The notes below the pieces were generated by a model. That model saw only the letters and a program-made list of their open reading frames with translations. It was not told where the DNA came from and searched no databases. From Powellomyces hirtus (lineage: Eukaryota > Chytridiomycota > Chytridiomycetes > Spizellomycetales > Powellomycetaceae), in NCBI GenBank assembly GCA_025526995.1, contig JAHLKG010000016.1:310001-374000 (forward strand): a DNA stretch of 64,000 nucleotides. Direction: 5' to 3'. Positions within the stretch are counted from its first letter, which is position 1, and each line of letters opens with the position of its first letter. A program made the position numbers and the translations under genes. This document shows, in pieces, positions 1 to 64,000 of the stretch.

Positions 1-526
1 ATGGGTGGGGATCGTGAGGCTTTTTGGAATGCAGCGATTTCTGCAGGTACGCATTTGATGCAAGAGTACGAATGGCCATAGGAGTTGTATCTGCATTTGG
101 CACTGCTTTTACTCTCCAAAGTCCGCTGATGTCCTCCACCATACTGACGCTCGTGCAAAGCGTTTCAATTCTGCTATACAACTTTATTTGGCTGGTTTGC
201 AACGTTCTTGCTCGTTCGCACAGGTACATTATTCTCATTCCTTCCAAGCCTGGGTCCTTTGTCTAACATTGCTGCGACAGGCCACCTCATCGCTCCCGTC
301 GTCAGTCATATGTTTTGCAATGTCATGGGCTTCCCAGATGTCCATGCGATCAATGATCATCCAAGGCATAGAAGAAAACGTACGTGTTCCACAAAACGCC
401 CTGCAATTGCTCAGTACATTCTGCTGACGCTATCAAATCACAGCGCTCATTGCAAGTTACTTCGTTGGCATGCTCTTATTTGCGCGTGCACTCTTCCCTG
501 CCACCGATCCAACGCTCTATTCCTGA
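1..526 (+). CDS. RCE1: CAAX prenyl protease 2 (RCE1), C-terminal part
   Basis: ER-membrane protease that removes the -AAX tripeptide from prenylated CAAX proteins such as Ras and a-factor. Only the 3' part is in the window. Exons 1-46, 161-223, 281-379 and 444-526 join in frame; the first intron has a CTGAC branch site 14 nt before its 3' end. The joined protein reads [19 protein letters not shown] then [20 protein letters not shown], the family's conserved C-terminal block with its catalytic-region His and Asn (SHMFCN). It continues to HPRHRRK, a last membrane segment ([14 protein letters not shown]) and a stop at 524. The EE motif and upstream membrane segments lie outside the window. It converges with the CorA gene 185 nt away. 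Family very secure; the first exon is short and rests on splice phase. Confidence 0.88.
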
Positions 527-711
527 GCACATGAACAGGAGTTGACGAGCTCTTAACATCATTCGATTCTTGTTGAGGAGGCCTTGCACTGGCAATCACT
601 TCAGGACGTGGTTATTGAGTTCCTAGCTTTTGCGCCTCTCAATTGCGTGTCGTGCGCTGGGTGTAGAAATTGAGCTTGCAGCCCATAGATCATACTACAC
701 TCCAATTTCAC

Positions 712-2913
712 TCATGAACGCCTACTGCCGGCGCCCACCCACCCCATGTACCGGAATGATAATATCATCACACACACCATACCCGCCACGATCAACCAAA
801 ATCTGTAAATAACCAGCGTCAGTGCTGACTTAGTGTACATATAAAAGATCTCGGGCACTTACGCATATACACCCATTCCCCATTGCAGTTCTATGCGAGA
901 AAGAAAATATGAGTTGAGCGGTCCTGTCTGTGGTAACTGAGAGAGGAATTTGACCTGGGAAGTGTTCGAAGTTCATTCCAAAGACTCCGGCCAAGAATGA
1001 TATCGGTAGAAAGACCAGAGATACAAGAGAGAGTGTTCGCATAGCCTATTTCAAGATGTCAAGGTCAGCTGCTGACAATACAACGAAGTATGCTGCTGGC
1101 AATTCCAACCTCGTTCGTGGAGTGCGATACGGTGTTGAATATCAGGTCAATGAGATGTCTCGCGTCGTTTTCAAAGCATTCCAGCCCATCTACAACAGTG
1201 CCAACGTGATCCTTGACGTCTGCTAGGTATGTCCTCGTAAGCTTCGAGATGAAAGGAGCCAGAGGAGCAGGCTCTTGATGAGTGTAAAATGCTTTGCCGT
1301 TTTCCCGCAGAGAGGCGACCAGATTCTTCATCGGCATCAATGTTCGGCGCAAGATGCCCAACTCCTTCGCAATCAAATGTAGCTCTGCAGAGTATTATCA
1401 GTCAGCGATGATCGAGGCAAGCAATCAAATGACTAAATGTGTGCACCTTGCGTGGCTTCCGCCTTTGGCTCTTGTAGGACGTATGCCTCCAGTAGATCGA
1501 GCTGATTTTTGTAAGCGTCCAATATTGGGAAGAAATGATCTGTGGCCTGCAATCGGTCAGAACATAAGGTCATGGACAACTTGTGTAACAAGTAGGCACT
1601 TACTATGTCCATCAGAGAGAACAGCAAAAAGCTTGCATCTTCGGCATTCCTGAGAAGTGTCCCTTCCTCCTCCAACCGAGTATACAGCGGCAATGTCGCT
1701 GTCTCGCCATCGTTTTGGAAGATTGAGATCATCGTTCCATCTCGCATCAGGAATATGTTGATTTGCTCAATGTTGATGTCGGGGCGTGGTGGCATTTTCG
1801 GAAACACCTTGAATTGAACACGATTACGGAACAGCGGCGTACGGAAAGTATCCTGAGGTGCCTGCTCGCGTCCAAGGTCGGCGTTGGCCTGAATGTTCTC
1901 AACCTCATCTAGGCTGCAAAGCATCATGCTGATGTAGATATGGTTTTCATACCAGTCCGCTTTGATTCTGTGATGAACCAACGAGTTAGTGTCGAGCTAT
2001 GTTTGGCAACACACTCTCGAGGGAGACGTACGCTTGCGGGAAGTGGAACACATCCTCAACTGTGAACCCGAACAATAGTTAAAGCAATCTGCCTTCAATT
2101 TTTTCTATCCAGTTTGGTTTACCTGCTAGCGGATGTAGCTCTGAGAAGGGATGGAATCAGAGAGATGTACGAGAATGACAGCAGAGCGAATATTATACGT
2201 ACTGAAGAAATCAGCGACACACCCTATAACTTGATAGTTCAATCCTCGGACATCTGGGAGAAAACGATTTATCTGCATTCGACTCACTATGGATTTTGCA
2301 TCAAACTGTTTACCTATCCATCTTGTTTTGGCCCACGCTGGCCTCTGATTGCGGTAGCGTTCATCATTTTGGTTAGCGAATAGCAATCATTCAGCGAATG
2401 TGTGGCGAAAAATGGGCAGGGAGAGCTACTGATCAACGTCTCGGGATAGATTGAGCTTCTTACCGGGCTTCTTAGGAATTCCGCAAGGGTGAAGCGACTA
2501 AGATCATGAAACTCGTACCGGGTGGCCGAAAAATCAACCACACGAATCGTGGCTTCCGTCTATCAAGTCCAAGATTAGGAGAAAGGTCCATTCCGTTCTT
2601 TCCGCCGCGTCATTGAATCCCAAAGTACCTTGAAAAGAGCTTCCAATTCTGGATGGGGTTGTTGGACATCTATCCCTGGCGGCAACCCTGGTTTGCGTAG
2701 TCCATGTCGGCCATGGTGCTGGGCATCTGAGAAATCGTCGGGTCAGACTGGCCTGCCCGAACGAGGAGCAGCATTGGGAGACGAACCGCGCAGTGAGCTG
2801 AATAGACTCTTGGCATTGAGTATCTGCTTTACGTGCTTCCTTAATCTCCCCGGCCTAGGCGCTGGGGGATCAACAATAATTGTGTCCAGAAGTGTGGGTG
2901 CATTGTCAGTCAT
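712..2913 (-). CDS. CorA/ALR-type magnesium transporter
   Basis: CorA-superfamily divalent cation channel, probably moving Mg2+ across a membrane. 13 exons: 2787-2913, 2629-2726, 2464-2559, 2314-2344, 2203-2253, 2123-2140, 2032-2059, 1604-1967, 1447-1546, 1110-1384, 955-1045, 863-890, 712-802; 1398 nt, 465 aa. The N-terminal domain has [28 protein letters not shown] and [20 protein letters not shown], the usual order in fungal ALR/MNR proteins. A long helical region follows, then the pore helix ending in the signature [11 protein letters not shown] and a second membrane helix ([16 protein letters not shown]). The acidic PGID region near residue 70 also fits ALR proteins. Start is the first ATG after an in-frame TGA. 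One exon is only 18 nt (2123-2140). Plasma-membrane versus organellar location cannot be told. Confidence 0.9.
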
Positions 2914-3779
2914 GACGACTGTCGGAGTGTGTAAAAACGGCTGTCAAAAGTCAAAAGACCACCTTCAACTGACGGGGGAAGAGCTCCGTAAGTCCTAATC
3001 TCCGGTGCCGCAAAATGGCTTGATTCAACGGTTGCTGCTGCGGCGGCGGAGGCCATTGAAATGACGTTAGATTATCGAAGGCACCGGAAAATTCGACGTG
3101 GCTTGATGATGTTTGGGAGAAGTCGCGGGGTTTGAAAGGACTTGCCTCCCCTCATCAGTCCCTTTAATATCTCTTTTGTCTGCAGGGCCCAAGTCTGGGG
3201 CCATGTCACGGTAAGTCATTACATCATGCCAGAAAGCGCAGCGGTGCACAAATCACACCCTTGTGCCGCGGGCATTCCATGCCTACGACTAATGACTTGG
3301 GATAACGCTTTCATGTGTAGAGAACTTAAAGCAGTTTCTGTGGAGATACGCGTTTGGAGTACGCGTTGGCTGAGTGTGCCCGACAAGCCCTTCCAATTAA
3401 GCAGAAGTCTAAGTCACCATTATCCATGTGCTGCGTTAAACCCAATGCACATTAAAATCTCAGGACACTGATTTATCCTTCACTGTCAACATCAATTGGT
3501 TCTTCCGAGTGATCTGCGCGCGCCACCCATTGTAGTTGATCGTGGCAGTACGAGGGTAGGCCATTATTTCCTCAAAGCAGAGGACATGAAAATATACACA
3601 GATGAGAGTATAAATAAAGATGTTGGTGGGTCCCCGGGTAAGCGGAGCGAGACACGGGTGTGAAAAGGGCCCTTTCGATGGTTCGTGGATCTCTCAAGAA
3701 GCTTAGAGAGGAGGCAAACAATGGATGCTACCTCCTGTGATGATGCAGGGCTGATGATGATGTGCGTTCGATTCGTCGT
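2914..3779. other. intergenic stretch without recognisable gene
   Basis: 866 nt between the start of the Mg transporter and the stop of MRT4, both on the minus strand. Short ORFs here (for example 3142-3471 plus) lack family resemblance and usable splice context. It must hold the Mg-transporter promoter and the MRT4 3' end. I see no RNA gene or repeat. Confidence 0.5.
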
Positions 3780-4640
3780 TCAGACCATAACAGCGTCTTC
3801 CTCCGAGTAGTCGGTGAAGGAACCATCGTGCAGGTGGCACAGGATGGTGACATGGAAATCAGCTTGCTGGATGTAAAAGTGTTTCTACAGCGTGGACAAA
3901 GAGTGGCAACATCAGTACCATGGCCGACAGGAGCAAGATGATAGGATGGCACAGTTCAAGTTTCTCTTCGAGACCTACCAGAATTTGGGCCTGGTCCGGG
4001 GTAAGGGTTTGACCCTCTGTGCAGACGGTATGAGAAGATCGAAGGCACACGATGCCGTTAACAAGCTCAGTGGGCATTCCGAGGGCGCGGAGTTGCGGCT
4101 CCATGTTGTGCGGAACTGGGTCAGATTCTGCGCGGACGAGGGGGCCTTCGGGCAGGACAATTGTGTCAGTTGCAACCGCACCGGATCGTGCATAATCCTT
4201 CTTTACAAATTCGTCGAAAAATTGCTTAACGTCCTTGTAGGAGTCGTTGGAGAATAGCAAGCCGACATTGCCGACGAGACGGGCAGCGAGAAGGTGAGTG
4301 TTTTCAGCGGGTTCGTCGGTTGCAGACGAGCCGAGGGCCTTCGCCATGACTCGGTTGCGGCCAAAGAAGAAGCGGTCTGCGCTTCGCTCGGCACGAGCGT
4401 CCTTTAGGAATGTATTTCTCATGTTGGCGACGCTGAATACATAAGCGTGAGCGTAGGTCTGGACGGCGGTGTGGATCGCTGAAACAAGCTCGGCTTTGTG
4501 TTCCCGAGTCTTCTTGTCCGTTTGTGTGAGGTTTACTAAAGAAGGAGACAACGGCCTTGGGTTAGCGTCACAATTCACACTAGACACCAAAGTATGAGGC
4601 AGAGGACCCTACCAATTTTTACTCGCTTTGACTTGGGCAT
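3780..4640 (-). CDS. MRT4: mRNA turnover protein 4 / ribosome assembly factor MRT4
   Basis: Nucleolar paralogue of stalk protein P0. It holds the P0 site on pre-60S particles until P0 replaces it. Exons 4613-4640, 3979-4535 and 3780-3884; 690 nt, 229 aa. The N-terminus MPKSKRVKIVNLTQTDKK is typical of MRT4. FVEFVKKDYARSG-like and AESDPVPHNMEPQLRALGMP segments match the P0-like fold, and the last exon adds KHFYIQQADFHVTILCHLHD. P0's acidic stalk-binding tail is absent, as expected. Divergent from BUD23, another ribosome factor, 281 nt away, so the two may share a promoter. Confidence 0.93.
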
Positions 4641-4921
4641 GTTGTCTTTGTGTAGGGGGTTTTGGTATGCGTGGGGAAAAGGTGGAGGATGCTTGAAATA
4701 CTGATAATTCGGTAATGGTGCTTTTCCTTCTTTTTCTTTTTTACGCTGTGAACCTCATGGGAGCTGTTTGACAGCGCGCGCGCCCAAAACAGTGGCTTGG
4801 TGGGCTGGAGTGGCTGGATCCAGCATGTCAGTTGCTGCGCATTCTGCGAAGATGCACCAAGTTCACACTTTTTGTCTGCCCAGATTCAGGATAAAAAAAA
4901 ATAAACTCTCAACAGCAAACA

Positions 4922-6065
4922 ATGTCTCGGCCAGAGCACACGGCACCGCCGGAAATTGTAAGTGATTCGATAAGCGATAGATGGTGCAATGGGAGAAGTC
5001 TTGAGAGCGAGGATGTTTATTTTTGATTCTCGCTCAAATTTAGTTCTACAATGAGGACGAGGCATCAAAATACACGAACAAGTATGTGCATTCAGCTTCA
5101 CATAGACCTTGAGTACCCTTCGATGATGAAGCCTAACATCATAAGCTCTTTAGCTCCCGAATTATATCTATTCAGAATGAAATGTCTTACCGAGCCCTCG
5201 AGCTTCTCGCCCTGCCCGAAGACGAAGTAGCTTTTGTTCTGGACATCGGATGCGGATCGGGACTTAGTGGAGAGGTTTTAGAGGAGGAAGGACACTTTTG
5301 GGTGGGAATGGACATCAGCGATTCCATGCTGGAGGTCGCCAAAGAGCGTGAAGTGGATGGCGATCTATTCCTTCAAGATATTGGACAAGGGATGGGATTC
5401 CGGGCAGGAACTTTTGATGGAGCCATCAGGTTTGTTTAAAACATGACCGTGGACGGACAAAAAGGATTACGAGCTAATTGCTTCATTTGTGGAACATCAG
5501 CATCTCTGTTCTGCAATGGCTTTGCAATGCCGACAAAGCTGTCAACAATCCACGATCGCGTCTAAAGCGATTTTTCAGCACCCTCTACTCGTCTCTCGCG
5601 AGAGGCGCCCGCGCAGTCTTCCAGTTCTACCCGGAGAACTCAGAGCAGATTGAAATGATTATATCCAGCGCAATGAAGGCCGGTTTCACTGGTGGACTTG
5701 TTGTCGACTTCCCGAACTCCTCAAAAGCCAAAAAGTACTACCTGTGTCTGTTTGCTGGTTACAAAGACAGCGCAGGGCAAAGCCCAGAGCTCCCGAAGGG
5801 TCTTGGCGATGGAGACGAATCACAGGTCACTTATGCATCGAAGCGGTTAGTGGAACTTGCTTTGGTGCGATCTTTATGGGAAGCTACTGAGGGGCTGATC
5901 AAATTTTTTGACAGTGTACGGGAACGCCGGAAAGGACCTGTGAACCGCAAGCCAGTGAAGGACAAAAAATGGGTGCAGCACAAGAAGGAGCTCAACAGGT
6001 CCAGGGGCAAGGAGACTCCGGCAGATTCGAAATATACCGCCCGCAAAAGAAGAACACAATTCTAG
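4922..6065 (+). CDS. BUD23: 18S rRNA (guanine-N7)-methyltransferase BUD23
   Basis: SAM-dependent enzyme that makes m7G near the 3' end of 18S rRNA and supports pre-40S export, acting with TRM112. Exons 4922-4957, 5044-5081, 5154-5429, 5501-5845, 5915-6065; 281 aa. The protein starts MSRPEHTAPPEI then FYNEDEASKYTN, the family hallmark. The SAM motif is VLDIGCGSGLSGEVLEEEG, followed by VGMDISDSMLEVA and ISISVLQWLCNAD. The basic tail KPVKDKKWVQHKKELNRSRG ends in KYTARKRRTQF, as in other BUD23 proteins. The last intron is 69 nt and open in frame, so retaining it would insert 23 residues rather than truncate. Confidence 0.95.
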
Positions 6066-6317
6066 TCCTTTTGCGCGTGATCACCCCTCTTCCATCCATT
6101 GCCACGTACTGTTGCTATCATTTCTCATCTATTACTACGGACCTAATGTTCTACAAAGAAGCATTCCTACCATAAATCGTGCTCAAGCCAACAGATTCTT
6201 AGGCTAACCAGTCGGTCTAATAAATACAGGTCGGAGGAAAAGCTCTGAGCTTTCTGTCCCTCCAAAATTGCTCTCTGATCTATGTATATTCCGGTCAGAA
6301 TGAGTAAGGCAGGCATG

Positions 6318-8296
6318 TTATCGCCATTTGCTTAGTCTCCGCTCCTCAAGGAAGCGAGACTCAACAAAATCGATGAACTCTGCAGAGTAATGCTCGCTCA
6401 GTTTGTTGGCCGGAATTTTTTCGTGCTTCTCAGCTTCCGCACGCGTGAGGCAAACAACATTCTGGAACGTTGCGGGCTGGGATGTATCCCAACGGACGAG
6501 CTGCAGCTTGTCAAATGTTCCCGAAAGTGCACTTCGTCCTCGCCATATCTTGATTCGACACATGGATCAGATTAGTTACAATAACGTCAATTGAAAAAGG
6601 ATCGCTTTCGTCGTTCTTATCAAGGGCGAGAGGCTACATACCTCTTCGAAGATATAACCGACGTCGCTGGTATTCAGAGCCAAACTCCCGCCAGAGCCGC
6701 GATGCCCATCCTTTTCGCGATTGACCAGATCGCGGTGCAAACGAGCGTATGTCTTCTCACGCAGTTTGATCGCCAACGGCTCCGTCGGCCACTCGGCAAG
6801 TTCCGTAATTACATACGAAGCTAAGCAGTTTCCAAAGAGAGCTGGCAGAGTTCCAAGAACTGTATGTAGGTTTCAGTAACATGGATCATTTGAGTGAGTA
6901 TCATGTGCGAACTCACCAGGAAGGATGCTATACCAGGACAGACATATATATGTAAGTTGAAAGAAGGAAACGTGGAATATAACTCAACATACATACCGGA
7001 CGCGGAAATCTGGCAAGGCAGAATACTCCTCAGCTTCGTGCACCTTGTCCTCTTCCAATGGCAAGAGCTTGACAGATCCAGGTTTCTCCGTCGAGTAAAC
7101 TACTGGAACTCCACTCTCAACACCTTTCAGCTTGAGACCCCTTCGTGTCGCCCGTGCAAGCGGGTCCTCTGCAACAAGAAATTGTCAGCGGGCGGATCCT
7201 TTGGTAGTATACGATCAAGACTTGCGAGTCTCACCAAAAGTCTCACTGATATCAGCGATTTGAATGCGAGAAGAGTCGGCCTTGGCTCCGGCGCCCATAG
7301 ACGAGATGATGCGAATCTTGTGGTCCTTGCAGTACTTGATCAAGTCCATTTTCGTGTTCAGGTTGTCAATACAGTCTATAAGCAGATTCAAATTAGCAGT
7401 GAGCTGCGAAAAGCGCATGTCACCGAAGACCCTTACCCAAAACATAATCCGGATTTCCACTTAAAAGTTCCTCAGCGGCGTCAATGTTAAACAGCTCGTT
7501 TCGAGCATCAATCTGCACATGAGGAGCAATCTCCTTGAAGTGTCTTTCCAGGCACCCACTCTTGGATGTTCCAACATCAGCCTGAGTCGCTACTGCGTGC
7601 CGATTAAGACTCGAAAGCGAAACTTGGTCGAAGTCAATCAAACGTAACCGCTATAGTTCGAACATAAGATATCGCTCTGTCACATCTCGAAGGCGACCTT
7701 GGACATGAGAAACCCACTTGAACTCCGGATCGCAAGAGCATGTGTGCCTTTATGACAAGATTTCAACTTCCCCGTGAGTAAACTGGGCCAATTGGCGAAA
7801 GCCCGATTTTACATACCGCATGACTGCCTACATAAGACTCTGTCAGTACATGGATGCTGTTTCACCAAAGTCACTGCCTACAAACTTACCAACACCACCA
7901 AGTCCAACAACTATAACGAAGGCCGATCGGACTTTGGCGACTCCCTGGAGTGATTGGATCAGAGATCAAACGTGAACGGAACTGGATATATCATAGTTGA
8001 CCAACCTCCTCTCCCAAAAAGGCATAGTTCCGCGCTAGTTGTTCTCTGATGAGATGTTCAGCCAAAACGGGGGCAGGCTTTTTGCCACCTCGTGCGACAG
8101 GTGCGGAGTGTGAAGGTTCATCCAACTTCGAGAATGAGTGCGACCTCGAAATTTCGTCCTTAATTCGTCGTATGCGGGATTGTTTGCTGTAATGTTGAAC
8201 CGCAAATATGGAGGACGCGGTTGCAAGCGACGCAAGCAGAGCAACGGCAATCGTTGTTGCGTGCGGGACCTCTACCGAAGGCAGCTTTAGACCCAT
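6318..8296 (-). CDS. tRNA threonylcarbamoyladenosine dehydratase (TcdA/TCD1-2 family)
   Basis: E1-like enzyme that cyclises t6A to ct6A at tRNA position 37; fungal homologues sit on the mitochondrial outer membrane. Ten exons: 8006-8296, 7890-7944, 7817-7827, 7718-7747, 7437-7650, 7235-7375, 6997-7168, 6917-6927, 6642-6859, 6318-6548; 1374 nt, 457 aa. A hydrophobic segment near residues 15-35 (TTIAVALLASLATASSIFAV) suits a tail-in membrane anchor. Then come FVIVVGLGGVGSHA (nucleotide loop), RLRLIDFDQVSLSSLNRHAV, DCIDNLNTKMDLIKYC and FEDPLARATRRGLK. ATG 8296 was chosen because it puts the anchor at the N-terminus, though the frame stays open upstream. Two exons are just 11 nt. Confidence 0.93.
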
Positions 8297-8516
8297 TGCT
8301 GCGGGAAATGTCTCAATTTCGGATTTCTCAAAACGTCGAACAACCCTAACCCTACAATCCCGCGCTTTGGTAATTGCCTCCGGTGCTGCGCCAAAAAGAT
8401 TTCCTGACGCTCCGTTCCGCAGCAATACCGCAATCCCGTGATTTGGCGAGCGTCGCGTTCGAAGTGTGCCACGAGTTTGGTTGTCGAAATCTTGGAACTT
8501 GTCGCAATTGCCAGAC

Positions 8517-11500
8517 ATGAGTTTTCTGTTCTCTGGGTACTCTGCCCTGCGTGGCGATAAAGGAGCTGAACAAACAGGAGCAGAAACCGTGCACAAGTTA
8601 TGTGATCGGGTTCAGTCGTCCACATTGTTGGAGGACAGGCGGGCGGCTGTTCTCGGGCTAAAAGGCCTGGCTCGGGACTGGAAGCTGGTGAGGACCCTCC
8701 CTTCAGAAAAGGACAGGAGGCGGACTTTGCGAGGAGTCACCTCCGCTCCTGCTTATCACAATCGACTGAACCGCACTCCGTAGGACGTTGGAACGCGAGG
8801 AATGCCTGTGCTGATCAATGTGTTGCGCAACGATCGCATGGATGTTGACATCGTGAAAGCTAGCATGGAGACACTTAACATACTATGCACACATGAGAAA
8901 GGGTCTGGAGAGCACAGCCCTACGAAAGTACGTGCGGTACTTTGTCCCGCCGAAGACGCGTATTTTGTCTGATCCAGGACTTTGAAGACGTCGGAAGGAA
9001 GCAACGACTTGGAGCTGATGTTCACGGAGATATTTACCAAGGTGAGTGCACTTCAGGCATCAAGTTCTGTGCTTTCACTCATTATATGCTTCTTAGAATG
9101 CATCAAACGTTACACTTCTTCTAGACATTTTGGAAGAAGTCGACTTCTACGTCAGATTTTTTACGGTGCAGCTACTCAACACACTCCTTCAACATTCTGG
9201 GAGTCGCCTGCAAGAGTGCATATTGACTAGTCCTCTTGGCGTGTCGCGGTACGTGATATCTGCCTCTTTGCAAGCGCCTCAGGGATTCTCATTCGCAGAG
9301 AAAGATTGATTGATCTTCTAGACGATCGACGCGAGATCATCCGGAATGGTGAGCAAGTTTCGATACTGCTATACCTTGGGACCTGAGCTGATTGTTATGT
9401 GTACAGAGGGTCTTTTGTTGTTGATTGCATTGACCCAAAACAATGCGGACATTCAGAAGATTATTGCATTCGAGAACGCCTTCGAGAGACTCCTCGGAAT
9501 CATCATGGACGAGGGAGCAACTGACGGCGGGATAATCGTACAAGACTGTCTCCAGTTGACGCATAATCTTCTCAAGTATAATGTTTCGAATCAGGTATGG
9601 CCATGCTTGATGGTTATGCTGTGCCTCGTACGAACATATGGCAAACACTGAATCATGTTTAGAACCTCTTCCGAGAAACAAGCTGCATACAGCGAATTCC
9701 CTCGGTGCTCATCGTGCGAATGATAGCTGATGGCCGGCCAACTCCAGTAGATGCCCCTTTGACAGACAAATCGATTGTGTGGACGGAACAGAAGATCCTC
9801 AATGCTATCTTTGTACTCGAGTTGATCCGCATTCTGGCTGCACCCAAAAACCCAAGTGCACTTGTCAATCAAGTATGGACAGTTGTTTTTAGCAATGATA
9901 CCTCCAGTCATGCTCAATTTGATTTTGCGCAAATTTCTAGAACGTCATGAACTATGCGAAGATCGTTCCCACTCTGAATGAATTGTCCTTCTCGCCGTCT
10001 CTACCTCCGCGAGTTCGAGCGCAGGTGAGCTATTCTGAAAACCGGCCTTTCAACCGATCGAGATTCTGATCCAGAACTTGCAGGCGTTATACGCATTTGG
10101 CGACGCCATTCGCGGACACAAAGCAAATCAGGATGTGGTTTCGCGAATTACGCTACCCTCCACCGAGTTCAAGCAAAGCCGAAACCCAGTCAGTGCCCCT
10201 ACACCTGCGGTGTTACAGATGATTCAGGTCGCATTGGACGCTGGCGACTTCCCTATACGCGCCGCTGCGGCTTACGCTTTTGAGGTATTGCATAATTATT
10301 CCCGTCTCGTTTCAACATTCAATTTCTGACCCAATTTTGAAGTGCTATGTATATCATAACCCCGACGCGCAACTTGCAGTCCTCTCTACTTTGATCTCAC
10401 CGCCGTCCAACAATCCCAATGCTGGTGGCAATTGTATGTTTTGAAGTGAGGGTGGATCTGAGGCATTATCATGGTGTACTCACAAACGTTTGCTACGCAG
10501 TAGAGAATCCGGAGTCTGCTGGATCACTTCTCGTGTCCTCTATCGTTGACTGGGACGCATCACGGAAGGAACCCTTTCGGCCATGGTTCGCCGCCACTTT
10601 ACTGTCGCATGCCCTTAGCGAGAATCTGCAAGGGCAACACTTGGCCTTGGCCACGAAATTAGATGAAGGAGAGGGTGGGTTGAGGACCACTCTAAGCCCG
10701 ATTCATCCCAGCTCACAAGACCCTGCCAATTCAGATGCGGTATCTCTTCTGCACAAATGCATGTTTGCGCTCCTATGTGCATCCCGGGAGACGGCGGATG
10801 CACGTATATCCATCAGTATTTTATGCTTGCTTTGTGTGTGGGTATACGAATGTCCCAAAGCTGTCTCCGAGCTCTTGACGGAAGGGTCCAACATTCAGTT
10901 TGTACGTATCTACTGACTTAACTAGGGATCACACGAATGTCTCTAATATTCACTGGCGATTCTTCCCCACAGCTTGTGGAGCAGATCAATCAGTCCTCGG
11001 GCGTCAATCCCCTTGTCCAAGGAGTGGCCGCGTTCCTGTTGGGTCTTCTATATGAATTCAATGACGACTCCGAGCCAACATTCACCAGGTATGTCTTTCA
11101 TAGCAGACTACAGGATTGCGCATCGCTAATTCGCAATACACATCAATCAGATCCAGCTTACAGTCTTTGGTTACATCCCGAATTGGGGTTGACGTATACG
11201 CAAGCCGCATTGAACGATTAAGAGAGGCCAAAGAGCTGAACAGTGCATCACAGGACATATTGAAGGTGCGATTTGATGAGTAAATCGTACCAGAGCGATC
11301 GTCTGACTCAATGTTGTAGAAGGATGTTTCCTTGGTTCCGGACAGTCAACCCGAGATCTACTTTGACTATATGTTCGTTGAACTCTTCAAATCAAGTCAC
11401 GGTACCTTATGCTTCTGCTGACGCGGGTCATCCAGCGTCTGTGCTGACTTGTTACATGACAGACAGGGTGGTGAGAAGTGTGACGACCGTGGAAGCAAAG

Positions 11501-12266
11501 GGTGGATCGCCGAAGCGAAAGACGACCCGTAGGTTCTCTGTCTACTAACGTTGATCAGGACCATTGCTAATAGGCGCTGCTTGTACGTAGAACTGGATGA
11601 AGCCGAAATCCAAGGTCTCAAGGATAAGATTGCCAGCCAGGAGTCTGAACTTGTCAAGTTGCGCGACAAAGTTCCTGCATTGGAACAAAGCCTCATGGAA
11701 AACGAGAAGCAAGAAACCGAGTTGACGCTTTTACGAGCTCAAGTATCCATGTTGCAAGTGCAATTAGCCGAACAGGTACAACTTTTCGAGGGTCCTACTG
11801 CAAAACGTCCACGCTCACGATCCACTTTGAATAGGCAAAGGAGCACACCAGTCAAGTTGATCTGCTGCAAGAGTCAATAAAGGGCTTACAGCTAGCGCTG
11901 CAGGATCAGACTGAGAAGTACAAGGAACTAGAGAATGACCACGAGGATCTACTGGTATATCTTGCGGAGCAGGAGGAGCAGATGGAACAGTTGCAACAGA
12001 ACAGTGGCCCGGGGGAGGGCGAGAAGAATGAGCAAGAGAGCATAGTCGAAACATCTCTACCTAACGTTGCATTGGGTTTCGGAGACGGTCCAGTTCCTAA
12101 TGATGCTCCAATAACGGAGTCGACTGAGCTCCTGGCGGAGCGTGTCCCCTCCCCTTCAAAGGCGGGAGCCCATCTGTACCAGCAACCATCCGATGACCAG
12201 CATCAAGACAGCGACACTGCTGCTCTGTTCGGAACCTCGAACGGAGGGTACGATCATTTCCTGTAA
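8517..12266 (+). CDS. USO1: general vesicular transport factor USO1/p115
   Basis: Golgi tether that captures COPII vesicles through golgins, Rab1/YPT1 and SNAREs. 17 exons: 8517-8687, 8784-8927, 8988-9041, 9097-9248, 9299-9348, 9407-9594, 9663-9872, 9941-10024, 10075-10284, 10343-10433, 10501-10901, 10973-11088, 11151-11265, 11320-11401, 11463-11528, 11591-11775, 11835-12266; 2751 nt, 916 aa. The start MSFLFSGYSALRGDKGA and LCDRVQSSTLLEDRRAAV are classic. An armadillo-type head fills roughly residues 1-690, then a coiled coil (QLDEAEIQGLKDKIASQ to LAEQEEQMEQLQQ), then an acidic tail. The coiled coil is much shorter than in yeast Uso1 and closer to animal p115. At 8987 the first AG lies too near the branch site and the second seems to be used. 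Confidence 0.93.
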
Positions 12267-12483
12267 CTTGGCATGGCGGTTTCAGTCTCATGACGTAGAC
12301 TAGCATATTAATAAATAGATTTGTTGTGCCTCTAGCTAGCTAGTTGTCTGATGTTTCTATCTACATGGTCGACCCTTTTCTCCACATAGCTAGTACGTGC
12401 TATACAGATTTCTCGACCGAGGAACCCTAGTTGGGGTCCTTCTCTGCCCTATATGCGATACCAAGCAATATACCACAAAAAAA

Positions 12484-13106
12484 TTACGCTTCTGTACTCG
12501 GTGGCGGCGTTGTGTTCTTTGTGGCTTCAGCTTCCTCCCTTCTCTTCAGCTCCATGTCTAATCGTTCTTTCGCCCTGTACACTTTGGATTGCAAGTAAAA
12601 TGATCCTCCCTCCTTCGGATTGTTTTGCTTGAACAGGTGCTCGTAAGACTGTCACGAGGGAACACAGATTGTTATAAGTAAGCTGAAATTCATTATCGCA
12701 TGCAGCGTATCTCCCCGCACCTTTGATATTTCCTCCATTGACGCAGTCCGCTCTACATTCAAAATCTGTGCAGCTTCCTCGACACTTATTCCCGTCTTTC
12801 GCGTCGTAGCATCTAGAGCCGCTCGACCGGTGCCGCCTGCTGCAGCATTCTGAGCAGCGTCTGTTGGTGAAGGTGTTCAAATTAGCTGCGTTGTTCCTTT
12901 GCGTCAGAGAGTGTCCCTTCTACGTACTCTTCGCTGCTTGCTTGTATGCGTCGACAAATGCCCGTCCAAGAATTTGCGAGCCTACTATGGCTATTTGTGT
13001 GATAAGGCGAGCGGGCTAACACAGGTTCATTGCAAAGCGTGGGTCAGTACGCCGACGTTTGGCTATGAACGTACAGTTGGGAGCTGGGACTACTCACGTT
13101 GACCAT
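12484..13106 (-). CDS. PAM16: presequence translocase motor subunit PAM16/TIM16
   Basis: Mitochondrial inner-membrane J-like protein that pairs with PAM18 to control mtHsp70 during import. Exons 13098-13106 (only MVN), 12928-13015, 12721-12860 and 12484-12648; 133 aa. The N-terminal helix [20 protein letters not shown], the linker [17 protein letters not shown] and the J-like part [20 protein letters not shown] are all present. The HPD of true J domains is replaced (NPK), as is normal for PAM16. It ends in a polar tail. Divergent from RRS1 across 326 nt, convergent with USO1. Confidence 0.95.
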
Positions 13107-13432
13107 TATACTAAAAAGATCTTTTGAACGCAAAGAAAACAAAAAGGATATCGGCGTTTCCGGAATAGGTGAGGTTGACAGATAAGTAGTTGGTTGTTGT
13201 AACTGGTTTGAATGGTTGAAAAGTCGACGTGCCCTTCGCAGAATGTCAAATCCTAGTGTAGAATCGGTATGCGTCGGCAGTGCGGAGGTGACTGGGCGTT
13301 GCCATGGTTGTGCGCGATCGCTGACCTAAACTAATTCTCGCTGCGTAAGCATTTCGAGAATTCGAGAAAGCAAGAAGTTTATCAAGAACGGGCTGGGAAG
13401 TCTCAAACTTCACATAAACGTAAATTGAAACC
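13107..13432. promoter_or_regulatory. shared divergent promoter of PAM16 and RRS1
   Basis: 326 nt between two start codons on opposite strands. I see no clear TATA box. The stretch must carry both promoters and 5' leaders. No ORF of substance. Confidence 0.5.
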
Positions 13433-14639
13433 ATGGACGTCACAGAGCAATTACAAGCTCTCAAGCTGAAATAGTAAGTACTTGCTGAACTTGTTGAGGG
13501 GTACCTCACCTTTACTAGATATTGAGCGGGCCCCCACAAATTTTACTTCGTCTTTGTAGCAAATCTGTGGAGGTTGAGAAGCTCATTCCGGTTGACTTCG
13601 ACTTGGGCAACCTGGTCGCTTACGACACAAACTCTGTTGATGTTGAAGAGCTCCGCAAAAATGGTGATCGCTATCTCCACGATATCGCTCGTGAGGGCAC
13701 GCAGCTTCTCCTGAATCAAATCTTTGCCCTGCCGACGGAATCGAGCCCGGAGGGAGTCTATGCCAAACTTCCTGCGGGAACAACCGTTGTGCCGAGAGCC
13801 AAGCCTGTTAGTTTTGCTCCCACACGTGCATCACTTCGCGATACGTGTAGAAAATGTTCTGACATATTCCGTGCCCACAGATTCCGAAGGACAAGCCTCT
13901 CACCCGATGGGAGAAATTCGCCAAGGTTAAGGGTATTCAAAAGAAGAAGACTTCGCGGAAAACTTACGATGAAAGTGTGCAAGAATACAAGCCGAAATGG
14001 GGATACCAGGGCGCCAACAACACTGCCGATGACTGGATCAAGGAGGTTCCGGACAGAGCTGGTATGTGGTAGCCTGACACTCCTACTGGCAGCTCGAGCA
14101 TATCGAATCAATACGTCCTTTCTTCTAGATCCTATGGAAGATCAATACGAAAAGGCTCGTGAGGAGAAGACCGCTCGTGTCACGAAGAACAAAACGCAAC
14201 AGCGTCGCAACTTACAGGAAGCTGCTGCAACGGCTGCAGGTCAGAATCCACGTGATGTTCGCAAGGCTGAAGTGAGGAAGAAGATTCTCGAGTCCAAGGG
14301 CGCTACCGCCAGCATGGGCAGATTCGATAAGCAGCTGAAGAATGAGGATGCCGTGAAGGTGAAGCGAACAAAGCGGAAATTTGAGTCGGCTACGCAGGAT
14401 GGCGCAGCGGAGAAGGAGGGAGTGATGAACGTGGTGAAGAAGGTTCTGAAGGGAGAGGATGGCAAGCTCATCAACATGACAACGGTAAGGCCAGTTGCTC
14501 TGCAAGTAGTCTTGCATCCCAGTCTAACCTTCGTCGGTTTGCAAAGGCCGTCAAGCACGTTCACCAGAAGGGTGGGATGAAGGTAGTTGACATGGATGAA
14601 GGCAAAAAGAAGAAGCAGAAGGGTAGATCAAAGAAGTAG
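13433..14639 (+). CDS. RRS1: regulator of ribosome biosynthesis RRS1
   Basis: Nucleolar protein that with RPF2 loads the 5S RNP (5S rRNA, uL18, uL5) on pre-60S particles. Exons 13433-13473, 13560-13806, 13881-14061, 14129-14484, 14547-14639; 305 aa. Signature stretches are DFDLGNLVAYDTN, FALPTESSPEGVYAKLP, VPRAKPIPKDKPLTRWEKFA and KWGYQGANNTADDWIKEVPD. The C-terminal part is Lys/Glu-rich with a basic end (GKKKKQKGRSKK). MRT4, BUD23 and RRS1 put three assembly factors within 10 kb. Confidence 0.94.
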
Positions 14640-14794
14640 AGATAGCGTCTAGGCATGGGCAGTACATAGTTTTTGCGGTAGTTGTTCTAGTATTTATTTA
14701 CACATTGCATTCGGAGGTGCGGAGGAAGAAGCGCGGGACGCGGGGATGCCAAAATGCGCACTCCAATAATATTCATCATCTTTCTGTTATTGAA

Positions 14795-16159
14795 TCATGT
14801 GCCGAGATTCGCCTGCAAATCTTCCAGCTCTGTCCTTTTGCCAAGGGCTTGCGCACTCAAACGTGTGACGATATCCTCGAATCGTTTCTGTGACCGCTCT
14901 GTCAATACACGCATTTTCTCCACAACTTATGCAGGCGGCGTACTTACCCTCATGATTGGATTTATTTGCACCGCGAGCTTGGTCCGGTTATCCTCTATTC
15001 GAGCTTCCAAGTCCGCTATCACCGCGACTATGCTTGCGACTTGCTCCTGAACTCGTAACCGTTCTGCATCGTCTTGCCCTCCTAATGCACCCTCACCGTT
15101 GCCTCCTTCACCCTCACTTTCGTCCTCCTCTTCATCTTCCTCATCTTCAGACCCTTCTTCCTCGTCCTCTTCGTCCTCCTCGTCCTCTTCTGCGTTTTCA
15201 ACCTCGTCCGCTCTTTCGCCAAACGTGTCCTCCCAAGCAGCAGCCAGCGCGTCGTCTTCCTCGTCGATATCTAGATTTGATGCACTAGCGCTGGCGCCTT
15301 GCTCCTCATCGACCGACCCTTCGGCATCCTCGTCATCCTCATCTTCATCTGCCTCTGCAATGTTCCGGTCCGTGCCATCGTCGACCTCTACAATCAATAA
15401 ACGAATGGGTCAGCAACTGAGTGTATCTCAGCTTCAATCCAATGGACGTACCAAACCAGACTTGCTCGGCCTCTGCATCGGCTTCGAGTAATCGAACCAC
15501 TTCCTTTTCGACATCCTCGATGGTCTATCGACAGAGAATAAGAACCGGGACGACCTCCAAAATGAGGCACAAACGTCGCCGTTCTTACCCTTTTGGATAT
15601 TCTCTGCCTAAACCTTCGTTTTCGCACATTCCACAGAGGAGCGGTAAGACCATGTGGCCATGTATATTCATCATGATGCAAGGGCTGCGTCGGTGTTGGT
15701 GGGAGAACATCAGGCATCCGCTCCTCTACTACAAGCATTTGCGATATATCCGCGATTTTGAAGAACTGCTTGCTGTCGAAGGTCTTATGGGACTCGAGAA
15801 TGCAAGGGAGGTCGACCAGTTTTGCACTATATTTGTCTTGTCCCAAATTGAACGTCGCTCGCCGTGGATCTATGATGATCCGTTCTAAGAATCGAGCTCG
15901 GCCTTTTCGGTTGCTTTTTGGGTAGTTTACCTTGGAAAACAACAGAGAAATCTTCCGGAATCTCTCGAGCTTTCACTGCTTCTCGCAGTTTTTCTGCTGC
16001 GGCGCCCGCTGGCATCCGGAGAATGAATTGCTCTTCGATGGGAGCTTCCTCGTCCTCTTCCAACACTCCCTTTCTGATCGTGATCTTAGGAATGGTTTTT
16101 GTTTGTATTGTGCCTTGGGAAAGTTTGAGCTTCTTGGCCGACGGTTTTAGAGAAACCAT
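14795..16159 (-). CDS. TAF7: transcription initiation factor TFIID subunit 7 (TAF7)
   Basis: TFIID subunit that binds TAF1 and tempers its acetyltransferase activity. Exons 15931-16159, 15589-15884, 15452-15524, 14948-15387, 14795-14887; 1131 nt, 376 aa. The TAF7 core shows APIEEQFILRMPAGAAAEKL, then ERIIIDPRRATFNLGQDKYS, KLVDLPCILESHKTFDSKQF, FKIADISQMLVVEE and YTWPHGLTAPLWNVRKRRF. A very acidic run of Asp/Glu fills residues of the fourth exon, followed by a coiled coil. The intron at 15885-15930 is just 46 nt. ATG 16159 is taken as the start although the frame is open upstream. Confidence 0.93.
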
Positions 16160-16331
16160 AGTGTTTAAGCGTATCCCCCCGTTACAATTCTCAGATTGCG
16201 TCTCAGTTTGTGCTTGCAATGATCTCCCACTCAAACTTTGTGGGAGTCGCGAAAGGAACATGAGGATGCCAAAATGACCAAACCAGCTCATGAACTTCCC
16301 CACAATTTTACGAAACAGTTCCTTTCATCAA

Positions 16332-16995
16332 ATGGCCAACTGTCAAGTGTGTTTAAACACTCCTTCTAAATACAAGTGCCCAACTTGTAGTCTACCATAG
16401 TATGCAAAAAAAAAACCTTGCGCGCGCATGTCTCGAATTGTAATTGACTTTCAGATTCAGTTGCTCAGTAGTCTGCTACAAGAAACACAAAGGTATGCGC
16501 AGAGACAAACGAAGCTCCGTCACAAGTGTTGCATATTGATGATCTCCCAGAAAGCCCATGTTCACCACCGTCCGCTGCGGGCCCAGAAACTGAGACGAGT
16601 AAGGCAGGGTTCGATTTGAATAAGCAGGGTTCGTTGCAGATATACTCACCGCGGAGTCACACAGAGCGGGTTAGCAATATAAAAGTGCCTGAGGAAGACG
16701 ACGATACTCGCCTGACAGGGGAACAGTTGACTCAGTTGGGTAAGTGAAATATATTACAATCGAGTTAGCACAGGGTTCCTCCTGCCTCTTGTATATTAAA
16801 TCGCCCACATCAGAAGAAAGCATAGATGTCAAAGACATGATATCCAATCCGGATGTCAGAGAGATGTTGAAGGCCATCGATGCGGCGCCAAATCCAGAGG
16901 CTGCATATGATGAAGCAGTTGCGCGGAATCCGATGTTCCAAGAGTTTGTTAGCAAAACCTTGGACGCAGTCATAGATCGTCCTCAATCGGATTGA
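16332..16995 (+). CDS. zinc finger HIT domain protein 3 (ZNHIT3/HIT1)
   Basis: Box C/D snoRNP assembly factor that works with the NUFIP/RSA1 partner. Exons 16332-16399, 16461-16492, 16551-16739, 16814-16995; 471 nt, 156 aa. The zf-HIT domain is at the very start: NCQVCLNTPSKYKCPTC then YCSVVCYKKHKESPC, with two Cys pairs and the C-terminal Cys/His set. The C-terminal part (MISNPDVREMLKAIDAAPNP, EAVARNPMFQEFVSKTLDAV) matches the NUFIP-binding region of ZNHIT3. Exon 2 is 32 nt, and splice phases were fixed by the HKESPC reading. Divergent from TAF7 over 172 nt. Confidence 0.88.
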
Positions 16996-17170
16996 GCCTC
17001 AAGCGCACTGGGAGCATGACTTGCCCCATTTTGCCTGTATATAGAAGACGAAAGGAATGACATAGGAGACTGGATGATGGCAGCGGCGACGATAGCGGTA
17101 GGCTCATAGCTCGTAAATACCTACTAGTCACTAAACTCATATTCAAAGCGTGTTTTCAAATATATGATTA

Positions 17171-20100
17171 TTAGTCTGATGTATCATCACTGAAACTGGC
17201 CATCAAGCCGTCTGACTTTATCCCAACTCCGTCCACATATCTAGATAAGGTTGTGCCTTCATCTATGGCTGCTTCGGCCAGCGTTTGGTCAAGGAGGTGA
17301 ACTTCACTCGTTCCGTCCGCGAATCCGAACAGTATCGTTGCATTGCGGTTAGCAGCAGCCTCCAAGTTTGCTTGGGATGCGGTCGTCGATGCTGCTGAGC
17401 TTCCAGTCTGACTCAGCGCGAAGGTGACTAGGGGTTTCGGGCTCGCTTTGTTAGTGGATTCATGTGTCACCACATGCGCAACCTCGCTTTCGCTCTCAGA
17501 GAGATCCCAGATCATCAGCACTCCGCGTACGTCCAGCACATAGAATACCGCGGGTCGTTGTGGAGACCATCGCACTTGCTTGATGGGATATTTGGAAGCT
17601 TCCCACACCACCACAGCGTTGTCTTCCTTGGTGGTGAATAAGCATACTGCCCCAGACACGTATCCCGCCAGAAATAGTCGATGGTCATGCGGACAGAAGT
17701 CCAAAGATAGGACACCATCATTCCCTGCTATTGTGCTCTCGTCCATGCAGTATTTACGTGGATGACATCGGTTTCGAAATCGTGATTCGCTGAGGATGGC
17801 ACCAGAATCGGTTGCAACAACGAATCGGTCGATATCAGATGGGTGAAACTTGCAGTCCAGCACATTGATTGCGCTAGCATCATGTTTTCTGTTGATGATA
17901 CATTAGAATCAATGATAGCAAGAACCATCCAGATAGGCTAACCTGTGGTCTGCTGTGACTTTCAGGGCAGTGCTTCGGATGAGTTTTATTCTGCTTCCAA
18001 TCCCCATCCCATAATCTAGCTCGGCGGTAGCGAAGGAGGAATCAAGTAGCTCAAGCACAGTCTATCGTTTGAAGTGCACCGGAAGATATCAGTCGATGCA
18101 ACACTCGAATGACGACGTGGTGCCCAAACTAACCCATAACTGCATTGCCCCAGCTTCGTCAATTGACGCCACTTGAAAGGACCCTGCCTCCGCGCCAAGC
18201 GAGCTAAAGACAAAGGAGTTCACAGTTTCTTTGCTCTCGTGAGCATGAGGCAACGCTACGATGCTTCGGATCGGCTCCTCATGGGTTCCATTCATTGTGT
18301 AGATCCCTTCCGTACTGTAGCTTGGGTACCGCACAACCACCTCGTCTTCGCCAACGGCGAGTTTCTCATGCAGCGTTGACGACTCCTGCAAATCCCAAGC
18401 CAGAATGCTTCCGCTTGCTGTGCCCGCGAAAACCAAGCTATGCTTTGTTGTAGCGAAGCAGCAGGATGTTGGTACGCTTTCACACGCCATGATCCGGTAT
18501 GGGGTCGTTGGGTCCGTCAAGCGCCAGAGGCACAGTACTCCACCCTCTTCGAGGCCGAGGCCCGTTTTCGCGTGATCATCGACCACGGAAGAGTAGGCGA
18601 TCAATATTATGCGATGGTCCGTATGTGAGTAGCATACGTCCTGAATCCGTCTGCCTGTAATCAGTTGGCTCAATTACAAGGTCATGCGGGCAAACTGTCA
18701 CTATCACTATACCTAAAAGGAAGGGCTGTTGCTTGAGCGAGGTGCGGCCTTGGCTGATACTAATGGTGGTGGATGAAGTGAACGTTCGAGGGACGCCCAT
18801 GGTAGCAGCATTTTCCTCAAGCAAAGTGTCCATGACCTGGCACAAATCCCGATTCAATACCGCCTGAATATGGCAGAGCAAGTACAGTCTGCATCACCTG
18901 TCCAGCTCGTCTAAGAAACGACGACAGTTTTAGGAGATCGACCTTTGCATCAGTCTCGACAGCTACCCCGGCTTTTCGTGAGGAGCTCGTCTGAGTCAAA
19001 GGGTTTCCACTTCCGACGTCCACAAACTGTTCCGGGGGAGCTTGCACCCATTTATTGTCGGTCGCCCAAATATCGGTTTGTGTTTCCTCGTCCCCTCGAT
19101 CCTCATTGCATTGTGTGTACGCCTATGTTGTTTCTTAGATGAAATTGATCGCCGCAAAATGGGGAGCCTGACATCATCGCTACCTGAATCGCATTTGAGC
19201 TCCCGTAATTGCGGATGTACAGTTCGTACTCATTCATCGGATGAAGATCAAACAAGTCGTAATAACACACATCGAGCGCAATGATGTTGCTCAGATCCTA
19301 CGAGAGACTTCAGTATGCGTGTCTATGGCTGTTAGTCATGGAGAGGCACTTACAGCGGCTCTTTGAGCTTGTCGCTTTCCCAAGGCGGACAACTTTTTGG
19401 CTCGCTGAGCGTCTTTCCGTGCGCTGTCCAGGCCCACAAATCTGCGTTGTGGGAGTGCTGAGCTTACGCGTTCTGGTCTGCCTGCTGAAATTGGTGTTGG
19501 AATAGCTTCAGATTCTGAAGCCCTTCGCAAGATTGTTCTCATCCCTTACTGTGATGCTCATGATCTTCTTTCGCTCTCTGTTCTTGACGGGAGGATGCTC
19601 TCTGATTCTCCGCTTGCAAAGCTTTTTGAACCTATTGTTCTCCGGCAATTAATATTCCTGATGGGGGCGATGGCGATCCAGAGTAGCTTACCTCCGTAAT
19701 ATCGTCAAGAGGTTGTTGCGCTTTTGGCGGCGGACAAATGGTAATCTCATGGGCCACCATATCCTCCTCATGATCTGGCTCTTCTTGGCGTGGCGGTTCT
19801 TCCTCGTGAAATTCTTCGAAATCTTCGAAGTCCTCGGCGTAATCCTTTGAGAGCAGAATGAGTCTGATATCAACAGGGCGTTAAGAAAAGAAGCGGGACC
19901 GCAAAAACTTTGTTCGCAATCCTCCACTAACCTCGAAGTCTTCAGCGTAGTCATCATAGTCATTCCCTTCTTCGTTATAAATTTCTTCATGGGGCTGCTC
20001 TGTTGGTTCTACTTTCAGTTTCCCAGCCAAAATCGAATGCGCCCGGGTGATGTGGGCTCCAACCTGTAGCAATGGCTGATGCTGGCGGAGGGATCTCTAC

Positions 20101-20676
20101 GCTGCCCCACCGCAAGTTGCCATCCCCCTTCTGTGAGATTGCTGAACTCAGCGCGCCTTTTACAGCGTTTTCGGTATCCACAGGTTCGTTCTGCCCGGAG
20201 CTTCTCGGTCTTCTCTCAGATTCAGCATGGCGTTGTTCTGCAACTGCTTTCGTTGTATGACCTGAACGTGACGCCTCTTTCCCACTAGTCCCTTTCTGCG
20301 GCCTCAGTGGAGAGCCCTGTGCTGCCTTGCGTGAGATAAGCACGTCTGCTGCTCCCTTTCTGGAAGGATCTAAAGCAAGATGGGTCGAGCTATTTCGCAG
20401 CGCCTTCAATCCATCATCCGCACTTCTGATAGAATCACATGCATAAATTATACCGCTTAGAGCCGCACTTAGGACTGGCTTGCGCTTACTTGTCTCGCGA
20501 CTTTTTAGACTTGCTCGAAGTCTTTGGTCGTTCAGAGTCTCGGTTTAATTTGCTCAATTCTGCGTCTAACCAGGCGTCTGCATCGGGTTGCTTGGACGAA
20601 GTCTGAAGACCTTGATCATTATACCATCGAGCACAAAAAGGACAGTGACGGTCGAACATACCTTTTTGGAGCTCAT
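17171..20676 (-). CDS. DYNC2I1: cytoplasmic dynein 2 intermediate chain 1 (DYNC2I1/WDR60)
   Basis: WD40 intermediate chain of dynein-2, the retrograde intraflagellar transport motor. 13 exons: 20662-20676, 20490-20602, 20064-20425, 19932-19999, 19692-19844, 19550-19631, 19354-19484, 19184-19297, 18898-19101, 18713-18836, 18134-18654, 17943-18061, 17171-17888; 2724 nt, 907 aa. The N-terminal half is disordered with acidic DYAEDFE motifs. Then come DLFDLHPMNEYELYIRNYGS and QVMDTLLEENAATMG, typical of WDR60, and a C-terminal beta-propeller with LVFAGTASGSILAWDLQES and VRYPSYSTEG. Several junctions (19485-19549, 18837-18897) were chosen to keep phase and normal intron length. It implies a flagellated life stage. 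Confidence 0.88.
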
Positions 20677-20877
20677 TGTGATTCAGCCTTATATTTGACT
20701 TCTGAGCGTGTGAGAACACCGTGGCAGCAAGCACCTCGATATTGAGACCAAATGCGCGACGCGTGCAATCGCCACAGGGATGCTGTCACGCGAAGCCGCA
20801 AGAATGAGCTTCACAGCCACACATGGAGCAGACAAAACCGGCATTCACTCTCCCTCGATTCTACTGTCACAATCACA

Positions 20878-22079
20878 ATGCTTCGCACCAAAATATTCTC
20901 AACATTCGACAAAGCACTCTCTTCCGGTGCTGTAGTGTGGAGTGATAGTACAGCACATCACATTTTCGCCGTGGGTGTGAACTTCCAAATTCGACTGGCA
21001 GCGTCGCTGGGCAAGAAACCGACGGCAGACAGACCTCACAATGATAAAAGCGCTGCAACGGAAGCACCGAACCCGTTTCTTCCTTACGATCCCGCCCTTT
21101 TCATTGAGAGATTTGACAAGCACAACTTGCTCTTGAACAAATTCAGTATCGTACGAGGACATGTTCTCTTGACTACAAAAGGTTCCACGCTGGAGTTGTA
21201 ATGGCATGTCTTTTTGTGCTCTCCCCCTTATCCTTTCTTCTTCATGCGCTAGACTTTCAGAGTCAGCTTGACCCGCTCAATGCATTCGACTTGGGAGAAG
21301 CATGGAAGGTGATGTTAGCACCTGGGATGCCGCGGTACCTGTCTTTTTACAATTGTGGTCCAAACTCTGGAGCCAGGTATGCGCTTTGTCCGACGTTCCC
21401 TCGAGTTCTCAGTTCTACCACTACACCGATCAGTGGCCAGGGGGTCAGCTGACAGAACCATTCATTCTTCATTCTTATTCCGTGTGCTCCCGCAGTCAAC
21501 CACACAAGCATCTCCAGCTCATCCCCGAATCCGATGACGACAAAGATCAACCCTTCCCGCCGACCGAAGCCATCTTCGTCCCTGAATCAGACAGCAAAGA
21601 GCGTACGGGCATTGCCTTCGCTCACGAGGCGTTCCCATTCGCTCACGCCGTCACCATTCTCCCTCCCATCCCCGCCGATCCAACTGCTGCTGGAGTACTG
21701 CTCGAGACGCTATACAAACAGGCGTTGACCAAGGCGTTCGAGCTCGCCAGTTTGAATCCAGGGCAATGCCTAAATCCGTCTGATGACCGAAGCTCTCAGC
21801 CTTCGTACAACTTCATATTGACTCGGACATTCATGATAGTGGTTCCCCGACTAGCGGAGAAGGCACAGGGCATCAGCCTGAACTCTGTAGCTTTCGCAGG
21901 GATGATGCTGGTCAAATCGGCAGAACAACTAGTATTTGTCAAAGAAAAGGGACCTCTCCAGCTTCTCCAGGAGGTAGCACATCCAATTCACACCCATAAC
22001 CAGATATTCCAATAGATAGCTCAGATGTCAGGAATTCATCGGCACCGGTTTTAGTCAGGTAAATCACCAAGGCCGCTAG
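20878..22079 (+). CDS. ATP adenylyltransferase / Ap4A phosphorylase (APA1/2 family)
   Basis: HIT-superfamily enzyme that phosphorolyses Ap4A to ADP and ATP. Exons 20878-21181, 21253-21376, 21496-21973 and probably 22032-22079; 954 nt, 317 aa. Recognised from FDKHNLLLNKFSIVRGHVLL, then SFYNCGPNSGAS joined to QPHKHLQLIPES, which gives the His-x-His catalytic motif (QPHKHLQ) split by an intron. FNFILTRTFM-like and PRLAEKAQGISLNSVAFAG follow. The last intron is ambiguous: an alternative 3' site at 22015 would end the protein at IHRHRF. I prefer the 58-nt intron because its length is normal. ATG 20878 gives the conserved start; the frame is open upstream to 20752. Confidence 0.88.
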
Positions 22080-22131
22080 TTTGACACTATGTTTCATATG
22101 GTCTTTTTATATATTGGCGAATGCGGAGAGT

Positions 22132-22829
22132 TTATTCTTCAACAGCTTGAGTCTGCAGACCTATCATAAGACAAACTGGTTAGGACCAGCCGTCTTGCTT
22201 CGCATATCGCACACAGCAAGACACGAACCTTTGAAGTTGGTGACTGGAACAAAAGTCACAAAGGTGTAAAGCTTCTCCTTTGCGTCCTCTGCGTCGTTTC
22301 GGCGACGGGACAGGCGGACCCGGATACGGTGGGGGACGGCCTTGATACCGCGAGCCCAGACAGCTTTGTTGAGGGAGGGGTCGAGACGGACGTCAGAGGT
22401 GCCCATGGTTTTGGTAGCGAATTCGCGAATGGCCTTCACGGCGGTAGGCGCTCGCTTTTTGAAAGTCCTGCAGGTTGTGGGAAGTAGATTAGTATTGTGT
22501 TTGGGCTAGCTCGGAACTTAGTCATGTCGTTTGTTGAGCTTGTTCAGTCCTTTGGAGAATTCCTCCACGAGACGTATCCACCCTGATATCCCTCCTCCGC
22601 AGTTCACACTCAAGTGCGACCGTTTGCGCAGTACTGACCTGCCGAACACATGCTTGTGCATGTGAATGGTGTACTCTCGAGACACAACCTATTAAGTACC
22701 ATGAAAAAATGTCAAATTCCTGCTGTAAAGTGCCCACACCCTTTACAAGCGTGTCGAACAGGTCGACCGTCGTACCTCGTTGAGAGTGCTCTTCTTTGTC
22801 GGCTTCTGCTTCTTGTCAGTAGGAGCCAT
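22132..22829 (-). CDS. RPL31: large ribosomal subunit protein eL31
   Basis: 60S protein near the peptide exit tunnel. Exons 22776-22829, 22639-22688, 22229-22467, 22132-22160; 372 nt, 123 aa. [18 protein letters not shown] leads into [20 protein letters not shown], then [40 protein letters not shown] and a GLQTQAVEE end: full length for the family. Convergent with the Ap4A phosphorylase gene by only 52 nt, divergent from the WD40 gene by 147 nt. Confidence 0.97.
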
Positions 22830-22976
22830 TTGGACAATATTTTGGGGAGAAAGAGAAAGGGCAAGCAAAGTTTCTCTGGACAGCACTTTGGTAAGTCGGG
22901 TGGCTGTGCCACACACGGCGGTTTCGTTCACCAAATCCGTGACACACTTCTGCGAACCCTTAGTTCAAATCGTCTA

Positions 22977-24438
22977 ATGCTGGTACAAAAGAAGTCGGCT
23001 CGGCCGCCGCCAGACCCGATATATGTCCTTCGAGGTCATGGCGCCGACGTCACTGCCATATGCTTTCTGAACAATGATTCTCTTTTGGCGTCGGGGTAAA
23101 TTGCCCGCATGTGTCGACCTTTCTTGAGATAGCGTAGCATTCTCAGGCTTTATTCTTCTTTCTTGGATGTTGTCAGAGATGTAAACGGATGTATTATAGT
23201 ATGGTCCATGACAACTCGTCGCCCACTAAGGCGATGGAAGGCACATGAGGCTGGTATTTTGGCACTTCATGGCCTATCTGCCGATCAACTGCTGAGGTAT
23301 GGCGTCAGAAATAGCAGCATCCCGTCCCCAGCCCAGACGGACATAAGAGTTTGATAGTGCTTCCTGAAGTCATGGTCGAGATGATCAACTGCATATCTGG
23401 TCGCTCGCTGGCGAACAGGAGGAAGAACCCGGCCCGCAATTCACCTTGCTGGTGAACTCTCTAAATTTTTGCGGAGTTGCCGTTCTGACCACAGCGGGAG
23501 AGGCAGAGCAGGGCGAAGTTCTGCTTGCGCTGCCTGCGATCGATGAAAATGCTGCAGTGAGTTGTCATGAGGGATATCCAAAGGGACATGAAAACCAGAG
23601 TGCTGATCATCAGCCCAGATCGATGTGTATAATCTTTCCACTCGCAAGTATGAGCGACAAGGCATCATGGTTCCCAACGCTTCCAAAGATACAGGTGCGA
23701 GGAATGTCTGCAGTTTTGGTACATCATCGCCTGACGACTGATGCGTGAGTACGCTACTCAGGCCTGTGTATGTGTCTCAAGTTCTTTAAAGGAGTCGATC
23801 AGCGGATCTATCTTGCTGCTGGCTACGAGAGCGGAACCGTGATAGTGTGGGATGTGGAGAAAGGTACTCTTGTTCAAAGATGCAAGATCCACGACGAACC
23901 AGGTACATACCTAGTCCCTTCGCGAGTGGAAGATAAACCTCAACGATGACTGATGGGTGACGTCCACCTATAGTGCTCTCGCTGGACATCTCTCCCGACG
24001 GCCAATCAGGATTCTGTGGCGGCGCCTATTCCAAAGTAGTGCAGTTTGCTGTTGATATCGGGACGGAGAGCGACCTGCTGCGAATTTCTAGTGAGCAGAC
24101 GCTACCTGCAAGAGGCACTGCGGTGGCGAGGGTGCGCCCAGACTCCAAGATTGTTGCCATTGGTTCATGGGATTCCAGGTACGTGCGTATCAAAGTGTTC
24201 CAGCAGCAGAATGGGCCCATGAATCCAAATCGTTGCACATCTCAGCATTCGCATATACAAAACCAAAGCCCTCAAGCCCTTGGCGGTGCTGCAAGCACAT
24301 CGACAGGGCATTCAGTGCCTCTGCTTTGCTTCGGGCACTGCAAACGATGCCGAATCAGAAGGAAATCCAACAACACCGGCCAACACATTTGCCGCGGGGT
24401 CAAAAGACGGAACTATTACACTATGGCAAATCTATTGA
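22977..24438 (+). CDS. WD40 protein, ASTRA-associated ASA1 / GNB1L-like
   Basis: Predicted chaperone cofactor for PIKK kinases (TTT/ASTRA complex). Seven exons: 22977-23095, 23177-23296, 23370-23556, 23619-23694, 23762-23902, 23974-24178, 24246-24438; 1041 nt, 346 aa. WD repeats: PIYVLRGHGADVTAICFLNN, GCIIVWSMTTRRPLRRWKAH, SHGRDDQLHIWSLAGEQ, LVNSLNFCGVAV, YESGTVIVWDVEKG and the last GSKDGTITLWQIY. The SHGRD/VNSLNFC pair is characteristic of GNB1L and ASA1. Length agrees with the family. All seven exons close in frame with plain GT-AG sites. Confidence 0.85.
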
Positions 24439-24496
24439 GGTGTATCTTACATGAATAAGCGGAAGTTTTCTTGTGTGGCTTTGATGTGTAATGAGT

Positions 24497-27159
24497 TCAG
24501 TCTCCCCTCCATCCTCGGAACAGTTTGTGCATTTTTGACTTTTTGGCAGCAGCTTCTTCTCGTTGCTGTTTCTTGAGCTTCTTGGCCGCTTCTTCTTGTT
24601 TCTTTGCAGCGGCTTTGCTGGCTCCGAACTTTGGCTTGGCAATTTCGCCCGGGACGTTGACGGCTTCGTCGCCGTCCACGTCAACGTCGGTTTGCTTGAG
24701 TATGTCAAGAAGTTCTTGTTGTTCTTTCCAGCTGGATAGATGGAGCTTGGGACGTTCCTCCGCTGGGATGAGCTGTTCGAGGTTGGGTATCACCTAGATG
24801 GAACAATGATCAACAATGAAGATGCTTCATAACCGAGCTGAGTGCACAATATTACCTTGTACTCGTAACCTTGATCAATCAAGAACGTTTTTCTCTTAGC
24901 GCTGAAACCGACTTCTTCTGTGTCCGTCGTGATCAAAGTGTAGAATCTACTTCGGAAACCCTCTTCGTTCCTGCGCTTTGCTCGCAAGATACGACCCATT
25001 CGCTGGGCTTCCTGACGACGACTACCAAACATACTGCTGATCTGAATAAGACACGTTGCTTCCGGCAAATCCAAAGACGTGTCACCGACTTTGGACAGAA
25101 AGACAGTCTGAAAAGAGCCTGGACCCATTCTCCGGAAGTTCGCCAGCACGGCCGATCGCTCGAGGTTGGATGTTTTGCCGTAAATGAACGGTTTGTCCAT
25201 TTTCTTAGCGTAATATTCGAGAGCGTACACATTGTCCGAGAACACAATGATCTTGTCGCCAGCAGCTTCCCGGGCCTTGATCAGGTATTGGCAGGCCTGG
25301 AACTTGCTTGGGTTCATGACAGTCAGCAGTCGTCGTTTCCCTGCGTGCTGACTTTCTCTGTATTCCTGGTAGAACTCTGAGGTCATTCCGCACCATATCT
25401 CCGTTGCCTCCACTTTCGCAATGTGGCCCCGCTGCGCAAGATCCATCCAATTGGCTTCAAACAGCTTTGGTCCGATCAAAAAGTTCAGATCCTCGATCTT
25501 GTCATCCTCACGCACGAGAGTGGCGGTCAAACCCAGCTTTGTGTGTGCTGAAACCGTGGTCAACACTCGTCGGAACACGTTGGCCGGAACAACGTGGACT
25601 TCATCGAGAATCATGAGACCCCATTCCACAGAGTTGATCCACTCAATCATTCGCGCTGTTGCAGCAGAACGTTCTCCGGAATGCGAGATCATGGTATATG
25701 TGGACACCACGATGCCCGCGTCGCCCACAAACTTGTGCTTCTCATCGGACGTGAATTTCGCGATTTGGCCCTCTTTTAGTGTACTCCAATTCCGAAATTC
25801 CTTTGTCCATTGATCCACGGACAAGGCATTGGTGCACAGCACTAGAGTACTCTTCTTGACTGTGCAAGCTGCAGTGATTCCTACGAGCGTCTTTCCCGCT
25901 CCCGTAGGCAGCACGATAATGCCCGACCTCGCTCGACCCCCACCTCCTCCGAACATCTTGCTCAAACTTTTCTCCTGGTAGTCACGGATGGTCGTCATCG
26001 GGCTGAGGTCAATGTCCAGATTGGGGGTGAGGGCGTCGTGCCGGAAGTCGTATTCTTCCATAAGCGGGTAGTCCATGCCAATACAATGCTTTTTGACTTC
26101 TTCCACTTGCGATTTGTCAATCTCAAAAGAGTGAACAAATTCAGACTCGTCATCTAGGTCATCCTCTTCATCATCAAGTCGATCGAGAGTGATGACTGCG
26201 CCAAGTCCTTCGCTCGCATCACTCGAGTTTGCAGCTCCATCTATCTTTGCACCACCAGGTTGACCATTACTTGGCTTCCCATCGAATCTCCCGGGAATCG
26301 TGTCATCTCGAACAACTCTAGCCTTGGAGATATCTGGGTTTGTCAAGAGCCGTTTGAGGACGTCAGGATATGTGGACTCAATGTAGTATCTGCAAAGGGG
26401 GCGTCATGTTCGCCAAAAATCGTCAACATGCACATTTGATGGAGCACCTGGGAAATCCCATTTTGATCTCCTGGCATACCTGTTATCTTTGAGTACAAGC
26501 TTTGCCTTTCCGTACGCCATGGTGCATTCCTTGATAAAGTTTTTCACACGCTCTGGAAGCGTCACCTTGGAAAATCTTTCCAGAACTCCCAATATGGTGT
26601 CTGTTTCCATCCCCACGGATACGGCAGCGTATAGCGAGTAGGCCGTTAGTTTGAACTCATGTACTCGAGCAGGTCGACTGACGGGCTCAGCAATAGTGAT
26701 GAGAAAATCTTGAGCTTGATGCGCCAGAGACGAAAATGCTTCAAGGATAATGCGCCCATCGTCACACACCCACAACGGTCGCATACGGTGATCCGCCTTC
26801 TGCGCCAAAAATGTGTAATCTTTGGAAAATAGTGGAGATACGGTGTCGTACTTTATTCTCTCATGACTATCAGCTGACACTTCCTCCACCTTGAACCGGG
26901 CAAAACGGGAGGCATCGGTATAATGTTCCGTGATGTGCAGTTCCGGGTCGTCAGGGTCCACTTGAGGAGGTACATTGACCACTTTCTGGCGTTTGGCGGC
27001 GGCGGCGGGTTGCGAGCTGGAAGCAGGGCGCTTTTGCACTGGATTACATTCAGGTTAGAGGGGCAAGAGAGCTGGGAACAAGAAGCACTACTCACAGCGC
27101 AAAGTGATCTTGGGCGCAGGCGCCGTTAGGTCGAAACTAGCCAGATCGCTCTTTGACAT
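24497..27159 (-). CDS. SSL2: TFIIH translocase XPB/ERCC3 (SSL2/RAD25)
   Basis: DNA translocase of TFIIH, needed for promoter opening and nucleotide excision repair. Exons 27096-27159, 26480-27038, 24856-26389, 24497-24793; 2454 nt, 817 aa. Start [20 protein letters not shown]. Helicase motifs in order: Walker [18 protein letters not shown] box [27 protein letters not shown], then [15 protein letters not shown] (motif VI). The RED motif appears in REDDKI. The C-terminal [18 protein letters not shown] leads to a Lys/Ala-rich tail. One of the longest uninterrupted exons in the window (1534 nt). Confidence 0.97.
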
Positions 27160-27315
27160 GGCGAAAGCTGTCACTTGGCGAGAGACCAGCGCGGCCGTCT
27201 ACCGCAAAGTGATATCACCGATGCGTTTGCCGAACGTCAATGATGCAGTGGACAAAGTTCGAACAATGCGGAGAAAGGTCTTCTAGTAAACTAGTACGAC
27301 AAACGTGGTTTTGCT

Positions 27316-27480
27316 CTACTGCCGTTTGCGGTGCTCGACGGTTTGGCTCAAGATTTCCTGACGCCTTCGCTTGATCTCTTCTGGTTGAGTTGTTGGATAA
27401 GCTACGGTGAATATCGCCAGGGAAGCAACGGCGACGATGAGGCCGACAGTGATTCGTTGCTTTGCGCGGTTTGTTAGCAT
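27316..27480 (-). CDS. small single-pass membrane protein, unknown
   Basis: Single ORF; from the internal ATG at 27480 it gives 54 aa, and the frame is open further 5'. The product is basic at both ends (LTNRAKQR at the start, EEIKRRRQEIL and HRKRQ at the end) around one hydrophobic helix, ITVGLIVAVASLAIFTVAYP. That is the build of small mitochondrial inner-membrane assembly factors, but I do not recognise a family. It sits between XPB (157 nt away, same strand) and the bZIP gene, leaving a 552-nt region upstream. Could also be a last exon of a longer transcript. Confidence 0.5.
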   Translation of the reverse strand: MLTNRAKQRITVGLIVAVASLAIFTVAYPTTQPEEIKRRRQEILSQTVEHRKRQ

Positions 27481-28032
27481 TATCCGTCCATTGCCGCTTT
27501 CCCGTTGTCCTTCCTTATGCAGTATTTCTACTTTGGTCACTGCCCTGTCAAAGTGCATATCGGAAGCTGTTTGTGTCAATGTGGCTTGGCCATCACGGCA
27601 CCACGTCCCAGGAACCAGGTAAGCAGATCACGTGGACGTGGCACGTGAATTAGATCAAGGATGCGGGTACTGAGCAGCTGTGCCACCAGCGACAGCCAAT
27701 GGAAATCCGCCACCGTCCCTCAAAAAGCAACAATGAAAGATGATGTCTTGGCTATCCTGCGTGGCTGTGGGCCAATCGAATTTATGATTCACAGGAACAG
27801 TCGATTTGGAACACCTGAAATCGTTGATAACCCGCTCCCCAGCTCACTTCTGCCCTCCGCCTCAAACCAAGAAGTTCCTTCACCCCCCTCAAACTTCACA
27901 GCAAATATCACAGATATCGCCAGAGGTCCTCTCCCCAGATCCCACCCTCTCTTCCACTTGCGCTGACTGCTTCCTGGTGGGCGCCTCAACACTCGACTCG
28001 ACCGACCGACCGTAACAACCCGCCTCGATCAA
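27481..28032 (+). promoter_or_regulatory. promoter and 5' leader of the HAC1-like gene
   Basis: 552 nt divergent region. At 27628-27648 three ACGT-core sites lie in 21 nt (TCACGTGG, GACGTGGC, GCACGTGA), the core bound by HAC1/XBP1-type bZIP factors. At 27696-27714 CCAAT, nine bases and CCACC resemble the mammalian ERSE (CCAAT-N9-CCACG) with one mismatch. Another CCAAT is at 27772. The leader before ATG 28033 is pyrimidine-rich. Motif matches are by eye only. Confidence 0.45.
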
Positions 28033-29141
28033 ATGTCGCTTCCCTATTCACGCTTTGTACAGCCTATCACACAAGCCCCTTGGCTGACGAACTGCACCAC
28101 TGGTGCGTCCCCCACCAGCGCTGACTCGGTTTCGCCCACGTCAGCAACTTTTGACGCTGGCTTCAACCTCTGGGGTCCTGGCAACATTGCTTTCCCGGAT
28201 CTGGACGATTTTACGTCACTGCTGGCCTCTGTCGCCGGAGATGAACCCACACCGTTGGCAAACTCTTTCCTCACCACCCCATCGACAATCACAGGCACCG
28301 ATGCCACTATAACTCCTTTGCCGCCATCCCCGCTCTCTCTAGACGAGCTGGAGACACTGTTTGCAGACAATCTGGACGATGTCTCCATGCCAAGCCCTAT
28401 TGGTACCAATTTGCAAAACCAGAACGAGGATTTCGTCTTTGCAGATCTTCTGAACAGTCAAATCAACGAAACCTATATACCCCTTCCTTCTTTTGTCGAG
28501 TCGAAATCGGTAAAACCCATCCTGCCAGTGGATAGCACACTCAAGACCACGAACGGACAACCGTTGTCGCCGATCTCTTCTGGATCTCACGACGAAGCAT
28601 CCGCTAGCGAGGTCGCGCAGGCCAAAGAACAAGGCAAGAGGCGAAAACTGACCCCAGAAGAGAAAGAAAAGCGAGCGAAAGAGCGAGCGATCCGTAATCG
28701 ACAAGCCGCGCAAGACTCGCGCGACAAAAAACGCAAATACGTAGATGACTTGGAAGCAACCAACGCAGAACTGACAATGCGACTTGAGACAACCGAACAA
28801 ACGAACATGACGCTTGCAGCCCGTCTCGAACAAATGGCAGCCCAGCTGGCCGCCTTCCGCAAACGATTCAAAATGACCGGTGAAGACACACCAGATACCC
28901 TCACGCTTGGCGCACTATCATCCGACCCTGCAGTGGTCAGACAACGCGACAATCTCGATAACATCCAGCACGGATGTACGTCAAGCAAGAAGAGGGAATC
29001 TGGTCGTTTTGTGATCCCGTTGACGAGTTCCACATCAAGCTCGAACCCGTCGACGCCACAAAGCCCTTCGACATTGAAGAATTCCTCGATCTCGACTCAG
29101 GCTCATCCGCTGGCAACCCTGGTGGTGACGGCTGTCTTTAA
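28033..29141 (+). CDS. bZIP transcription factor, HAC1/XBP1-like, spliced form
   Basis: Candidate master regulator of the unfolded protein response. Residues 1-205 are Ser/Thr/Pro-rich with acidic hydrophobic patches. The bZIP lies at about 205-275: basic region KEKRAKERAIRNRQAAQDSR, with Asn222, Ala225, Ala226 and Arg230 as in HAC1/XBP1 (NRxAAQxSR), then leucine-zipper heptads. Exons 28033-28930 and 28969-29141 flank a 38-nt segment bounded by two hairpins (separate entry). Joining them gives 1071 nt, 356 aa, with a tail reading VKQEEGIWSFCDPVDEF, IKLEPVD and FDIEEFLDLDSG. Without removal the frame runs to 29421 (462 aa) with an unrelated tail. The bZIP call is certain; HAC1 orthology is inferred from basic-region residues and the intron. 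Confidence 0.8.
28931..28968 (+). other. predicted IRE1-type unconventional intron (38 nt)
   Basis: 5' hairpin: stem GACC (28924-28927) pairs with GGTC (28935-28938) around a 7-nt loop CTGCAGT (28928-28934), matching the IRE1 rule CNG|CNGN exactly. 3' hairpin: stem ACATC (28961-28965) pairs with GATGT (28973-28977) around a 7-nt loop CAGCACG (28966-28972), which keeps C at -3 and G at -1 but has C rather than G at +3. Cutting both loops after the third base removes 38 nt, starting CA and ending AG, so it is not GT-AG. It shifts the frame by two onto an acidic tail. Pairing and frame are read from sequence; use by IRE1 is inferred. Confidence 0.72.
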
Positions 29142-29662
29142 TTCCCTGATCTACTTGACCACGGTATCAAAAGCGCTGTTCCCACTTCCCAGCACGGTGA
29201 CCTTGAGCTCCGGATTGAGTTATTCTGTTGAAGGTGTCAGCACCATCGCCACGGCGAATCACACCACGGAAAAAGAATCGGTTGGGCACATAAAAAATTC
29301 GCCTCCGCCGAGATCTTCGATAGGGCTGGGCCTCCTGCCGCGGCTGGACCATTACGTTGCGGCAAAATCATGTTCAAGACTAGAGCGCTTCCCAGTATTG
29401 CAACGGATATGGAGCGTTTAGCTTCTGCCATCGGTACCTCATCATCATCATTTACATAGTTTTACTTGCCACGTTGGCTCCCTTTTCGTCAAACTGTCCT
29501 TCACCTGTACATATATTCCTCATCAATATCAGTTTGACCGACTTAAAACTCTCTCGCTGCACAACCTTCTGACGACAAAGACTCATATGTATAAAACCGT
29601 GTCCGGTTGGTACGTACAAAAGAAGGGTTACCGCGGGGAGATTTGCAGTATGATCAGGATTT

Positions 29663-30239
29663 TTACTGGAATCCACCCCGGCCGCCACCACCACGACCAC
29701 CCGGAGGTCCCTGCGGCGGACCCCCAGCCCTTCCTCTTCCTCGTCTGCTAGCCTGCGCTCTGGCAACGGTTGCTTTGCCTCTTCCCAACCCAATTCCTCT
29801 CCCTTTACTCCCTCCCGGCCCCATCCGTTTGAACATTGGAGCGTTCTTGAGCATGTCGGGCACAATGAAGAATCTGATTTGCGATCCGCGCACGTATACT
29901 TGCTCGAGTTGGCTTTGGCGTCCGTCTCGTTGGGTCACGAGAATGTCTTTCAGTTGGACGTTCATGTTGTCCTCCGCATCCAGTAGTTTTCCACGGTAAA
30001 TCGCTCCCGACTTCAGTTCCAGGGTAATGATGTGGCCTTCTGCCTCATGTAAAAGCTGGATAACAAAACAAAAAACATACAAGCAGTGGTTCAGAGCGTT
30101 GTAAGTTGGCAGCAAAGACAAGAATCACCGTGCTTTAGCCCTCTAGAGATCACGCTGGTCTCTCAGTTGGATTCAGAGCAGATGCATTCCTAAGTGCCCC
30201 GCGAATGATACACACCTTTATGGGTACTCCGATAGACAT
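29663..30239 (-). CDS. SMD3: small nuclear ribonucleoprotein Sm D3
   Basis: Core Sm-ring protein of U1, U2, U4 and U5 snRNPs. Exons 30216-30239 (MSIGVPIK) and 29663-30055; 417 nt, 138 aa. The Sm fold shows [40 protein letters not shown], then [20 protein letters not shown]. The tail is Arg/Gly-rich ([20 protein letters not shown] and RGGGGRGG), a likely arginine-methylation substrate. The intron is 160 nt, long for this window. A spliceosome gene next to an unconventionally spliced gene is probably coincidence. Confidence 0.96.
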
Positions 30240-30443
30240 GTTGAGTGTGTTTTATGTGGAACGTGTTGTTATTTGATGTCGATCCGAGTGAGTGATGGAG
30301 CGCAACTGTGCTTTTGCAGGCCAGGCGCTCAAGCTCAATGTCACTATTTGGGCTTGTTGCCGTGACAATAGCGCGACTGCGGAAGTCGGAAAGATCTCCA
30401 GTCCGAATTCAAACCAACGGAAAGTTAACAAATCATCGCCACT

Positions 30444-31755
30444 ATGTCGGCTCGATTTCTATACGAGACCGCGCAGCGGACAGCGGTGCGATACCTGAAG
30501 CCGTGCCATTTCTGTCGTATTAATAACCTCCGTGCGCCACTACCTGCACCGTCGGCGAATTTCTCTACGTCTGCTCCAACATATGCACGAAAGAGTCGGT
30601 TAGCCAAACCTGCACGGGAGGTGGATGGGGACCAGACGCAAACTCCGCTTACTGGAAAATCGGATCGATTAGCGGACGACCTAGCCGATCAAATTCTGGA
30701 TGATTTCTTTGGAAGCGGAGACAGCCGGAAGGCCCGCAAACCGGCAGACCGCAAACGTGTAGTGGAAGAAGACGGCGGTTTGGAAAACGATGATATCCGA
30801 ATCATAGATACGAAGGCAACACTGGATCCTTTTGCTGAGTCTTCGATACCGAAAGGCGAAGTGCCCATGCCGAAGATTGACGTCCAGTGGGGTTCGAATG
30901 CTCTACCTCAGAACGAGTACTCCCGGTATGGAATTGAGTCCGCCGAGGCCCGTGAGAAACGTCGCATAGCATCGCAAACGTACAATCAAGCGGAGACAAC
31001 CACCGAAGAGGATTCAGTTGCTGACGATTGGTACGTCGAGGAAGCATCTAATGTGTCTGAGGAGCGGCTCAGCCCGGACGATTTCGTGCCCCGGTGGATG
31101 AAGGGGATTGCCGTCGCGAAACAGCGAAGTCAAGGCATAGTGCTGGAAGAAGATGCCACTGATGCGGTCGGACCGATACGACTAAAGGAGATTGTGAATG
31201 TTTTGAAGGAGGAAAATGGGAAGAATCTCGCCGTGATTAGCATGCGAGACAAATGCGATTACACGGATTTCATGGTTATCGTCGAGGGAAGATCGAAGAA
31301 GCAGATATACGCGCTAGCAGATGCAGTGCGAAGAAGGGTAGGTCATCGGGAGCGTCACACTCTACCTCGATTGCAACATTCTCATTCTTTGACTGCAGGC
31401 AAAGCACCGTACCTTGCAGGACGTATCGCTTCCGAACACGCTCACCATAGAAGGCGCAGATTCGGAAGACTGGATGGTTTTGGATCTCGGACGGTTCATT
31501 GTCCACTGTTTCACACCAGAGGCCCGCGCGCGATACAACCTGGAGGGTCTTTGGACCGCCATCAAAGATCCTCTGCTGGCGCTCGCCCGGGAACCAGACG
31601 TTGATGTCGGGGAGACCACTTCGGAAAGGCAATTGATGGAGGCCGAGAGGGGCTGGGAGACCCGTCCGAAAGAAGACTTCCGGCTCAAGCAGATTGAGCG
31701 CAAACACGTCATGGCCGAAGAAGAGGTGCTCGAGAAATTTAATTCGGCTCGATAA
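30444..31755 (+). CDS. mitochondrial ribosome silencing/assembly factor (RsfS, MALSU1-like)
   Basis: RsfS-family factor that binds uL14m and blocks early subunit joining on mitochondrial 60S-type particles. Exons 30444-31337 and 31399-31755; 1251 nt, 416 aa. A basic, Ser-rich N-terminus (MSARFLYETAQRTAVRYLK) looks like a mitochondrial presequence. Residues about 80-240 are acidic and poorly conserved in appearance. The RsfS domain follows: IRLKEIVNVLKEENGKNLAV, RDKCDYTDFMVIVEGRSKKQ, then WMVLDLGRFIVHCFTPEAR. The protein is longer than human MALSU1, with a C-terminal helix. Yeast ATP25 carries the same domain. Confidence 0.9.
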
Positions 31756-31820
31756 GTTGCCTTCTTGAGTCTTGCCAGTTTATTTATGTGCGTAAATGTG
31801 ACTCTATATACAAATACAGA

Positions 31821-32732
31821 TCATGGTCGGGTCTTTGAGTTCTCGAGCTGCTGCGTGAGCCACTCTTCCGTAAGATCCTCTGATTCAGTCAAATCAAAGA
31901 TCTGCAAAGTGGCCATATGTCAGACACAAAGCCAAAATGACGCAGGAACAATGCAGTATCTGTGACGAACCTTTCCAGAGATGTCTGTTTGTTGGTACAA
32001 GTAGTTCTTTGTGGACGCGTACAGCATGCGATTGGATGTGCTTGATCCTCCGGGATTATAGTAGAGGCCTTTGCGTAAGGAGGTCAGCATCCCTACATCA
32101 ACTGGATCACAAGTGCATCGTTTCCTCACCGAACAGCGGGTAACTTATTCTGCCATCCTTGTGTTTGAGTTCGAAGCTCACCACCAGGAAGCGGGGGGTT
32201 GTATCAGGCAGCGCCTCCGCAATCTCCTCTATCATTCATTTGAGTAAGCGCGTCTTTCAGCTTGTCAGCCAACAGCCCGATTGTCGCTCACCAATCGAAA
32301 CATCATCCAGCTGCTCGTCAATAACCACCTATCAAAGTGACAAGTAAGCGAGACGGTTGCGAATGAACGCGAGGTTTGTTGACCTACTGACCTTGAGAGC
32401 TGCGACCTCGATTTTCAGAATCAAAGCTGCGTTGGTCTTTGATTTCCTGCGCCAAACCATTTCAATAAGTATGTCCGGACAGGTTTGAGGTCACCAGATG
32501 GCCGCTGTTTATCTAACCTGAATCGGAAAGCCTGCCATTGGGAAGATAGTACCATTAGTACCGAAAATAATATGAGTCGTCCAGGACTTTCTTACCTTAA
32601 CAGCCTCTTTCACGTCGTCTGGCACATCACAAGTGTTATCAACAGTATTTTGAGTGTTCTGGTGGCGATATTCTCAGTCAGCTTTTATACCCTTTGCGTG
32701 ACGGAAGTGGACTTATATTATCCATATACCAT
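31821..32732 (-). CDS. AIM7: glia maturation factor (GMF/AIM7), ADF-H protein
   Basis: ADF/cofilin-fold protein that binds Arp2/3 and promotes actin debranching. Eight exons: 32730-32732 (the ATG alone), 32596-32658, 32518-32531, 32392-32446, 32292-32328, 32130-32228, 31971-32068, 31821-31901; 450 nt, 149 aa. Segments in order: DVPDDVKEAVKAFRFRKSKT, NAALILKIEV, VVIDEQLDDVSIEEIAEALP, PRFLVVSFELKHKDGRISYP, NRMLYASTKNYLYQQTDISG, FDLTESEDLTEEWLTQQL. These match GMF end to end, including its usual length. The 3-nt first exon is the only weak point: intron 32659-32729 has a CTGAC branch site and a normal acceptor. Confidence 0.9.
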
Positions 32733-33045
32733 TATGACAGCTTTTTTGAAGGAGGTTACTTTCAAAATGACGGCAGCACCAATTCCCGGCGGCCGATCGC
32801 TCAACACCTACAAGTCTCGCTTAGTCATGGTGACTCCACACTTTCATTTCGGACAGGTCGGACGCGTCTGCTCGTTGCCGGGGAAACGCAAACACGCAGC
32901 AAACGCACCCACGCCCAAAGCACTCGCCCTAGAGCCCGTTTGCAATCGCGATAGAACAAGATCGATTCTGTAGCATCAACCCAAGGACGAAAAAAAAGCA
33001 TATAAAGCCCGCTTTCTCGTTGATCGCGAATAGTACACCTCCGCC
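32733..33045. promoter_or_regulatory. divergent promoter of GMF and CCT8
   Basis: 313 nt between two start codons. A TATAAAG stretch at 33000-33006 lies about 40 nt upstream of the CCT8 ATG. No further gene is seen. Confidence 0.4.
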
Positions 33046-35155
33046 ATGGCTATGAAAATCCCCAAGTCTGGGTTCACCCAGCTCCTCAAAGACGGCTACA
33101 AGGTTAGACGAGCGGAATCCAATGGCGATGGAGATCACACCCACCTGCGCGCATCTTGAGTATTGTTTTACTCATCTGTTGTTGTTCGTGGAACATCTAG
33201 CACCTGCAAGGTGTTGACGAGGCTGTCTTGAGGAACATCGCGGCTATCAAAGAGTTGACCCAGATCACCCGTACCTCTCTCGGACCAAATGGTGGGAAAC
33301 TCAGCATACGTATCCTGAGGTTGCCAGACAGCAGCTGACGGAAATTATTAGGCCGAAACAAGATGGTCATCAACCACCTGGAAAAGCTTTTTGTCACAAA
33401 CGATGCTGCGACCATCATAAAGGAGCTGGAAGTGATTCACCCCGCAGCGAAGCTGCTGGTCATGGCTTCGCAGCAACAAGAGGCCGAGGTACGCTTTCCC
33501 CAATCTTCTTCCGTCATTTATAACATCGGTGCTAAGGGACGTTGTAGATGGGAGATGCTACCAACTTGATCATTGTGTTTGCCGGAGAGCTCCTGCAACA
33601 CGCCGAATACCTGCTGAAGATGGGTCTGCACCCCAGTGACATCATTGAGGGATACCGGGCCGCCAGCAAGAGCTGTCTGGAGATTTTGGAACGTGAGTGA
33701 ATAGGAATGACGGGAATCATGGAGGAACTTGGATCTCACATTGTGGTTTTTAGAAATCTCTGTCGAGACTGTGAAGAACCCCAACAACGAAGCTGATCTG
33801 CTTAAGATTGTAAAAACTGCGATCGCATCGAAGCAGTATGGTTACGAGGATCTCCTCTCCAAGCATGTTGTGGAGGCCGCTTTGACCGTCATGCCCAAGA
33901 ACCCATCGAATTTCAACGTGGACAGCATCCGAGTTGTGAAGATCTTGGGTGGAAGCATTCATGATACCAAGGTTGTGAAGGGAATGGTCTTTGGACGTGA
34001 ACCAGAAAGTAAGCGCAGTCGACGGGTTTCTACACCAAGTTTCGTTGTCTGACGCGTATTGCGTGGTATAGGTGTGGTGACAAAAGCGACGAAGGCCAAG
34101 GTGGCGATTTTCACCTGCCCTCTGGACGTTGCCCTGACAGAAACTAAGGGTACCGTTTTGATCCACAATGCCAACGAAATGCTCAACTTCAGTAAGGGCG
34201 AAGAATCCAAGCTCGAGGAGGTCATCCGAGAAATCGCCGACTCTGGAGCCAAGGTCATCGTTACCGGCAGCGGAATCGGAGAGCTTGCCCTTCACTTTGC
34301 CAACCGTTACAATCTGCTGGTGGTCAAGATTCTTTCCAAGTTTGATCTCCGTCGATTGTGCAGAGTCACTGGTGCCACAGCACTCACTCGATTGGTGAGT
34401 GTTTTCCTGAACGTCTGAATTTGACAACGGTGTGCTGATGTCGTACGTTTATTTAGGGTGCACCAATGGCTGAGGAGATGGGTTACTGTGAAATTGTGGA
34501 GACTGTGGAAATTGGTAGCGACCGATGCACTGTCTTCCGTCAAGAAGACGAGGCCACCAAGACCGCCACCATCGTCATCCGTGGTGGAACTCAGAACTCG
34601 ATTGACGACATTGAGCGCGCTATCGACGATGGAGTCAACGTTATCAAGGCTGTTGCCAAGGACAGCCGATTACTGGCTGGTGCAGGTGCTTCCGAAATTG
34701 AGTTGGCCCGACAACTGCAGATTTTGTCTGAAAAGACCCCCGGTCTGAACCAGTACGGTATCAAGAAGTTTGCTGAAGCCTTGGAGGTGATTCCACGGAC
34801 CCTGGCCGAGAACGCTGGTCTTGACAGCACCGAAGTCATCTCAAAGTTGTACGCTGCTCACGCGCAAGGTCAGAGCGCCGCTGGAGTTGACATTGAGAGC
34901 GAAGACAACGGTATTCTTGATGCCAAGGCCAAGGGCATCTTCGATGCGCTGGCAGCCAAGCGATTTGCCCTGAAGCTGGCCACACATGCCGCTTTGACCG
35001 TGTTGAGTGTGGATCAGGTACGCTCCTTGATGCATTACGTGTTTCGATGTTGCCGCTTTGTGCTTACGTTCAGCCTCTTTTTCTAGATCATCATGAGCAA
35101 ACCTGCGGGTGGTCCCAAAGTCAAAGAGAACAAGGACTGGGACGAGGACGACTGA
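33046..35155 (+). CDS. CCT8: chaperonin TRiC/CCT subunit theta (CCT8)
   Basis: ATP-driven cytosolic chaperonin subunit that folds actin and tubulin. Eight exons: 33046-33102, 33201-33291, 33352-33488, 33548-33692, 33754-34008, 34072-34394, 34457-35017, 35087-35155; 1638 nt, 545 aa. Group II chaperonin motifs: TSLGPNGRNKMVINH, FVTNDAATIIKELEVIHPAA, MGDATNLIIVFAGELLQHAE, then GGTQNSIDDIERAIDDGVN and GLDSTEVISKLYAAHAQG. Theta-specific features include MKIPKSGFTQLLKDG at the start and DQIIMSKPAGGPKVKENKDW at the end. Convergent with NDUFS7. Confidence 0.96.
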
Positions 35156-35371
35156 TTGCTAGGTCCATACCCTCCCTTCTTTGTATAGGGGAAAATTTTG
35201 TAAAATATTCTGAGCTTTTCAAGGCCCTGTTAATACATAACGTGAACCAAAATAGTACATAAAGCGTAAACGGAGTGTGGTGGGTATGATCGATATTCGG
35301 GGGGCACGGCTACAATATGAGTGTGGTGCAACGATTTCTTTCTGCCAGATATGTTGCATCTGCAGCAATAT

Positions 35372-36155
35372 CTACTTGCGGTACCACATCCGGGTCACAC
35401 GCTCTCTCCTGATCTTCTTCTGCAGCTGCATGACTCCGTACATGAGACCCTCGGCAGTGGGTGGGCATCCGGGAACGTAGATATCGACGGGAACGATCCG
35501 GTCGCACCCTCGGACGACAGCGTAACTGTAGTGGTAGTAGCCGCCTCCGTTGGCGCAACTTCCCATAGAGATGACCCAGCGCGGTTCGGGCATTTGGTCA
35601 AACACCTTTCGCAGCGCGGGGGCCATTTTGTTGGTCAGGGTTCCCGCGACAATCATGACATCGGACTGACGAGGCGAAGCACGGAACACGATTCCGATTC
35701 GGTCCTGATCGTAGCGAGCGGCGGCCATGTGCATCATTTCCACGGCGCAACACGCCAGACCGAATGTCATGGGCCAAATGGACGATGTGCGGGTCCAGTT
35801 GATGAGACCGTCAATGGTGGTGAGGGCCCACTCGGCGGCATTGTTGGCGGCTTTGGGCAGGTTGTACGGGTTAACCGGCTGCAGGCTCTTTTTAACGTCG
35901 GCGTCATTGTAGGATACGGGGCCATTCTTTGCGCGCATCTGGGACACGAGTTGGCCAATGTTGGACTCGGTTATGGGAGTTGAGGACAGAGCTCGGAGTT
36001 GGATTTGTTGCGAGGCGGCGGCGGCACTAAAATATTTTTATACGAAATATGTTAGATTTGCGGAGATTCACGACCCAAAAATGATCGTGTTCAATATTGT
36101 CATTTTACCTGACGCTTTTCAAGCCTATGCAGGCCACCTGTCGGTGCAAGCTCAT
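35372..36155 (-). CDS. NDUFS7: NADH dehydrogenase Fe-S protein 7 (NDUFS7/PSST)
   Basis: Complex I subunit carrying cluster N2, the last Fe-S centre before ubiquinone. Exons 36109-36155 and 35372-36026; 702 nt, 233 aa. The N-terminus [20 protein letters not shown] is an evident mitochondrial presequence. The N2 ligands are visible: adjacent Cys in [12 protein letters not shown], one in [20 protein letters not shown] and one in [34 protein letters not shown] is also typical. So this fungus has a proton-pumping complex I. Confidence 0.97.
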
Positions 36156-36478
36156 CGAGCTTCTGAGTACTGGGAGACCCATGTTTTATGTGAGTGTGGG
36201 TGTGGGATTCGAGTAATGTTGAATGTGCGATTTTTATCCACCGCCGACGAGGCCTTTGACAAGGGAGTGGGGTTGCTCCACAAACTGTGTTTACCATTTA
36301 TCCCCCGCAAACGATAAGCGGGTTATAACAAGCTGACGCTGCTTACGCTGCCCGAGCCAATCAGAGTTGGTGCAGTTGCTGTCACGTGGTCTGACATCGA
36401 AGGGCAGTTTCCCAAGCGATGACCTCGACTTTATGTTTCTTTGGACAATTGACAATTCCCCAATACCTTTGCACAAAC
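36156..36478. promoter_or_regulatory. divergent promoter of NDUFS7 and uS17
   Basis: 323 nt. A CCAAT box at 36357-36361 and an E-box CACGTG at 36383-36388 lie about 100-120 nt upstream of the uS17 ATG. Nothing else is recognised. Confidence 0.45.
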
Positions 36479-37304
36479 ATGGAGCAGGTTAGTTATGAGA
36501 TCCTCGTTGAAAGTGGAAGAGAGGAAGGACATGTGGACGGACGAAGATCCTGGTGTCCGAACTTCGACAGACGAGACTTTGGACCGCCGAGCTGTTCCAT
36601 CCGGTGTAGAACAATGTCCTCCAAGTACCGTGACCTTGAACTATGAAGACATGAGCAGGCCTTGCATATGGCTCTACATTTTTTGTTGAAAAGAACGAAT
36701 CCAAAATATCACATTTTGCCGACGCCGTCACTGATGTTGGATCTCAACCGCTGCCACCCCTCTAGACCCAAAAGGCATTCCAGACCCAGGTTGGGATCTT
36801 CCAGAACCCCAAACTTCACGGCAAAAAGAAGACGACCGTGAAGCGATGGTACAAGGACGTTGGTCTCGGCTTCAAGACTCCTCGGGAAGCAATTGAGGGT
36901 CACTACATTGACAAGAAGTGCCCCTTCACCTCGGATAAGGTGTCCATCCGTGGTCGTATCTTGTCCGGTGTGGTCGTTTCGGTTGGCAAGATGGAGAGGA
37001 CCATTGTGATTCGTCGTGAATACCTCCACTACATCTCCAAATACAACCGTTACGAGAAGCGTCACAAGAACCTGTCCGCGCACATGTCCCCGTGCTTTGT
37101 TGGTGTTGAGATTGGTGATGTTGTAACGGTTGGGCAGTGCAGGTACGATTCTTGTGATTCAGTTCCCAGCCAGGTCCCTTGATCTTAGGAGTATCAACAA
37201 TGACTTCTTATCTCGGCAGGCCTTTGTCCAAGACTGTTCGATTCAACGTTCTCCGCGTCCAGAAGAAGATCATCAAAGGCGCCAAGTCTTTCTCCAAGTT
37301 CTAG
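36479..37304 (+). CDS. RPS11: small ribosomal subunit protein uS17 (RPS11)
   Basis: Primary 18S rRNA-binding protein of the 40S subunit. Exons 36479-36487 (MEQ), 36766-37142 and 37220-37304; 471 nt, 156 aa. Reads [80 protein letters not shown] and ends [18 protein letters not shown]. The first intron is 278 nt, the longest confidently placed here and directly behind a 9-nt coding exon, as in many fungal ribosomal protein genes. That layout often carries expression control. Confidence 0.97.
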
Positions 37305-37662
37305 ATCCTTATCGTAGTGGAAGAAGTAGCTACTTCTGGTTTAGAAATACAGGCATTTTACTATCAACTCAAAATGGTCATTTTTTCTGCATCAAACTCG
37401 AGCATGCTAAATGTGTGTTGTCGGTCGTGCATAGATTGGCAATGTTCTCCTGCTCATTGACACGCGAAACATAACAGCAGCTTCAACGCTGTTTTCCTAG
37501 CCAAATGTGGTTCTTTCAAGAGTAGCTGATCCGACTAATCCCTGTGGATGAAATAGCCACAAGACAACCACCACGCGCATTCCGAACTTGCGAGGAGACC
37601 ACGCCGGTCGACATGAAACATCATTGCAAAGGTGTTTGTATTTGAGGTAAAGGCATGTGTCA
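37305..37662. other. convergent 3' region of uS17 and RPN10
   Basis: 358 nt between two stop codons. AT-rich near 37640-37680; no ORF or structure is recognised. Confidence 0.4.
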
Positions 37663-39056
37663 CTACTTCTTTTTATTTTTGTCTTCCTCCTTGGGCGCTT
37701 CCTTCCCATCGTTTCCAGAAAGAGCTGCTCGGAGGCGAGGGTCGTCCATATTTACACCAGGCAGTGAGCCCAAGATTGAGTTCAGGTCGACTGCACCTCC
37801 CTGTGTTGGTTGGTCGGTTTCCATACTGGTAGGCTCGTTCTGACACGCATCAATGATCAGTACGGATTTTTTAATTAGATGATATGCAGAGTGTAAGTTA
37901 CCTGTTGTCCCATGGACATTGCCAGAGCTTGTGCCAGATCGTCATCTTCATCTGAAGCTCCAGCGCCAACGGGAGCAGAGTAGGCTGCATCCACCTGCAT
38001 GGCGTCGCCACCAGCAGCACCCTCTGCACCCCCACCTTGCCTTGCTCGCTCTTCCTCCATCGATATTCGAAGAGCCTGTCCAACAAGAACATGTTAGCCC
38101 GCAATCACGGATAACATACCCAAGCAATAGAATACGAACCAATGCCAACTCGGGATCCAAGTTCGGATCCACACCAAATTCGAATCCACCTCCAGATGCA
38201 AATCCGGGTGGCGCACCATCTTCGCCAGCAACGATTGGAGAGGAAAGCAAGATGTCACTGAGAATATGTGGGCCCGGCGGAATTGATACCAGATGACTAT
38301 CATGGGAGATTAAAATGGAGGACGGGGCTGCCGGCTGCTGTCAACGGGAGAAGTACCTGTTGTCACTGCTGTTCACTGCCGTAATGAAGGCTTCTAGCTT
38401 TGCTGTATTTTCAGCTTCCTCGCCAAAGTTGATGATGTCCACGGCGACGTTGTTCTTCTTCAGCTTCTTCCCAAGACGGACGAGGGTTTTCTCATCCTCG
38501 GCCAATGGGCTTCCCACAAACACGATAATTCGTTGCTTCTGATGCTTGTTTTGTCTGTGTTTCAATGCGAGCTGAAAATTTTATCAGATGAACTCCTGTT
38601 GACCAGCGCCAAGAATTTTGTAAGCTATATGTTCCCACCTGGGCAATCTGCACGCCAGTGCTAAGATTGCTCTTTCCCGTAATCGCAATGTGGTGCAGTG
38701 CGGTAAGAATTTTGCCAATGTCTGGTGTCAACGTCACCAGTACTTCCGGGCTGGCAGGAAAGAGAGTTCAGTTCTTTGTTCCGTCACATGAGGGGGTACC
38801 GGTGCTGCTGACCTTTTGCCAGCCATAGTCATTAGGCCGACAGTGTTCTCCGGATTCGTTTGAGTCTTCGCGTTAAACAAAAACGTAACGGCATCGGCTT
38901 GAGCCTCCATACGGGTTGGAGTATAGTCGCCATTGCGCATCCATTCCGAGTTGTCAAGCCTATAGAGATGACAAGTCCACGCACATGAGCTCGACGACGC
39001 GTCTATTGAACAACAGAAACACCATCATACACTAAGACCGTTGCCTCCAAAACCAT
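37663..39056 (-). CDS. RPN10: 26S proteasome ubiquitin receptor RPN10/PSMD4
   Basis: Regulatory-particle subunit that captures polyubiquitin. Seven exons: 39031-39056, 38813-38959, 38639-38750, 38357-38571, 38140-38296, 37902-38075, 37663-37839; 1008 nt, 335 aa. The vWA domain opens [20 protein letters not shown] and includes [40 protein letters not shown] and [21 protein letters not shown]-terminal ubiquitin-interacting motifs are visible: [20 protein letters not shown] and [17 protein letters not shown]. Length is closer to animal PSMD4 than to the short yeast protein. Splice phases agree throughout. Confidence 0.95.
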
Positions 39057-40035
39057 TTTGCTTCAGTAATTCTCGAGGTGGCTTTGTTTCGTCGTGAAGC
39101 AGTCTAAGTTACACTTCGGGTTCACAGTGTCGGGAATTCTCAAGGGTATGCGGGAGTGAATCGAGTTGCGATTTCTGACGCAGCTGCAGACCTCATACGC
39201 GCAGGTAATAGTCCATCCTCACGTGACCGCATCTGCTTACCCACGTCTGGATTCCCCTCCACCATCTCCAGCTTGTCGTCTTCTCACCTGGATGGCTAAT
39301 AGCTAAATCGCACTGGCTCAATGAAATGAGATATTGCAGAAGAAAGACATGGAGTACTTTCAGGAAATTTGAGTGTGTATAGTATTCAACGAGTCATCCA
39401 ACAAGGCAGGCTCTGGTCGCTCTTTCATCGCTGATGATGACGGGTGGCAAAGAGATCCGGTACGGTCACATCATGTCAAGGTGACCCAAAACATTGGGGG
39501 ACAGTAAGTATAGCAACTTGTAGTTTGCCACACGAGTTCATGCGCAAAGGTCGCCGTCGTTAATATGCGCGCCTGTGCACGCGGAAAGCCGTGCAGCTTG
39601 AACAGCGTCCGGGTGTCCTACTACGTAGAAATCAGTTGTAGATTCTTACTCAGTCACGTATGCATCAATTATCGCTTGCGCACAATCAGCGATTGTATTG
39701 AGACGTTGTGGTATAGCATTGCGTTTGAGAGCGAGGCAAGGAAAGATTCATACTCAGACGGCGTGGCATCTTCCTGTCAGCGGAGATACGTGAAGCGCAG
39801 CAAAATGCAACCAAGCAGTCATGTCAATTGAAAATGCCTCAGAAAGGACAAGGAAGGACAAGGCGGATGTGTGTGGTATGATGTTTGAGACCCCATGTTC
39901 ATTATACTATTTACAACTTGCAAGCAAGCACGTTTTGAAAAAAACGTCCTCTGGAAGGATGAAATCGCGATACTGCGATGACGAAGCCCATATTTTACGA
40001 TGCAAAAAGACCCCGAATCTGCGTCCAGGATAGGC
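39057..40035. other. long intergenic region upstream of RPN10
   Basis: 979 nt between the RPN10 start and the H2B stop, the largest gene-free stretch in the window. ORFs such as 39565-39831 plus show no family resemblance or exon context. I find no tRNA-like A/B boxes and no repeats. It should hold the RPN10 promoter and the H2B 3' end. Confidence 0.45.
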
Positions 40036-40531
40036 TTACTTGGACGATTGATATTTGGTGACGGCCTTGGTGCCCTCAGAGACGGCGTGCTTGGCGAGTT
40101 CACCGGGGAGGATCAAACGCACGGCTGTTTGAATTTCGCGGGAGGAGATGGTGGATCGCTTGTTGTACGCAGCGAGCTTGGAAGCCTCGCCAGCAATGCG
40201 CTCGAAGATGTCGTTGACGAAAGAGTTCATGATAGACATGGCCTTGTTGGAGATACCAGTGTCGGGGTGGACCTGCTTGAGGACCTTGTAGATGTAGGTG
40301 GAGTAGGTCTCGCGACGGACGGTCTTGCGGGCCTTCTTGCCGCCTTCCTTCTTCTCGGTGGTGGACTTGGCAGGGGCCTTTCCAGCAGGCTGTGGGGAAT
40401 CGAGAAAAAATTAGCCTTAGCATTTCAGAGATGGCGACATGAGCCACTAAAAGTCACGAAGCAAATCTTACCTTCTTGCCACCAGTGGCGGTAGCGGCGG
40501 GGGTGGTAGTGGGAGCTTCCTTAGGTGCCAT
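40036..40531 (-). CDS. HTB1: histone H2B
   Basis: Core nucleosome histone. Exons 40472-40531 and 40036-40389; 414 nt, 137 aa. The N-terminal tail is Lys/Ala/Pro/Thr-rich ([20 protein letters not shown]). The fold reads [60 protein letters not shown] and [20 protein letters not shown]. The C-terminal Lys near [10 protein letters not shown] is the usual monoubiquitination site. An 82-nt intron splits the tail. Paired head to head with H2A. Confidence 0.98.
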
Positions 40532-40929
40532 TGTGTTGATGTTGTGAGTGCGAGTGGAGTGTGGGTGTGTGTATGTGTGTTTGGTTTGCAAGCGGGGTGT
40601 CGAGTGTTGACGCGAACCGGGGGGAGGGCGGGCTGCAAGTGGCCCTTTTATATGCGAGCGACGGGGGGTTCAGTCGCGCAGTGCAAGGCCAGGGGCTACT
40701 AAGCAAATCTCGCTTAAATAGGCAACTGTATGTTGATTGGCTACCACGCGTTCGGCCAACTCACGTGGCTTAGACCGCGCCTCCACTGCGCAGCCGCCCG
40801 CGCTCTTCTATAAAAGCAGGCCATCCCTCGGCCTCCCCCTCTTGGCCTTCACCCACAAATTTCTGCTCGACGGACTCATCCCACATCGCTCCTCTCACTC
40901 ACTCTCACATCAACAAACACATCAATCAA
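40532..40929. promoter_or_regulatory. shared divergent H2B/H2A promoter
   Basis: 398 nt. TATAAAAG occurs once on each strand: 40809-40816 for H2A and 40645-40652 (reverse) for H2B, each starting exactly 121 nt from its ATG. A reverse CCAAT (ATTGG, 40736-40740) lies near the middle, and AAGCAAATCTCGC sits at 40701-40713. This supports co-regulated, S-phase type expression. Confidence 0.7.
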
Positions 40930-41396
40930 ATGGCCGGAGGAAAAGGAAAATCTGGAGGTGACAAGGCTGCCATCAAGGCTGGAAGGTCCCGTTCGTCCAA
41001 GGCCGGTCTTCAGTTCCCTGTCGGCCGTATCCACCGTCTGCTTCGCAAGGGCAACTATGCCCAGCGTGTTGGAGCTGGTATGTTGTTCGACGACATTCTG
41101 CCACTCCATCCTCGAATGCTAACTTTTTTTTCTCGTCAGGTGCCCCCGTCTACCTTGCTGCCGTCCTCGAATACCTCGGTGCTGAAATCCTCGAACTTGC
41201 TGGAAACGCTGCTCGTGACAATAAGAAGACCCGTATCATTCCCCGTCACCTTCAGCTCGCCATCCGCAACGACGAGGAGCTGAACAAGCTTCTGGGCAAC
41301 GTCACCATCGCTCAGGGTGGTGTCCTCCCCAACATCCACAACGTCCTCCTCCCCAAGAAGACCAAGGGCGCCAAGGGCACCCAAGAATCCCAGTAA
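40930..41396 (+). CDS. HTA1: histone H2A
   Basis: Core nucleosome histone. Exons 40930-41077 and 41140-41396; 405 nt, 134 aa. Reads [60 protein letters not shown] and [20 protein letters not shown]: a canonical H2A core. The protein ends AKGTQESQ, so the SQ sits at the extreme C-terminus and lacks the Glu/Asp-hydrophobic pair of the usual fungal SQEL damage-response motif. Confidence 0.98.
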
Positions 41397-41757
41397 ATGT
41401 TTCGTCGGACCCCAGCATATTCTCCCATCCGGTTTTTATCAGAACCACCCCGCAGCACCTAGCGGGAAGGATTGGCACCTTTGTTCTTGTGTAGATATTT
41501 TATTGTTAAGGCACATTCCCCAAATACAATTGCCCTCAATCATCCATCACTGCGTCCATCTTTTTTTGAGTTACAGAGTTGAATAAGCGTAATCATGCAC
41601 GCGTGATGCGCGGGGAGGTGATGATGTGTTGACCCACGGGGACCTCGCTGGGATTTCACTGCTTCCCCACTGACATTCTTCCTCCCTCAATCCCAAGTTT
41701 GTCTTCTACATACCGACATTATACTACTACAGCGGCCAGGGCTCTTCTGCCTGCCAT
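41397..41757. other. H2A 3' region and ATG9 promoter
   Basis: 361 nt between two same-strand genes. TATTTTATTG at 41495-41504 may serve in H2A 3' processing. No gene seen. Confidence 0.35.
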
Positions 41758-44700
41758 ATGGACCCCCAGCAGCCCCGCGGATACTCGAACGTCAATATAC
41801 ACGATCCACCCTTGGGCAATTACGCACCCCCCAGCTTAGACGGTGACAGCGACAGCGACGAGCCAAACTCCCCACCAACCTTTTATGATGATGGTGGGCC
41901 CACTCTTCCGGTACCATACGACAACCCTGGTCCGTCTCCTGCTCCACAGGTGCCAGAATTGGGAATATACGTGACCGACTGGGACCAAGTTGCGCCGGCT
42001 CCAAACCGACCAGCCCGCCAGAACTACGACAATTTCGCCACCGCCTACGAACCACCTGTCATAAACTTCAATGATGATGATAACGGCGACGATGACTCAG
42101 ATAATGGAGAGGCCCCAGCCTCTATACGTTTTGAAATGGCGCCTCTCACCGGAGACCGACGAGGCCTGAGACCGGAAATGAATGAGAGGTCGAGAAGACC
42201 ACCTCGGCGAGGTTTCGGACCACAAATACGAGGACGAAAGCCTGCTCTGGGATTTCTGGGTAGTGTGGCCGCCAGCTTCACTGCGAGCAGTCCGTCTGAT
42301 CCAAAGGAGAGGGCCATGAAGATGTGGACAGAAGCCGAAAATCTGGACCTAATCCTCGAGAAGGTAGGGGCGTACCCCTCTTCGAAACCATGTTGCAAAA
42401 CCCTCACACCGTCTGCCCTCTCAGCTCTACTCATTTTACGAAGGGAAAGGGTTCCAGTCGATCTTCCTTGCGAAAGTCACGAATCTCCTGTAAGTTGGCG
42501 TAGATATGTCGCGCAATACCCGGGACATGGGTTGGTTGACCGCGAGATCCACGTCGCAGCATTCTCGCTTTTATAGTGGGCTTTTCAACGTTTCTGTTCG
42601 CTTGTATTGATTACCCCATGATTCATGAAAAGAAGCAACTCTCGGAGGTCATTAGGCCGAATTGTCTCGCAAGGTTCGGACGCAACCTTATTTCTGTACC
42701 TCGGGCAGCGTTCCCTAATCAGGCCTTCATAGTGTTCATGGAGGCTCCAAGTTTATCATTGTGCTCTTCTTCCTCTGGTGGTCATCGCAATTATTGAGAT
42801 TACTGGTTGACATTCCCGTTCTGATGGAGATTTCCCGGTTCTACAAGCATGTTCTTGAATTTGGAGAGGTGGGATACCCTAGGTCCGTCTTGCAAATGTT
42901 ACAATGTAGCTGACAGTCATCTTCATGCGCAAGACGGAAATGCAAACCATAACATGGGCTGATGTCATCACAAAGCTCACGCCTCTTCCCATTCGGCATG
43001 GCTCTCTGAATGCTCACACCATAGCAAACCGAATCCTTCGAAAGGACAATTACATGATTGCTCTTTTCAACAAGGACGTGTTGAACCTCACAGTTCCACT
43101 GCCGTACATGGGGAACTTTCAACTCTTGACCAAAGTAATGGAGTGGAATCTACAGTTTTGCATCCTCGGATATGTGTTCGGGGATTCGGGGAACGTCGGA
43201 AAGAAGTTTGTGACCGGTGGCGATCGAAACAAGATGGTAGAAGGGTGAGTAGACAACAGGAGAAAGCCAATCACTTTATCGCATTCCGCTGAATCCAAAT
43301 TTGTTAGACTGAGGAAACGCTTCATTCTGATGGGGGCAATCAATTTGATCTGCGCCCCCTTCATCCTTTCCTTGCTTGTCATGCATTTTTTCTTCCGTTA
43401 TACGGAGGTGAGTGTCGAATTGCTCTCTTCGCCGATCCTATACCTTACTGACCTTCGGCGGTAATCAGGAGTTTCACAAAAACCCTTCTTCCCTCGGAAC
43501 TCGGCAATATTCTCCTTTTGCTCGCTGGAAGTTTCGAGAATTCAACGAGCTGCCCGACCTGTTCCAGAAACGCTTGAACAGGAGCTATCGACTGGCGAAT
43601 AAATACATGAACCAGTTTCCCAATGCAAAAGTGACAATAATAGCGCGGTAAGACACTTGATCGGAACCCATGCGTGGCTTTCCCCATGACGCAAGCTAAG
43701 TCATTCCGCTATCGCTTTTCCAGATTTGTATCTTTTATCACTGGCTCGTTCCTCTCGGTCTTGATTGTCGCCACACTTCTTTCAGCAGATTTGATGCACG
43801 GCTTCGAAATCACACCAGCTCGGTCCGTGTTCTTCTACATTGGGATTTTCGCAACCTCTACGGCCGTTGTACGCGGAATGGTTCCAGACGACAACGAAGT
43901 CTTTGAACCGGCGCTCTTGTTGCGAAATGTGGTGGAAGAAGTTCGCTACATGCCTGATTCGTGGAGAGGAAAAATGCACACGGATCAAGTCCGACGTCAG
44001 TTTTCGGCGCTCCTGCCATACAAGCTACTGCTCTTCGTACAAGAAATAGCTTCTGTGGTCTTGGCTCCTATCATCCTGTTCTACTCCCTGCCGTCCTGTG
44101 CCGGCGAAATTATAGATTTCTTCAAGGAGTTTACCGTGCACGTTGATGGAATAGGATACGTCTGCTCTTTTGCTGTTTGGGACTTCCGAAAAAATGGAAA
44201 TGCCAAGGTATTTGTCTTGTGGACAGTTATGGTTCGTGGATGCATAACAACTGAATGGCATTGTTTTTGCAGTACGGGGCTCCTACTCAGGCGGATAACG
44301 AGCATTTCACGTCAAAAGGAGGGAAGATGGAACAATCCTTCTTGAACTTCAAGGTAACTTATTGTTTGTTGGTGAGGTTGCATGTCCACAAGTCTCATTG
44401 CATTATTCGCTGTTCAGATCAACAATCCCGACTGGGATCCTGGCGAAGAGGGTTCACAATACCTCAACGCCATACTAGCCCGAGCGGAGAACGAGGGTGC
44501 TCACCACGCCCCAGCTGGATATTATGGTCCTCCAGATCCCGGCAATTCCTCGAGCTTGTTGATGAACTCTCTGCTCAGACCAAGGGTAGGCGCCGATTGT
44601 AATCACGATCTGCTGCTGCACGCCCTGCTCCCTCCATATCTTACACACAAAATTTACAGCGCGGGGTGAGACCTGAACTTCAGATGCACCATCAACCGCA

Positions 44701-44920
44701 TCACCGCATGTCCCCTCGGCAGTCGCGGCATGCGATGCTGCAACCGCCAAATCCAGCTGAACATCCACCTCACCCATTGGCATTCAGTAGCATGTCCGCC
44801 GCTGGTCGGCCATTCCAGGAATCCACAATTATGTCAGATCGAGACGAGAACGGAGAGGTGGGGCGGACACTGTACGCGCTTCTAAATCGGATCTACGAGG
44901 AAAACAGAACGATGTATTGA
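41758..44920 (+). CDS. ATG9: autophagy lipid scramblase ATG9
   Basis: Multipass scramblase of Golgi-derived vesicles that seed the autophagosome. 11 exons: 41758-42363, 42425-42489, 42560-42673, 42733-42868, 42934-43244, 43308-43407, 43469-43647, 43724-44207, 44273-44353, 44418-44585, 44660-44920; 2505 nt, 834 aa. About 200 disordered, acidic residues come first, then LYSFYEGKGFQSIFLAKVTN, ILAFIVGFSTFLFACIDY, SRFYKHVLEFGETEMQTITW, ANRILRKDNYMIALFNKDVL and LPYKLLLFVQEIASVVLAPI. KMEQSFLNFKINNPDW closes the core. The C-terminal tail is Pro/His-rich. Exon 4's 3' site (42732) was chosen by frame among several AGs. Confidence 0.93.
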
Positions 44921-45047
44921 TCAACAATGTGCTTGGCAACAAGACGGCATAAATAGCATGCCACATAGTTCAGGTCAATCAGTGTAATTCAATCGACGTA
45001 ATATATGAATTTGTACAATATACAAACAATGGTCGGAATCTGAGGCT

Positions 45048-46110
45048 TCAGAAATCCTTTTTCGTCCGTGTCACGCCCCTCAGTCCGGCACGAGCGACCA
45101 GAGCTTGTCTGCCAAACACCGCCGTAACCACACCAATCACGCTCCCATAGCCCAGAAGCTGGAACAGATTTAGCCGCAACCAGTACACATAGTACAGGGA
45201 CATCACTGCGGCCAGAGATGCAATGAAAACCGATCCGAAAGTCAAACTCGGAGAGTTGGCGAAAAGATTCTTCACGTTGGCTGACAGGGAGACATACTGT
45301 GGGTGGCAAGACGAATGAGCGTGCGTTGATGATGACCAAGAAGGGAGATTTACTAACCATGCCAATGAGCAGAAGCCATGGGGCAAGAACACCCAAGCTG
45401 AAGACAGAGGAGAGGAGCTGGTTGGGCATCTTCTCATCCGCACGGAATTGGTGCTTGATCTCCGGCAATGGGTGGAAGATGTCCCACACGGACTCTTCTT
45501 TCTGAGGAGCGGTGAAAGACAGCTCGATGTCGCCTACATTGTATGATACTGGAATAACGTCGTGCGAGGCAATGTACAGCTTCAGCGTGGTCTGACCGGG
45601 GTCCACAGAGCTTTGCACACTCGCTTCCTTCAAGTCCTGTTTATAATAGTCAGATCTCTGGCATTGCAAAGCATATAGAAGTCTATCGCTCACCAGCGCA
45701 CAGGCATACTGCCCGTTTTGCTTAGACGGGCAGATGAAGCTTGTTTCGGATTTTGTCTCATGACTATACACTCCCAAAACAACTTGCTGAACAGACAATG
45801 GCTTATCGTTGACATGAATCATCGCGTTTAGCGATAGTTTATCCGTGGCTCCAATCCTCCAGTTCTTCCTTGATAGTGCTTTCTCCTGCTTTACACTACA
45901 ACGACAAGCAGCAGCTTGTGGTTAGATATTTGAAGTTGCATGCGATTTATGCAACGCTCTCGCGCACGTTTCTGTCAGAGCTTGTCCGCCTTCTCCGCGC
46001 TCCAGTCGAATCTTCAATTCATGGACTTCCGGTTTGATGCGGTCCGCTGAAACGCCGGAAAATGAGGAAGCGGCGAGGAGTAGAGCTAGTGCAGTTTGTA
46101 GCATCAGCAT
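45048..46110 (-). CDS. SWP1: oligosaccharyltransferase delta subunit (ribophorin II/SWP1)
   Basis: ER-membrane subunit of the N-glycosylation complex. Exons 45968-46110, 45694-45895, 45358-45636, 45048-45296; 873 nt, 290 aa. A signal peptide (LQTALALLLAASSFSGVSA) leads a lumenal domain. The conserved C-terminal block reads FHPLPEIKHQFRADEKMPNQ then LLSSVFSLGVLAPWLLLIGM and two or three more membrane segments. It ends in a cytosolic TRTKKDF; the KK at -3/-4 is a dilysine-like ER retrieval signal. The frame continues 13 codons upstream, so the start may lie at 46149. Confidence 0.88.
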
Positions 46111-46394
46111 GTTGGTGTATATCCGTTTGATGGCGGTGATTTCGTACAAAGGAAGATGGCGGTCTACTCCTACACGAATGTGCGGTCACAGGCGAGCTGC
46201 GCGCGACGGACAATCCGTGAAGTATTTAATCACGTGCGTGCTGCGCCACTGTCTGGTCGGTCACGAGATTTCATCCAATCACTGTTGCCATAGCGCTCAC
46301 GTGTATGAGCAGCGAAAAGAATGTAAATCCCAACTGCAGGTGGCAGGCGAACGCTTTTTCCTCCCTTTCACTCTCAGCATTTCAGTGAGAAAGC

Positions 46395-47253
46395 ATGCCT
46401 CAGAGGAACTGCTCCAAGACCTACAAGGTCCCCAAGAGGCCTTTCGAATCCGAGCGTCTCGACCAGGAGCTCAAGCTCGCTGGAGAGTACGGCTTGCGTT
46501 GCAAGCGTGAAATCTGTAAGTCATGGGGACGAGAGTCGAAACGAAGTAATTGGGCGAAGGTAGCGAGGATCAACAAACTGACATCTGTCTCTAGGGAGGG
46601 TTGGATACTCCCTGTCCCACATCCGTCGTGCTGCTCGTGAGCTTTTGACTCTCGAGGAGAAGGACCCCCGTCGTTTGTTCGAGGGAAATGCTCTTATCCG
46701 TCGTCTCATCCGTACCGGTATCCTGGACGAGTCCAAGGCCAAGCTCGATTACGTTCTTGGTCTTAAGATCGAGGACTTCTTGGAGCGTCGTCTCCAGACC
46801 CAGGTCTTCAAACTTGGTCTCGCCAAGTCCATCCACCACGCCCGTGTCCTCATTCGTCAGAGGCACATTCGGTATGTGGCCACTGCGGTATTTTGAGGAC
46901 TATCCTCGATATTCGCATGTCACTTACCTGTGAATTATTTATTATCCTAGTGTTGGCAAGCAGATCGTGAACATCCCCAGTTTCATCGTCCGCTTGGACA
47001 GGTACGTCATGTTCTGCATATGTTAGCAGGTATTGGTCGTTTACTTACGTGTTCTACATTTACAGCCAGAAGCACATTGACTTCGCTTTGACCTCCCCTC
47101 TGGGTGGTGGTCGTCACGGTCGTGTGAAGCGCAAGCGTCAGGCCGCTGCTGCCTCCAAGGTATGCGTTTGTGTGCTAAGACCTAGTTCGTCAAGTATGGT
47201 CAACTGATCTCATCTGTTCTTAGGGTGCTGAGGAGGCTGAGGAGGACGAGTAA
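46395..47253 (+). CDS. RPS9: small ribosomal subunit protein uS4 (RPS9)
   Basis: 40S protein that helps nucleate the subunit body and decoding fidelity. Five exons: 46395-46515, 46595-46871, 46951-47001, 47066-47159, 47224-47253; 573 nt, 190 aa. [40 protein letters not shown], the S4 domain [20 protein letters not shown] and [20 protein letters not shown], then [16 protein letters not shown] and an acidic GAEEAEEDE end. Divergent from the OST subunit gene. Confidence 0.97.
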
Positions 47254-47459
47254 ACTAGCAGTCTATCTTGCCATGATATTTGTAACACTATCCGTCCAAA
47301 TACATCTCAACTCCACTTGAACATATGTAAAATTCATCGATTTCCATATTTTGTGTCCCGCCGCGAAATGTGGGTGAACATGGCAGGCTAGCGGCACGAT
47401 GTTCTGATACGCAGTTGCTGAATATATATATCGCAACGTAGCGCCGTGCGCATTTGTAA

Positions 47460-47985
47460 CTAGTGCCAATCATGGTACGTCTCGTTGGAGTCGTCACCGA
47501 TAAAATGAATCGCTAGCGATTTGGCACTCGTTGCGGGGACGACACGAAAGTGTTCTACTGGCGCGTCGGGTACATACGCACGCTCATGGACAGGTACTTG
47601 AATGGCCGAGTCCGGTCTAACCATTGGAGGACGACGTCCCCTCCATCCTGTCCGCGGGCTCCTCCCAATCGGGGAAGAGGAACTGACAGACGTCGTTGCG
47701 GTGCTTCCCTTGAGTTAAGCACCACACGTAATGAGCATGGCAGCTCCACAGTTCTTCGCCGGTCCCCTGCGCTTGCTGCCAAGCTTCCGTCAATCCGACA
47801 CTATTTATCGCTTCATAAAACGCTGCGTCAAGTCCTGTAGTGCCCGCTGCTGGAGCCGCTAGCCGATAATAGTCCGAGGTCGAAGGGGTGCATGCTCCGA
47901 CAGTGTTGCTAAAGAAGCAGTGACGTAGGCGGCGAGTTGTGGTTTCGGCCGACAGGGAGGGGGAGGCTGCTCTTTTTCGAGACAT
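47460..47985 (-). CDS. hypothetical protein
   Basis: I do not recognise this gene. The main exon 47622-47985 encodes MSRKRAASPSLSAETTTRRL, then LDAAFYEAINSVGLTEAWQQ and ELWSCHAHYVWCLTQGKHRN. A 64-nt intron of normal size can join it to 47460-47557, adding EHFRVVPATSAKSLAIHFIG and ending YHDWH; total 462 nt, 153 aa. Without that splice the ORF stops at 47617 (122 aa). A second, in-frame 45-nt segment (GTGTGG...GTCAG inside the exon) could also be an intron. Start is the first ATG, divergent from the EF-hand gene across 249 nt. Confidence 0.5.
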
Positions 47986-48234
47986 GGTTGTTTATTTCGA
48001 TATGATCAGAAACGGGAGAAGTATACAGATACTTTCCAGGGGAGCAATCATGGAGGGCTTGACCTCTCTTGTCTGCAGCTTAGTCACGCGTCTCGCCAGA
48101 CTATTGTAATGCGTCAGCAGCGCGGGGAGGTCAAGAAACCTAACACAACAAAGCAAAACCACAGCGGAGTTCTGCCTCTTTCGTTCACTTCCCAGATTAA
48201 TTACACATCCGATATTTTGAACAGAATCTCAATA

Positions 48235-49251
48235 ATGAGCTCCACCGCTGCAAAACGCTACGAACAAGCTCCCGGTCCTGGGAAACGCAGAGCATCCTCC
48301 TTCGCGGATGCCTCAAGGCCTTTGTCCCGAATAATGTGCGTTTGTCGAAGGACACAAGCAGTATATGGCAGCTACTGACAGTTTATTTTTGGGGTTATTA
48401 TTTGCCTCTCTCATTCGCTGTGGGGCCTGCAGTTTTGATAAGTTTGATGTTGATCAATCCGGGACCATCAATGTCAAGGAGTTCCGGAACCTATGCTATG
48501 ACATGGGATACTTCCTGTCGGACAAGGAGCTCACACTAGCGATTCGCATGCTGGACGTAGATGGAAATGGGGAGATCTCCTATGCAGAATGTAAGTAAGG
48601 ACGTACATGTTGCGAGCCTGGCAAAGATGGAATGCAAGTTGTGGTTTTCAGGGTGGGGAATTCTGACTGGGCTTATCAAGAAGATGAGAAAGTCGTGCCG
48701 TGAACATGAGAATCCTCAGACCACTTTGAGCGTCTTGAGTAATCATTTTCATGTACCGTCTATTCACGTTCAGTCATAAAATGGTGGCAACAAGAGAACC
48801 GGTTCCAATCGTTACAACACTCGCCCTCCGACCTCGCAACTCTGACCGAAATCAGTCACGAATTCCAACGGTGCGTAACAGCTATAAAGTAAACCACCCC
48901 CCCTGCGCGTCTTGATGAGTTTTGGTCGTGCATCAGATTCGACAAAGACCATAGTGGATGCATCGATGTGCGGGAATTCCGGATGCTATATGCAGATTTG
49001 GTGAAAAGAAAAATGACAAAGAAGACGCTGGCTGGCATGCTAGAGGTTCGTAAAACTTTGCAGCCCTTCTCGAACTGAGGTTGACACATCGCTATTTGCA
49101 ACTTGTGCACTAGGAACTAGACAATAACCGAGATGGCAAGATTTCTTTTAACGAATATGTATCCTGGGTTATGGCCCAGCGTCGGTTGGCTGCTGAGTCT
49201 CAACCGCAGTTATCAGAGAGCGCCAGCCGACATGGTGATGCAGCTCAATAA
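48235..49251 (+). CDS. four-EF-hand calcium-binding protein
   Basis: Calmodulin-like Ca2+ sensor with linkers longer than calmodulin. Exons 48235-48335, 48433-48590, 48774-48870, 48937-49045, 49114-49251; 603 nt, 200 aa. Canonical 12-residue loops: DVDQSGTINVKE (39-50), DVDGNGEISYAE (75-86), DKDHSGCIDVRE (121-132), DNNRDGKISFNE (158-169). A polar 33-residue N-terminus precedes the first hand. The segment FIKWWQQENRFQSL between the pairs is reminiscent of calcium-binding proteins found in ciliated protists and chytrids. Introns 48336-48432 and 48591-48773 are long; the second was placed by the AEFIKWW reading. Confidence 0.85.
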
Positions 49252-49379
49252 CGAATACAGAATGGACCTCTATATAATCAAAACGCTGTGTTGCACCCAT
49301 GCTCGAAAAGTTGATCAATCTGACTCACTCGACATAAATTACGGAACGTTGCGGGAGCAGTCAAAGCGCCGGGTTCGCC

Positions 49380-50568
49380 TCATGGATCTTGCAGAACCTC
49401 AGTTTTCTGAAGAACAGCCATGATATATACCCAGTGACAGTCGGGATAGAAGAAATTGGGGTTTTCTTGGGTGTATGCGTTCAAAGCATTGACACCATGT
49501 TTTAGAGCAGCCGCTGGCGGAATGGAATAGCTGTATTGTGAAAACATCTCCGTCAGTTCGATGACCAAGCTGTTGCATAAGGAGATTAAGCATACTGCTG
49601 TGGTGCATCAGCAAGCGCGGTTGTGAGGGCGTCGACGAGCGCCTTCGTCAGGGCGTCCCGCTCTTCGACCGAACTGACTTTACAGATCAGATTATTCGTT
49701 GTTTTTTCAAGGAAGCATGGCGCCGGAAACCTAGTTGATGCAAGCTTGATGGCCCGGCGGGACAGCTCGATGAACTCTACCCAAATTGATCTTCAGCATT
49801 GATAAAGGTTCACATGTACCTGCGCGGAGCAGTATCTTACCAAGATAAAGAAAGCAAACCTTCAGGCAAGCAAGAAAGTTGGCTGCCGGGATCTTGTACT
49901 TTGTCACGTTCGTGTCCTTGGGTGCTCCAACTGGGCCACTTGCTGCTTGCGCGGCAAGTACTGCAGCCTCGACAATCACATCGCGAGAGAAATCTGGACA
50001 AATCAGCTCTACGAGGTGCAGATATTCCGTCGCATTATATGAAACAGCTGTGTACGAAGCCTATGTTTGAGTCTGTCTTTAATGCACCTAGGTATACAAA
50101 TACTCTATCTACCTGGACGAGCATCTAACACCTCAGCAAAACGTTCTACGAATGTTATCCGATTGAGAGTTGTCGCTTTGACGTACTCGAATTCACGTAA
50201 TAGTGTGTTGGTTCCGCGATTGACGCTGTCAAAGCTGGACAGTAGGTTTGTCACAAGGCCGTTCTTAGGAAAGCACCCTGCGCCATGAAACTTACTACTC
50301 CGACAAGAACTTTGCAGGCTTGTCAGGTCGGTCTTCAAGTAGTCGACATAAAGCGTCCTGCAAGGTCGTGTTATCTTTCTTGTATCGGTTGAGGAAAACT
50401 CAAGAGTGACCCAAACCTCTATGAACACAGATATATTGTGTTTTTCTAAAGAACCGCACGCCAGTCAGAGTGGGCCAGTTGAAGCATGAATACGTCGACA
50501 AATATGTTACCCATGTACGCTTTACTCGAAGTCTCCAGCTGCTTTACATCTAGTCCCGTTGCCATCAT
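49380..50568 (-). CDS. probable tubulin polyglutamylase complex subunit 1 (TPGS1-like)
   Basis: Eight exons: 50511-50568, 50417-50445, 50296-50357, 50132-50234, 49860-50060, 49731-49774, 49596-49673, 49380-49530; 726 nt, 241 aa. Residues about 18-52 form an RII-alpha/Dpy-30-like helix pair: YMEKHNISVFIEDALCRLLE then DRPDKPAKFLSEYFD, the arrangement at the start of TPGS1. Later helices (TEYLHLVELICPDFSRDVIV, FIELSRRAIKL, RDALTKALVDALTTALADAP) resemble the TPGS1 core in order. TPGS1 docks TTLL polyglutamylases at axonemes and basal bodies. The RII-like domain is clear; the TPGS1 call is by recollection of family order, not by search. Other RII-like ciliary proteins are possible. Confidence 0.58.
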
Positions 50569-50846
50569 GAGAAACCGTGTCGTCAAATACTGTCAATCCA
50601 CCCAGAGTTATACGCGTGGGACCGAGGTGACCAATAACTTGTGAGGTCACAGCCGCGTCGCGTGCAATTTCCGCCGATCGAAGGCGTAAACAGGACGGCA
50701 GTGTTCCATTTCGTCCGGATTTTTTTTTCTCCTACTGCCAAAGCGAGTCTCTGCCACCGATACAGAAAGCTCATACTCACACACCATTCGACAATAGTTC
50801 TTCGATTGAAACAATAAAGTGCACATATCTAGGGCCGAGTAGCAAC

Positions 50847-52976
50847 ATGTTTCGTCCCTTCAAGAGTATCCGGCTTCCTTCCCCGGCAACAACCCTGGTT
50901 CGCTCTTGTACCAAAAGCATTCATACCCCGAATCAATGGTTTCCTCGAAGACCTCTTTCGAGCATTCCCCCGAAGCCTTTGAATACTGATGCGACAACTG
51001 GGGTCCGACCAGAGAGGGCCAGGCGAGCCGTCTTTTATGGTTTGTGTCCGTCGACACATCGACGTCCCAAACATATGTATTAATCTTGTTCTCCAATATC
51101 TCTTGCATTGGCAGTTCCAGGTAAATACCCCATTGGTCTCTGTGTTACGCCAGATCAGCAGTGTACAAACTTTCTTCGTCCCCATCGCCTCAGGAAGTGA
51201 CGAGCGAAAGCTAAATAGTTCACGTAAACTACCGGCGGATAGTGTGATATATGATCTGGAAGATTCTGTTGCTATGAATCGGAAGGGAGCTGCGCGGCAA
51301 CTGGTGTTCCAGGTATGCATAAGCATATGTAGTGTTAGTGACGGTCTTGATCATTGGCTCACGGCGGACGTCCTCTCGACTCTTTCCAGGCACTCGAGGT
51401 ACGAATGGTTTGGAATCAGCCTTCACGATCATATGCGCCAATGTTCACCCCCTGCTTGATACATAGCAATATGACATCGGAAAAACGGAGAAGACTGTCA
51501 GAATCAATGCTGTGGGGTGAGTTTCGCCAAATAACATGGAGCTCATGCATGAATGAGACCTTCCTCACACATCTGATCCGCAGATCCGGGCTTGAGATTG
51601 ATGATTTGAGCGTAGTGGTATGGCCGACCCCTGTTCTTGATGAGATATTTCATAAGTAACTTACGCGGCCTACAACGGTGATCATTAGCTACGATCAAAA
51701 TACGTTGATGCACTGGTAGTGCCCAAGGTGCAATCTCCGAAAGAACTGGAGTTTGTCTCGCGGATGATTGATTCCATTGCACCAGAGTCAAGGTGATGCA
51801 TGTGGTGATATCGCAAGAGTTGGTCTTGACCAACCAACGTTGCGTATGTTAACCCCTACTGTGTCCGTAGTCGAGCAAATATTCGAATACTTGCCTGCAT
51901 TGAAAGCGCTCTCGGGATTATGAACATCAGAGAGTAGGTTTTGCTGAGTTTTTCCTGCAGCAAATGGACTTGACATCTTATGGTTGTGACTCTGGTTGCG
52001 CCAGGATTGCTCAATGTGATCCGCGAATCGATGGATTGATTTTGTAAGTCTGACTTGCGACACGTTGCATAAAAGGGGATCTGAGCTTAGTTCCATTTTG
52101 TCTCGCGTTTCTGGAATAGCGCTGCCGAGGATTACGCGGCGGACACGGGCCTGATGCGAACCGCTTCTCGAACCGAGTTCATGTACGCGCGGCAACGACT
52201 AGCCACCGCTGCCAGCGCTTTTGGGCTCCAAGCCATCGATATGGTGGGACATGTGGGAGCGGTTTACTGCTCTGAAATCGCATGCTAACTAACCCTGCTG
52301 CTGATTTAGGTCTGCGTAGATTATCAAAATCCTGAGATACTGGTTTGTTGACATTAACGAGAAGCCTGAAACATCCACGCACACGCTGAGTCACTTGACG
52401 AACGTAGGAAGCGGAGTGTAAAGAAGGACGAGACTGGGGCTTCACGGGCAAGGTAACGCGAAACCCTCCCGACCTGAAATGTCGTCTACATCTGGTGCGC
52501 GATGTCCTGACTCTCTCCTGCCTTTCTCGCGACGTAGCAAGCAATTCATCCGAAACAGCTCGAAGTGATCCAGCGCACGTTCTCTCCATCGCAGAAAGGT
52601 AGGTAGTACGGATAGCTGTCATTGTTAAATGCTCAGCGCTTGTCTGAGACATTACTATGCAGATATTGAGCGTGCGACCAAGATTGTTGAGGGATACCAG
52701 GAGCATCTGAAGAAAGGAATTGGCGCGTTCAGCTTGGATGGCAAGATGATTGACATGGTATGCGTCCGTCCACGCCCACTTTCTTTGGTAGGAACGGCCA
52801 CTAACAAATCCATGCTTCACGACATTGTTGAATGTTTCAGCCGGTCGTGAAATGGGCAGAGGTAAATTAGAAATACTCAGCTCCTAAATGATGTCGAGGG
52901 CACCATTCTGAATTCTCGTTTGTTACAGCGACTTCTCGCGAAAGCCAAGATGATGAGCCCGCCCGAAAAGTCTTAG
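50847..52976 (+). CDS. citramalyl-CoA lyase-like protein (CLYBL)
   Basis: HpcH/CitE-family aldolase, probably mitochondrial. 16 exons: 50847-51039, 51115-51120, 51194-51312, 51390-51398, 51467-51516, 51584-51617, 51689-51792, 51871-51933, 52005-52043, 52120-52243, 52310-52342, 52408-52452, 52538-52598, 52663-52757, 52841-52861, 52929-52976; 1044 nt, 347 aa. After a Ser/Arg/Pro-rich presequence the enzyme reads RRAVFYVPGSDERKL, LPADSVIYDLEDSVAMNRKG, ALVVPKVQSPKELEFVSRMI, NIRILACIESALGIMNIREI, AEDYAADTGLMRTASRTEFM and RDWGFTGKQAIHPKQLEVIQ: acid metal ligands and CoA-binding Arg are in place. Most intron-dense gene here, with 6-nt and 9-nt exons. Confidence 0.92.
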
Positions 52977-53309
52977 TCACTTTGGGGGAGTATGCATAGT
53001 AATTGCTCCACCCATTGTGCGCGCGAGCCGCATTGAATATGTTCGCGTGTATTCTCCACTTGACATCTGCACCCTCTTCAAGTTTGTTTTCTTGAGCTCC
53101 ATCCCGTCTTGATTGCGGGACCCAAACTACATCGTTTTGATTGCTTCATAGGCTGTGATGTACCTTTGATGCAGCCGCGCTTGGGTTCCATGCTTGTTTT
53201 GGAATTATGCCCTACATAGATCAATCCTATCTGCCCCACCGCAGTTACTCCCCATTCTCTTATTCTTTTATCAAGGCATGGTTTCCTTTCTTTTTGCTTC
53301 AGGTATCGC
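52977..53309. other. intergenic stretch downstream of CLYBL
   Basis: 333 nt. The short minus-strand ORF 53078-53389 has no visible family or splice support. I see no defined element. Confidence 0.35.
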
Positions 53310-53988
53310 ATGAGCAGTCGAAGTCTGCGGTAAAGGCGCATGGTTGGGCTACTGCTATTTGACGCGTGACGGACGCGTTTTCGGCCCACCCAAACCGCTC
53401 CGGGATGCCTTGGTTCGAAAGCAGGGTTTGCCCAATGTTAAAAAAAAAAAAAAAACGTCACCCATACCCACATTGGTGGGTCCTTACAATTACTGCGCCC
53501 TGCGCGCAAGCCATTTTACCAGCAATTGTGACTGTTGTCTGTCAGAAATTGCTTGCTTTCATCTGCGTCTAAGAATGACATGGTAGCTTGAGCCGTTTTC
53601 ACTTATTGCTATTGCAGAGACTATATAGAGAGAGCACCGCTTCCTGTAAGCGCTGCTATACTCGTGTTGCATCGACTATCCTCAAGTATCCCCACATACG
53701 TTTCACTCCAATGGACAAGCCGGCGCTCCTACTCGGTACCCGCCCATTGTGCCTGCGTGACTATCGGTACGGTATGCTGAAGGCATTCATTCAATCATTC
53801 TTGAATCGTAGCTGTTCCCTTCCACGCTTTCCTACTCGAGGCTCACGGAATCAAACATACAACAGTCGTCAGACCCCCTTGCCTATAAATGGGATCCCTG
53901 GTATTTCGCGTTCAAGGAGGATGGCTTCAGTAGCTCATTCCTGCAGGGATTGGTAGAGCTTCATTTACCGACCACCCCACACAAATAA
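53310..53988 (+). CDS. hypothetical small protein, tentative model
   Basis: Exons 53310-53329 (MSSRSLR), 53618-53735 and 53812-53988 join in frame to 315 nt, 104 aa. They read RDYIERAPLPVSAAILVLHR, a hydrophobic stretch that could span a membrane, then a Ser/Thr-rich part and DPLAYKWDPWYFAFKEDGFS. A basic, Ser/Arg-rich start suits a mitochondrial protein. I do not recognise a family. The first intron would be 288 nt and holds a run of 15 A. Phases and splice sites agree, but with no homologue the model stays weak; the region could be a decaying gene. Confidence 0.33.
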
Positions 53989-53989
53989 C

Positions 53990-56660
53990 ATGGTGTTTGA
54001 ACCCGTCCGCAGGCGGGCCAAGCCTCCTCCCGCGCTGCGAGATGAGGAGGAGCCCGAAGCTGTCGAAGCTCCAGAAGGTAGTGTTGTGATTTGATCTACC
54101 ATTTTGCCTTCCGTGCTTCAATGAAGAGTCGCTCATGTCGGTGTCGTTTTTGCAGAGGCAATAGGAGGAGGTACACTAAAATGAACAAAACGGTTGATAG
54201 GGTGAAAGGACTGGTATACTAAAATGGGAGAAACCTTTGTGTAGAATGGGAATTCAAACGACTGAAAGCCAAGCGGTATAACGATAGCCGCGGACAGTGG
54301 GAGTACCGCGTCGTTTGGGCACCGACTTATATAAGGGAGAACGGGGTAATTGTTGGTGAGTTTCTGTGTGTGGGATTGAGAGGGGGAGTATTGGACTGGA
54401 CGGAACAAGGGAGTGGAGTGTTGTGAGCGGATGTGTGGGAGCAGCGTAGCGAATGCGAAAGGGCTTCCTTCTTGTGTAGTCTTTTGTGGGAACCTTCGCT
54501 CGCGGGAGATGGGTCGTTGACCTTTGCGTTTATTCTGTTCTCATCGTCCATGTTTTTGCCTCCCTTCTCACAGGAACGCACCCATGGAACGACACGTGGG
54601 AACCTGCTGCAAATATCGTACGTGACAAAAATAACGACCTCTTGTCTCAGAGCGCTCTCTCACCCACAACATTCCATTATCCCTTCTCATCCAGCCTGAG
54701 GAAGCTCGCAACGAATTCAACACCCTCGAAGAGGTCTTCAACCCTAACAACAGCAATCTCGACGACAGCGAAGCCATTGACCTCCTCCATTGCTTCAATT
54801 GCGAAAAAAAACTCAACTCCATCGATCTCCGCGGTGATCGCGGGACCTTGATTCGCGACGGGAATCTGTGCACCACGTGCCGGACCTATTTCATCCGGAA
54901 AAAGACCCTCCCCGCTGTTGATAAAGATCAGTTCCGGAATAAACACCACGAAATTCACGGTCGACGGGCCGACATGGAGCGTCGCCAACAACGGAGAAGA
55001 GAGGAAGAGCGCGCACCCATGCAGGAGAGGAAACCGCCCAAATTGTTTGATTATGATGTTGATAGGAAGATTCTGAGCGGGCTTAGCTTCAAAGCTACAG
55101 CTAAAGCGACCAGGGAGAGTTCGAATACCATGGAGTCGGGGACGCCGGATTCGGCCAATGGGAGGAAACGGAGAAACCCGATAGTGATTTCAGAGAGCGA
55201 GGACGAGAGCGAGGATTCGGATACCCCGTTGCGCAAACCACGGAAACGGCTACGGAAGAAAAGGATGGATCCGTCACCTTCACCAGAACCGCAGCGAAAC
55301 GGGTCGGTCACGGCTGAATCAAGAGCAAAGATAAAACAGGAGCCGGGGCGAACGCAGCGGGATGCAAATCAGCGGGGGTCACCCGCGGAACCACAGCGCC
55401 GCTCGTCGCTCACGTCATCATCGTCGGGAACCGCTGCAACAATCAGAAGACCAAAAGTGAAGCAGGAACCGGGTGTAACGCTAACGCGGCGGCCAACCCA
55501 AGATTCAGTAGATCACACGTCTCCCGATGCCCCGCCGACACAGATAGTCCAGGACCCGTTACGAGATGTATCACCCCCGCTGGCGAGAATCAAACCAGAA
55601 CCAAGCTCTGCGGCCCCCATCACGTCCGAAGATGGAAACCAAGGCGTGGAGAATACAACAAATCGCCACTTCTGCAACGCGTCCTCACCACCACCACCCT
55701 TACGCAAAATCAAAAAGGAGAAGATATCCCCCGTCATTGAGATTCCCGTGTCGCGCTCGAGAGTCGATGATGTGCGATCATCGGTGGAACCACCGGCTCG
55801 CAAAGCATCTAATCTCGACAACAGCACCGTCAACACGGTCTCTAATCATTCAAGCAGGCAAGTTGGCTTACATAAAGCAGCTACCGGCCCACCACAAACC
55901 CTGTGCGCCAGAATCGCGGCGATACTGGAAAGTGAAAACGGGGTAGTCGACGCTGCCTCTTCTGCTGCGGACGGGCGGTCTATAACGGACATGACTAGAG
56001 CTATGGATGCGATGGCGAACAGGTTAGCTGGTGATGCACCACCACCACCTGCACCGGCCCCCGCTCCTCGCCTTCCTCGCGCTCCGTCCATTGCAAGCGA
56101 AGCTTCGGCCCGCCACTCGACACCGGGGTCTGAGGTCAGTTTGAGCCTTGATTTCTCATAACCATCCCGAAAAAGTCATGAAAAGCTCGTTGATGTTGGC
56201 ACTGATTGCTTGTTTCTGTTTGATATTGTAGGTTGTCCAGAGAGGAAGTAGTACCAACCCATCCAATTCATCTACCCCCAACCCAACCCGCAAACAAAAG
56301 CGCCGTCCGCTCACCGGGGGGCCAGGCGTGAACCTCTTCCCCACCTCCACAACCATACAATCATCCACACCCACCACTTACCCCCAGCCTACCACCACGA
56401 CATTGAACAAGAATGTCCCATCGCCATTACTTTCCAACCCACGTAAAAGTCAAACACCAACAACAACAACCAGAACGACGACAAGAAAAGCATCAACACC
56501 CATAGTAGCGAAACCGGCGGTGGCGGTCGCGTGTCAGTGGGCCGGCTGCGGCAAAACGTTTGCGACGAAAGCGTTGTTGAAGCGGCATATGGATGAGCAT
56601 TTGGATGATGATGATGGGGATGATGAGGAGGCGGATGGAGTGGAGGAGGGGGAGATATGA
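53990..56660 (+). CDS. chromodomain protein with GATA-like and C2H2 zinc fingers
   Basis: Likely nuclear chromatin reader. Six exons: 53990-54077, 54156-54170 (15 nt), 54245-54355, 54574-54617, 54695-56134, 56232-56660; 2127 nt, 708 aa. Residues 35-90 form a chromodomain (EWEFKRLKAKRYNDSRGQWE, YRVVWAPTY, HPWNDTWEPAANI). A treble-clef finger follows: Cys119-x2-Cys122-x22-Cys145-x2-Cys148 with LCTTC as in GATA fingers but a longer loop. About 400 disordered residues rich in Ser, Pro, Arg and acidic runs come next, with several IKQEP/VKQEP SUMO-like sites. A C2H2 finger (Cys667, Cys672, His685, His689) precedes an acidic end. I know no protein with this exact order. Confidence 0.82.
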
Positions 56661-57180
56661 GAAAGTGAGCAGGGAGACAAAAAGAAAAAGGCTTTGAGCT
56701 TTTTTTTGTTTCTGCCTGGTGCGAAAGGGCTTTTCTTAGTGCAGGTAATCAAGAATGACACTTTTATTGTGTACCCCTCGAACACACCACACCCCACTTT
56801 TTTTTTGTGCGTAGCAAGCCACGTATTATGATGAACAGTGTAGCTCTAGGGCAGGGCACAGTTTCCTGACTATTTGAAAGCATGGAACGAACGAATCAGA
56901 AGGGAGCCCATGGTTGTGATGTGTAGTGTGAATACAGATGGGCATCTGAAAAGATGGAATGTCCGTGTGGTGTTTGATATTTGTATATACAGATGTTGAG
57001 GGAACGGGTAATCAGATGTCGTTTGTACAGGAAGAGGCAAAGTTTTGGGTGCATCTTCAGTGAGGATAGAGGGAAGTTCAGTTCTCGAGGAGAGCAGTGG
57101 ATGTATGCTATGTACAGGGGGTGGTTGGGGGGTAGAGAAAGTTTGCGCAGTCCGAGAGAGCCATTGTTGGGTCTTTTCCC
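56661..57180. other. convergent 3' region
   Basis: 520 nt between the chromodomain and copper-transporter stops. T-rich runs at 56700-56710 and 56799-56807 may belong to 3' ends. ORFs here are antisense shadows with low-complexity translation. Confidence 0.4.
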
Positions 57181-58317
57181 TCAACAGCAGAGTTCATCAC
57201 TATTCGCCTCGTTCAAGACGGCGGCTTTGACGGCCGTGCGGGTCCATTCGGTAAAGATGGCGGAGCCCACCGCGAGACCTGCGACGACGGCGACAAAGAG
57301 CCCTACATTGAAGGTCATGGCGACAAGCATGAGGAAATAGGCGGCTGTGACGGTGATTGCTTTGGCCATTGCGCGGAACAGGCCGCGTTTGAAGCGGATC
57401 GTCCAGGTGGTGAGCGCGCGTGGCGGGGAGGGTGTGATGGGGATGAGACCGTTTTTTGAGGTTTTGGCGGTGATGGTGTCGTGGTGTTTTGTGGTGCGGG
57501 AGAGGAGGTTGGCTTCCGATGTGGCAATCCAGGCGTTCCACCCTTCGTAGAGGATACCAAAGAGGAATATGACGAGCCACGTTCCCGCGTACTGCAGGGG
57601 GGTCCGGGGCACCCATTTCTGGAACAGGACGTAGTCGGCGAGGCCGGTGTGGAAGAACATTTGCATGACGGGCGGGTCGTCGTGGGAGTGGGATGAGCAG
57701 TAGCTGAGGCCGGGGGTGGCGGCGCACATGGCTTTCCAGTCGGCGCATTGGGCCATGTCTGGCATGGCTTTGCAGAGGAGGGAGTAGGTGTCGAGCAAGT
57801 CGCAGGAAGCGTAGGTGGCAGTGGGTGAGGTGATTGTACAGCGTTCGCAGCCGGGCATGGCCATTTCGGTGCATATGGAGTAGATGTGTTGGGTTGTGGT
57901 TTTGGAGGTGGGTAAAGCCGGAATGGGCTGCGAAGCGGGTTCTTTGCATTGGGTGTTGAGTCCATTTGCAGCGGTGGTGGCGTTCCCGCATTGTTGGACG
58001 TAGGACCTGCAGTCGGCCATGGTGGGCATGTCGGCGGAACAAATGTTGGCGAGGAGAGACATGGGCGTGCAGTACGGGTCGGGGATGTGGTTGTTCTCGC
58101 CACATGTTTTGCGGATGGAGCAGCCGGGCATGCCGTCCATCTGGGTGCAGAGGCTGGTGAGGGAGGCGGAGATGGTCGAGTCGCAGGCGCGGAAGGCGGC
58201 GCAGGATGGGAGGGTGGAGCAGCCGGCGGGAGCGGGGGAGCAGGAGGATTGGGCGTGCACGACGGTGAGGCCGAGGAGGGGGAGGAGGAGGAGGATGGGG
58301 GGTGTGGGGACGTGCAT
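57181..58317 (-). CDS. CTR-family copper transporter with Cys-rich ectodomain
   Basis: High-affinity Cu(I) uptake channel. Intronless, 1137 nt, 378 aa. Signal peptide at residues 1-22. Residues 26-207 hold 20 Cys in an internal repeat: CTQMDGMPGCSIRKTC (57-72) and CSADMPTMADC (93-103) recur as CTEMAMPGCERC (149-160) and CKAMPDMAQC (182-191). The CTR core follows: MQMFFHTGLADYVLFQKW, first membrane helix (about 241-262), then MLVAM (330-334, the MxxxM selectivity motif) and GLAVG (347-351, GxxxG packing). It ends in Cys-Cys, a likely copper relay. The Cys-rich outer domain is far larger than in yeast CTRs. Confidence 0.9.
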   Translation of the reverse strand: MHVPTPPILLLLPLLGLTVVHAQSSCSPAPAGCSTLPSCAAFRACDSTISASLTSLCTQMDGMPGCSIRKTCGENNHIPDPYCTPMSLLANICSADMPTMADCRSYVQQCGNATTAANGLNTQCKEPASQPIPALPTSKTTTQHIYSICTEMAMPGCERCTITSPTATYASCDLLDTYSLLCKAMPDMAQCADWKAMCAATPGLSYCSSHSHDDPPVMQMFFHTGLADYVLFQKWVPRTPLQYAGTWLVIFLFGILYEGWNAWIATSEANLLSRTTKHHDTITAKTSKNGLIPITPSPPRALTTWTIRFKRGLFRAMAKAITVTAAYFLMLVAMTFNVGLFVAVVAGLAVGSAIFTEWTRTAVKAAVLNEANSDELCC

Positions 58318-59081
58318 GATGGTACGCGAGGACAGAAAAAAAAAACCAAGAGGAAAACGGGAAGAGCGTAGGGATGTCGAGCGGTCTTTTTGCCCCGCGA
58401 CTTTATATACGTACGTTCTCTACTGTAGTTGTCTTCCCTCTGCTGGGTGGCCGCCAATAACAACAATCATTCCCCTGCCTGCCCTCACTCGCGCATTATT
58501 CATTAACCATATTGATAGGAAGGGGGGCATTGGATGAATGGATCCCTCGCTCAATCTCATCGAATGAAGTGTTTCATTTATTTATTATTGGGCCCCTTGC
58601 CGTCTCCTTCAACGTTGGATTGATTGGGTTGGCTTGGGATGGATTGGGTTGGCTTGGGATGGATGGATGGATGGATGCACGTGATGTGGGATTATGATGG
58701 TGATATCTCGTAAGCACGTCGCGCGCTTGCTGGCCAGAGGGCGCTTGGACATATTCTCTCCTATAAGCATAACCGTAACTTTCTTCCTCAGCCACATTAG
58801 GACAGAGTAAACAAGATGCATAGCACAGACACAGCTAGATTTTAAGTGTTCGGGCTGAGCAGTGAACATGCCAAGTTGATCAATGGTGAAGAACTCCTGC
58901 GCTACCGTGTAGTGCGAAATACCAATGACGGAAGGAGAAACAATGCGTAACGAAAGAGGAAGGAAAGGCTATAAAATGGACCCCATGAGTGCATCGCTCC
59001 AAAACTCAGAATCACCAGCACAATCTTGTACAACACCCAAAACAATTGCCCAATTCACAAAACAACGCAAAACCATTCAAG
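58318..59081. promoter_or_regulatory. divergent promoter of copper transporter and secreted protein
   Basis: 764 nt. TATATAAAG (reverse strand, about 58401-58409) lies some 90 nt upstream of the copper-transporter ATG. TATAAAAT at 58970-58977 lies 112 nt upstream of the secreted-protein ATG, with CCAAT at 58922-58926. A tandem repeat occupies 58621-58677. I do not see a clear copper-response element. Confidence 0.55.
58621..58677 (+). repeat. short tandem repeat
   Basis: Two near-identical 20-nt units (GATTGGGTTGGCTTGGGAT core) at 58621-58660, then four GGAT units to 58677. Located between the two promoters; function unknown. Confidence 0.85.
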
Positions 59082-60032
59082 ATGCTCATCCATTCCACAC
59101 TAGCGCTCGCCGTCACAGCTCTCGTGATCCACGCTGCTCCAGCACCCTCTCTCCCACCCACATCCACAGAACCCGTGCCGTGGCCTCAAACTGTCACAGA
59201 GTGCACCGTTGGCTTTGAGTCAGTCACCTGGAGCCTTCTCCGCGGTTGGGACATGAAAGTAAATAAACACATCAATCCGAACTTTGATACCCACATGCCA
59301 CCACCCCTTTCCTAATTTCCCTCTTCCCAGGACTACGGCGACATCCCCACGCACCCTGCGTACGGCATCGTGGTGCAAAACGCCTGCGAATGCGCAAGCG
59401 CTATCTCAGCATCAGCCGTCGACGCACCCGCCTTCGTCTGGTCCGCCAAAGACAAACGGTGCTTCCCCAAAGGTGTCACGGTTCCCCCGAATGAACCAAC
59501 ATCGCAAGGGAAGACAAGCACCCATCTTAGACACCAATTCACGGATACGTCGTATGAACTGGAGACAGAGTTGGAGGGAGCGTTTGAGGGGCAGCAGGTG
59601 AGACGAAAGATCGAGGACAGAAAAAGTGCTTGCGTTCAAATTTCTCACTCCCATACTCTCTTGATCTCATACTCTCTTGATCTCTATAGTTTGATGACAC
59701 AAAATGCACACACATCAAACTACCTGCCGACTACAAATGCAGCCGGATCTCCGAGTACAACACGTACCAGTACTCGGTGCAATGGACGGCTACCAACCAA
59801 GACGGAATGACAACCGACCGTCAATGTTATTTATGCAACTTTGATTTTGATCAGACGCAGACCTTGGGGTACCGTAATATTTACTACCCGGCTTCTGCGT
59901 GAGTTAGGGTTCTTTAATGTATACTGCTGTGAAACATGATACCATCTGTTCAGTTCCGGTCAAAATCGCTCACACGCGTTCGTGTTTTCCTGTGCTGCCG
60001 TAAGCAACCGGATCCCACCTCCGATCGAATGA
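59082..60032 (+). CDS. secreted Cys-containing protein, unknown
   Basis: Exons 59082-59258, 59331-59597, 59690-59898 and 59954-60032; 732 nt, 243 aa. Signal peptide LIHSTLALAVTALVIHAAPA, then a mature protein with spaced Cys (TVTECTVGFE, NACECASAI, KRCFPKG, DTKCTHIKL, YKCSRI, RQCYLCNFDF, VFSCAAV). Rich in aromatic residues (ISEYNTYQYSVQWTAT). The last intron (59899-59953) has a strong GTGAGT donor; without it the protein would stop four nt later. That splice adds SGQNRSHAFVFSCAAV. I do not recognise the family. A TATA box at the usual distance suggests an inducible, possibly abundant product. Confidence 0.68.
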
Positions 60033-60390
60033 GCCACGCTACCCACCACCACCACCCGCCCTACTTGAGGGTCCCATTTGAAGGGCCTCCCTCATAGGGT
60101 AACACATTTCCCTCAATATTCTCCCCTACACACAGACAATGGGAATCCAAATAAGCTTTTACCGGCCCGGAAGCACCTCTGCCCAAAAACAGAAATAGAC
60201 ATCGAATATCTCCCCGAGACCACCTTCTCATGATTCGTTGCCTTTTTTTTGTGTCTTCTGTCTTTGTCAATTATCTCGACATTGTCTGAATTTTTGTCCG
60301 TTTTTTTCTTCGCTCACTTCTTCATCGCGACAAATACATAAATCTCCTCTTGGGCTCGGGTAACCCGCTCCTCTAATCTACATTCCCCCA
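60033..60390. other. intergenic stretch
   Basis: 358 nt between two same-strand genes. Pyrimidine-rich toward the next ATG; no gene or clear motif is seen. Confidence 0.35.
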
Positions 60391-61364
60391 ATGGGTTCGG
60401 GAGTCAGCAAGAAACAGCAGCCGCAGCAGGCAACTGCCGCCCCTACCGCCGACCCGCACCCGCCTCCAGGCACCACCACAACCACCACTGCACCTCACGA
60501 CACCGCCAAACCCCATCCTCAACAGCAGCACCAGCACCCACAACTGCACCCTTCTGGCCCCGGGCAAACCGTCACGTCCGTGTCGCATGCGGAGTCAGTG
60601 ACGAAACCCACCCCTCATCAAACTCCTACCAACAGCAACAACAGAGACCCGAATAAGGGGAATCCAACAGCGGCATCGGCGTATGGCTATGATGCGGACG
60701 CATTCACAACCCCGGCCCTGCCCCCCTTGCGCGATCCGAGACTTGCTGGTGGTAAAAGAAAAAATGAATTAACATATCACCACCCAGTTTTGAGATTTTG
60801 GATCTTCCGTTCTTCCCTTTGATCTCCTTCCATTTTTTTATGTGTTTGTAGCCGCAACAACGAAACGCACACCCGAGGATCCGCGGATAATAGACGACGA
60901 GGTCTGGACGGGGTGGAAAAATCCCACACTATTCCCGGCAAGAAAGAAAAGTGACAAACAAACTCATATTTTCTATTTTGTTTTCTTTCTCTTTGTTTTG
61001 TCTTTCATATTCACAGCCCGTCCGAAGCACGCCCAAATTCGACAAGGAGAAATTCAAGCGAGCCAATAAAGAACCGCAAGTACGTTTTTTTTTTCTTGCA
61101 CTTTTTCCGTCGCACACTCCCTAAATGTTTATACCTTGTTCACATTTTCTCACCCCCATGCACCACTAGCCGGGCGACACGCTCACATCCACACCTCACC
61201 ACTCCCACTCCCACCACGCACCACCACCGCACCACCAACCGCAAGCCGCCGCGCAGGAACCCCAAGACTCGACGCAGAACTTTCTGGACAAGGACGATGA
61301 GGACTTCATGGCGGCCATTTTGCGTGACACCGAGTTTGTGGCCCGGGATCGAGGGGTGTTTTGA
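60391..61364 (+). CDS. probable N-myristoylated protein, unknown
   Basis: Exons 60391-60751, 60852-60937, 61017-61079, 61170-61364; 705 nt, 234 aa. Starts MGSGVSKKQQ: Gly2 and Ser/Lys at positions 6-7 fit N-myristoylation. About 110 residues of Gln/Pro/His/Thr low complexity follow, then the ordered-looking RTPEDPRIIDDEVWTGWKNP, STPKFDKEKFKRANKEPQ, a His-rich stretch and the end NFLDKDDEDFMAAILRDTEF. The intron at 60938-61016 appears to use a GC donor (GCAAGA); the only GT alternative gives a frame that stops soon after. No family recognised; a membrane-tethered adaptor is a guess. Confidence 0.6.
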
Positions 61365-61390
61365 TGATGGGCGCGGAGACAACACAACTT

Positions 61391-61426
61391 GAGAACGTTC
61401 TGCTAGCTAGCTAGCTAGCGGTTCTC
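61391..61426 (+). repeat. inverted repeat with GCTA tandem core
   Basis: GAGAAC at 61391-61396 pairs with GTTCTC at 61421-61426, enclosing an 18-nt self-complementary GCTAGC-type run (61402-61419). It lies 27 nt after the stop of the 60391 gene, so it could be an RNA 3' structure or replication-born repeat. Confidence 0.7.
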
Positions 61427-61503
61427 GATAGGCGGGGGACGCGCGTTTAGGTAGATACAGTAGGGCAGGATAGAGATCGAAAAAGACAAGAGTAGCGAAA
61501 TTA

Positions 61504-61519
61504 GGGGGGGGGGGGGGGG
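61504..61519 (+). repeat. poly-G tract (16 nt)
   Basis: Sixteen consecutive G in a gene-free region. Could be a true mononucleotide repeat; its exact length is prone to sequencing error. Confidence 0.8.
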
Positions 61520-61788
61520 TGGTCAGGGACAGGATTTTTTGGCTTGATTTGAAATGAACAACAAAGACTGGTTCTGTGGTCTGTTGCAAAGTGCGGCTGG
61601 GAGAAATGGGTGCAGTTGCGATGTTGATGAAACACTCGCAAGTCCCTGGGTGCGGCGGTAGGTGCTCACCCGGCCTTCCAGCAGCCACTCGGCACAACTG
61701 GACAAAAAAAGCGACATTTTTACGGTAAACACAAGTATAGTTGCAATATGTTGTTAAACCTATCTATCGCAAATTCCCCCCATCGTTA

Positions 61789-63001
61789 TCACGACAATGC
61801 AGGGTTGATGTCGTCGTAGGTGATCACCTCTCGTTGCGTTACATCCACAGGCTTATCCCAATCCACGACCACGACTCTTCGATTGGCGCCTCCGTAGGAG
61901 GGAGTGACTTCTGGCTCCGGTTCTGCTTCGCCGGCCATGTACCTATCCATCTGGGCGTCCAGATCCTCTGCTACGGCGCGAACTCGAGGTTGGCGTCGAC
62001 CACCACCACCACCGCCACCGCCAGAAGTAGTGTGACCGTTGCGAATGTTGTTTTGCATACGGGGCCCCAATCGATCCTCCAACTTCTTTCCCAGCCGGTC
62101 GAGCACGTTCCCTACTTTGGGTCCCAATCGATTAGTGATGGCCCCACCACCACCACCACCGCCTCCGTGTCGTGAAGAAGATCCTCGAACGAGCGTCGCC
62201 GTCATTTTCATTCCGTCCAGGTCGCGGCCGTCATACGCTTCAATCGCTGCCACCGCAGCGTCCTCGGAATCGAACGTAACAGTGCAAACGCCTTCTGATC
62301 TGCCCGCATTGTCGTACTTTAGCTTGACTGATCGGAGTGTTCCGTACGCGCTAATATGTGAGGGTGATCGGTTCAGTAGGGTAGGGAGAGGGGGGAAAGG
62401 GGGGAGAGAGGAGAGAATCCAAAGGTTTAGGTTGCGGTCCTTTTTTGTGGTTCTTTCATTTTTCTCTCTACGTTGTCGTGCAGATAAAATAATGAAACGT
62501 GCGTTCAAGTGACTTGTACCGACCCCATAAGTTCAGAGATATCCTGTTCCGAGACCTATGGGAGAGTTTACAAGATGTTCACATCAGTTACACAATTCAC
62601 ACTGGCTCTGCCTCAACCACAACAAGAAACCGAATGGGTCTCCTCGCACTTACATTCCAGTGCAAGTTCTCCACCCTAATTTGGGTCGAACCCCCACTCG
62701 GCTCATTGACCGTGCGTCTCGATCCAATCCGGTCCGCCAAGTCGCGCGGACCGCCTTCAAACATATCATGGCGCCATGTGCCGTTCGCATTCCCCGTGCT
62801 TCGGCTATACGGTTTGTCGCTGTAGCGGTTCCTCCGGCCATTATTGTTGTCGTTGCGGCGCGCGGTTCGTGGAGACCCGTTGTCGCTGCTGTAGGAGGAG
62901 TCGGTGCGTTGCCGAGATCGATTCCCACCGCCACCCCCGCCACGAGAGCTGCGCTTGCGGGAGATGATCTCGTCTAGGGAAATGTCCATGGGATCTGCCA
63001 T
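61789..63001 (-). CDS. YRA1: mRNA export adaptor ALY/REF (YRA1, THOC4)
   Basis: TREX component that loads the MEX67/NXF1 export receptor. Exons 62654-63001, 62524-62555, 61789-62350; 942 nt, 313 aa. Starts with the UAP56-binding motif MADPMDISLDEIISRKR, then an Arg/Gly/Ser-rich arm. The RRM reads TQIRVENLHWN (RNP2), VSEQDISELMG, AYGTLRSVKLKYDNAGRSEG and VCTVTFDSEDAAVAAIEAYD (RNP1 region). RG/Gly-rich segments flank LGPKVGNVLDRLGKKLEDRL, and it closes with VTQREVITYDDINPALS, similar to the second UAP56-binding end. Introns are 98 and 173 nt; yeast YRA1 is famously intron-autoregulated, so the long intron is worth noting. Confidence 0.9.
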
Positions 63002-63190
63002 GCCTGAAATGTGTGTACGTGTAGGAATCGTGTGCTGTCGAGCCTGGTGAACGGTAATGTAGGTAGTTGCCACGACAACCGCAAATGGAATTCGCGACCT
63101 TCAGCCAAACGACTTCGTTCACCTCCAAATTGGCAAAATTCCTCACAGCGCATTCATACTGTGCAGCGAGTGAGCACAGCGACAAACGGA

Positions 63191-64000
63191 ATGTCCTCGA
63201 TACTCTGCGGACTAGCTGCCCAGCAAGCAGGTCTGCCCTGCCGCTTCCGCATCGCCACATTGACAATTCTCTCCACCGCAGCCCCATCCTCCTCCTTCCA
63301 CAGCTCGCACCCCGCTTCAGGCCGAGTGGGCGGCCTCCCGACCCGTATCTCTCGGAGCTCCTGGCAAAAGAACCAACGCAAAATTGCCGATCTGCGCAAA
63401 CGCTTGGGGAACAAATATGCCGAAATCGGGCGCGACAAGCGCCGGTCACCGATCACCACCACCCGGTCCGCAACTCAATTGTCGCAGCCGGCGCCCACCC
63501 CGGCGCCCATATCCCGCATCGTGCCTTTCCTCGCCACTCCGGGAAAAACGACCCCGCAGCCGATCGTGCTGGGTAATTTGAAGGAAACGATGAAGGCTGT
63601 GAAGGATTATACGGGCGAGGACACCGAAGCAGGTCGCTCGAAAACGGACACGTCACGCTCGATTCGTGGATTGAGGAAACGGGATGCTGGCGAAGGAGAG
63701 GTGTCGCGGGTGCTGAAAGTACCTGCCGGCGCCGTGCCCGAACAGCCCACAACCGCGGCCCGTCTCCCGAAACTGAAGTTGCCCGATGGCGTATCGACCC
63801 TGCCCCTCCCCGCCACCACCGGGCCGGGCTACGCGTACGGCCTCACGTCGGAGGAAGCCAAACTCCTGCTGGTGGATGCCCCGCGCGCCGATGTCGATGA
63901 CACGCAGAGCGTTCCGGGCGATGCCCGCGCGGAAATGGTCCGCAGAATACTGAGCTTGGAGAATGCCAACAAGACGCAGATGAACAAGTTCAATGTGGAT
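63191..64000 (+). CDS. mitochondrial small ribosomal protein uS15m (partial)
   Basis: Runs off the window end with 270 codons open. The first ATG gives a basic, Ser-rich presequence (LPCRFRIATLTILSTAAPSS). Then comes SSWQKNQRKIADLRKRLGNK, and a long Pro/Thr-rich middle. Near the edge, TSEEAKLLLVDAPRADVDDT and MVRRILSLENANKTQMNKFN match the N-terminal part of fungal mitochondrial uS15 (yeast MRPS28). The S15 core itself lies beyond the window. Divergent from YRA1 by 189 nt. Confidence 0.82.
   Translation, partial: MSSILCGLAAQQAGLPCRFRIATLTILSTAAPSSSFHSSHPASGRVGGLPTRISRSSWQKNQRKIADLRKRLGNKYAEIGRDKRRSPITTTRSATQLSQPAPTPAPISRIVPFLATPGKTTPQPIVLGNLKETMKAVKDYTGEDTEAGRSKTDTSRSIRGLRKRDAGEGEVSRVLKVPAGAVPEQPTTAARLPKLKLPDGVSTLPLPATTGPGYAYGLTSEEAKLLLVDAPRADVDDTQSVPGDARAEMVRRILSLENANKTQMNKFNVD

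Follow-up and report, generated by a model that had tools for sequence, protein, structure and literature searches.

A stretch of 64,000 nucleotides of Powellomyces DNA (hereafter, the window) contains a fungal HAC1/XBP1-like gene whose unspliced isoform appears to have been selected and to follow an animal or plant design. Taken as a whole, the gene is probably the chytrid counterpart of HAC1/XBP1, with an unspliced (U) protein that would dock at the endoplasmic reticulum (ER) membrane, splicing by IRE1 and TRL1, and a spliced (S) protein ending in an acidic tail. IRE1-type splicing of a bZIP mRNA, as proposed in a preliminary description of the window, is likely in view of the paired hairpins, the switch to an acidic tail, the IRE1 and TRL1 genes and the sites encoded in relatives; the novelty claimed for a 38-nt intron is weak, and the unspliced frame appears to be more than the leftover it had been taken for.

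Such mRNAs reach IRE1 by different routes—via the nascent chain in animals, via a membrane precursor in plants, and via the UTR and an untranslated mRNA in yeast. Metazoan XBP1 contains a 26-nt IRE1 intron, and its unspliced product, XBP1u, carries the HR2 region and a C-terminal arrest peptide, while plant bZIP60 has a 23-nt IRE1 intron and a transmembrane U form. To our knowledge, a membrane-seeking tail encoded by the uncut message is known from animals and plants, and not from the yeast model. No chytrid HAC1/XBP1 was found among the best-ranked matches of a literature search covering titles and abstract openings.

The source species is Powellomyces hirtus or a very near relative, the best match of the protein being a hypothetical protein of P. 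hirtus with 98% identity (its UniRef name, X-box-binding protein 1, is a label and not a test); the previous assignment to a chytrid, i.e., a zoosporic fungus, was right. The features of the gene are as follows, with an arrow marking the proposed cut in each loop:

28033 to 29421, plus strand: unspliced (U) reading frame of a bZIP transcription factor, 462 aa (from protein searches and relatives).
28645 to 28905, plus strand: bZIP region, comprising basic region and zipper (Pfam bZIP_1, bZIP_2).
28924 to 28938, plus strand: 5' splice-site hairpin, stem GACC/GGTC (28924-28927/28935-28938), loop CTG↓CAGT (28928-28934), read directly.
28931 to 28968, plus strand: 38-nt segment proposed for excision by IRE1, bounded by cuts after loop base 3 in both hairpins (38 mod 3 = 2).
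28961 to 28977, plus strand: 3' splice-site hairpin, stem ACATC/GATGT (28961-28965/28973-28977), loop CAG↓CACG (28966-28972), read directly.
28969 to 29141, plus strand: acidic S-frame tail of 57 residues including the junction codon, stop at 29139-29141 (from frame reading and a recoding test).
29110 to 29166, plus strand: U-frame hydrophobic segment (residues 360-378) that overlaps the S-frame end (KD 1.82 over 19 residues).
29142 to 29421, plus strand: U-only coding stretch, residues 371-462 (54/86 and 51/85 identity to two Geranomyces species).
29326 to 29418, plus strand: conserved C-terminal peptide of U, residues 432-462, a candidate arrest/targeting peptide (from identity among relatives).

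The bZIP domain lies upstream of the proposed intron, with Pfam scores of 22.6 bits for bZIP_1 (E 1.2e-4; curated cut-off 27.6) and 20.8 bits for bZIP_2 (curated cut-off 22.3), neither of which reaches its threshold; for the relatives P0004-P0008, Pfam bZIP matches are precomputed. Searched against the 29.3-Mb assembly, this region matches its own locus only. The relatives comprise the NCBI model (P0001), Geranomyces michiganensis and G. variabilis (P0002-P0003), Borealophlyctis (P0005), two Rhizophlyctis rosea database records from different contigs and different genomes (P0007, P0008) and, among P0004-P0008, Spizellomyces and Phlyctochytrium. This list is a lower bound, the two wider protein searches having scored 7996 and 7995 candidates only; with the Spizellomyces tail as a query, only itself and P0006 were found among 551 candidates. 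A scan of viral contigs for relatives gave 77 pattern matches, of which 0 were confirmed, and Rfam returned no match in 28000-29600 at E values up to 5. Convergent with the bZIP gene is a minus-strand gene at 29663-30239 of the window, presumably encoding an Sm-type protein and containing a 160-nt GT-AG intron with the donor GTGTGT.

The unspliced frame, formerly regarded as a mere leftover, is conserved up to its end in seven species from six genera. Compared with G. variabilis, identity amounts to 78/95 in the bZIP region, drops to 14/38 in the linker and rises again to 27/30 in the C-terminal peptide; the last value also applies to G. michiganensis, and the peptide shares 16, 12, 12, 16 and 16 of 31 residues with P0004-P0008, respectively. 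Annotated tails follow the U frame fully in P0001-P0004, P0006 and P0007, and partly in P0005 and P0008. A homologue of the hydrophobic segment is present in all relatives save the P0008 model and reaches the highest KD value of the whole protein in P0001-P0005 and P0007 (1.62-1.82), whereas in P0006 an N-terminal stretch outscores it. Within the window, the segment is confined to U, with a top KD window of 1.82 for the U protein versus 0.67 for the S protein. The conserved peptide lies beyond it, the distance from segment to C-terminus being 84 residues in the window and 71-88 residues across the window, P0001-P0005 and P0007. The U protein also has L450 and W460, spaced by ten, with the W kept in seven of eight relatives (not in P0005). 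A Drosophila study describes a metazoan pausing peptide with a conserved L and W, ten apart in human numbering (PMC4138184); we attach little weight to this match.

Because 29142-29421 is coding in U only and conserved, and no yeast-type pairing between intron and 5'UTR was found (longest perfect complement 5 nt versus a shuffled mean of 6.15, with the 5'UTR assumed at 27701-28032 and perfect pairing only), the mRNA is probably translated as U at rest. The U protein is probably made and selected, and the selection was probably for ER docking, in the manner of XBP1u or bZIP60u. For vertebrate XBP1, the overlapping frames have been used to argue for a working unspliced protein (Nekrutenko and He 2006, as cited in PMC7580959), and the citing paper makes a case for hacA mRNA having functions in its unspliced state in Aspergillus (PMC7580959).

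How U would act can be read in more than one way, and the preferred explanation spans two docking modes, a paused nascent chain and a membrane precursor. The latter, in which IRE1 splices the mRNA of a stable, bZIP60u-like ER membrane precursor and splicing removes the anchor, is a possible but rather unlikely sub-form. In hydrophobicity, the segment matches the IRE1 membrane helix encoded in this genome (KD 1.82 and 1.77, respectively) and slightly exceeds human HR2 (1.62), in line with an anchor; bZIP60s, correspondingly, is described as devoid of the bZIP60u transmembrane domain (PMC12781897; PMC4891664). A mere anchor, however, would not need the C-terminal peptide, which lies beyond the segment and is so much better conserved than the linker. 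Distinctly less probable is that the U frame was kept for a regulator, i.e., an unstable protein that, like XBP1u, inhibits S or takes part in its degradation, and not for an mRNA docker. U does retain the bZIP region together with a C-terminus of its own, and pXBP1(U) is reported to target pXBP1(S) for degradation (PMC5636610), but a regulatory role alone leaves the conserved hydrophobic segment unexplained.

For the twin hairpins, direct reading agrees with what had been described. Both have a 7-nt loop with G↓C at the identical loop position, and 38 nt lie between the equivalent cut sites; the 5' loop CTGCAGT fits the consensus CNG↓CNGN in full, the 3' loop CAGCACG fits save at +3, where C replaces G, and the segment begins with CA and ends with AG. 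When the stems are required to be 4 bp or longer, with one loop of the form CNG↓CNGN and the other CNG↓C at a spacing of 15-100 nt, the pair is unique in the window on both strands, and dinucleotide shuffling of the gene produced such a pair once in 2000 trials. The residues encoded at the 5' hairpin, SDPA(A/V)V, recur in six of eight relatives (P0001-P0004, P0006 and P0007), and those at the 3' hairpin, IQHGCT, are identical (6/6) in both G. michiganensis and G. variabilis. Of the hairpins listed as possible 3' sites across this half of the gene, only the one with its loop at 28966 yields the acidic tail.

Because its 3' loop is without the consensus G at +3, the gene is filed as a variant of the HAC1/XBP1 class of IRE1-spliced bZIP mRNAs and not as a strict member. 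The missing G is a real departure from the IRE1 consensus. It may be common to two genera, Powellomyces and Geranomyces, because both Geranomyces species encode QHG and, if the cut follows Q, QH (with CAY for H) rules out G at +3. Yeast Ire1 is reported to require CNG↓(C/A)NGN, and a relaxed mutant still CNG↓NNGN on HAC1 loops, while G↓C alone suffices for that mutant on another substrate (PMC8104961).

Loss of the segment moves translation into a frame that ends after a 57-residue tail with 13 D+E and 4 K+R, as predicted beforehand. The evidence for this S frame is its composition and not its length: in 10,000 synonymous recodings of the U frame with the codon usage of this gene, its length was reached 2247 times (2317 times with codon permutation) and is unremarkable, whereas its 13 acidic residues compare with 5.4 +/- 1.9 expected and were matched in 0/10,000 recodings; D+E minus K+R, amounting to 9, was matched in 3/10,000. 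The S-type tails of P0005 (Borealophlyctis) and P0008 (R. rosea) resemble each other (score 80, 0/2000 shuffles), which argues that the S frame is conserved between these genera. No similarity of the Powellomyces S tail was detectable to P0008 (1061/2000 shuffles equally good) or to P0005 (527/2000), and a looser test agreed (90/400 and 135/400, respectively). The U frames of P0002, P0003 and P0004 did score against the Powellomyces S tail (0/400 each); these scores are not counted as proof, because similar U proteins by themselves make the shifted frame compatible.

R. rosea offers a view of both frames in homologous DNA. P0007 carries AVASQQRISSS and, later, STQAHPLAFIVATAILHSM in the U frame, and P0008 carries GRIPAADIIK and, later, DSSSPTGLHRRDGDPALD in the S frame. 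Upon back-translation of the two tails (P0007 from residue 261, P0008 from residue 256) in runs of ten residues, a single DNA can encode 22 runs in the spliced frame—overlapping and not independent—compared with 0 in the other frame; in 60 shuffles the count averaged 0.08 and never exceeded 3. One of the 22 joins unrelated positions and is attributed to chance. A tolerant score gave 82 for this frame, against a shuffled maximum of 36 (0/400); for the third frame, 308/400 shuffles did as well as the real pair. The back-translation indicates that the P0007 annotation followed U and the P0008 annotation S in homologous DNA, and that in R. rosea the hydrophobic segment and the acidic stretch occupy common nucleotides. 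The first motif has only two DNA solutions, both reading ATCC[CAGCAGC]GGAT, a 3' hairpin with full consensus (CAG↓CAGC), and both also containing GGTC, which corresponds to the right-hand stem strand of the 5' hairpin. No solution was obtained when a longer R. rosea stretch was decoded in one piece, the models being from different genomes that need not match throughout. As a side observation, the P0005 and P0008 models pass from a spliced-type to an unspliced-type frame, probably via predicted introns, and hence mix isoforms.

These data bear on two explanations that dispense with IRE1. That this is a bZIP gene of the ordinary kind, with a single long frame and hairpins due to chance, is very improbable: the 3' loop is off consensus, the minimum-energy form from RNAfold adds pairs within both heptaloops, and the second frame is of no unusual length, yet the shuffles rarely produce such a pair, the S tail is acidic, and the S frame is annotated as coding in Rhizophlyctis P0008, where it matches the U frame of P0007 and resembles Borealophlyctis P0005. 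Scarcely credible is an ordinary spliceosomal micro-intron of 36 nt from GT at 28933 to AG at 28968, for in spite of its GT/AG ends and a TAAC at 28959-28962 just upstream of the AG, its donor GTGGTC is a misfit and its length far too short compared with five spliceosomal introns placed by eye (65, 68, 71, 66 and 160 nt; donors GTAAG, GTGTG and GTAAA), its excision keeps the frame, and NCBI model P0001 leaves it unspliced. The statement that the spliceosome would not define the segment is, hence, correct for the exact ends named and too broad in view of this GT...AG inside it.

The intron length deserves less emphasis than it was given. Published fungal IRE1 introns are reported to span 19 to 848 nt (PMC6222058), with individual values of 19 nt in C. 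albicans, 20 nt in A. fumigatus, 56 nt in Cryptococcus HXL1 and 252 nt in S. cerevisiae (PMC3154848), so that 38 nt appears unremarkable and can hardly count as a new size. The comparison with related chytrids that had been called for shows the encoded sites to be kept, and the lengths, deduced from U-frame proteins only and presuming that the codon positions of the sites are unchanged, would be 38 nt in the window, P0001 and G. variabilis, 41 nt in G. michiganensis, and 17 nt in Spizellomyces, Phlyctochytrium and Rhizophlyctis P0007. Each of these implied lengths, in the window and six relatives, is 2 mod 3. An intron of 17 nt would be the shortest among the published lengths that we met.

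The enzymes to be expected, IRE1 and a ligase, had been named as something to look for, and the genome encodes both IRE1 and the fungal ligase TRL1. The first exon of IRE1 specifies a probable signal peptide and a membrane helix and is followed by kinase exons and the RNase domain; the luminal part yields only a sub-threshold Pfam PQQ_2 match, while the best solved relatives of the RNase domain are IRE1 chains, with the yeast ones first. At the positions that we take to correspond to yeast K992 and Y1059, counted from the catalytic residues, the alignment places D and K. In a study of Ire1 specificity, D/E and K/R at these positions are linked to a relaxed, RIDD-capable Ire1, human IRE1 included (PMC8104961). 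The RNase domain is split between its RNK and KHHY motifs by a 66-nt in-frame GT-AG intron (L008, about 4982-5047), and a message retaining it would stay open. TRL1 is represented by adjacent exons that encode its ligase, kinase and CPD domains. The genome also encodes an RtcB-family protein in one open frame of 592 aa (L010:2096-3874, minus strand, contig C9; Pfam RtcB 178.5 bits). TRL1 would be the preferred ligase, because all four NCBIfam matches of the RtcB-family protein are under their cut-offs and the assembly yielded no archease.

Among known systems, the gene is like metazoan XBP1 in its twin heptaloop hairpins after the bZIP region, its overlapping frames with a switch to a putatively activating tail, and the confinement of a hydrophobic segment and a conserved C-terminal peptide to the unspliced protein; it differs in the length of 38 nt and in the presence of the fungal ligase TRL1. 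The distance from segment to end, 84 residues, also differs from the 53 in the human tail used for comparison. Common ancestry with human HR2 is unsupported: 2497/20,000 shuffles aligned as well with the human sequence used (PDB constructs match only its residues 65-92 of 93, inexactly, with HR2 outside), and when compared with the chytrid block, the genome's own IRE1 signal peptide outscored HR2. In human XBP1u, HR2 and the pausing site are reported to lie about 52 residues apart (PMC6624018). With plant bZIP60, compared by description, the gene would share a membrane-type segment in the U form that splicing removes; it differs in the conserved peptide past the segment, the fungal setting and the intron length. 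Likewise by description, it shares with ascomycete HAC1/hacA the kingdom, IRE1, TRL1 and a bZIP region upstream of the sites, and departs from it in that no 5'UTR-intron pairing was found and in a U frame ending in a conserved hydrophobic and C-terminal module. Basidiomycete HXL1 from Cryptococcus, also compared by description, is similar in having CAG at the borders and an intermediate length, though a different one; 5'UTR pairing reportedly went undetected by its authors (PMC3154848).

According to the preferred reading, intact mRNA would, in the absence of stress, be translated into the U protein of 462 aa; through its hydrophobic segment and C-terminal peptide, either this protein or the complex of mRNA and ribosome would be retained at the ER membrane. 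Upon ER stress, IRE1 would cut both hairpins after loop base 3 and TRL1 would join the exons; the loss of 38 nt would shift the frame, so that the bZIP region gains an acidic, presumably activating tail and loses the hydrophobic segment.

Going beyond the single gene, we tentatively propose, as an idea with somewhat less than an even chance, that the chytrid HAC1/XBP1 mRNA is brought to IRE1 by its own nascent U protein, with one DNA encoding both membrane segment and acidic tail; that the animal mode of delivery would have operated in early fungi, the yeast mode—an untranslated mRNA and 3'UTR docking—being a later replacement; and that the 17-nt introns would be the shortest known, in three other chytrid genera. 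The consensus-breaking 3' loop provides a natural test of IRE1 strictness, and with a conserved, translated-looking U frame in a chytrid, the question of which mode of delivery is older in fungi becomes directly testable outside animals and plants.
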